This document shows, piece after piece, positions 1 to 35,120 of a DNA stretch of 35,120 nucleotides. Within the stretch, counting starts at the first letter, position 1; each line of letters starts with the position of its first letter. The stretch lies in IMG/VR virus record IMGVR_UViG_3300032086_002039, positions 1 through 35,120 of that record; one strand, given 5' to 3'. The notes under the pieces were generated by a model. The model did not search any database and was not told the DNA's origin. It worked only from the letters and a program-made list of their open reading frames with translations. The translations under genes and the position numbers were made by a program. Origin of the DNA: a virus.

Positions 1-1115
1 AAATGGTGTCTTGCAAGTCAGGAAATTGGTGGGAGACTGATCCACAGCGTGGACGAGCTAATAACTCTGCTGTTTTAATGAGACACAAAATTACTAAAGA
101 GTTCTTTATGGATCTATGGAAACGTGTTGAGCTTTCTGGTGCTGGTGAACCTGGTATTTACTTTAACAATGACAAAGACTGGGGTACTAATCCATGTTGT
201 GAAATAGCATTGCGTCCGTTTCAGTTCTGTAACTTATGCGAGGTTAACGTATCTAACATTGAATCACAAGAAGACTTTGAAGCTAGAGTTAAAGCTGCCG
301 CGTTTATCGGTACACTCCAAGCTAGCTATACTGACTTTCATTATCTAAGAGAAATATGGAGAGAGACAACAGAGAAAGACGCTCTTATAGGTGTGTCAAT
401 GACAGGGATCGGGAGTGCCGCTGTGCTCCAAATGGATATGAAGGCCGCTGCAAGTATCGTAAAGAGAGAAAACACGAGAGTAGCAAAGCTATTAGGCATA
501 AACAAAAGTGCTAGATGTACAACTGTAAAACCCGCAGGGACGACGTCTCTAGTGTTAGGAACTTCATCTGGTATTCACGCATGGCATAATGATTATTATG
601 TCCGTAGAATGCGCGTAGGAAAGAATGAGGCTATATATACGTATCTTTCAATACATCACCCTGAGTTAATTGAAGACGAGTTCTTCAGACCTCATGATAC
701 AGCTGTAATTTCTGTACCTCAGAAAGCTCCTGAAGGATCAATACTAAGAACTGAATCACCATTTGATACGCTTGAGCGTGTTAAGCGTGTGGCTACAGAG
801 TGGGTTAAGCCTGGTCATCGCGTTGGTTCTAACACTCATAACGTATCAGCAACTATATCATTGAAGGATGATGAGTGGGATAAAGCTGGCGAATGGATGT
901 GGAACAACAGAGAACACTACAATGGTTTATCAGTATTGCCGTATAACGGTGGTACATACACACAAGCTCCGTTTGAGGACATTGACGAAGCTACATATAC
1001 TAAAATGTCCAAGGTATTATCTGACGTTGATTTAACAAAAGTTATTGAAACAGATGATAACACAGATCTATCAGGCGAGCTTGCTTGCGCTGGTGGTAAC
1101 TGTGAAGTAGTTTAA
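1..1115 (+). CDS. nrdJ: Class II (adenosylcobalamin-dependent) ribonucleoside-triphosphate reductase, 3' part
   Basis: Reduces ribonucleotides to deoxyribonucleotides for phage DNA synthesis. The gene is cut by the window edge: the frame is open to base 1, and the first ATG at 3 is internal, because the protein opens in the middle of the catalytic domain. Seen: the active-site segment NPCCEIAL at 189-212, with the Asn, Cys and Glu of the catalytic loop, followed by FCNLCEVNVSN; then KPAGTTS and SGIH, the phosphate-binding part of the barrel. The C-terminus carries CAGGNC (1086-1103), the Cys-x4-Cys pair that re-reduces the active site. This ending and the PAGTTS/SGIH sequence fit the monomeric B12-dependent type rather than class I NrdA, so no NrdB partner is needed. 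It is the left gene of a plus-strand block, 21 AT-rich bases before the next gene. The family is quite sure; class II rather than class I is a motif judgement. Confidence 0.88.
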   Translation, partial: MVSCKSGNWWETDPQRGRANNSAVLMRHKITKEFFMDLWKRVELSGAGEPGIYFNNDKDWGTNPCCEIALRPFQFCNLCEVNVSNIESQEDFEARVKAAAFIGTLQASYTDFHYLREIWRETTEKDALIGVSMTGIGSAAVLQMDMKAAASIVKRENTRVAKLLGINKSARCTTVKPAGTTSLVLGTSSGIHAWHNDYYVRRMRVGKNEAIYTYLSIHHPELIEDEFFRPHDTAVISVPQKAPEGSILRTESPFDTLERVKRVATEWVKPGHRVGSNTHNVSATISLKDDEWDKAGEWMWNNREHYNGLSVLPYNGGTYTQAPFEDIDEATYTKMSKVLSDVDLTKVIETDDNTDLSGELACAGGNCEVV

Positions 1116-1136
1116 TTAACTTTAATTTTATTTATT

Positions 1137-1328
1137 ATGACTGAATTAGAAAAATTGTATCAAAACATGGCTGATACCTTAGAACAAGGTATGACTGACT
1201 TAGAAAAGTTTGAAGCTGGTAATATGTCGGCTGGAACTAGAGTTCGTAAGAACATGCAGATTATAAAAGATCTGGCTCAAAAAGTTAGAGTCACAGTTCA
1301 AGAGCAGAAAAACGCTATCGTAGCTTAA
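1137..1328 (+). CDS. Small histone-H1-like (Hc1-type) DNA-binding protein
   Basis: A 63-residue, largely helical, charged protein. The central FEAGNMSAGTRVRKNMQ followed by IKDLAQKVRVTVQEQKNA matches the short histone-H1-like proteins that are almost universal in Bacteroidota, where the usual core reads GNKSAGTRARK followed by LAQEIR. It lacks the long Lys/Ala tail of larger H1/Hc1 proteins. Likely role is nucleoid or phage-DNA binding in the cytoplasm, either compaction or gene control; this is inferred from the family. It lies directly after the reductase on the same strand, so it probably belongs to the early/replication block. Its stop codon overlaps, tail to tail, the stop of a 35-codon ORF on the other strand. 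Family assignment is from motif memory. Confidence 0.75.
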   Translation: MTELEKLYQNMADTLEQGMTDLEKFEAGNMSAGTRVRKNMQIIKDLAQKVRVTVQEQKNAIVA

Positions 1329-1432
1329 ATAGCTATAACGTAAACGATAATCATTATCGCTACGTAAAGCATTTTGCTTATATCAATTTTACGGTCCATA
1401 GGGTTATAGTTACCTTGTGGGCCGTTTTCCAT
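1325..1432 (-). CDS. 35-residue single-helix membrane microprotein
   Basis: A short ORF with ATG at 1432-1430 and TAA at 1327-1325. The first 20 residues are polar (start MENGPQGNYN, then MDRKIDISK); the last 15 are almost purely hydrophobic (MLYVAIMIIVYVIAI) and end at the stop, as in a tail-anchored helix. It starts 12 bases after the stop of the preceding gene, with the same AT-rich leader style as its neighbours, and would be the last gene of the long minus-strand operon. Its stop overlaps the stop of the plus-strand H1-like gene by three bases. Function unknown; a small lysis or envelope role would fit the neighbourhood but is inference. The main doubt is shortness; the clean polar/hydrophobic division argues for a real gene. 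Confidence 0.55.
   Translation of the reverse strand: MENGPQGNYNPMDRKIDISKMLYVAIMIIVYVIAI
1338..1365. other. Imperfect inverted repeat in the zone where the two gene blocks converge
   Basis: ACGTA (1338-1342) pairs with TACGT (1361-1365), and CGATAA (1345-1350) pairs with TTATCG (1354-1359) around a TCA loop, leaving a small internal loop. A weaker second hairpin (ACGGTCC 1391-1397 with GGGCCGT 1419-1425, long loop, then TTTT) follows on the plus strand. Position just after the last plus-strand gene suggests transcription termination, but the first hairpin lacks a T-run and both lie inside the minus-strand microgene, where the symmetry of Ile/Met/Val codons may produce it by chance. Low confidence. 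Confidence 0.3.
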
Positions 1433-1444
1433 ATTAAGTAATTG

Positions 1445-1756
1445 TTATTTTTTGTTTATGGTAAAGCTAATTAAAGTAACGCCGCCTCCCGCTGTGTATA
1501 GCATATCTTGCCACTCGAACGTAGACCTTGGGTTTGAATCGTATTTGTCTCTAAGCTCTTTAGCTACACCGATAGTTACAGCTGCAACCAATGGCCCGAA
1601 CTTTACAAACTTTTCGTTGTCAGTATATTCTACTATAATACTTCTTGTAGCGTGCGCCGCGACATAACCAGCGGCAAAGTGATACGCGTAGTCTTTTTTA
1701 AACACAGGTGTTTGTACCATCGTTAGTGACAGCAGCATTGCAAGTAAGTATTTCAT
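1445..1756 (-). CDS. Small secreted or inner-membrane protein with YfiM/VanZ-like pattern
   Basis: 103 residues. A Lys-started hydrophobic N-terminus (MKYLLAMLLSLTMVQT) looks like a signal peptide or first helix. After it come DYAYHFAAGYVAAHATRS, a hydrophobic stretch FGPLVAAVTIGVAKELRDKY and a C-terminal EWQDMLYTAGGGVTLISF. The order D-x3-HF-x2-G, then a small-residue helix running into KEL-x-DKY, then D-x-L/M-x4-GG resembles small periplasmic/membrane proteins of the YfiM or DUF2279 type; this is pattern memory and not certain. Function unknown. It sits near the end of the late operon among other envelope-directed genes, so a part in lysis or envelope alteration is possible. The start was chosen because it gives the signal segment and lies 10 bases after the upstream stop. 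Confidence 0.6.
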   Translation of the reverse strand: MKYLLAMLLSLTMVQTPVFKKDYAYHFAAGYVAAHATRSIIVEYTDNEKFVKFGPLVAAVTIGVAKELRDKYDSNPRSTFEWQDMLYTAGGGVTLISFTINKK

Positions 1757-1766
1757 GTCTTTAAGG

Positions 1767-2243
1767 TTATGCTACATTACTGCTAGAGGCTCTACGTCTC
1801 CCCATTCCGACTTTCTTTTTAGCATTAACAACCTTTGTTTTTTCACTCTCAGTCATTTGAGCCCACGTTTTAGGTGAATCTTTACTAACACTTTTTGAAG
1901 GTCTACAAACTTTAGTATTTTTATTTTCATCAGAGCCACAAGCGTTTCCTTTCTCGTCTTTCCACTCTTCTTTGAACCATCTTTTTAAATCAGCTCCTTT
2001 TTTAGACTTTATAACCTGCTTTAAAGGTATTTCTAATACCGTGTGTCCTTCAAACTCATAGTCTTTTCCAGGCTCCATTATCTTTTCGTTACCTTTATTA
2101 TCAACACCATAAACACTAAACTCAACACCTTTCATTGTTATATTACCTGAAGGTATAAGATTATAAGGCTTGTTTACGTCTGGACTATTTTTTTTATAGC
2201 CTTCAGTACTGTACATTATAGGTTTGTTGATTTTAAATCCCAT
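1767..2243 (-). CDS. Conserved phage protein of unknown function with basic Cys-containing C-terminus
   Basis: 158 residues. The N-terminal half (about 1-80) looks like a small beta-rich domain that begins MGFKINKPIMYS. The C-terminal half is strongly basic: WFKEEWKDEKGNACGSD (C102), then KVCRPSKSVS (C113), WAQMTESEKTK and a tail KKKVGMGRRR. The pattern W-x-D-x2-G-x2-CG-x-n-CxPS followed by a Met/Ser/Lys-rich helix recurs, as I recall, in many marine phages, where it has no assigned function. Two Cys plus many Lys/Arg could mean nucleic-acid or metal binding, which is inference. The start ATG follows the upstream stop directly, with no gap, which suggests translational coupling. It is one of four adjacent small genes, three of them Lys-rich with Cys residues. 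Confidence 0.7.
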   Translation of the reverse strand: MGFKINKPIMYSTEGYKKNSPDVNKPYNLIPSGNITMKGVEFSVYGVDNKGNEKIMEPGKDYEFEGHTVLEIPLKQVIKSKKGADLKRWFKEEWKDEKGNACGSDENKNTKVCRPSKSVSKDSPKTWAQMTESEKTKVVNAKKKVGMGRRRASSSNVA

Positions 2244-2510
2244 TTAATCATCGTTTTTTTTAAGTCTTCTTCTAACCACGTCCATAGTCTTGCGCATTTT
2301 AGCAGCGTAACTAGGGTTTTTCTTTCTGTTAAAAACTACTTGCTGATTAAGACTACTTATTATCTTTGACAAGTTTCTACCTCTTGTCTTTATTAACCAC
2401 GAAGCTAAATCAGATATAGAAAGATCTCTAAATTTACCTTCTGCGTCAGGAGCGTCTGAGTCGTGCCAGTCTGGAGCTCCTTTAGGTTTTTTCTTCGCTA
2501 TTGATTCCAT
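2244..2510 (-). CDS. Small basic conserved phage protein, function unknown
   Basis: 88 residues. A polar N-terminus with a Trp-His-Asp segment (APDWHDSDAPDAEG) precedes a helical, basic region: DLSISDLASWLIKTRGRN, then KIISSLNQQVVFNRKKNP, and KMRKTMDVVRRRLKKNDD. The LASWLIKTR and SLNQQVVFNRKKNP segments recur in small marine phage proteins as I remember them, without known function. No signal peptide or membrane segment. Net positive charge and helices could suit DNA or virion binding (inference). Its start overlaps the upstream stop by one base (TAATG), and its own stop touches the next start, so it is tightly built into the operon. Confidence 0.68.
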   Translation of the reverse strand: MESIAKKKPKGAPDWHDSDAPDAEGKFRDLSISDLASWLIKTRGRNLSKIISSLNQQVVFNRKKNPSYAAKMRKTMDVVRRRLKKNDD

Positions 2511-2764
2511 TATTTGTTTTTTCTACATTTAGCAATCATGCCACTGGCGTAAGCCGATGGAAACACTTTGTGAGCTTTTTTAGCTTTATAATAACAGTCA
2601 TCTTTTAGCTTTAAAGAACTATTTTTACCGCATCCGCAATGTTTAGCTGGTGAGTGTCCGTAACCATCTTTTTCTAAAGCTAAATGCTCTGCGTATGTAT
2701 CTGCCGTAACTTGCTTTCCACCTGGAGAAAACATCGTATGTTTTTTAAATTTTTCTTTACTCAT
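2510..2764 (-). CDS. Small Cys-containing basic phage protein, function unknown
   Basis: 84 residues. Contains KHCGCGK (C43, C45), then DDCYYKAKKAHKVFPSAYAS (C57) and GMIAKCRKNK (C80). The CYYK-x-K-x4-V-x-PSAYASG-x2-x-KCRK ending is a recurring signature of small marine phage proteins in my memory; none has a known role. Four Cys plus His could bind one zinc, but no classical zinc-finger spacing is evident. There is no signal peptide. It lies between two other small basic genes, 2 bases after the upstream stop and with a one-base TAATG overlap to the next gene. Confidence 0.7.
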   Translation of the reverse strand: MSKEKFKKHTMFSPGGKQVTADTYAEHLALEKDGYGHSPAKHCGCGKNSSLKLKDDCYYKAKKAHKVFPSAYASGMIAKCRKNK

Positions 2765-2766
2765 GG

Positions 2767-3048
2767 TTATGATTTTTTGTGTTTCTTACAAAAGTTTCTA
2801 GCAGCCCCAGCACTACCAAAACCCCATTTTTTCAAAGCCATAGCGTAAGGTGTAGGTTCACCTTTATCATCTTTCATTGGATGGTTTTGAGCTCCAAATC
2901 TACACGCAAACTTAACTCTATCTGGATGTGTTCCACTAGTTTTTCTACTAGCCATACCAGGGTTTTCTTTTCGCATTTTTTTATTACGCTTCTCGTAAGC
3001 TTCTTCTGTTATTTTTAGTGAACTTACAGTTCTATTATTGTATGCCAT
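2767..3048 (-). CDS. Small basic Cys-containing phage protein, function unknown
   Basis: 93 residues, highly basic. The conserved-looking part is RVKFACRFGAQNHPMKDDKG, then EPTPYAMALKKWGFGSAGAA and RNFCKKHKKS. The features F-A-C-R-F, P-M-K-D-x-K-G-x-P-T, A-L-K-K-W-G-F and FCxKHKK form a signature I associate with a DUF of marine phages (probably DUF6321, uncertain). C49 and C87 with H91 could bind metal (inference). It overlaps the preceding DUF5675 gene by 14 bases, so the two are likely co-translated. No membrane or export signal. Confidence 0.7.
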   Translation of the reverse strand: MAYNNRTVSSLKITEEAYEKRNKKMRKENPGMASRKTSGTHPDRVKFACRFGAQNHPMKDDKGEPTPYAMALKKWGFGSAGAARNFCKKHKKS

Positions 3049-3511
3049 CGTAGTCTATATATTTAATTTCAACCTCTTCTCCTTGATCTATAGCCTTCGC
3101 AATAGCTGGATAAATCCTCTTATATGCGTTAACGCTTTTACCAACGAACCCATCGCGGAGAATAAGATTGTTTTCTTGACTGTCTCCAACGATAAGACAA
3201 CCAGCAGTATGCTCGTCAGTGTTTCCAGTATGAATAAGAATATACTCAAAACCAGGAACATCAGTGATATGAAGCATACCGCGATGTATGCCAGGATATT
3301 TTTTATCATAACGACCATGAAAACCTCCTTCTTTTCTTAGTTCTATTTTATATGTGCCAGCAGGTATTCTAGTTTCACCTTTTACTTTTAAAGCTCTTTG
3401 TTCGTCTTCTAGCGTATAGCATAAAAAATGCCTACCTAAATCATTTACTTCAAATAGAATTCCATGCGTACAGTCTACTTGCGAGCTAAATCTTAATACC
3501 TCTAGTTTCAT
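3035..3511 (-). CDS. DUF5675 family protein, possible cell-wall enzyme
   Basis: 158 residues, about full length for the family. Seen in order: FEVNDLGRHFLCYTLEDEQR, VKGETRIPAGTYKIELR, a GGFHGRYDKKYPGIHRGML segment, VPGFEYILIHTGN (H94), HTAGCLIVGD (G104-C105) and a Tyr-rich C-terminal helix. The combination of G-E-T-R-I-P-A-G-T-Y, V-P-G-F-E-x-I-L-I-H-x-GN and T-x-GC is the DUF5675 signature. The H-x-GN...GC arrangement resembles the His/Cys active site of YkuD-type L,D-transpeptidases, so peptidoglycan cutting is a reasonable guess; no activity is established that I know of. No other endolysin is recognisable in the window, which makes this a lysis candidate. It has no signal peptide. Its start overlaps the stop of the T9SS-cargo gene by four bases (ATGA). 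Confidence 0.82.
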   Translation of the reverse strand: MKLEVLRFSSQVDCTHGILFEVNDLGRHFLCYTLEDEQRALKVKGETRIPAGTYKIELRKEGGFHGRYDKKYPGIHRGMLHITDVPGFEYILIHTGNTDEHTAGCLIVGDSQENNLILRDGFVGKSVNAYKRIYPAIAKAIDQGEEVEIKYIDYDGIQ

Positions 3512-5313
3512 TGTATAATAATCTTTGTTGTTATATTTACGCTGTCTTTAGATATTTTTGCTAAATAAAAACCTTTGTCTAGCTCTAAAGTCCTAACGCC
3601 TTCGGCCTTATACACAAGCTTACCTTCTATACTATAAAATTGCACGTTTACTTCGGTATTAAAGTTTATCAAACCTGCAGAGGGATTAGGATAAGGTAAA
3701 ACTCCAAGTCTATTTAAAGACTCTACGCTTGTAGGTCCAGTCCAACCTTCTTGACAATAAACATATAAGTCATTGCAAGCATAATCCCATTGGTCATCAC
3801 AGCAATACGGATCTACTTCTATCACCCATTCAAAACAAGCATTAGGTGTATAATATACGTCACCGCTAGCACAACCAGCAGAGTAATAACACGAGCTATC
3901 AGCGATGTTTGCCTCCGCGTTATAATTAACAGCGGTCGGATCAGTACAACCAGGCAGTGGATAAATACAAGAGCCATTATCAGTGTTTGCAATCGCGTTA
4001 TAGTTTATTGCTGTACTATCAGTACAACCGTTAATAGTTGGTATACAACTTCCGTTATCAGTATTGCACGTGTCGCAGTAGTTGAAAGCTGTAGGATCAA
4101 TACATCCAAACACTACAGGTATACAACTACCGTCTTCTACATTTGCGTTAGGATTATAATTAAATGCGTCGTCGTCCATACACCCTAGCACTACATCTAT
4201 GCAAGATCCTTCAAGCTCTACATTAGCCTCAGGATTATAATTAAAGGCCGTAGAATCCATACAGCCTAAAACGATTAATGTTAAACAAGAACCGTCTTCA
4301 AAGTCAGCGTCTGCGTTATACTCGATGTAATTTGGATTCGTACACCCAGCAACGTAGTAGCAACTTCCGTCGTCTGTATTAACACTATCATTGTAATTTA
4401 AAGCTGCTTCATCTATACAGCCGTAAGTCTTTTCTACACAGTTGTCTCCACAGTATGGCATACCGTACTGTATTTGAAATGGAGCTAGTGGATCAGCAAA
4501 TCCACCCGGTTCATATATTGTTATGTCTTCATCAGAATATAAGCTGTAACCACATTGTACCGCGGTAAAATCTGACTGTTGTGTTATATTAAACTTAATA
4601 CCTACAGGCTCTGATATGCTTAGCTCAAAAGTAAACGTAGTGTCAAAGCCGTCGTCTAAAGTAAATATACCCAAGAAGTTGTCACCTTGGAACACCTGTA
4701 AATATGAACCAGCCCAACCATTACCGGCTAAATCTGTTAGCGTTAAATTGTAAGTGCAGCTGTCAACTAAAACATCTGTATTAGCTAAAGTGTCGTAGTT
4801 AAACGCTTCTACGTCTGTGCAGCCAAATACTTTCTCTGTAAAACACATACCTGTGTCTACCGTTGCTATTGGCAAAAACTCTACAAAGTTTTCGTTCATA
4901 CAACCATATATTGGCGGTGGCGGAGCGCAGTCTTCAACTGTAAAACCGTGGTATGCAGCAAAGCCAAAGTTAGCTGAATCTATCTCAACTATAGTGTCGT
5001 TGCATCTTACTAAATAGTACGAACCATCTTGACCACCCCATAAACTACCTTGAACACCATCGCCATACGAGTCGAATATATCAAAGTAGTATTCACCGTT
5101 GGGCACGCAAAGCTGAGTAACTTGTGGTGAGTAGTCTACTATATCAGTGTATGGCCCACCAGAAGCAATAGTGTCTAAATCTCCATTTAAGAGCACCCAA
5201 GACGTTTCCTGTGGATATTGATCCGGATTTATTATAATGTCCAGATATGTGCCGTTAGGACACTGAGCGAACGCTACGTTAACGCATAGTAGTAGTGTAA
5301 ATAAATATTTCAT
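3508..5313 (-). CDS. Secreted Cys-rich repeat protein with type IX secretion C-terminal sorting domain
   Basis: 601 residues. Seen in order: signal peptide 1-16 (MKYLFTLLLCVNVAFA, cut before Gln); a domain at about 19-130 with DSYGDGV and a second related one at about 187-260 with DLAGNGW; nine Cys-pair repeats of 21-23 residues (GC-x-D-x3-x-NYN-x-n-DGSC), two at 137-186 and seven in tandem at 298-475; a DPYCCDDQWDYAC segment (502-513); and a terminal domain 536-601 beginning GVLPYPNPSAG, with YSIEGKLVY, LDKGFYLAKI and the end KIIIQ. That end is the Por/T9SS type A sorting domain of Bacteroidota. 33 Cys lie in the mature part and none in the sorting domain. Expected route is Sec export, then T9SS release to the cell surface or medium. 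It is embedded between coupled late genes (TAATG before, ATGA after). The architecture is host-like and almost certainly acquired from a flavobacterium. Function unknown: surface coat, adhesin or superinfection barrier are possibilities. Confidence 0.9.
   Translation of the reverse strand: MKYLFTLLLCVNVAFAQCPNGTYLDIIINPDQYPQETSWVLLNGDLDTIASGGPYTDIVDYSPQVTQLCVPNGEYYFDIFDSYGDGVQGSLWGGQDGSYYLVRCNDTIVEIDSANFGFAAYHGFTVEDCAPPPPIYGCMNENFVEFLPIATVDTGMCFTEKVFGCTDVEAFNYDTLANTDVLVDSCTYNLTLTDLAGNGWAGSYLQVFQGDNFLGIFTLDDGFDTTFTFELSISEPVGIKFNITQQSDFTAVQCGYSLYSDEDITIYEPGGFADPLAPFQIQYGMPYCGDNCVEKTYGCIDEAALNYNDSVNTDDGSCYYVAGCTNPNYIEYNADADFEDGSCLTLIVLGCMDSTAFNYNPEANVELEGSCIDVVLGCMDDDAFNYNPNANVEDGSCIPVVFGCIDPTAFNYCDTCNTDNGSCIPTINGCTDSTAINYNAIANTDNGSCIYPLPGCTDPTAVNYNAEANIADSSCYYSAGCASGDVYYTPNACFEWVIEVDPYCCDDQWDYACNDLYVYCQEGWTGPTSVESLNRLGVLPYPNPSAGLINFNTEVNVQFYSIEGKLVYKAEGVRTLELDKGFYLAKISKDSVNITTKIIIQ
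3889..4422 (-). repeat. Seven tandem Cys-pair protein repeats in the T9SS cargo
   Basis: Codes for residues 298-475. Copies start at residues 298, 323, 350, 377, 403, 429 and 455, spaced 25-27 residues. Each begins with Gly-Cys and an Asp/Asn two residues later, carries Asn-Tyr-Asn (or a near form) in the middle, and ends Gly/Ser-Ser-Cys. Two diverged copies lie at residues 137-157 and 164-186. Asp/Asn-rich turns suggest calcium binding and the Cys pair a disulphide per repeat; both are inferred. The DNA copies have diverged, so this is an old protein repeat, not a recent DNA duplication. Confidence 0.85.
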
Positions 5314-5639
5314 TAAAATTTACTTATTATAAGTTCTTCAATATATTCTTCAACTTCTTTTCTAGTTGCAACCATTTTGAAACTAAGGTCTGCTTGAAAT
5401 CTTTTAACTTCTTCTCCATCGTCTAGTATTATTATTGTTGGTACTGATGCTATTTTATATTTAGCTTGATTATTGTCGTTTTCTATTAACAGCTCTGATA
5501 TATCACAATCTTTCAACTTGCTAAACCACTCTACATCGTTTGCTTCGTTCCAGCCAGCGTTAACGTGCAAGGCCTCTATTTGACTAAAAGCTAACAAACT
5601 TGTTAAGCTAAATAGCAATGCTATACACATCTTTTTCAT
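5313..5639 (-). CDS. Secreted thioredoxin-fold protein lacking the CxxC active site
   Basis: 108 residues. A Lys-started signal peptide (MKKMCIALLFSLTSLLAFSQ, cut around residue 19-20) leads to a thioredoxin-like body. KYKIASVPTIIILDDGEEVK at 60-79 is the strand with the cis-proline (P67) and the following hairpin, and EVEEYIEELI is the final helix. Where thioredoxins have WCxxC this protein reads GWNEANDVEWF, so the redox Cys pair is missing; only C5 (signal) and C45 exist. A periplasmic binding or chaperone-like role is therefore more likely than disulphide exchange (inference). It precedes the Cys-rich T9SS cargo with a one-base TAATG overlap and follows a membrane-protein gene in the same way. 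Confidence 0.75.
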   Translation of the reverse strand: MKKMCIALLFSLTSLLAFSQIEALHVNAGWNEANDVEWFSKLKDCDISELLIENDNNQAKYKIASVPTIIILDDGEEVKRFQADLSFKMVATRKEVEEYIEELIISKF

Positions 5640-5917
5640 TACTTATAAAGTTTATCCTCAATCTTTTCAAGAGTTACTTTAATCTCTTGAACATCTTCTT
5701 GAGTGTTCATAATAGTGTTACGTATCATTTGATCTTTCATATCAAACTCCATGCGCGTAACCTCTGGGTCTGGCGCTAATGGTAGTTCTTTCGCTTCAGC
5801 TATTTCAGCCTGCAACGAAAACCACATACCTGTTCCCATCACTAATACTACCCCTAAAGATATGATAGTTTCTAAACTTAATTTTACTTTTGTATCTTTA
5901 CCTATTTCAGTTGCCAT
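5639..5917 (-). CDS. Small one-helix membrane protein with coiled-coil tail, holin/spanin-like position
   Basis: 92 residues from the ATG at 5917-5915 (start MATEIGKDTK). This start is preferred over the in-frame one at 5962 because it lies 2 bases after the upstream stop, removes an overlap and puts a typical polar N-terminus before the helix. Seen: polar residues 1-14, a membrane helix at about 15-36 (ETIISLGVVLVMGTGMWFSL), a Pro/Glu linker and a charged amphipathic coiled-coil tail ending IKVTLEKIEDKLYK. This layout is common for small phage membrane proteins near lysis genes. It may be a holin-like or lysis-accessory protein, but with a single helix and no test this is inference. Its stop overlaps the thioredoxin-like start (TAATG). 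Confidence 0.68.
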   Translation of the reverse strand: MATEIGKDTKVKLSLETIISLGVVLVMGTGMWFSLQAEIAEAKELPLAPDPEVTRMEFDMKDQMIRNTIMNTQEDVQEIKVTLEKIEDKLYK

Positions 5918-5919
5918 TG

Positions 5920-6963
5920 TTAAAATATAATGTAGTTTATACCTGCTTTGAAATCGTACCACTCACGATTCCAATATTTGTTATACTTACCTTCAATAAA
6001 GCAGCCTAGGTTTCTATTTAGTTTATAACCAAATATAAGACCACCAGAGTAGTCGTACCATTGCTCGCCATCATTAAAGTTGTGGTATGAAAACTCATTG
6101 CCATCGTCGTAGTGGTACGGCATCAAGTTACCCCAGCTATGTAGCCAGAAGTTCTTGGTATAATGGTAAAAGTCAAAGCCAACAACTAATGAGTATTGCC
6201 ACTGATTGTCAAGCTCGTTTCTTTTCTTTTCTACATAATCCTGTAAAACATTTGGCATAACTACTTCGTTCCAAACTTGTGGATTTGTAGCTACTATGTT
6301 ACCATCAGGATCTATATATTCTGATTCATACACGTCGACGCTGTAACCTTCTTCTATAGCTAAACATGTATAATGTATTCTATTATTGTCAAATGACCAC
6401 TCTTCAAGTGGATCGTAACCATATGGCTCCGCAAGTCTTTGAACTGCACCTAGATTAAATGATAACTTTTTGTTACCAAGTAATCGTAGCCTTTGTGTGC
6501 TTTCAAAATATTCAATGTCTGCAAAACCATCTTTAATATACTCTACTTTAGCAAGCCATACTGGTTCAACATATCTTAAAAAATGATGTTGATCAAAGTA
6601 CTCTATGCCTTCTTGTCTTTTATATTGCACTTGAAACAAGTACTCAAAAGGTTCTAAACCTACGTTAGCAGCATCTGAAAACGAAGACTCTGTACCATCT
6701 TTAAATGTGGTTCTATCTTCGTATCCAAACCTTTTTATTTTACGTATACCCATTGCTAACGAGTAGTCGTACGGCGTAAATACAGTGTCGTATACTAACG
6801 TGCTACCATCCACAGAGTATATTTCTTGGTCTGATATTGATGTGCCACCGTTTGCCGCGACGTAAAACGTTGAAAACTTAAATGACTTACTAATCTGCGA
6901 ACAACATTTTTTAGGTGCTACGCAAGATGTTAGAAAAATTAATATTAAAAATATATATTTCAT
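5920..6963 (-). CDS. Predicted outer-membrane lipoprotein / beta-barrel-like protein
   Basis: 347 residues from the ATG at 6963-6961. A GTG at 6978 in the same frame would add five residues (IFIT after the start), but ATG gives the clean signal MKYIFLILIFLTSC with a lipobox LTSC (lipidated Cys at residue 14), followed by VAPKKCC. The rest is rich in aromatic residues and alternating strands, with no further membrane helix. The C-terminus (LGCFIEGKYNKYW, then WYDFKAGINYIIF) has paired amphipathic strands and a final Phe, as in outer-membrane beta-barrels. Barrel plus lipid anchor is unusual but seen in Bacteroidota surface proteins; alternatively the Cys is not lipidated. Very similar proteins, as I recall, occur in other marine flavobacterial phages. 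It opens the envelope module, 18 bases after the stop of the giant virion gene. Possible receptor-masking role (inference). Confidence 0.7.
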   Translation of the reverse strand: MKYIFLILIFLTSCVAPKKCCSQISKSFKFSTFYVAANGGTSISDQEIYSVDGSTLVYDTVFTPYDYSLAMGIRKIKRFGYEDRTTFKDGTESSFSDAANVGLEPFEYLFQVQYKRQEGIEYFDQHHFLRYVEPVWLAKVEYIKDGFADIEYFESTQRLRLLGNKKLSFNLGAVQRLAEPYGYDPLEEWSFDNNRIHYTCLAIEEGYSVDVYESEYIDPDGNIVATNPQVWNEVVMPNVLQDYVEKKRNELDNQWQYSLVVGFDFYHYTKNFWLHSWGNLMPYHYDDGNEFSYHNFNDGEQWYDYSGGLIFGYKLNRNLGCFIEGKYNKYWNREWYDFKAGINYIIF

Positions 6964-6981
6964 AGTAATAAATATCACACG

Positions 6982-9900
6982 TTAATCATGATAGTGACAT
7001 CTCTTTTTAGGCTTGTCAACCATAATTTTACATCTTTCACCATCAGACTTTATCTTAGTACATCTCTGTTGATTTTTCTTTTTCTCTTCAGCCTTCTTTT
7101 TCGCTATTGCTTTTTCAGCTTCTTCAATTTCAGTTTTTTCTATACCAACATCCCAAGTGTTCCAACCTAAGGTTAGCGCAACTCTTTGCCAGCTTTCATT
7201 TTGACTGTCCATAACTTCCACTAGGTTGTTGACCTTGTTTAGTATTCTATCGACGGGAAAGTTTGTGGCTCCTGATACTACGTTTGTCACCGCTTGGTAC
7301 GCTGGATTTTTAATATCAACAGGGTTTTCTTTTAACATGTACGGTATGACTTCCTTGTTATAAGTGTAGCTTTGTATACCTGAGTATATCTTTCTAAACT
7401 TAATACCAACTGGAGGTGAAAGGTTAGCTACTTGTATAAGAGTTTGAGCGTGATCAGTGTTAAACTTTTTTTCTTCTTGCTTGAAAAATTCCATAATAGT
7501 GTTCTTAATGGTAGCTAAAGCGGCACCAGTAACACCTGTACCTCTCAATATAGAGTCTATCATGTTGTTTACTATTCTAACTTGTTTTTGTTCAAGTTTT
7601 TCTTGCTCTTTTTCATCTAACTCATCGTCAAAAGCAAAAGCAAATAGCGCAGACTGCAAAGATGAAAATATAAGGTTTTGTATAGCGCCATAGTATATTA
7701 TCTTAGATATATTTTCTAGCTTATTACCTCTACCTGCAGCTAAGTCTTGACCAGCTCTATACATTAGTCTAGTATACTGCATTGGCGTGTTTTGAAACGC
7801 CAACAACCATCTACCAAGAGCTGAAGCTTGTTGCTGTGATATTTTATCAGGTCTAGCAGACTGTTGAGTTTTTTCAGCTATTTCTTGGAAGTCTATAAAA
7901 GCTTGTTTTTCAGCCTCTGATTGAGACATACCTTCTTTCACGTACTTTTTTATTTTGTTTCTATAAAAAGTAGCGCCACCAGAAGCAATGGCAAAACTAT
8001 CCGCTATTTGCGTTGGTGTAAAACCTATCTTCAATAAGTATGTTAGTGCAGCCTTAGCTTTGTTACTAGAGTTAGCAACAGCACTAGCAAGCTCAGCTTG
8101 GTTTACGTCTGTTTTTAAGCCCGCTCTTCTTTGTCTTAAAAAGTCAGAATTAAATAGGAAAGCAAAATCTTTCCAGTATTGAGGTTGATTAGCAAAAGCT
8201 TGAGCGGCTTTTAGTGCGTTGTTGTCACTCCAGTTGACAAAGTTGACGGCAGAAAGCGTTTGTAGTACAGCTGATCTAGCGTTAAAAAACATAATAGCAC
8301 CAACAGAATTATTTACCCAGTTGTTCCATCTGTTGACTATTCTAGAACTGCCAAACGGTCTATTAGTTCCGTTTTCCATTCTATACAAGCTGTCTAGCAG
8401 AGCTTCAACAAACTTATTACCGTATATAGCTCTTAGTTTGTTAATGTTTTCGTCTGTAAATATTTCATTTTTGTTTCTTAAAAAATCTTCTAAGAATTTT
8501 TTTCTATTTATTTTTGTAGTAATATTTTCTAGATCACTTGCTATAGTTCCAGCTGTCCAAGTCTCATCTGGCTTTATGTAACCAGCTTCTCTTCTAGACA
8601 AAGCTCCAAGTCCGTTGGCAAAAGTTATTAAGTCAGGGCTAGTATTAACCACTTTTTTAATAGTCGCTAAATCTCTTTTTGATAAACCAAGATTAGTCAT
8701 ATCGTAACCAGCTTTATCCCACAGCCAAACTCTAATACAAGTTCCGTAAGTAAATTCTGTTCCTGGAACTTTTTTTCCAAGCTTTTTTCTTACCTCAGGC
8801 ATAGCTTTACGAAGAGCTCTATAATCTGTCATTATAGCCTGTTTTTCTCTGTTCATGTAATCTATACCTCTAGCGAAAGGATCTAGCAGCGTTTGTTTAA
8901 ACCACTGTAAATGTTGCTCACCTTGTTCACCTTTACCTAAAAACTGATATATCAAACCTTCAAAATCATCAGCCGAATAAGGTAATACTCTTATGCTGTC
9001 TTTCTTTTTACCTTTCTGTCTACCGACAACCTCAGAGAATGTTAGATTAGCTCTATAGCCAGAAGACTCTTCTAGTATTTTGTTAAACTTGTTTGATCTA
9101 TATTTCTTTTCAGCCAACACAACGTTTGAGTTTACACCCTCTACTTGCGTTAGCACATAGTCCATTACCTGAACGTTAGCTTCTGCGTCGTCTGCAAAAT
9201 AAACATTTTGGTAACCCTTCTCAGTTATTAAGTCTATAGTCCACAAGGCTTTAGACTCAGGAGTAGAGTTAGCCAAGCCTGTTATGTTTTCTCTTTTTAG
9301 CTCTATACCTTGGCTTTTCAACCACTCGAATATAGCAGGAGCAGCTTCGGCAGGTCTAGCTGTTAGTATATAGACGTCTTCGTTGCCATACTTAGCTATT
9401 CTGTCTTTTAGTTTTTTAAAGAAAGGTCCTGGTTTGCCGTCTATAACTTGATTAAATTGGCTAAAGTCAAACGTGTTACCTTGAAGAAGAAGATCTTGTC
9501 CCTGCTTAGCGAACGTAGCGGCGTCTATAAGATACTGTGTACCGTCAGGTTTATTAACTATAACTTGAGAAGCGCTTTCAGCAACCGTGTCGTCAAAGTC
9601 TAGTATAGTAACGCCTGACGACTGCGGGTTAGATGCAGCTCTATATTTTTTAGTTTGAGCTATTCTATTTTTAATATCTGTTAAAGCAAGCTGTATCTTC
9701 TTGTTTATTTTATTATCTTGAGTTACAGCGCCATCTGTTTTATCCACTGGGTTGTAGTAAGTAGACAAATACTTTTTAACATCATCAAATCTAGTGTATG
9801 CTCCTGGATCTGTTGTACCGCCTGGTCGCTTGTCGATAGTAGAGAATAACACTTCGGTACCTAAAACTTGATCATAGCCATCTAGCACGTTATTAAGCTC

Positions 9901-12900
9901 AACGTCTAGCTCAGCTTGTATTAACTCTTTATCGTTTGGATTTTTAGCTAAAAGCTCACCGTACTTCATTATTATTTTAGCTAACTCAAACTCCATGTTA
10001 GCAGATGCTATAACATGTTCTCCTTTTATTCTTAACAGTTCTAAGGCTCTCTTTTTCTTGCCTTCAGCATCAAGCTTAGGGTTATATTTGTTAACGTACT
10101 TCATAGCCTCCTTGTATAAAGGATGCTTAGTAGATGGCGTTTGATCCTGTGCAAATATTTGAACTAAAGATATATTAGTGTAAGCTCTTAAAAACCCAGA
10201 AGTATTATTTGTGCTGGCCTCTAAGTGTCTAAGAACTCCAACTAAATTATTAGGATCTTTAGCAACTAAGTCAATCATCGCCTTAACGTTAAACTTAATA
10301 AAACCGTGATTGTTCTCGTTTATATCTTTTATAGTCTCGCCAAATTCAGCGTCAAAAGCGGCTTGTTTTTCTTGCACGCTACTAAACTCTTGCTGTAAGA
10401 ATTTTTCTATTTTTAAGGCTATACCTTGACCAGCGTTAACAAGCTTAAGTTTGCTTATTTCAAAGTCTATATCAATCTTACCAGGAAGATTAGCTTTTTT
10501 TCTAGCATCTATTTTTAAACCTAAATTATATTGATATTTAGGTCCATTTTTTCCACCCTGAAGTATTCTTTTAGATCCAACTAAGTCAAAAACTTGCTTA
10601 GAACCATTTATACCGTTTAACAATTTAGACGGATAATATGGAAGTAGTTTAGTGAGAAACTCAACTAACTGCTTTTTTGATTTATCACTGCTAATGTTTG
10701 TTTCAAAATAAGTTTTCAGCTGCTCAGAAAAGTAAGGAAACTCATTATTTACGTACTCTAGCTTTAACGGAGTCTTAAACTTTGTTGGTCTATCATGAAA
10801 CCAATCTAAGTAGTCCATAAACGTTGTTAAAGTTTTTGAATCAGGATCAATACCTAGATTAGCTACAGCATCATCAAACTGTGAAGATCTATAACCAAAT
10901 TTTCTAGCTAGATTTACTATATCTGTAGCGTTTCTACCTATAGTAGAAGCGTCAGAATAACCTCTATACTTTTTGGTGTTACCTCTTTCAATGTCTTTTT
11001 TAAACTCAGACGCGTAGTTTTCTGCTAACACAACATCCCTTAACCCAGATATATCGTCTACCAGTTTTGATATTTCGCTGTTATTGTTTTCCAGCTCTGT
11101 GGCCAATGTCTCTAAGCTATATTCTTGCGCTAGCATTTTAACCAGGCTCTCAAAGCGCATTTGCTTTTTCTTTCTAACACCCTTAGAGTCTCTTGGCATG
11201 AAGTGATCTAAAAATTCTTGATCACCTATCGTTATTTTGTTATCTCTTAGTTTTATCTGCGGGCCAGCAGTATTACCAGTTTCTGCAGATTTTTCTCTGT
11301 CTATTTTTTTACCTTTCCAATCTTTGGTAAATTTAGGATCAAATATTTTATTTCCATTTTTATCCTTGGCGAAACTACCATCTTCATTTGTTCTAAAAGT
11401 ACCACCAACTGACTTAAAAACCATGGTAGGAAAGTTTTTTTCTAACCAGCTTAACGGAGCGTTACGAAGTATACCAAACATATTGTTTCTAAGGTATGCC
11501 TCAGGATCTTTATTAATTTCGTTTCTTATCTCAGCCGCAAAAGTGCTTATACCTTTTTTACCACCCGGCGCGTCGCCAACTTCTTTTTTAAAGTCCGATA
11601 TAAAAGGTGAAACTGTTTTTGTTTTTGTTTTACCCTCGTCAAAGTTTACGCCAAGTTTTATTATAGCACTTCTAACGATCTCTAATGTTTTAGTCTTTAT
11701 ATTATCACTAATTTTAGTATTAGCAATTAGAGATGGTGCCTCATCAGCCTCCACGGTTGTTGTAGTAGTTGGTTCGTCAGCTATATCTCTAACAAAAGCA
11801 CCTTCATCATCAAGACTTACAGACTGTTGATCTATTTCTATTTCTTTTAACCTTCTATTAGCTATTAACTTAGATCTGTTTTTTATTTGAGAATTTATAT
11901 AAGCAAAATAGTTTTCATTAACTGTAGGATCAAAGTTTCTAATGTAGCTAGTCATATTAGATAATACGTCCTTAATAAACTCTTTTCTTTGTTTTTGATT
12001 TTTACTTATTCTGTCGTTAGCAGATATTAAATTGTTAAAATCACCTCTTTTAATTATAGTTTCGTATATGTCATCAAACTCTTCAAAATAAGTTTCTTGA
12101 TCTAAACCAAATACTAAATCGTTTACATCTTCTTCTATTTGATCGTTAGATCTTTTGTCTGCTCTAAACTTTTTCTCTTTGTCAGACTGCACGCTAGGCT
12201 TTGACACCTTAGGTAGAGAAAAGCCTTTACCTTTAAAAGTACCTGCGTTTACAGCGGCAACATAGTCGAATATAAACTGATAAGCCTCAGCTCCAGTTTC
12301 AAACTTAGCAAGCTTAAATCCAGCTTTACCAAAAACTTTAGGGAAATATCTGTTCGCTACATCTCTCCACGTAGAGTCGCTTAAACTTTCTTGTTTTATT
12401 TTACCATTGTAAACTAAATCAAAAAATACAGCTAGCCATTCTTGCTCAGAATCTTTTAAGTTACCTTGTTCATCTAGATACCCTCTATCATCAAGCTCTC
12501 TAATAAGCATGTCTCTATCAGATTCACTCAAAGCATTGACAAAATCAGTTGTCATAGCCGTAAGCTCTTCGTCGGTAAAACCTAATAAGTCTAAGATATT
12601 GTGAAAAAGCTCGTGAAACTCTACTCCTACAGCGTTCATTTTAGCTGCCATCTCAATGTTAATTAAAGATATTTTTCTGCCATCAATATATATTACTTGA
12701 CCAGGATCTAAGTCATCAGCAACTATAGGGTTTGTTCCAGCTTCGTCACTAGTAGCACCTTGCTCTAATAAAGCTTGCCTAAGTCCAAAATACTCTGCGG
12801 TGGTTTCAGTATACAGTAAGTCTGTATTAATTTCTAAAGCCATCTTTTCAGCTATTTCAGCACTTTTTCTAAAAGGCTGTTTTAAATACTCAAACTGAGT

Positions 12901-14946
12901 TTCTAGTTGCTGTTCAAAAGTAGCCTGATCAAAACCGTATTGATCTCTGTTTTCTAGCAATTCTTTTAACTCAGCTTTCTTTTGCTCTAATATTATTTTA
13001 TCAGATTCTTTGTCACTAATCTTTAACCTAGCTATCTCTAGCTCAAGCTTAGCTATTGCTATTCTTAAGTCAGGATTTGTTATAGAAGCATCGACTAAAG
13101 TTTCCGCATGCTTTAGTGCAATAGCATCTGTTAGTTCTTGGATCGCCTTAGGAGGCAAACCATCGAAGTCGTTGTTTTCTAACATGGTATTCCACTCAGT
13201 AGCTAACTTTCTAATGCCATCACCACTTTCAAAAGATTTTTTTATATACTTTTGAATTTGACTCATAGTCATCTTATCTCCATCTAAGGTTATAGTTGGA
13301 GTAGATAATACCGCGGTAATAGCGTTAGGCGCCTCCATAAGTGGACCAAACACCATTTCCATCATTACCTCGTCCATTCTTATAGAGTTGTAAGCGGCGT
13401 CAAGATTGAATTTAACTTCACCGTCTTCTATGCTTGTACCTCCAGATATAACTTGACCGCTAAGTTCTCCAGTACCTCCTCCAGTACCACCAATTAAAGC
13501 TGTAGTACCAACCTGTTTTGTTTTTGTAGTAACTTTAGGTACAACCTTACCAACAGTGTAACCAGTTATAAGATCTACGACACCTATTGAAGCGCCGTAT
13601 AGCTTTGCTTTAATCCTCATGTTTTCTAAGACGTCTTCATCACTAACTATTGCTATATAGTTTTCGTACGTCATTTTTTTAGAAGGAACTCTACCATCAG
13701 CATAAGCGTCTTCTAGCTCTTCTTGTAGTATCTGCGAGTATATATTGTAGTTTGCTAAAGTAGCACTAGAAGTTGCCATCCAACCGTTTATTGATCCTTT
13801 AACAAACCCACGGAGAAAAGCAGCTGGTGCCATAGGCGCTCCTACTATCGTTGAGCTAGTAATACCCGCTTCTAGAGTACCTTGCATCATGCCAGTAGAA
13901 ATCATTCCTTTTTTAGCGTTATCTCTAACTTTTTCAGAGTTAACACTGGCTCCAACTTGCATTGCTAATATATTACCTAAAAACGGTAAAGCGACTGTTG
14001 GTTGATCAATTATAGCCTTAATAAACCCAAAACCTCTGTTTGTTTCTTTAGCCTCTGCTTCTATTATAGCTTGAAATCTTTGTACGCTTTCTGGAACAAC
14101 GCCTGAGTTTTGAGCCTTCATCGCTTCAGCCCAAAGCGCGTTAAAATCTTCTTCGCTTATTTCAGCTCCTTTTTCTTTTATATCGCCTATAGCGTCTAAG
14201 CCTTTTGTCCCGTCCCAACCTTTATCGGTAAACTGCATAATGTCGCCAAACAATCTACCCATGCCTCTTCTGTAGTCGTCTAAGCTAACTTTTTTTGTTG
14301 ACCACTCGTACTCTAATTCACCGTCTTCTCCTTGCACGACCTCAATATCACCGTAAGGTAAAACTTTTCTGTAAGCAAATTGATCGTATATTTCTTCTGC
14401 TGCATCACCAACAGTTATGCCTGGAGCTATAACTCTGTCGGTAATTCCATTGACCTCTTCTCGTATAGAAGTTGTGAGCATATCAAACCAGTTGTCACTC
14501 TTTTCGTCAAACTTTTCTGGTTGATTTACTCTTAAATCTACTTGCTCTTGGTGATAGTTTTGCTCAAAGAAATTATCGTCTTCTTCAGACAAGCTTTGCT
14601 CTGGAGCTAAAACACTGTCACTTTTAAGTTCATTAACAAAAGCATTTTTTCTTTCGTTATACAATAATTGCTCTTTTTTTCTAGTGTTAGAGAGTTGCTC
14701 CGAAAAAGAAGTTTCCGAGCTGGATGCCATATCGTTTTGCGACACAGCCTCCGCATCCATTGGAGCAGTGTCTAGTTCTTTTTTTTCTTCAACGTTTTCT
14801 ACTGACTGTAGTTCGTCAAGGTTTACGTCTTCCTGCTCTTCTTGCTCTATTTGAGGATCTAAGTCAGCAAAGTCGTTTAAAAATCTTTGTTCGTTTTCTG
14901 GTCCAACGTTAGCTTTTCTACCGTCTGATAATGTATAAATTGGCAT
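6982..14946 (-). CDS. Giant polyvalent virion protein: HExxH protease-like, HAD-like and zinc-knuckle segments
   Basis: 2654 residues. N-terminus MPIYTLSDGRKANVGPENEQ, a common opening of giant internal virion proteins, then a Glu/Asp-rich linker. Seen: HELFH at 778-782, a zincin-type HExxH motif, with EWLAVFF downstream as possible third-ligand region; a HAD-like domain at about 1778-1930 with DFDDT (D1783, D1785), ILTARP (T1862), a Lys in PESKALW and VYFADDAE (D1919, D1920), so all four HAD motifs are present; a conserved helical region with NARSAVLQTLSAVNF, ARPDKISQQQASALGRW and FQNTPMQYTRLMYRAG; and a C-terminal C-x9-C-x10-C-x2-H zinc knuckle (C2629, C2639, C2650, H2653). This fits the large polyvalent proteins carried in virions and delivered with DNA to counter host defences. 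It follows the other tail/internal genes, consistent with an ejected protein. Protease and phosphatase activity are inferred from motifs only. Confidence 0.82.
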   Translation of the reverse strand: MPIYTLSDGRKANVGPENEQRFLNDFADLDPQIEQEEQEDVNLDELQSVENVEEKKELDTAPMDAEAVSQNDMASSSETSFSEQLSNTRKKEQLLYNERKNAFVNELKSDSVLAPEQSLSEEDDNFFEQNYHQEQVDLRVNQPEKFDEKSDNWFDMLTTSIREEVNGITDRVIAPGITVGDAAEEIYDQFAYRKVLPYGDIEVVQGEDGELEYEWSTKKVSLDDYRRGMGRLFGDIMQFTDKGWDGTKGLDAIGDIKEKGAEISEEDFNALWAEAMKAQNSGVVPESVQRFQAIIEAEAKETNRGFGFIKAIIDQPTVALPFLGNILAMQVGASVNSEKVRDNAKKGMISTGMMQGTLEAGITSSTIVGAPMAPAAFLRGFVKGSINGWMATSSATLANYNIYSQILQEELEDAYADGRVPSKKMTYENYIAIVSDEDVLENMRIKAKLYGASIGVVDLITGYTVGKVVPKVTTKTKQVGTTALIGGTGGGTGELSGQVISGGTSIEDGEVKFNLDAAYNSIRMDEVMMEMVFGPLMEAPNAITAVLSTPTITLDGDKMTMSQIQKYIKKSFESGDGIRKLATEWNTMLENNDFDGLPPKAIQELTDAIALKHAETLVDASITNPDLRIAIAKLELEIARLKISDKESDKIILEQKKAELKELLENRDQYGFDQATFEQQLETQFEYLKQPFRKSAEIAEKMALEINTDLLYTETTAEYFGLRQALLEQGATSDEAGTNPIVADDLDPGQVIYIDGRKISLINIEMAAKMNAVGVEFHELFHNILDLLGFTDEELTAMTTDFVNALSESDRDMLIRELDDRGYLDEQGNLKDSEQEWLAVFFDLVYNGKIKQESLSDSTWRDVANRYFPKVFGKAGFKLAKFETGAEAYQFIFDYVAAVNAGTFKGKGFSLPKVSKPSVQSDKEKKFRADKRSNDQIEEDVNDLVFGLDQETYFEEFDDIYETIIKRGDFNNLISANDRISKNQKQRKEFIKDVLSNMTSYIRNFDPTVNENYFAYINSQIKNRSKLIANRRLKEIEIDQQSVSLDDEGAFVRDIADEPTTTTTVEADEAPSLIANTKISDNIKTKTLEIVRSAIIKLGVNFDEGKTKTKTVSPFISDFKKEVGDAPGGKKGISTFAAEIRNEINKDPEAYLRNNMFGILRNAPLSWLEKNFPTMVFKSVGGTFRTNEDGSFAKDKNGNKIFDPKFTKDWKGKKIDREKSAETGNTAGPQIKLRDNKITIGDQEFLDHFMPRDSKGVRKKKQMRFESLVKMLAQEYSLETLATELENNNSEISKLVDDISGLRDVVLAENYASEFKKDIERGNTKKYRGYSDASTIGRNATDIVNLARKFGYRSSQFDDAVANLGIDPDSKTLTTFMDYLDWFHDRPTKFKTPLKLEYVNNEFPYFSEQLKTYFETNISSDKSKKQLVEFLTKLLPYYPSKLLNGINGSKQVFDLVGSKRILQGGKNGPKYQYNLGLKIDARKKANLPGKIDIDFEISKLKLVNAGQGIALKIEKFLQQEFSSVQEKQAAFDAEFGETIKDINENNHGFIKFNVKAMIDLVAKDPNNLVGVLRHLEASTNNTSGFLRAYTNISLVQIFAQDQTPSTKHPLYKEAMKYVNKYNPKLDAEGKKKRALELLRIKGEHVIASANMEFELAKIIMKYGELLAKNPNDKELIQAELDVELNNVLDGYDQVLGTEVLFSTIDKRPGGTTDPGAYTRFDDVKKYLSTYYNPVDKTDGAVTQDNKINKKIQLALTDIKNRIAQTKKYRAASNPQSSGVTILDFDDTVAESASQVIVNKPDGTQYLIDAATFAKQGQDLLLQGNTFDFSQFNQVIDGKPGPFFKKLKDRIAKYGNEDVYILTARPAEAAPAIFEWLKSQGIELKRENITGLANSTPESKALWTIDLITEKGYQNVYFADDAEANVQVMDYVLTQVEGVNSNVVLAEKKYRSNKFNKILEESSGYRANLTFSEVVGRQKGKKKDSIRVLPYSADDFEGLIYQFLGKGEQGEQHLQWFKQTLLDPFARGIDYMNREKQAIMTDYRALRKAMPEVRKKLGKKVPGTEFTYGTCIRVWLWDKAGYDMTNLGLSKRDLATIKKVVNTSPDLITFANGLGALSRREAGYIKPDETWTAGTIASDLENITTKINRKKFLEDFLRNKNEIFTDENINKLRAIYGNKFVEALLDSLYRMENGTNRPFGSSRIVNRWNNWVNNSVGAIMFFNARSAVLQTLSAVNFVNWSDNNALKAAQAFANQPQYWKDFAFLFNSDFLRQRRAGLKTDVNQAELASAVANSSNKAKAALTYLLKIGFTPTQIADSFAIASGGATFYRNKIKKYVKEGMSQSEAEKQAFIDFQEIAEKTQQSARPDKISQQQASALGRWLLAFQNTPMQYTRLMYRAGQDLAAGRGNKLENISKIIYYGAIQNLIFSSLQSALFAFAFDDELDEKEQEKLEQKQVRIVNNMIDSILRGTGVTGAALATIKNTIMEFFKQEEKKFNTDHAQTLIQVANLSPPVGIKFRKIYSGIQSYTYNKEVIPYMLKENPVDIKNPAYQAVTNVVSGATNFPVDRILNKVNNLVEVMDSQNESWQRVALTLGWNTWDVGIEKTEIEEAEKAIAKKKAEEKKKNQQRCTKIKSDGERCKIMVDKPKKRCHYHD

Positions 14947-14957
14947 AATATTTTATT

Positions 14958-16577
14958 TTACGATTCGTAACCTGTGATTGTTTTAGCTTCAACTTTTCCG
15001 TCTACACTTTCTAATGAATATTTAGGATTACTTATATTGCTTAATCCTTTAGACCTTGCTAATGCGTTGTGGTTTCTTCTAAGTCTTTCAACGTTGTATT
15101 CTATTATTTCTTGCTTTAGCATTTGACCAACAGTCTTATCCTCTATCTCGCCCTTCTCGTTAGTAACCTCTATCAAGTCGTCCATGTCTACTGTTCCATC
15201 GAATATAAATGTTTGTTCTGGAAAAGCCTCTAGATAATGCTCCATGAAAGTAGTACCATCTTGATTAGCATCGTCCATAGCCCAAGACATTAAGTTGCCG
15301 TAATTTATATTAGAGTCTGGACCTATAGCTGAACCTATTATAGCTTTTGTTGTTTGCTCATCGAAATCTAAACCTTCTCTAGTATTGTTTAAAGCTTCTT
15401 TTTTCCATTTTAAAAACTCTAGTTGACCTATATTATCTTGAGGATAAACATGCTCTTTAATATCATCTATAGATGCTCGTATACTTGTAGCACCAGTTTT
15501 CTCTATATTGTCGCCAAACAAAGCAGAATTATCAACTTCTATGTCAAAAACTATCTCTCCGTCTTCCAGCACTTTCACTTCAGCTGTTTTTGTCATTATA
15601 TCGTCTAACGCTGCTTTGTAGTGCAATTTAGATCCAGCAGAATAAAAAGACTTTCCTAGAGGACCACCACCTGACATTTCAACCCACTCTTTTTTGTCTG
15701 CTTGAAGATTTTTAACGTTCTTAACAAGGTTAGTCATCTTGTCGTTTACGTCTTGTATCTCTTGCTTTGGGTTAAAGTCTTCTGACTCTAGCGGCATATA
15801 CACTCTATCTTCTCTTTGAGCTAGAGCACCACTTGGTCCAGGGCCAGTATTCCAAGGCTTTGCTTGTGTGTAATTATGAGCTTTAAACAGTCTGTCTCTA
15901 GAGCTTACTGAAAAGTTAGCACACTCCATGTTGCCATTTTTAAATTGATTAAGACCTTTATTGTCTGCCTCGTTGTAAGTTTCAACTTCTCTTGAAACTC
16001 TTCTTTGTCTATTTTTAGCTTTTTCAAAAGCGTCTGCAAAAGCATTAGCATTTGAAACGCCAAAGTATGGATCTGAGTCGCTGCCTTTGATGCCTTTAGT
16101 TCTAGCTCCTTCAACTAACGTTTGGTTTGCTTGCCTCATAGGGCTTTTGTATGCAATTGGCGCTCCTTTTCTAGCGTTTTTAGCTTTTCTTCTAGCGGTA
16201 CTTCTAGACATACCATCAGCCATGTACCTGTCTATTAGATCATTGTATTCGCTTTTGGTCAAGTAGTACCCATCAGCAGACTCTTCATTTTTAACAGTTC
16301 TTCTTCCGTCGCTTATCTGCCAGCCTTTAACATCTCTGCCTTTAGTTTCTCCCCCAACACCACCAAGCGCATCAAACACAGGTTCTTCTTTGCTTTTTTT
16401 ATCGTCGTCATCACCGCTTTTCTTGCCTCTACTTTTATCAAAAGCCTTAGTAAAAGCATCTACGTTAGATACTCCAAAGTATGGGTCTGAATCAGAACCT
16501 CTCACACCTCCGGTTCTAGCTCCTTTGATTAAAGTTACATCTTGCTTTACCGCTGATTTATCTTTGTTTTTAGCCAT
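14958..16577 (-). CDS. Virion-block protein with duplicated GSDSDPYFGVSN motif, function unknown
   Basis: 539 residues. The N-terminal 200 are basic and low in hydrophobics and contain the same segment twice: residues 15-50 and 152-190, sharing GAR-T-x-G-x-x-GSDSDPYFGVSN, then an A/T-F-x-x-AF-x-K helix. Between them lies RSTARRKAKNARKGAP. The remainder is acidic and helical, with LGKSFYSAGSKLHYKAALDD at about 300-320 and a region like ALNNTREGLDFDEQTTKAII. No membrane or export signal. Its place between the 213-residue internal-type protein and the giant polyvalent protein suggests an internal or ejected virion protein. I do not recognise the family. Start ATG is 5 bases after the upstream stop. 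Confidence 0.65.
   Translation of the reverse strand: MAKNKDKSAVKQDVTLIKGARTGGVRGSDSDPYFGVSNVDAFTKAFDKSRGKKSGDDDDKKSKEEPVFDALGGVGGETKGRDVKGWQISDGRRTVKNEESADGYYLTKSEYNDLIDRYMADGMSRSTARRKAKNARKGAPIAYKSPMRQANQTLVEGARTKGIKGSDSDPYFGVSNANAFADAFEKAKNRQRRVSREVETYNEADNKGLNQFKNGNMECANFSVSSRDRLFKAHNYTQAKPWNTGPGPSGALAQREDRVYMPLESEDFNPKQEIQDVNDKMTNLVKNVKNLQADKKEWVEMSGGGPLGKSFYSAGSKLHYKAALDDIMTKTAEVKVLEDGEIVFDIEVDNSALFGDNIEKTGATSIRASIDDIKEHVYPQDNIGQLEFLKWKKEALNNTREGLDFDEQTTKAIIGSAIGPDSNINYGNLMSWAMDDANQDGTTFMEHYLEAFPEQTFIFDGTVDMDDLIEVTNEKGEIEDKTVGQMLKQEIIEYNVERLRRNHNALARSKGLSNISNPKYSLESVDGKVEAKTITGYES
16008..16124 (-). repeat. Second copy of the GSDSDPYFGVSN module
   Basis: Codes for residues 152-190 of the 539-residue protein. 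It repeats the module coded by 16428-16535 (residues 15-50): Ala-Arg-Thr, Gly, then the block GSDSDPYFGVSN, a variable pair and a short amphipathic helix with an Ala-Phe pair. The block of twelve residues is identical in both copies while flanks differ, so the motif itself appears to be under selection. Confidence 0.8.
16428..16535 (-). repeat. First copy of the GSDSDPYFGVSN module
   Basis: Codes for residues 15-50 of the 539-residue protein and is followed by a charged linker with four consecutive Asp. See the second copy at 16008-16124. Confidence 0.8.
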
Positions 16578-16582
16578 GCTCT

Positions 16583-17224
16583 TTATTTTTTTGATGGTTT
16601 TCTTGCTTTACCAACGCCACCTTTGTACGTCAATCCTCCAACAAAAAACCCAGCTGTTTCGCCGATGCCTTCGTACAACATGCTTTGATTATCTTGCAAT
16701 GATTGATTTGCTTCTTGCATATTTGTTTGAGCAATACCAGTGAGCGTAGATTGCTTGTCCATTTCCATTCGCTGAGACATGTATCTACCTTGTGCTATTT
16801 GGCTTTGTCGACTTGCTTCTCCTTGAGCAGCCAACCTTTGATTTTGAGCCTCTTGAGCTCCTAGGCTAGCAGAAGATCTTCTAGCGTCTATAGATGCTTG
16901 GTTAGCTAAAGACTGAGCTAAAGATCCTATACCAGATCCTCCAGCTGATTCTCTTAAACTACCTAATATATTTGCTTGAGCCTGCTGAGCAGCGTCTCTT
17001 TGAAACTCGGCTTCTTGAGTATTTACGGTTAAGTCTTCAAATGCATTTTCTATATCAGCATAGGGGTTAGAAGTGTCTAAAGATCTAAAAGCGTCCATTT
17101 CTGCTGCTAGATCATCTTTAGCTTGCCTTTGAGCTTCTTTAACCTTCCCCATGTTAAATAAGCTAACGCCCATTTTAACTAGGCCGCCAATGAATTTAGT
17201 TGGTGCGGGTTTTTTATTTGCCAT
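16583..17224 (-). CDS. Ala/Gln-rich internal virion protein, T7 gp14-like in style
   Basis: 213 residues. Seen: a short basic start MANKKPAPTKF, a helix, NPYADIENAFEDLTVNTQEA at about 53-72, a long Ala/Gln/Ser-rich helical region (QRDAAQQAQANILGSLRESA, then GSGIGSLAQSLANQ and ASLGAQEAQNQRLAAQGEA), and a Gly-rich hydrophobic C-terminus (GETAGFFVGGLTYKGG). The FEDLTVNTQ-A-F followed by Ala/Gln-rich helices is a pattern I know from internal core proteins of marine podoviruses, comparable in size and composition to T7 gp14, which forms the ejection channel in the outer membrane. Position just after the nozzle gene and before two larger candidate internal proteins agrees with this. Assignment is by composition, pattern and place. 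Confidence 0.65.
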   Translation of the reverse strand: MANKKPAPTKFIGGLVKMGVSLFNMGKVKEAQRQAKDDLAAEMDAFRSLDTSNPYADIENAFEDLTVNTQEAEFQRDAAQQAQANILGSLRESAGGSGIGSLAQSLANQASIDARRSSASLGAQEAQNQRLAAQGEASRQSQIAQGRYMSQRMEMDKQSTLTGIAQTNMQEANQSLQDNQSMLYEGIGETAGFFVGGLTYKGGVGKARKPSKK

Positions 17225-17263
17225 AATATTATAATGTTATTTTATAATCACAGTTTTAGCAGC

Positions 17264-17641
17264 CTATTTACTGCTTATAAATGCCTCCGTGCCCAGGCTG
17301 AATAGCTCTGCCTTTTCAGGAGAATCGTTTTTTAATTTAACCTCGGCGTAATAGCCTAGTAAAGAAGAGCTGTTAGCTAGGTTGTCTTTAGTGAACATTA
17401 AGTACGAGGATGTAGTAGGCAAAGCAACTGACAAGTCGTGCTGTATAACTAACGTTGTTGTGTTTGCGTTTATATTTCTAGTTATTGTCAAAAGCTCGCC
17501 AGACTTTACCACATCGTTAGTGCTATCTACGTGAGAATGATCACCGTAAGTTGTTGTTTCTGCATAATACATAATATCTCCCACTTGTAAAGAAGTGTTT
17601 GCTATGTATGGTAATACTATTGTTAATTGTCCTAATGCCAT
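17264..17641 (-). CDS. Small beta-rich virion-block protein, function unknown
   Basis: 125 residues, rich in Thr, Ser and short hydrophobic strands (TIVLPYIANTSLQVGDIMYY, then TITRNINANTTTLVIQ), with no export signal, membrane segment or catalytic motif. The Q/V-GD-x-M-Y-Y and SYLMFTKDN pieces are suggestive of a small structural beta-sandwich. It starts 3 bases after the stop of the nozzle gene and is followed by a 39-base AT-rich gap. By position it could be a tail accessory or nozzle-tip protein. Not recognised as a named family. Confidence 0.6.
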   Translation of the reverse strand: MALGQLTIVLPYIANTSLQVGDIMYYAETTTYGDHSHVDSTNDVVKSGELLTITRNINANTTTLVIQHDLSVALPTTSSYLMFTKDNLANSSSLLGYYAEVKLKNDSPEKAELFSLGTEAFISSK

Positions 17642-17644
17642 TTT

Positions 17645-20600
17645 TTAATCTGCTTGTATTTCGTAAACTACTGTAAATGCTCCGTCAGGCTCTTGTAACT
17701 CAGGCGAAGGCACGTTCAAACCAACGTACAGTTCTCCTGTTGTTACGCCAGCTGCGCTTGATGCAGTCGGAACAAAGTAAGATGTTAAGTTTGACGTAAG
17801 TGGTCCGGATGATCCTCCTACATCAATAGACGCCGTCCCGCCGCTAATATGAAAGTTGCTAGCCGCGGTTATTGTAAATTTGTACAAAGGAAGAGTTATA
17901 CCATATTCAAACGGGGTTACAGCTGATAAAGTGCCAATAATACCAGAAGTTGATATAGTAGCGTTGTAAAACTGGAGCACGTCATCTTCTGAAGCATCAA
18001 CGTTATTTGCAAACGTAATATCTGTAGTAGAGCCTTGATCTGTTATGCTACTAGTTAATCCATAACTAACAAAGTTAGTTGCGTTTCTAACAAAGTGACC
18101 CGCAGCTCCAGCCGTTAAGCTACTTGCTATATCTTCATCAATACCTATAGTTGTGTTGCTAGATACATCAGAAGTTACAGTGCCCTGTTGATAGCTAACG
18201 TTGTCCCAAGAACCATCGAGTAAACCACCATTGTCCGAAACAGTTGTCACACTTGAAGAGTTATCGGCAACAGCTAAAGTGTGGTTTTGCCCAACATATT
18301 TATTAGTTTTAACTCTTACTCTACCTGAGAAAGTTCCAAACCCTGTAGTAGTTGGACTTGTGCCTCTACCGCTTACTAATAAATCTATATCTATTGGAAT
18401 AGATGTGCCGGTTGTTAAAGTAAAGCCGTTTAAAACTACCGTTACAGTTATAGTGTTGCCGGTGTAGCCCACGGCTAACTGTTGAGATGTGGCTGTATTC
18501 GCAAAGGTAACCGTTGAAACGTACGTAGCTCCACCAATAGTAAAGCTTACACCGTTTATGCCGTGTGTAAACGTAGTGCCGCTAGAAGCTGTACCACCTC
18601 CAGCAACAAAGTCTGACGCTTGTAAAAATACTCCCGAATCTGGCGTTATTGTTATAACATAAGATCCGCTTTGAGCTCCAGACAAGCCATCTACAATTAC
18701 GTCATCTACAGTATATGGGTTAGAAACACCACTAACATCTTCGTCTCCTAGGTCGTAGATTTTTATAGAATTACCTCCAGACAATGAGCCTGATGTTAAA
18801 TTTACTGATCCACTACCACTTATTACTCCAACGCCTTGAAAAGAAAATTCTCTAGGATCTATGTTACCGCTAGAACCTTGTTGGTAGGTGCCATCGTTTA
18901 ACAATCCTATAGCGTTTGTGTAAGTAGTTTTTTCACCTCTGATGTTGTTGTACCATCTACCTTCTTTTTCTATAAAATCACTAACGCCACCTTGTTGAAG
19001 GTCCGTGTTTATACTGTCTACGTACCAACCCGACGTGTCGTCACCGTTGACTCCTCCTGAGTAGTTATTGTAAAACTCAGCATCATAAAAAGTTATAACA
19101 GAGCCAGCTGCAATGTTTTGCGTAGCCGCGTTAGACATAGTTACTACTAAACTACCTTGGTTAGCATCGGTAGTCATGTTTTCCGTAGAAGAAACAGTAG
19201 TTCCAGCTGGAATACCAGCTACGTTTGCAGTTAGTGTCATACCCGTGGGTACGTTAAAATCTGTGTCAAAAATAAGTACGCTCGCTCCTGAGTTAGTTTG
19301 AGAGTTTAACGTTCCTGTAATGTCTTTTTTCCACCTAGACTGAGTTCCAGAGTAGTTTAGCGTTTGAAAGCTTTTTACAGAATCTGGTAAATCGTTAAAA
19401 ACAGGTGATACGCTACACTCGTAAGTAGTGCCGTAAAAAGTTCCAGCAACCTGATTTGTCGTCTCGTAGTGGTGTATGTACATCATACCATTTTTAAACG
19501 TGTAGTATTCATCGTTTAAGCTTATACCTCTCTCTGGTATAAAAGACTTAAAACTCACCCAGCCTTTGGCAGACTCATTATATGAAAGTGTTTCCACGGT
19601 TTTGCTGATTGACTGTCTGTCTAAGGTGCCAGCGCCTGTTGAGCCGTGAGTCGTTACGTTATATTCGCCTTTATTTGCGTCGTAAGATCCAGATATAGAA
19701 GAAGCTTTAGCAAACAAATCTCCAAAGTGATCCGACATACCAATTTCGCTTATTGGTGTAACACCATCTCTAGATAGTCTTATCACAGCACCTCTTTGTC
19801 GGTCAGTGAAGTAACATCTATATTCGTCCGCGGCAAATGACTCTGGATCTGTAGATATACCAAAATCACCCGAAAAAGGTATTGCTTGACCAAGAACAGC
19901 GTTTACAGAAGTTAAATTAGTGTTTCCACTAGCGTTGAACAAGGCGTCTTTATTTGCTAGTATTTTTAAAACTTTGTCTTCACAAAAAGCTAGCACATCG
20001 GTATTTCTAGAAAACAACCTTTGAATACTACCATACTCGGGATTTATGTCTTTTGTTATAGATTGTGCTTGTAAAAACTGGTTTAACTTGTTGGTAGAGC
20101 TATTAGAGTTGTATAGGCCGGAGAATATTATACCATGCTTTCTGTGGTCTTCTCTATAGTTTTCAAAGGTACTAGACGCTCTAACGCCATTGTCAATAGT
20201 TACTTCGTTAAAATCGTCTCTAATTCTATCAGATTCAACTCCATTGCTATGTGAAAATGAGTTGTACCAGTTTAAGTAAGCTTGAAAGCCGGTTTTGTTT
20301 GTTCCAAGCGGAGATTTGGCTGTATAAGGTATAATATCTATTATTTGATCATTACCACTGTTGCCGGGGTAGTTGTAAGCGTTTGGCCCCTCAAAGCTTA
20401 TTGGTAAACCTACGGCAGAGCCGTCTTGCTTTATAAACCATATTGTACCTTCATCTTCACCGTTAGCAAAGTTAACTCTAGGATTTAGAGGATCAGAAGA
20501 GTTTATAGTAATTGGTAATGTTCCAGTTTCATAATTGTATTCACCTATTGCTTTGACTCTAATAGGATGTTCATGGGCGCCAAATCTAGCAGAGCTAGCG

Positions 20601-23600
20601 TTTCTAGTTTGTATGCCGTCTGCTCCAGCTGTAAACACTTCTATAGCATCGCCAAGTTCTATTGAGTCTCCAACTGTATCACCCATTTCTATAACGTCAA
20701 GTATAGACTTTTCATCTAAATAAACAGGGTAGGCTTGAGAAGCTTCGTACCATATATTTAAACCTAAATCAGGATCTGGCTTTGTCTCAAATATAGCTGG
20801 GTTAGCACTACTATCTATTTTATCAGCACTACTAAAGTCTGAGTTTAAAGCAGCTCTTAACGTAGCATCGTTAGTAACTTTTACAAAAAACTTTCCGTCT
20901 CTATCTGCAGCTGATATAACTCCACCGTTAACATTTTGTTCAAGAGTTGGAGATGTAGAACTTTTAGCTAAAACTCTATATTCAGCGGGTCTTTCTGATC
21001 TAAGAGCTCCAGTGTATGAGTTTTGACCATGACCATTTTTTAATATCAATGTGTCGCCTTCGTTGACTTTGCTAGAGTCTGCAGAATTGAACAACAACCA
21101 AGCCTCACCGTTAGTATGGTGAACTGAAGCGTTGTACGCTTTGTATAGAGGTATGTTATAATATTCGTTTGAAGTTTCTTTTATGTAAAACTTAAACGAT
21201 CTAACCCAAGGTGGTAAATCGTTGTACATTCTTATAAAAGGCTTAACAACACTTGGAGAGTAATAGTTAGAAACAGTTTTAGATGATTTTTTACTTGTCA
21301 AAACAGGCGTTTCTCTGCCATACTCATCTCTAAACACAACCCCAACCTCATAAGTCCTGTTTGATTTTAAAGACTCTTTTAATGATATAGGGTATATCTT
21401 GTCGTAAAAATGAAATGTAGATCCATCGTCTATGTTCATAGACTGTATGTCTGCTGAGGCCACAATTGTGTCAGAGTCTGTTATGCTAGATATAGTAGTT
21501 CCAGCCGTAACAAAACTGTCAGCGTCTGCTCCAGAGATAAACATGCCTGGTTCAAGATCGTAGTTGGCACTAGTAAGGTTTAGTGTTGTCCCACTGTCGC
21601 TTGCAGATACTCCTGTATAAATATTGTATGTTGGTACATTTTCAGCTGGCCAATATTTTAGCTTAAAGTCAATGTCTATTTCTATAGGTTGACCATTACT
21701 ATTTGTTATATCGTAGTTTTGCAGGTAATTACCATACATAATTCTATTAGCAGATATACACTGACCAAGGGCTTTTCTAGGGACGTTGTCAAAAGGTCTA
21801 AGCAATTGCTCTTCTTCTACAACTGTACCGGTAAGCTCTGATGTTATTTCAAAAACTCCGACGTTATTAAATCTCTTATCATTTTCAAAAGAAGTTCCTA
21901 GGTGTATACTTTGAACTGAAGATGGGTGAAAGTTATTCGTACCATCTTCGTAAAACTCTTTTCTAGTAAACTCTTTAACTACAAAAACACTAGGTGAGTT
22001 GCTAAAGCTTTGTAAAACTTCTACACCAACAACATCTAAAGGAGTGTTAGCGGGAAGTAAGTCCATTAACTTTATTGCGGTTATTTGGTTTTCCATTGCC
22101 TTGTTATAAGCTTCAGCATCGTTTGCCACGTCTGTATTAGTAGCAAAATCGTAGTCAGCTGGTATAAACAAAGGTTTTGTAAAAGGTGAAAAAGCAGAAT
22201 ACTCCCCGTCCACGTATTTCCACCTTGTAGCAAATCTAGGGAAAGAGTTTTTATATATAGGCTTTTTGTTAGTATCGCTTGTAATACCACTACCAAGCGT
22301 AGCGCTATACGTGCTGGCTCCACTTATTGTAGTGCCTGAGTTAGGTATTGTTCCTGCAGCTAAATCAGAAGCGTCTAAATTTGTTTCAAATATACTAACT
22401 TCAAAACTAGCTACGTTGGAGGATATACCACTAAAAGATTCTACAACAACTTGACAAGCCGCGTCTGTGTTACCGCTCAAACCAACCAAAGTAACTAAAT
22501 CTCCGGGTTGGAAAAATACGTTTGTTGCGGTTGTTAGCGTACCGGTGGTAGATATTTGCATCGTAAATATATCGCCGTTGGTCAAACCAGTTAAGTTTAC
22601 ACTATTTATAGGCACAGAAGAATTATATCTACTTGTTTTAGCCGTTTCAACATGAACTGTCGGAGGTCTTAAAGGATTTTTCTTTATAACCGTTATATTC
22701 TCTTCTTCAACAATATCGCTAGGCATTATACTAGCACTAATAGTTGTAGTGGTTGGAGCTGAATAAGTACCTCCAGAGTTTGTCGCCGCGTAATCTGTTT
22801 CAGAGTTATTTAATGGTCGTAACAGTCTAGTTGTCTGAAATATTGTATGACTTGCTAAAGGAGCGGGTATGCCTTGTGGTCCATCAATATTTGACAAAGG
22901 ACTTATACCACCTTTTTTAAACCTTTCTATATTTATCTTTTTGGGCTCACTGTTATTGTCTGTCCAGAAAAGAAAACCATCCATAACATCTATTCCGTTG
23001 ACAGTGTTCTTAAAAGGCGTGTACGTAGAATCTGAACCTCCAATTGTTGTTGGTAATAACAAGCCTTCTTTAAAGTTTAAAAACCTTGGCTTTTCAAATA
23101 TCCAAACCAAAGCTGTGTTGTCAGGAGCTGGAGTGTTGTCAGCTATATATACTTCCTGGTTAACACTAACGGTTGCAGTAGCGATGTCAAGCCCAGTAAC
23201 TATAACTGGAGTGTTTATGGCGTTGCCATTACCGTCTACTAAAAAGCTTGTCCCAGCTTCGTTTTCAAGTCTAACAGTCATGCCTAGCTCTATACCAACT
23301 AAACCTTCATTAACACTTATTCCAGATACGGTTGCTGCTTGATCAAGAACTATAAGAGTTCCGGCGGACATATTAGCTGCTGCTCTCTGCACTCTGTACG
23401 CGTCAACTAAAACGGGTTGCCTAAAACCGTTTAACCCAAGGCCTCTGTCTAGCGTTTCGCATTCTATTATCGCGTCAGATCTAACACCCGTGTTAGGCCA
23501 AGTAGTTTTAAAGTCTGAAGCGTTTCTAACGAAATTGTATATTTTATCTGTAGTTGGATCTGTAGCAACACCTACTGTTTCAGCTGTGCTTGACAAGTCG

Positions 23601-23848
23601 CTATTAAGGCCGTAAACGTATCTCGATGTACCAGCGCTAATACTTCCTGTTCTATGGTAAATTTTTAAAAACCCTATCTTAGCGTCTCTATAGTTTCCCC
23701 ATAAGTTTTGAACTGTACCAACATCACTGTCGTCAGAAGTAGAAACCTGTATATTTAACGCATCTCTATATTCTCCTTGAGGTACAATTCTTTCATCAAG
23801 GTCTTTATTCATTCGACCTTTTATAAAATTACGCTTAAATTCCGGCAT
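17645..23848 (-). CDS. Giant tail nozzle/stabilisation protein with fibre-like C-terminus
   Basis: 2067 residues. The N-terminus FIKGRMNKDLDERIVPQGEY followed by RDALNIQVSTSDDSDVGTVQN is the hallmark opening of nozzle/stabilisation proteins of short-tailed phages (P22 gp10 / T7 gp12 position; also crAss-like stabilisation protein). The first ~1450 residues contain KEGLLLPTTIGG and many beta-strand segments, ending with a propeller-like part (DVLAFCEDKVLKILANKDAL, CYFTDRQRGAVIRLSRDG, EYYTFKNGMMYIHHYE). A Thr/Ser/Gly-rich beta region follows up to residue 2067, with Ig-like and fibre-like strands. Three related modules of about 60 residues occur at roughly 749-816, 1520-1590 and 1913-1964, each built as hydrophobic-G-M or similar, GTT-x-S, then a TI/VTF-x-FYD/N ending. 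At over twice the usual length it appears to be a fusion of nozzle and host-recognition parts (inference). Start is 2 bases after the ring-protein stop. Confidence 0.8.
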   Translation of the reverse strand: MPEFKRNFIKGRMNKDLDERIVPQGEYRDALNIQVSTSDDSDVGTVQNLWGNYRDAKIGFLKIYHRTGSISAGTSRYVYGLNSDLSSTAETVGVATDPTTDKIYNFVRNASDFKTTWPNTGVRSDAIIECETLDRGLGLNGFRQPVLVDAYRVQRAAANMSAGTLIVLDQAATVSGISVNEGLVGIELGMTVRLENEAGTSFLVDGNGNAINTPVIVTGLDIATATVSVNQEVYIADNTPAPDNTALVWIFEKPRFLNFKEGLLLPTTIGGSDSTYTPFKNTVNGIDVMDGFLFWTDNNSEPKKINIERFKKGGISPLSNIDGPQGIPAPLASHTIFQTTRLLRPLNNSETDYAATNSGGTYSAPTTTTISASIMPSDIVEEENITVIKKNPLRPPTVHVETAKTSRYNSSVPINSVNLTGLTNGDIFTMQISTTGTLTTATNVFFQPGDLVTLVGLSGNTDAACQVVVESFSGISSNVASFEVSIFETNLDASDLAAGTIPNSGTTISGASTYSATLGSGITSDTNKKPIYKNSFPRFATRWKYVDGEYSAFSPFTKPLFIPADYDFATNTDVANDAEAYNKAMENQITAIKLMDLLPANTPLDVVGVEVLQSFSNSPSVFVVKEFTRKEFYEDGTNNFHPSSVQSIHLGTSFENDKRFNNVGVFEITSELTGTVVEEEQLLRPFDNVPRKALGQCISANRIMYGNYLQNYDITNSNGQPIEIDIDFKLKYWPAENVPTYNIYTGVSASDSGTTLNLTSANYDLEPGMFISGADADSFVTAGTTISSITDSDTIVASADIQSMNIDDGSTFHFYDKIYPISLKESLKSNRTYEVGVVFRDEYGRETPVLTSKKSSKTVSNYYSPSVVKPFIRMYNDLPPWVRSFKFYIKETSNEYYNIPLYKAYNASVHHTNGEAWLLFNSADSSKVNEGDTLILKNGHGQNSYTGALRSERPAEYRVLAKSSTSPTLEQNVNGGVISAADRDGKFFVKVTNDATLRAALNSDFSSADKIDSSANPAIFETKPDPDLGLNIWYEASQAYPVYLDEKSILDVIEMGDTVGDSIELGDAIEVFTAGADGIQTRNASSARFGAHEHPIRVKAIGEYNYETGTLPITINSSDPLNPRVNFANGEDEGTIWFIKQDGSAVGLPISFEGPNAYNYPGNSGNDQIIDIIPYTAKSPLGTNKTGFQAYLNWYNSFSHSNGVESDRIRDDFNEVTIDNGVRASSTFENYREDHRKHGIIFSGLYNSNSSTNKLNQFLQAQSITKDINPEYGSIQRLFSRNTDVLAFCEDKVLKILANKDALFNASGNTNLTSVNAVLGQAIPFSGDFGISTDPESFAADEYRCYFTDRQRGAVIRLSRDGVTPISEIGMSDHFGDLFAKASSISGSYDANKGEYNVTTHGSTGAGTLDRQSISKTVETLSYNESAKGWVSFKSFIPERGISLNDEYYTFKNGMMYIHHYETTNQVAGTFYGTTYECSVSPVFNDLPDSVKSFQTLNYSGTQSRWKKDITGTLNSQTNSGASVLIFDTDFNVPTGMTLTANVAGIPAGTTVSSTENMTTDANQGSLVVTMSNAATQNIAAGSVITFYDAEFYNNYSGGVNGDDTSGWYVDSINTDLQQGGVSDFIEKEGRWYNNIRGEKTTYTNAIGLLNDGTYQQGSSGNIDPREFSFQGVGVISGSGSVNLTSGSLSGGNSIKIYDLGDEDVSGVSNPYTVDDVIVDGLSGAQSGSYVITITPDSGVFLQASDFVAGGGTASSGTTFTHGINGVSFTIGGATYVSTVTFANTATSQQLAVGYTGNTITVTVVLNGFTLTTGTSIPIDIDLLVSGRGTSPTTTGFGTFSGRVRVKTNKYVGQNHTLAVADNSSSVTTVSDNGGLLDGSWDNVSYQQGTVTSDVSSNTTIGIDEDIASSLTAGAAGHFVRNATNFVSYGLTSSITDQGSTTDITFANNVDASEDDVLQFYNATISTSGIIGTLSAVTPFEYGITLPLYKFTITAASNFHISGGTASIDVGGSSGPLTSNLTSYFVPTASSAAGVTTGELYVGLNVPSPELQEPDGAFTVVYEIQAD

Positions 23849-23850
23849 AC

Positions 23851-24735
23851 TTAGTGCTTAATTTGTTTTGACTTACCTCTTAATATCTGAGTGATTTCTT
23901 CTAATTTAATATTAGAAAGTCTAAGTTTAGCAACTCTTTTTGCTGCCCAAGCTTCTTTTTTAAATCTTCCAACCAAATACTCTGGTGTATTTGCTCTTGT
24001 TGCAAGTATAGCGTGAGCTATATATTTATATAACGCCTCTTCAGCAAACTTATGCACTTTCATTTCTGATGTGCTACCAAGACTATCACTTATGTATTTA
24101 AGTATCACAGTTTTACCAGACATATTAGAGCTAAAATGTATTTTACCAACATGCTCATCAATATAAAAAGATCCGTTTATTTGCGCGTACTGAGGGTCTA
24201 CACCGTAACGTTGACCAAAGTCGTCATCGTATACGTCGTCGTCGTAGTCAAAATCTTGCTGAGTTATTTCACTAGCAGCTGAGGAATTATAAGCATCCCA
24301 CGTGTCCGACTCCGTTTCATAAACTAAAGCACTTCCTCCTTCAAAATCAAAGCTACCATCAGCGTTTTGTTTTGGATTTCTAGGATTACTAGTTTTAGAA
24401 GTAGGATAAATAACGTGCTCGATACCGTTGCCGTCTGACCAAGTTAGCTTAACATAGTTAACGTAATCTTGTGGCAAAGTTATTTGTAGTGTTGCTGGGC
24501 ACTCTAACTCTATAGCTTTAACAGACTTGAACGTATCAAAGCTTAGCTCCTGCAATCCACGCATAGCGTGAAAAGACACGTCCATTCTTTTTATTTTGCT
24601 TATAATTTTATCTTCACCAACATAAGCTATTATAAATTGACTAATAATATCATCTAAAGATGTAAATTGATACCCACCAAATGATGAACCACCATAGTAA
24701 GCCGACTCTGTTGTTGTAATTGGATATTCTGCCAT
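23851..24735 (-). CDS. Short-tail ring / adaptor protein (T7 gp11-like position)
   Basis: 294 residues. Seen: an N-terminal Tyr/Gly-rich part (ESAYYGGSSFGGYQF), a helical region DDIISQFIIAYVGEDKIISK followed by IKRMDVSFHAMRGLQELSFD, a beta strand pair LQITLPQDYVNYVKLTWSDG, a variable acidic loop at about 145-180 (DYDDDVYDDDFGQRYG), and a C-terminal helical part with AEEALYKYIAHAILATRANT. The FHA-x-R-x-LQELSFDTFKS and LPQDYVNYVK pieces recur in ring or tail-tubular A-like proteins of marine podoviruses. Its neighbours are another ring-type gene upstream (3-base gap) and the nozzle gene downstream, which is the standard order. The named role is by pattern and place. Confidence 0.68.
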   Translation of the reverse strand: MAEYPITTTESAYYGGSSFGGYQFTSLDDIISQFIIAYVGEDKIISKIKRMDVSFHAMRGLQELSFDTFKSVKAIELECPATLQITLPQDYVNYVKLTWSDGNGIEHVIYPTSKTSNPRNPKQNADGSFDFEGGSALVYETESDTWDAYNSSAASEITQQDFDYDDDVYDDDFGQRYGVDPQYAQINGSFYIDEHVGKIHFSSNMSGKTVILKYISDSLGSTSEMKVHKFAEEALYKYIAHAILATRANTPEYLVGRFKKEAWAAKRVAKLRLSNIKLEEITQILRGKSKQIKH

Positions 24736-24738
24736 TTA

Positions 24739-25470
24739 TTATTGTTTTTTCTGTTGGATTTCTTGAGCTATCTTTGTGTTAGCTCCTTGTACTATTTCTG
24801 GTGATTTTATAGAGAATCCAGCTAGCTCTAGTATTTTCAACACTAAAAAGTTTTCTTCTGATGGATGTAGTTGAAAGTCTACGGCTGTGCCAGCATTAAA
24901 TAAAGGAAACTCATTACCATTGCTTGAGTTAGGCACCACTACATATCCCCAGTAAGCCGTGGTTGGCTTTTGGTAATAGTTTATTTTAACATTGCTTGTT
25001 ATAGCTGTTGTTCCAGTCATCGTTATTGCTGAGTAACAATTAACACCTGAAGTTGTCTGAACAAAAACAGGTCTAGAAGCTGTTACTATAGGCAAGGGAG
25101 ACACTCTGTATTCGTGTAGCTCTTTTTTAGTTATTCTTTCTATAGGTATAACGTTGTTGCTACCATCTGTATAATACATGTTAGATATTCTATACAGATC
25201 GTTTGGCAACGTAGTTCCACTTGTTACGGTGGCGTCGTGTATTTCAAACTCTGATAGCTTTTCTTGAAGAAACATAACAATGTCTGAGTGACCCGTGTCG
25301 TTTCCGTGTATTTGCTCAAACTGCTTTAGATCATAGAAATATTTTTCAAATATATCCATTTGAGCTTGATTAGCAAATAGATTAAATTCTTGAGGCGTTA
25401 TAAAGCCTCTTTGTTCTTTATTGGCAATGGCCAAAACTCTTTGATATACAGTATCTACACTAATCGCCAT
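24739..25470 (-). CDS. Head-tail connector / ring protein
   Basis: 243 residues. The N-terminal helices VYQRVLAIANKEQRGFITPQ and EFNLFANQAQMDIFEKYFYD are typical of connector or ring proteins that sit under the portal in short-tailed phages. A beta region follows with LPNDLYRISNMYYTDGSNNV, a Tyr-rich strand VKINYYQKPTTAYWGYV, and a C-terminal part beginning FQLHPSEENFLVLKILELAG that ends in a Gln/Lys tail. The Y/F-L-Y-R-I-x2-MYY and Y-Y-Q-K-P-x2-x-Y-W-GY elements are shared with marine phage structural proteins I have seen. The leader carries the UUCG hairpin at 25491-25516, so its expression may be controlled separately from the upstream gene. Confidence 0.66.
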   Translation of the reverse strand: MAISVDTVYQRVLAIANKEQRGFITPQEFNLFANQAQMDIFEKYFYDLKQFEQIHGNDTGHSDIVMFLQEKLSEFEIHDATVTSGTTLPNDLYRISNMYYTDGSNNVIPIERITKKELHEYRVSPLPIVTASRPVFVQTTSGVNCYSAITMTGTTAITSNVKINYYQKPTTAYWGYVVVPNSSNGNEFPLFNAGTAVDFQLHPSEENFLVLKILELAGFSIKSPEIVQGANTKIAQEIQQKKQ

Positions 25471-25490
25471 ATTTTATATTTTTATAGTTT

Positions 25491-25516
25491 AGCAACCACC
25501 CCGAAGAGTGGCTGCT
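25491..25516 (-). promoter_or_regulatory. Stable 11-bp RNA hairpin with UUCG tetraloop in an intergenic leader
   Basis: On the minus strand AGCAGCCACTC and GGGTGGTTGCT pair over 11 positions (two G-U pairs) around TTCG closed by C-G, an extra-stable tetraloop. It lies 17 bases after the stop of the upstream gene and 20 bases before the ring-protein ATG. The bases that follow are AAACTATAAAAAT, with no T-run, so it is not a canonical intrinsic terminator. It could slow polymerase, protect or process the mRNA, or mark a 5' end. An alternative pairing of AACAACCCC with GGGGTGGTT is also possible. Confidence 0.7.
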
Positions 25517-25532
25517 CTACTATATGGGGTTG

Positions 25533-26378
25533 TTACGAATTTAATCGCTTTTCAATATTGGAGTAAATCTCCATTCCTTCGTCAGTCTTAAACCATTGTG
25601 CTAGCGCCGAGTATGGGTGCTCATCAAATGGTACTGTCATTAGCTTTCTGTCATTAGACGCCCAAGTAAAATGACGTTGATCAGAAGACAAACTAATTAT
25701 TCCTAGCTCAGTTGCTTTAATACCAAAGTTTCTAAGCTTAACGTTGTCGTCAGTTACTAGCTCTAAGAACAATCTAGGATTTTTCTTTGCAAATACTAGT
25801 AGATCTCTTCTTAGCTCCTTAGAACTCATCTCTGCAACCTTAGATCCAATCTCTACTCTCATAACAGCTTCTGCCATTTCAACATCTAGGTCTAAAGCAA
25901 CTATCATAGCCTTAGCTTCAAACTCTAACCAGTCGACATGCTGCGCTGCTTGCTCAACAGGTTTGTGCTCTTCCCAAATCGTATCTCTATGCGGGTGATA
26001 CAATGATAGAAGCTTTTGCAAAACAACTTTGTTTCTTGGGACAAATAACGATCCGTTTTCAAAAACAATATGCTCTAGTCTAGCATCACCTTTAAACTCA
26101 TCAACGAAAGGTGTTCTTTGGTTGTTGGTATATTTTAGCTCTCTTTCGTAGCCTTTTTCTTCGTCAAAATAAAATATGTTAGATCCTCTCGCCGTGTAGG
26201 TTAAAGGAGCTTGATTATTTTTTAAGAAGTACATCCTATCTTTTATTTCCCAGCCATCTTCTGGCCCTTTCTTGACAGGAGTTTTTACTTTTTTTTCTAT
26301 AACTACTTGTTGCATCTCATTAGACGCCGTAGGTTGAGGTGTTTCTACCTCTGCTTTTTTTGTTTGCTTTTTAGCCAT
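25533..26378 (-). CDS. Structural-block protein of unknown function
   Basis: 281 residues. A Lys/Thr/Pro-rich start (MAKKQTKKAEVETPQPTAS) precedes GWEIKDRMYFLKNNQAPLTY, FYFDEEKGYERELKYTNNQR, a helical region with LVFAKKNPRLFLELVTDD, and the ending RHFTWASNDRKLMTVPFDEH, PYSALAQWFKTDEGMEIYSN. I recall similar proteins between MCP and connector genes in marine flavobacterial phages, with no named function. The place just after the MCP suggests a head decoration, head-completion or capsid-associated protein (inference). It comes directly after a strong terminator, so its transcripts should be fewer than those of MCP. No membrane or export signal. Confidence 0.62.
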   Translation of the reverse strand: MAKKQTKKAEVETPQPTASNEMQQVVIEKKVKTPVKKGPEDGWEIKDRMYFLKNNQAPLTYTARGSNIFYFDEEKGYERELKYTNNQRTPFVDEFKGDARLEHIVFENGSLFVPRNKVVLQKLLSLYHPHRDTIWEEHKPVEQAAQHVDWLEFEAKAMIVALDLDVEMAEAVMRVEIGSKVAEMSSKELRRDLLVFAKKNPRLFLELVTDDNVKLRNFGIKATELGIISLSSDQRHFTWASNDRKLMTVPFDEHPYSALAQWFKTDEGMEIYSNIEKRLNS

Positions 26379-26401
26379 GATATAATATAATAAAAAATTA
26401 A

Positions 26402-26434
26402 TAAAAAACTACCCCACCCGAAGGCAGGGTAGTT
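26402..26434 (-). terminator. Strong intrinsic terminator after the major capsid gene
   Basis: On the minus strand AACTACCCTGCC (26434-26423) pairs with GGTGGGGTAGTT (26418-26407) over 12 positions, two of them G-U, around a TTCG loop closed by C-G. TTTTTT (26408-26403) follows, then ATTAATTTTTT. It begins 12 bases after the MCP stop. This is a textbook Rho-independent terminator, in the position of the terminator after gene 10 of T7. No promoter-like sequence is visible between it and the next ATG at 26378, so downstream genes probably depend on read-through. Confidence 0.9.
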
Positions 26435-26445
26435 AATGAATATGC

Positions 26446-27924
26446 TTACTTCATCAACATGAAGTTGTTAGCACCTTGAACAACTAAACATCTTTCAGAT
26501 AAGTAGTTTACTTGCATTGCATCAAGATCAGATGTAACGTTTCCGCCAACAGATCCAGTGATCCAAGTTTTTAATCTACGATCTTCCATTTGCGAAGCTC
26601 TGTAACGTACGTGTAAGAACGGACGCTTTAGGTTTTTACCTAAAACTTGGTCATACACAGAAGATACACCAGCAGGAATAATTAAACCACGGATTGCTCC
26701 AGAAGTATTAAGCCCGTTGATCCAACCACGAGTAGACTTGTCGTTTAGATATTTCATGTCAGACTTATAGAAGTCATAAGAACCTCTACGGAATCCAGAG
26801 AAACCTAAGTTTAAAGCCATATCTTCAGAGTTGTTGAATACTCCGTAAGAAGTACCACCAGCACCGTAAGAGTTCATAGAAGCTAACATATCGTCCATAG
26901 CTAAGCTAGTAGATCTGTCAACAAATAACATGTTCTCTTCAATAGCACCGTTCTCATCAAACTTAGCTAAGATAGCGTCAAATTCAGCTAAATCAGTGGC
27001 AGCGTTAACACCAGTAACACCAGTTGTAACGTGACCTCTTGTAGTAATAGCAGAGAATAAACCTTCAGTACCTGCAGCATCACCAGCAGTTCCAGATAAT
27101 TCGTTTTCAACGACTGAAGCGCCAGCTACTTTTTCAGCTTCCATCATTGTCATCTCTAAGTAATCAGAGAAACGAGCTCTAGTATCGCCTTCGGCTTTTA
27201 AGTACCATAAGTAACCTGATTGCCCTTCTTCACCTGAAACTTCAACCCAACCGATTTGAGATGCATCAGATCCTGATACTTCATATAAATCTTTTATAAT
27301 GATTGGCTTGTTAGTGTGAGATTTGAACTGTGGCTTATTACCGTCAGCTTTTCCTGTAGTACCTTTAGCGTGCTCAGAACCAAATACTAAGATTCTATAA
27401 GCTTCAGCACCAGCAGCGTCAGAAAACCCTGCGTCATCAAAGTTAGCAGCTCCGTAAGGAAGAATCTCAATGTTGTTGTCAGAAGCGTTAATTGTTTTAA
27501 CGTAACCTCTTAATGTTAAAGAAGAGTTAGCAACTAAAACAGTATCACCTACACGAACACCGTGAGTACCAGCAGCAACAGTGTTTCCGTCAACATCTTT
27601 GATTATAGTAAATCTGTTGTCAGAAGCATCATCATTACCACCTACAGCGTCCTCACATGTAGCAGTATAAGATAAGTGTAAACGACCTTGCTCAGACCAA
27701 ATAACTTGATCAGAAGTCATAGCCTCTTCAGCACCTACTTGAGATAGAAATCCTGAGATAGTTCTGTTTCCAAAAATCTCAGCTTCTTGCTCAATTAGGT
27801 CTGGTAAAAATTGTTGTGACCAGTCAACACCTGTACCTGACGCGAAGTCAATATAGTTAGTTGCCAGTGCAGCTTGAATTGGAGCGGCAGCAAATGTACC
27901 TGCTCCGTAACTTGAAATTGCCAT
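26446..27924 (-). CDS. Major capsid protein
   Basis: 492 residues. Seen: N-terminal helix-forming part (AAPIQAALATNYIDFASG), then FLPDLIEQEAEIFGNRTISG at about 40-60 and MTSDQVIWSEQGRLHLSY, an inserted beta domain of about 85-200 (VRVGDTVLVANSSLTLRG), NKPIIIKDLYEVSGSDASQI, LWYLKAEGDTRARFSDYLEM, a central helix with ENMLFVDRSTSLAMDDMLAS, and a C-terminal beta region DFYKSDMKYLNDKSTRGWIN to QVNYLSERCLVVQGANNFML. This matches the HK97-fold capsid proteins of crAss-like and marine Bacteroidota podoviruses as I know them: length about 490, and the FL-x-DL-x-x-E-x-E-x2-G-NRTI and KPIIIKD-x-YEVSGSDASQ segments. The start has an A-rich leader (AATTAAAAAATGG). It follows a scaffold-like gene and is followed by a strong terminator, as expected for the most abundant product. 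Family assignment is by order, length and pattern. Confidence 0.82.
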   Translation of the reverse strand: MAISSYGAGTFAAAPIQAALATNYIDFASGTGVDWSQQFLPDLIEQEAEIFGNRTISGFLSQVGAEEAMTSDQVIWSEQGRLHLSYTATCEDAVGGNDDASDNRFTIIKDVDGNTVAAGTHGVRVGDTVLVANSSLTLRGYVKTINASDNNIEILPYGAANFDDAGFSDAAGAEAYRILVFGSEHAKGTTGKADGNKPQFKSHTNKPIIIKDLYEVSGSDASQIGWVEVSGEEGQSGYLWYLKAEGDTRARFSDYLEMTMMEAEKVAGASVVENELSGTAGDAAGTEGLFSAITTRGHVTTGVTGVNAATDLAEFDAILAKFDENGAIEENMLFVDRSTSLAMDDMLASMNSYGAGGTSYGVFNNSEDMALNLGFSGFRRGSYDFYKSDMKYLNDKSTRGWINGLNTSGAIRGLIIPAGVSSVYDQVLGKNLKRPFLHVRYRASQMEDRRLKTWITGSVGGNVTSDLDAMQVNYLSERCLVVQGANNFMLMK

Positions 27925-27953
27925 TTTTTAATTAGTTTTAAATGGGTTAGTAA

Positions 27954-29051
27954 TTATTTTCTTTTGAGTTTAACTTTAAAATCTCTAGAACCTTCACCTT
28001 GTAAAACTCTATACTTAGTGCCTCCAACTTCAACTTCTGGGTGAGACTGTCTTGGCTTCATGTCCACGTTCTTGCTATTAGCAATACTAGCTTTTAAAGC
28101 GTCTGCCTTACCTTGTTCGTAAAAGTGGTTAGCAATAGCGTCCGAGTTCATTGCTGTAAACAAAGACTTGTGATAACCCTCGGCATCTGACATTTGATCG
28201 TTTTCGTCTAGGAACTTCCCTATGAAATTGTTAATGTCACCTTGAGTCGATTTTACTTTGTCCACATCGTTAACGTTAAATCTAAACTTTTTATCACCAA
28301 CTTTATATTCGAAACCTTCGAACTTGTCGTTAAAGACAGAATCTGTCTTTTGTTGAAAGTGTTTAGCTTTACGCTCTTGTTCAGCTTCTTGCTCTTTCGA
28401 TTCTTTATTGTAACGATTAAAAAAGTCCATTGCTTTTTGCGCCTCTGGCGTTAGCTTAGAACCAGCTTTTATTTCGTTGTAATATTTAGACTTTTCCCCG
28501 TCTAAGTAGGTCTTAGCATTGGCAACTTGCTCTTTTAACGCTAATTTTTTTCTTTTAACCTCAGCTTCTTCATCTACTTCTTCGTCGTAAGAAAACTGAT
28601 CTTCCATTAAGAAGTCTATCTCTTCGTTGTTAAGATGAGGTTTTGTTTTTTTATAGTATTCTTGAAGAGCTGTCATGTTATCCATCTCTTCAACGTTTAC
28701 GTTTAATTTAACATAGTCGTTTATATCCCCGCCAGTTTCGTTCATAAACTTTAATAAGTTACTAACGTTCTCTGGTAAATCTATATTACTTGTAGGCTCT
28801 GGTGCTTGCTCTATAATTTCTTTAGCTTGCTCTACAGCTTCAACTTCAACTACTTTATTTTCCTCTGGAGCTTCAGGAACTTCTACTACCTTAGCAGGTT
28901 CTTTAATCTCCTCTTTGTTAGCTAATAAGTCTACTTTAATAACGCTTGGATCTCCAGCTGAATTAAACTTAGACTCATCTATTTTTTGCTCCGGCGCTTT
29001 TTCAACCGGCTGAGTAGTTTCTTCAACTACCTTGTTTTCTTCTTTGTCCAT
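27954..29051 (-). CDS. Acidic coiled-coil scaffold-like protein
   Basis: 365 residues. N-terminal 100 residues are Glu/Pro/Val/Lys-rich and probably disordered (KEENKVVEETTQPVEKAPEQ). Then a helical, strongly charged section with NVSNLLKFMNETGGDINDYV, LNNEEIDFLMEDQFSYDEEV and several coiled-coil stretches up to about 240 (EEAEVKRKKLALKEQVANAK). The C-terminal 100 residues are more mixed, with FRFNVNDVDKVKSTQGDINN and a basic end DFKVKLKRK. Composition and position between portal and MCP are those of a capsid scaffold, which binds MCP through a basic C-terminal segment and leaves the head before packaging. No protease domain is seen, so whether it is cut is unknown. Assignment is by composition and order. 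Confidence 0.75.
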   Translation of the reverse strand: MDKEENKVVEETTQPVEKAPEQKIDESKFNSAGDPSVIKVDLLANKEEIKEPAKVVEVPEAPEENKVVEVEAVEQAKEIIEQAPEPTSNIDLPENVSNLLKFMNETGGDINDYVKLNVNVEEMDNMTALQEYYKKTKPHLNNEEIDFLMEDQFSYDEEVDEEAEVKRKKLALKEQVANAKTYLDGEKSKYYNEIKAGSKLTPEAQKAMDFFNRYNKESKEQEAEQERKAKHFQQKTDSVFNDKFEGFEYKVGDKKFRFNVNDVDKVKSTQGDINNFIGKFLDENDQMSDAEGYHKSLFTAMNSDAIANHFYEQGKADALKASIANSKNVDMKPRQSHPEVEVGGTKYRVLQGEGSRDFKVKLKRK

Positions 29052-29079
29052 GATAAAATATTATATAATTAGTTATTAT

Positions 29080-31485
29080 TTAAAACGATAACCCTTCAAA
29101 AGAACTATTACTCGTTTGCTCAAAGTTTTTAGGTGGTTTATTTTTTAATCTTTGGTCTATCATCTCAGATTGCTGAGAAGCTTGGATCTTTGTTCTTTTG
29201 TCTTTTCTGTTTTCTCTTTCAGCTTCTCTATCAAACAATCCTTGAGTTTCTAGCTTTTTCAAACTGTAGTTCATTAAGTACTCTTGCTCCATTATAGCTT
29301 TTTTAGCTTCTTGCTCTGCCGCTAAAAATCTAATCTTTAGCTCGTTCTTTCCGGCCTCTAACTCTAGTTGAGACTGTGTTAAAGCTTGTTGCTTAGTGAT
29401 TTCTGACTGAGCGGCTGCTTGCTGCGCTTGAGCGTTAGCCTGAGCTTGAGCTTGTATGTTTTGCTGTTGTAGTAGTTGATCTCTTTGACCTTTTTTCTTT
29501 CTTCTAATCTTAAGCATTTGATTAGCCAGCTTTACATTTTTAATAGATCTTAAATCTATAGCGTCTTCTAGGTCTATTAGCTTGTTAGCTAAAGCAACTT
29601 GTATGTTGTTTTCTAGCATTTGCTTTTCTTCTTCGTCTGGAGCTAAGTCTATAAATATACCAAAATCGTAAAGATGTAAATCAGACATAGATTCTAAAAC
29701 ACCTACGTTTTGAGCGCCAACAGCTTGTATGAAAGCGTTTTTAGTTGGAGAGTACTCAAGTATGTCAGATATTCTAAGCGATAAGCACTCTGCGGTTTCA
29801 GCTGTTAAAAATAAACCAGCTTGTAATATATGTCTTGTCGCTACGTTTGAGTTTGCTGCAGCGAGTTTTTGAACGCCTACTAAAGCGTTTTTGTCTGGTG
29901 TACTACCATCTCTAGCTTCGTTAAGTCCGGTCGTATCTCTTATCATCTGTAGGTAATAGTTATACGTTTGGATTAAGCTTTGCATTTTTGCTCCACCGTT
30001 TCCAGATTGTATTTCTTGAATAGGTACCTTACCAGGATTCATATCTCCGTCAGAAGTAAATGATCTACCAATAACACTACCTGTTTGGAAGAACATGTTT
30101 AAGGCTTCTTGTGGATTGTAGTTTGTTCCATTACCTAAATCTATTTCAGCTAAACCATCAGCATCCATATATATACCATCAGGTATTATTCTAGACATAA
30201 CTTGCTGTAGCTTTAAGTGGGTTAACTGAATCATGTCAGCAAAACCTGTTATTCTACTAACTATAGATTCTATTGATCCATTGTACATTCTTGGAGCAAC
30301 AATAGAATAGTTCATTTTAACTTTTGTAAAATCACTTTTGGGTCGCATCATATTCTTAGACATCTCCCACTTGATAAGTTTGTCTGTGCCTAGTATTAAA
30401 GCACCTTCGTATAAACACTCAACAGATCTAAGTAATCTTTCATACTCTCCTTGCTTTTCAGCCGGAGGATTAAACGTGTCATCTTTAGGTATGGCTTTAT
30501 CAGCGCCTGTAGAAACAGTTTTAACTTTATACACCTCGTTCATGTAGGTCTTATAGTTGAAATATAACACGTCAACTATATTAGCGTCTTTTTCTCTTCT
30601 ACCAGCGGCATAACCTCTATTGTTTCTACCACTATAACTTTTAGATTGCTTTATTATATCCTCAAGTTCCTCTGGCATAATATGAGGGAATTGCTTGACA
30701 AGCTCGTTTACAGGTATTTGCTTGACTTCACCAACGTAATATATGTCGTCAAAATATGGTGAGTCTGTATGAGAATAAATTAAATTAGCTGGATCTACAT
30801 AGTCAACTGTAACTCCTTCAGAGTTGTTAAAGCCAGTCTTAACGGCCCCAATACCTAAAACCGTTAAGTCGTAGAAAAATCTTTTCTTTGTTAATTCATA
30901 TTTATTTCCTTCTAGCAAAACATTTATAGCTTGCTCTTCAGCTATTTCAACAGCCTGCTTGTAGGTTAGCTGCATGTGTAAAGCTAGTTCTTCTTCCGTC
31001 TCTGGAAGCTGAGCCTCATCGTTTTCGAAAGTATCTACGCCTAATTCTTTTTTAGCATACGCAGTTAAATCTTTGGTTTGCATGTCTTTTAATATAGACT
31101 CCATGTACTCGGTTCTTTTTATTATACCGAACGGATCTTGTGCAAATGCTTTTATATCGTAAGTTCTTTCTGCTATACCGTTTACAACAATATCAACGAA
31201 CTTAGGGATTATTGGAACTGGCTTCCAATCAAGGTTTAAGTAGCTTAAGTCACCATTTATAGACAACTCATCTTTATACTTTTGTATAGACTGTTCTCCA
31301 CGAGCATACAATCTCCTCTTGTGGTACTCGCCTTTATTGCTTTGATACTTGTTGTTTTGGTAATTCGTACCAAACCACTCTTGCTCAATAGCTTTAGCAA
31401 CTTTTAATCCGTACTCAAAACTTATTTTTTCTAAGTCACTAACTACTTGACTAGGAAAGTTACCACTATAAATTGATTCAGCCAT
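29080..31485 (-). CDS. Portal protein
   Basis: 801 residues, the size of crAss-type portals. Seen: N-terminal helices with EKISFEYGLKVAKAIEQEWF, the basic stretch YHKRRLYARGEQSIQKYKDE, FVDIVVNGIAERTYDIKAFA, a central part with GAVKTGFNNSEGVTVDYVDP, then a portal-like TGFADMIQLTHLKLQQVMSR at about 410-430, IRDTTGLNEARDGSTPDKNA around 513-532, and a Gln/Ala/Glu-rich long C-terminal helix (QAQAQANAQAQQAAAQ). The RDTTGLNEARDGSTPDKNALVGVQK element recurs in portals of marine podoviruses. The protein forms the dodecameric DNA gate at one head vertex and docks TerL. It lies 2 bases after the TerL stop and is followed by the scaffold gene, the usual order. Confidence 0.85.
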   Translation of the reverse strand: MAESIYSGNFPSQVVSDLEKISFEYGLKVAKAIEQEWFGTNYQNNKYQSNKGEYHKRRLYARGEQSIQKYKDELSINGDLSYLNLDWKPVPIIPKFVDIVVNGIAERTYDIKAFAQDPFGIIKRTEYMESILKDMQTKDLTAYAKKELGVDTFENDEAQLPETEEELALHMQLTYKQAVEIAEEQAINVLLEGNKYELTKKRFFYDLTVLGIGAVKTGFNNSEGVTVDYVDPANLIYSHTDSPYFDDIYYVGEVKQIPVNELVKQFPHIMPEELEDIIKQSKSYSGRNNRGYAAGRREKDANIVDVLYFNYKTYMNEVYKVKTVSTGADKAIPKDDTFNPPAEKQGEYERLLRSVECLYEGALILGTDKLIKWEMSKNMMRPKSDFTKVKMNYSIVAPRMYNGSIESIVSRITGFADMIQLTHLKLQQVMSRIIPDGIYMDADGLAEIDLGNGTNYNPQEALNMFFQTGSVIGRSFTSDGDMNPGKVPIQEIQSGNGGAKMQSLIQTYNYYLQMIRDTTGLNEARDGSTPDKNALVGVQKLAAANSNVATRHILQAGLFLTAETAECLSLRISDILEYSPTKNAFIQAVGAQNVGVLESMSDLHLYDFGIFIDLAPDEEEKQMLENNIQVALANKLIDLEDAIDLRSIKNVKLANQMLKIRRKKKGQRDQLLQQQNIQAQAQANAQAQQAAAQSEITKQQALTQSQLELEAGKNELKIRFLAAEQEAKKAIMEQEYLMNYSLKKLETQGLFDREAERENRKDKRTKIQASQQSEMIDQRLKNKPPKNFEQTSNSSFEGLSF

Positions 31486-31487
31486 AT

Positions 31488-33704
31488 TTAATTTTGTATT
31501 ATTTTAGAGACACCACCTTTATTGTCGAATCTCGATATGCTTATGTTTAGTTTAGGTTTTTCTACTTTATTGTTTGGTGCATACAAATGCCTGTTACACG
31601 CCATTACAGCAAGTCCAGAGCTTATCGCGGCATCAAACTTGGTTCTTTTGTTTATGTCAAACTTAGCCCACTCATTAAGAGTTTGATTGAAATACATATC
31701 ACCATATTTACCATCGCCTAGATGACCAACATGGGCTTGTATATACATTTCTATTGCCGCTGCGTGAGCTTGCTTTATATCTTCGCTTGAGTTAGGTATA
31801 CCACCAATCTCTTTTTCAGCTACGCTAAGCTTGTTCCAGGTCTTGTCGGGTCTGTTCATGCTAAATCCCCTGTAACCTCTTCTACGCATATAATAAAGTA
31901 GTCTAGGTTTGTTATTTTCCGCAAGTATTGGCATGCCGTAAAAAACACACGCCATTAACACATCTTCAAAAAACATTTCGGCGGTTTGTGGTCTTGCTAT
32001 GTATTCTAAGAAAAACGCGTTAGCAGGCGCGTCTTCCATTGAAAACTTTGTTAATCCATGAAGAGATCCGTTGGATCCTCTACCATCAACAGTACCGCTA
32101 ATATCATAACTATCGCAGCCAAAAGCTCCCATGTGATCATTGCCAGGGTATTTTATTCCGTTCTTAATTATTATTTTATTCTGAAGATGTGGCTGCGGTG
32201 TCCAACTTATTTTAAACCTACCCTTTGGATCTGGATAAAATATTACACTTGAGTCTTTAACACCGTTAATCCACTGAAAGTTACCCGTATTTATTACCGC
32301 AGAACTTCCAATACCTTCGTTGTAATCTATTTGTTCGTATATTTTAACTAAGTTAAATATACTGTTTTTTGTTTCGTCCCTAAAAGCGTGTTCTTCAGTT
32401 CTTGGAAACTGACGGTAAAATTCGTTTAAACCGTCTTGATCTTCTTTTAAACCATCAACCTCGTTTTGCCAATGATCAATAACACCTACTTCTATTAATT
32501 CACCGTCTGGTCCATAACATCCTTCATCTGGAGTTCTAAACACTGGTTGTCCAAACTCGTCAATAAAGCCTTCAAAGTTCCACTCCATTGGAATAAACAG
32601 AGAGTATAAACCAGACTTTGTTTGACCATTCTTATTTCTTTTAGTGACATCACTGTCGTTGTACAATTTTTTAAAGTTATCACCACCTTTGTCTAAAGCA
32701 TTTGATGTTGATCCCATCATACATTTTCCAATAATTCTACTACCTAGCCTTAAGCAAGTTTTTGTAACTCGCCAGTTATTTAGTATATTATCAGGCCTTT
32801 CCCACTTACCACTTTCATCGTGTACAAGTAAAGAAAGCTTTTCACCATCATAACTGTTATCACCAGTGTTCTTCCAGTCAATCGTAGTGTCAAGACCTTT
32901 TATCTCTTCTAGCTTTTCGTTAGTGTCTATTTTCTTACGAGTAAACTTACTCGCCGGCACACGATATGCTAGTTCGGATTTTGGTCTATCCATACCATCT
33001 TGTATTGGCTTAAAAAAGAAAGGATAGTTTATTGATATAGGTACAACCTTGTCGGTAAACATTTTCTTTGCGTCAGCTCCACTCTTTGATAGTATTCCGT
33101 ATCTACTATCACTTGATATAGTAGCTTGATTAACTGTTTCTGCGGAACTCATAAAAGAAAAACCAGAACGTCTATTTTTAAGATAACACATTCCATAACA
33201 TCTTTTGTCTACTTTACACGCTTCCCAAAATATAAAAAACAACCTGTTAGCTTCACGAAAATCAGGGGCGCCAACGTCTATTTTGCTCCACTGCAGATAC
33301 ATGTAATGCGCGCCTGTTATGTAAGTTGGCTTATCGTTGTTGTTAAACCAAAAGCCTTTTTCACGTCTATTAAACTCTTCGTCTATGTAGTCGTGCCATT
33401 GCTCTTTCTGTTCCTCTGGATAAGCTTTCCAGTCAAATATGGTTTTTATTTTTTTAAGTATATCGGGCTTTTCTAGCTGCTTCCATTTTTTATGTTTGTT
33501 TGAGTGCACGTTTTTTGGAGCTTTAGGCAAAGCTATTTGTAAGCCTTGTATTTTGTATATCTCCCCTATTTGCCCATCGTGAGACAATACGACAACATCA
33601 TGCTCCTTATTGTAACCGTGAGCCCATTTTCTACCCTTATTAAGTCTACTTATTGTAGTCTTTTTTATAGGTTCTACTATTTCGTATAAGGTTTGTTCGT
33701 ACAT
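31488..33704 (-). CDS. terL: Terminase large subunit (DNA-packaging ATPase and nuclease)
   Basis: 738 residues. N-terminal part with GFWFNNNDKPTYITGAHYMY followed by LQWSKIDVGAPDFREANR. ATPase: CYLKNRRSGFSFMSS (about 173-187) takes the Walker A place but lacks the usual GK[ST], having GFS instead; LSLLVHDE (290-297) is Walker B with the catalytic Glu; GSTSNAL (331-337) is the coupling motif. Nuclease: GCDSYD (D531) as first acid, EMFFED around 576-581, and a C-terminal KFDAAISSGLAVMA as third-acid region. The KNRRSGFSFMSSAE and YITG-x-HY-x-YLQW-x-KIDVG signatures belong, as I recall, to the terminases of crAss-like and related marine Bacteroidota phages. Start overlaps the stop of the upstream small gene by one base (TAATG). 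Confidence 0.9.
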   Translation of the reverse strand: MYEQTLYEIVEPIKKTTISRLNKGRKWAHGYNKEHDVVVLSHDGQIGEIYKIQGLQIALPKAPKNVHSNKHKKWKQLEKPDILKKIKTIFDWKAYPEEQKEQWHDYIDEEFNRREKGFWFNNNDKPTYITGAHYMYLQWSKIDVGAPDFREANRLFFIFWEACKVDKRCYGMCYLKNRRSGFSFMSSAETVNQATISSDSRYGILSKSGADAKKMFTDKVVPISINYPFFFKPIQDGMDRPKSELAYRVPASKFTRKKIDTNEKLEEIKGLDTTIDWKNTGDNSYDGEKLSLLVHDESGKWERPDNILNNWRVTKTCLRLGSRIIGKCMMGSTSNALDKGGDNFKKLYNDSDVTKRNKNGQTKSGLYSLFIPMEWNFEGFIDEFGQPVFRTPDEGCYGPDGELIEVGVIDHWQNEVDGLKEDQDGLNEFYRQFPRTEEHAFRDETKNSIFNLVKIYEQIDYNEGIGSSAVINTGNFQWINGVKDSSVIFYPDPKGRFKISWTPQPHLQNKIIIKNGIKYPGNDHMGAFGCDSYDISGTVDGRGSNGSLHGLTKFSMEDAPANAFFLEYIARPQTAEMFFEDVLMACVFYGMPILAENNKPRLLYYMRRRGYRGFSMNRPDKTWNKLSVAEKEIGGIPNSSEDIKQAHAAAIEMYIQAHVGHLGDGKYGDMYFNQTLNEWAKFDINKRTKFDAAISSGLAVMACNRHLYAPNNKVEKPKLNISISRFDNKGGVSKIIQN

Positions 33705-33979
33705 TATTTAGATCTACCTTCGGCAAAGCCCTTAAAAACTTTCTCTTTCTTTGTTTCATTAGCCTTACCTTCGAGTAAAGCTTGCTCTTCTTGTATACGA
33801 TTAAGTATCTCAAAGGCATCGAATATTGCAAGCTTCTTTGTAGCAGCAGCGTTCTTAAGTCTATCGGCAGTAATATCATCGCCACTGTCAACAATAGCTT
33901 CTTTAGCCACTTTGATAAGCTCTTCAACCGCTCTATGCCCAGCTTGGATTATACTCTTCTTCGTTTCCTTTACGTTCAT
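33704..33979 (-). CDS. Small helical protein upstream of terL, possible small terminase subunit
   Basis: 91 residues, all-helical in appearance: SIIQAGHRAVEELIKVAKEA, ITADRLKNAAATKKLAIFDA, FEILNRIQEEQALLEGK. The helical content, charge and place directly before terL (TAATG overlap) fit a small terminase subunit, which selects phage DNA for packaging. No helix-turn-helix is obvious to me, so this is inferred from position. The same place is filled by this type of protein, as I recall, in other marine flavobacterial phages. The start at 33979 overlaps the 3' end of the GroES-like gene by 47 bases. There is no other Met in the frame, so either this long overlap is real or a non-ATG start is used. 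Confidence 0.62.
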   Translation of the reverse strand: MNVKETKKSIIQAGHRAVEELIKVAKEAIVDSGDDITADRLKNAAATKKLAIFDAFEILNRIQEEQALLEGKANETKKEKVFKGFAEGRSK

Positions 33980-34517
33980 ATTTAATTGTAATAAAATTAG
34001 ATAAAACTCTATATAGTCTTTTACCGTCTACAATAAACTCGTATTTAGAACCTGGTCTAAAACCAACTAAATCTCCAAGGTTAACTGTTCCGTCTGTATA
34101 CTTGACAATACCAACCAAAGGTTTCTCGGCGTCTAAGTTATAGCTGTCAACGTCTTTTATAGGTTGAACAAAGCAATAACCTTTTGGCGCTGTCCATGTA
34201 TCGTTATTCTTTTGTAGAAAAATTTGATCTTGTTGGACTATATAAGTGTTTTCGTCAAAAAAGCTTTTGCTGTTTCTTTCTACACCTCTAACGTCGTGCC
34301 ATCTTCTAAAAACATTGTGGTGAACTAAAACTGTATCACCTGGCTTTATGCCTAAATCGTCGCCCACCATAGGGCAAGATATAACTACGGCCTCTCTGTT
34401 TACATATTGATGATTAAATATCTCTGTATTTATTATCAAGTTTTTACCACCAATCTTTTTAGAGTTGTTATATCTTTCGCCTTTTGGCTTTATGACAAAA
34501 CCGTAAACACTTTGCAT
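33933..34517 (-). CDS. GroES-like co-chaperonin-fold protein
   Basis: 194 residues. The C-terminal half contains the GroES pattern PLVGIVKYTDGTVNLGDLV (about 133-151), then GFRPGSKYEFIVDGKRLYRV (152-171) and ITIKYERK; in GroES the order is a V-G-x-V strand, then GD-x-V-x-F, then a hairpin x-V-DG-x-x-Y-x-V. The N-terminal half has a similar GIKPGDTVLVHHNVF (56-70), then SFFDENTYIVQQDQIFL, so the protein may hold two GroES-like half-barrels. Likely role is helping GroEL fold the phage capsid protein, as gp31 does for T4 (family knowledge plus inference). A chaperonin-independent structural use is possible. Start shares one base with the upstream stop (TAATG). No groEL is seen in the window, so the host one would be used. 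Confidence 0.68.
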   Translation of the reverse strand: MQSVYGFVIKPKGERYNNSKKIGGKNLIINTEIFNHQYVNREAVVISCPMVGDDLGIKPGDTVLVHHNVFRRWHDVRGVERNSKSFFDENTYIVQQDQIFLQKNNDTWTAPKGYCFVQPIKDVDSYNLDAEKPLVGIVKYTDGTVNLGDLVGFRPGSKYEFIVDGKRLYRVLSNFITIKYERKGNEEEYNPSWA

Positions 34518-34738
34518 TAGTATTCTAAGTTGTATTCTACAGATATTGCCATGTTTTTATTAAAAGACTTCCAAGGCAACACATCTTTATTTTTTCTTAT
34601 ATATACACTATACTTATCTTTTTCGTCAAGTATATCACAAATAGTATGCCCTCCATACACCTCTTGGCCTACGGAGTAATGCATAGCATCTATTTTATAA
34701 TCTTTACCTATTGTGATTTTACGAATTAACTTGCTCAT
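34517..34738 (-). CDS. Small protein of unknown function
   Basis: 73 residues from the ATG at 34738-34736 (MSKLIRKITIGKDYKIDAMH). An in-frame ATG at 34783 would add a hydrophobic leader of 15 residues but would overlap the coiled-coil gene by 65 bases; the start at 34738 overlaps it by only 20 and begins a normal-looking domain. Short beta segments follow: YSVGQEVYGGHTICDILDEK and YSVYIRKNKDVLPWKSFNKN, ending VEYNLEY. It resembles a small beta-barrel-like fold, but no family is recognised. It lies between the coiled-coil protein and the GroES-like protein in the pre-terminase group, with a TAATG junction to the latter. Confidence 0.62.
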   Translation of the reverse strand: MSKLIRKITIGKDYKIDAMHYSVGQEVYGGHTICDILDEKDKYSVYIRKNKDVLPWKSFNKNMAISVEYNLEY

Positions 34739-35015
34739 TTTCCTCGTATTTAATAGTTCCATCAGCAATGTTAACGTCAACACTTCCGTACTCTTCTTTA
34801 AATTTTTGTTGAAGATTTTGCACCATACCTTGAAGCTGCATAACCTCGTGAAGAATATTGTGTTTTTGAGTTTCTATCATACCAAGCTCTCTTTGGCCTT
34901 GGTTGATAGCTTTAACTACGGTTTGTAGCTCTTGTAGTTGTTCTGTTGTAACTTTTTCTGCTTTAGGTTTTAAGTCAACAACTTTATCCCTTTTAGGGGT
35001 TTTTCTCTTCGCCAT
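34719..35015 (-). CDS. Small coiled-coil phage protein
   Basis: 98 residues. A basic start MAKRKTPKRDKVVDLKPKAE leads into a long heptad-type helix (TTEQLQELQTVVKAINQGQR, then ELGMIETQKHNILHEVMQLQ, GMVQNLQQKFKEEYG) and a short acidic tail VDVNIADGTIKYEENEQVNS. The EYG-x-VDVNI-x-DG-x-IKY end recurs in marine phage proteins of this size in my memory, where it is unassigned. Coiled coil suggests oligomerisation. It sits at the head of the terminase group behind an AT-rich leader (repeated AATTT/AATTA), with no Shine-Dalgarno site. Confidence 0.7.
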   Translation of the reverse strand: MAKRKTPKRDKVVDLKPKAEKVTTEQLQELQTVVKAINQGQRELGMIETQKHNILHEVMQLQGMVQNLQQKFKEEYGSVDVNIADGTIKYEENEQVNS

Positions 35016-35043
35016 AATTTAATTTAATTTAATTAATAATAAT

Positions 35044-35120
35044 TCACACTTTCATGTCCGCGTAGGACAATCCTAAGAAGCTATGAACACCTTCGCTATC
35101 AATATCTACCTTGTAACTAT
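35044..35120 (-). CDS. 3' end of an unidentified minus-strand gene, cut by the window edge
   Basis: The frame open from the window edge reads 24 residues (SYKVDIDSEGVHSFLGLSYA, then DMKV) and stops at TGA 35046-35044. The other two frames are closed quickly. Balanced composition and the 28-base gap to the next ATG, in the style of its neighbours, support a real coding end. The piece is too short to identify. Confidence 0.6.
   Translation of the reverse strand, partial: SYKVDIDSEGVHSFLGLSYADMKV

Follow-up and report, generated by a model that had tools for sequence, protein, structure and literature searches.

A giant polyvalent-type protein of an uncultured phage with predicted zincin, sigma-region-2-like and HAD phosphatase domains

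Two ways are known by which an injected phage protein controls transcription immediately. It may be a complete virion polymerase, of the N4 or phiKZ type, or an enzyme that modifies the polymerase, such as T4 Alt. The late sigma factor gp55 of T4 is a small separate protein that is made during infection. The N4 virion RNA polymerase (gp50-type) is a giant ejected protein with an HExxH domain, described as transcribing phage genes early in infection (PMC5512222). Sigma factors and phosphatases are both absent from the main text of the polyvalent-protein survey of Iyer et al. (2017, PMC5512222), and a 2021 jumbo-phage survey, in the parts found in the open-access literature, describes sigma factors as separate genes only. 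Here we establish, at the level of sequence and predicted structure, a giant phage gene, its place, its domains and the conservation and order of these domains. The DNA analysed (the window) is an entire IMG/VR virus record of 35,120 bases.

Gene position and neighbourhood

The ORF check of the window found a single uninterrupted frame of 2654 codons at 6982-14946 on the minus strand. The original prediction had read this frame as a polyvalent virion protein with protease-like, HAD-like and zinc-knuckle parts; each motif that it quoted was confirmed at its given residue, and the strand, which it had left out, is added here. The gene, its neighbours in the operon and one segment of its N-terminal part are as follows.

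6982..14946, minus strand: giant polyvalent-type, presumed virion protein, 2654 aa (open frame, dN/dS, 73 other full-length homologues)
14958..16577, minus strand: 539-aa gene directly upstream in the operon, presumed ejection cassette (counterparts by synteny in phi38:1, phi46:3 and Calle_1 carry structural annotations; alignment)
16583..17224, minus strand: 213-aa gene, presumed ejection cassette (alignment pattern shared with syntenic virion proteins of named phages)
13297..14049, minus strand: Gly/Ala-rich, moderately hydrophobic N-terminal segment, residues 300-550 (hydropathy peaks in the window and homologues)

The terminase, portal and capsid proteins are ~24-63% identical to those of Flavobacterium elemo phages, Cellulophaga phages (Callevirus phi38:1, phi46:3 and phi19:3), Maribacter phage Panino and the circular genome ctfjg026, with PHROGs also used for gene identity. 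In these related phages the portal-scaffold-capsid-tail run closes with genes of ~200 aa and ~500 aa and a giant gene of 1439-3859 aa. The gene order of the window is identical (213 aa, 539 aa and 2654 aa), and its giant gene lies directly after portal, capsid and tail genes, as is usual for polyvalent proteins, which are encoded among virion genes. Several of the giant genes that end the run in related phages are annotated structural or virion structural; those in the same slot are from elemo, phi38:1, phi46:3 and phi19:3, the phi38:1 annotation having been made by similarity. From this arrangement, the giant is presumably the last gene of an ejection-protein cassette. MAG contigs carrying relatives bear a Bacteroidota label in 7 of 12 cases, a label to be read with the caution that such bins can be contaminated.

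The claim of a polyvalent virion protein is thus backed by gene position and by the same-slot giants annotated as structural, as well as by the zincin and the fold of the C-terminal module described below, with presence in the virion remaining presumptive. A published article consulted for proteome evidence on the phi38:1 giant contained none. A rival reading, an early or late cytoplasmic protein that is never packaged and whose synteny with structural genes is incidental, is highly improbable, given that the gene closes the virion operon in related phages and that giants in the same slot have structural annotations.

Elsewhere in the window, a 601-aa protein (3508-5313, minus strand) begins with a signal-peptide-like sequence, contains about eight Cys-rich repeats (GC.D..A.NYN..AN.DNGSC) and ends in a tail resembling Bacteroidota type IX secretion sorting signals, which is odd for a phage; judged by these features, it may be exported by the host. 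Between this gene and the giant (5313-6978, minus strand) are further export-signal-like starts, in a thioredoxin-like protein of 108 aa and a lipoprotein-like protein of 352 aa. At the record end, the C-terminal part of a ribonucleotide-reductase-like protein is encoded on the opposite strand (3-1115, plus).

The homologue family

Pfam and PHROGs scans of the window giant gave no curated-level match. When the giant and two homologues were used as tblastn queries against 50,697 phage records there was no match, and therefore that set holds no detectable named family member. A scan with 82 C-terminal residues detected 128 relatives in IMG/VR; the 80 that were fetched yielded 73 full-length proteins of 1894-3605 aa, which with the window giant make 74 members. 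A terminase close to that of the window (71-87% identical) was present in 35 of the 38 source records tested.

All 74 members retain the final ~650 residues, and the N-terminal two thirds are strongly divergent. Along the chain the order is peptidase (65 members, by profile), sigma-like domain (40), HAD (53), C-terminal module (74) and zinc tail (11). Where peptidase and sigma-like domain occur together (33 proteins), the latter starts 168-301 residues past the start of the former. Since the sigma-like and HAD domains were detected in only 40/74 and 53/74, neither is essential to all members. Compared with the nearest relative (L002), dN/dS is 0.11 for the whole protein and 0.05 for the HAD domain; the HExxH and HAD domains are under purifying selection, and their motif sets are kept in uncultured relatives. 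The L002 giant gene itself shows a frame change at 16903-16927, near residue 2308, which is a sequencing error or a real break.

A C-terminal module that alone is universal, with peptidase, sigma-like and HAD domains that come and go, would also suit a mainly structural or channel-forming ejection protein (like T7 gp16), whose enzyme-like domains serve maturation or envelope passage and whose sigma-like fold is an ancient helical domain put to new use in packing or contacts. The Gly/Ala-rich hydrophobic stretches at the N-terminus speak for such a protein as well; residues 300-550 are possibly a membrane-interacting part. On the other side, the catalytic residues of the peptidase and HAD domains are invariant wherever these domains occur. 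A lytic transglycosylase or lysozyme domain, a trait of the T7 gp16 type, was not found in the window giant by Pfam.

Peptidase and sigma-like domains

The N-terminal two thirds of the window giant contain a peptidase and, directly behind it, a sigma-like domain. The latter is one of two parts that the original prediction overlooked, the other being the conserved module of ~650 residues.

12193..12684, minus strand: zincin-like metallopeptidase domain, residues 755-918 (profile in 65/74 members; elemo giant E 3.3e-9; fold Z 5.6)
12601..12615, minus strand: HELFH motif of the active site, residues 778-782 (all 40 aligned homologues have the H, E and H)
12439..12441, minus strand: E836, predicted to be the third zinc ligand (no exception among 40 aligned homologues)
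11830..12153, minus strand: sigma-70 region-2-like domain, residues ~932-1039 (VIA-align, phrog_234, Sigma70_r2 in relatives; 40/74 members)

The HELFH motif from which a protease-like part had been predicted proved to be part of a wider pattern. H778, E779 and H782, and further E836, 54 residues after HExxH, are invariant in 40 of 40 diverse homologues whose aligned peptidase domains are mostly ~20% identical. All 40 thus combine HExxH with a downstream glutamate ligand, as in zincins of the gluzincin type. Single members match Peptidase_M78 and other zincin models weakly, and the peptidase profile detects the domain in the elemo giant. By VIA-align, the model of the peptidase is similar to the catalytic portion of a zincin of the lethal-factor type, the superfamily given for polyvalent-protein peptidases (PMC5512222). 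In the ctfjg026 giant (L004 741-12320, 3859 aa), annotated as a "reticulocyte binding/rhoptry protein", HExxH occurs twice (at 1615 and 2500), and one of these sites matches the peptidase profile weakly.

For the sigma-like domain, the first hint was phrog_234 (late sigma factor), matched by the window record alone at 1.4e-6 and by the best of nine close relatives at 1.5e-6. A profile built from relatives extends the domain to 40 giants, and two of its sub-alignments match each other (E 3e-10). Matches to Pfam Sigma70_r2, all below the curated cut-off, were obtained in 3 of 32 members (best 8e-4) and inside the giant ORF of record G004 (E 9.6e-6); the window's own domain did not match this family, and a Pfam scan of the enlarged set of sigma-like domains added no stronger match. 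When the PDB sequences were searched with the profile, sigma factors accounted for 12 of the 19 matches, all over region 2 and each individually weak. Compared profile to profile, the domain and the sigma factors of these phages aligned weakly (E ~0.03, controls ~0.6) but with the register right. Single sequences, too, matched sigma profiles weakly.

Residues 225-1135 of the window giant were modelled with AlphaFold without templates (mean pLDDT 64; ~54-79 at the sigma-like domain). Because Foldseek against the PDB gave no match below E 0.001 for either this model or that of the HAD and C-terminal parts, our fold assignments rest on a second look with VIA-align together with sequence profiles. 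Each of the best five VIA-align rows on the 225-1135 model is a sigma factor, aligned along region 2, with Z of 8.4-6.5, to be read with the caution that for helical parts a Z of ~8 may reflect a common arrangement:

Row 1: SigI6, Z 8.4, 99 residues, 3.6 A
Row 2: E. coli sigma-70, Z 8.2, 93 residues, rmsd 2.9 A
Row 3: chain A of integrative model 9a50 (titled RPSB-RPOC), Z 7.9; we take this title to mean a sigma subunit with RpoC
Row 4: sigma-70 again, Z 7.3
Row 5: SigA, Z 6.5

The sixth row, albumin (Z 5.9), falls on a different part of the model. Despite the caution for helical parts, we accept the sigma region-2 fold as predicted for residues ~932-1039, because the sequence profiles agree with it.

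The conserved columns of the domain in relatives read D-E-I-x-T-G-x-R-G-I-L and then A-A-Y-I-N, and we take them to correspond to regions 2.2 and 2.3. This concentration of conservation argues against an old helical domain re-used in a mainly structural ejection protein. Conversely, such a protein is favored by the window copy, which has diverged at region 2.2 and lost part of the pattern found in relatives, and by the separate full sigma factor that relatives encode. Sigma70_r2 was matched in 20 of 38 records, in 19 of them through a separate gene of ~250 aa (e.g. L093-L107); an ordinary sigma factor therefore seems to be encoded by these phages as well. Weighing both sides, we consider a chiefly structural role for the giant somewhat unlikely.

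A recent copy of the phages' own ~250-aa sigma gene was rejected as a source of the sigma-like domain, which the profile of that sigma misses (HMMER). Pfam detected no region 4 or promoter-binding HTH in the window giant. Between the window (11767-12153, minus strand) and L013, the sigma-like segment is 83% identical (dS 0.35) and its flanks 33-55% (dS 0.9-1.8), a contrast in the aligned genes that may be a sign of recombination swapping the sigma-like module.

A separate scan found 173 stretches of the sigma-like domain. Eighty of these were fetched, all 80 lie inside giant ORFs, and HExxH is found 137-233 aa upstream in 74/80. So tight a linkage would be expected if the zincin cuts a host protein instead of the giant, with the sigma-like domain as bait to host RNA polymerase or its partners, shutting off host transcription. 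Against this, no target is known and self-processing is the role proposed for the peptidases of polyvalent proteins (PMC5512222); we consider cleavage of a host target improbable.

HAD phosphatase, C-terminal module and tail

The remaining features lie in the C-terminal part of the chain.

9106..9618, minus strand: HAD phosphatase of predicted polynucleotide 3'-phosphatase type, residues 1777-1947 (phrog_415, T4 Pnkp Z 13.1, invariant catalytic residues)
7117..9099, minus strand: conserved helical C-terminal module, unnamed, residues 1950-2610 (74/74 members; pLDDT 80.5; fold match to "polyvalent" viral proteins)
6988..7062, minus strand: C-terminal zinc knuckle, DUF5763-like, residues 2629-2653 (C-x9-C-x10-C-x2-H; PF19067; 11/74 members)

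The full set of HAD motifs that had been predicted is present (DFDDT 1783-1787, LTAR 1861-1864, K1899 and DD 1919-1920), and D1783, D1785, T1787, T1862, K1899, D1919 and D1920 are invariant in 20/20 aligned homologues. Polynucleotide kinase (phrog_415) was matched by 19/20 members (best 1.9e-8). On the AlphaFold model of the HAD and C-terminal parts (mean pLDDT 80.5), the best three VIA-align rows for the HAD domain are the T4 Pnkp phosphatase (Z 13.1, 128 residues, 2.6 A), Pnkp1 (12.8) and T4 polynucleotide kinase (12.4), a lead that is small since general HAD phosphatases come next at Z 12.0 and below. These three top matches are Pnkp 3'-phosphatases, and the suggestion of a polynucleotide-type phosphatase is accordingly supported as a predicted activity.

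The C-terminal module is 40-54% identical across members other than the closest relatives. It matched no Pfam family, and the LPD38 search was silent for the giant and equally silent in controls. In a library of viral models its first matches were proteins of uncultured viruses (32-46% identity), followed by phage proteins at TM ~0.4-0.5, some of which are annotated large polyvalent or PolyVal.

The zinc knuckle (C2629-x9-C2639-x10-C2650-x2-H2653) is present as predicted. It is not general, being confined to 11 of the 74 full-length members, and most others end in lysine/arginine-rich tails. The DUF5763 profile (PF19067) matches five relatives (best 1e-7), and the window copy, which is not among them, agrees in spacing pattern. 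Its replacement by basic tails in most relatives weakens the idea of the knuckle as a general targeting tag, and therefore the tail may serve general nucleic-acid binding. The original prediction is thus supported for a polyvalent-type protein and for a polynucleotide-type phosphatase, and weakened for the tag. The HMM search proposed with it, for polyvalent-protein domains, zincins and HAD, recovered the zincin and HAD (phrog_415) but by Pfam no catalogued LPD domain. As for motif conservation in homologues, on which it had been made to depend, the HExxH and HAD residues are invariant where aligned and the knuckle is sporadic.

Proposed role in infection and known systems

The steps of infection that follow are those we infer: the protein is packaged and injected, cleaves itself and contacts host polymerase, and its HAD domain heals nucleic-acid ends. 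The giant would be a large virion protein inside the particle of a marine, podovirus-like phage of the Bacteroidota, injected with the genome, and the C-terminal module and the basic or zinc-binding tail could anchor it there or let it travel on the DNA. Once in the cell, the zincin domain may cut the chain into working parts, as proposed for polyvalent proteins (PMC5512222). The sigma-like domain adjoining the peptidase might then bind host RNA polymerase at its clamp, steering it to phage promoters or off the host sigma, ahead of phage gene expression. The HAD domain would take 3'-phosphates or cyclic phosphates off nucleic-acid ends left by host nucleases. With peptidase, sigma-like domain and phosphatase in one presumed injected chain, the giant may therefore start host takeover before phage expression. 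To the picture as a whole, a self-cleaving polyvalent protein that is ejected from the particle and of which one fragment engages host RNA polymerase, we give even chances. More tentatively, and with some doubt, we suggest that a large group of marine Bacteroidota phages delivers promoter specificity with the virion, packaging sigma region 2 in a self-cutting giant that programs host polymerase before phage expression, with a separate, later-made sigma taking over. If true, abundant Bacteroidota phages known only from uncultured material would thereby gain a strategy for early transcription. The family comprises 128 C-terminal relatives detected in IMG/VR and 173 sigma-like stretches. The cultivated elemo and Cellulophaga phages give access to the packaging question for the giant in the same slot.

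These giants (elemo gp21, phi38:1 gp101 and that of ctfjg026) share the genomic slot, and those of elemo and ctfjg026 have HExxH. They differ from the window giant in that blastp among the syntenic giants gave nothing significant to it and in that no confident HAD or sigma-like domain was detected in them. With T4 polynucleotide kinase/phosphatase, the common ground is the 3'-phosphatase domain (HAD fold, DxDxT, motif III lysine and DD pair), whereas in the giant no kinase or ligase domain was found and the HAD is embedded in a virion-type protein. Likewise, T4 gp55 shares a sigma-region-2-like module matched by phrog_234, which in the window is embedded in a giant presumed virion protein.

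With polyvalent proteins (Iyer et al. 2017, PMC5512222) the giant has in common a very large chain, disparate enzymatic domains, a zincin and a gene among virion genes, and its C-terminal module is structurally similar to viral proteins annotated polyvalent. Like them it appears to combine several unrelated activities in one chain (zincin, sigma-2-like and HAD, with the C-terminal module). Judged from its sequence against the open-access literature, the presence of sigma-like and phosphatase domains in a polyvalent-type giant, absent from the main text of the 2017 survey, appears to be new. N4 brings a whole polymerase, whereas in the window giant only a sigma-region-2-like domain was found, which would need the polymerase of the host. 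If true, a packaged sigma-like domain would represent a third route of immediate transcription control, beside the virion polymerase and the polymerase-modifying enzyme.
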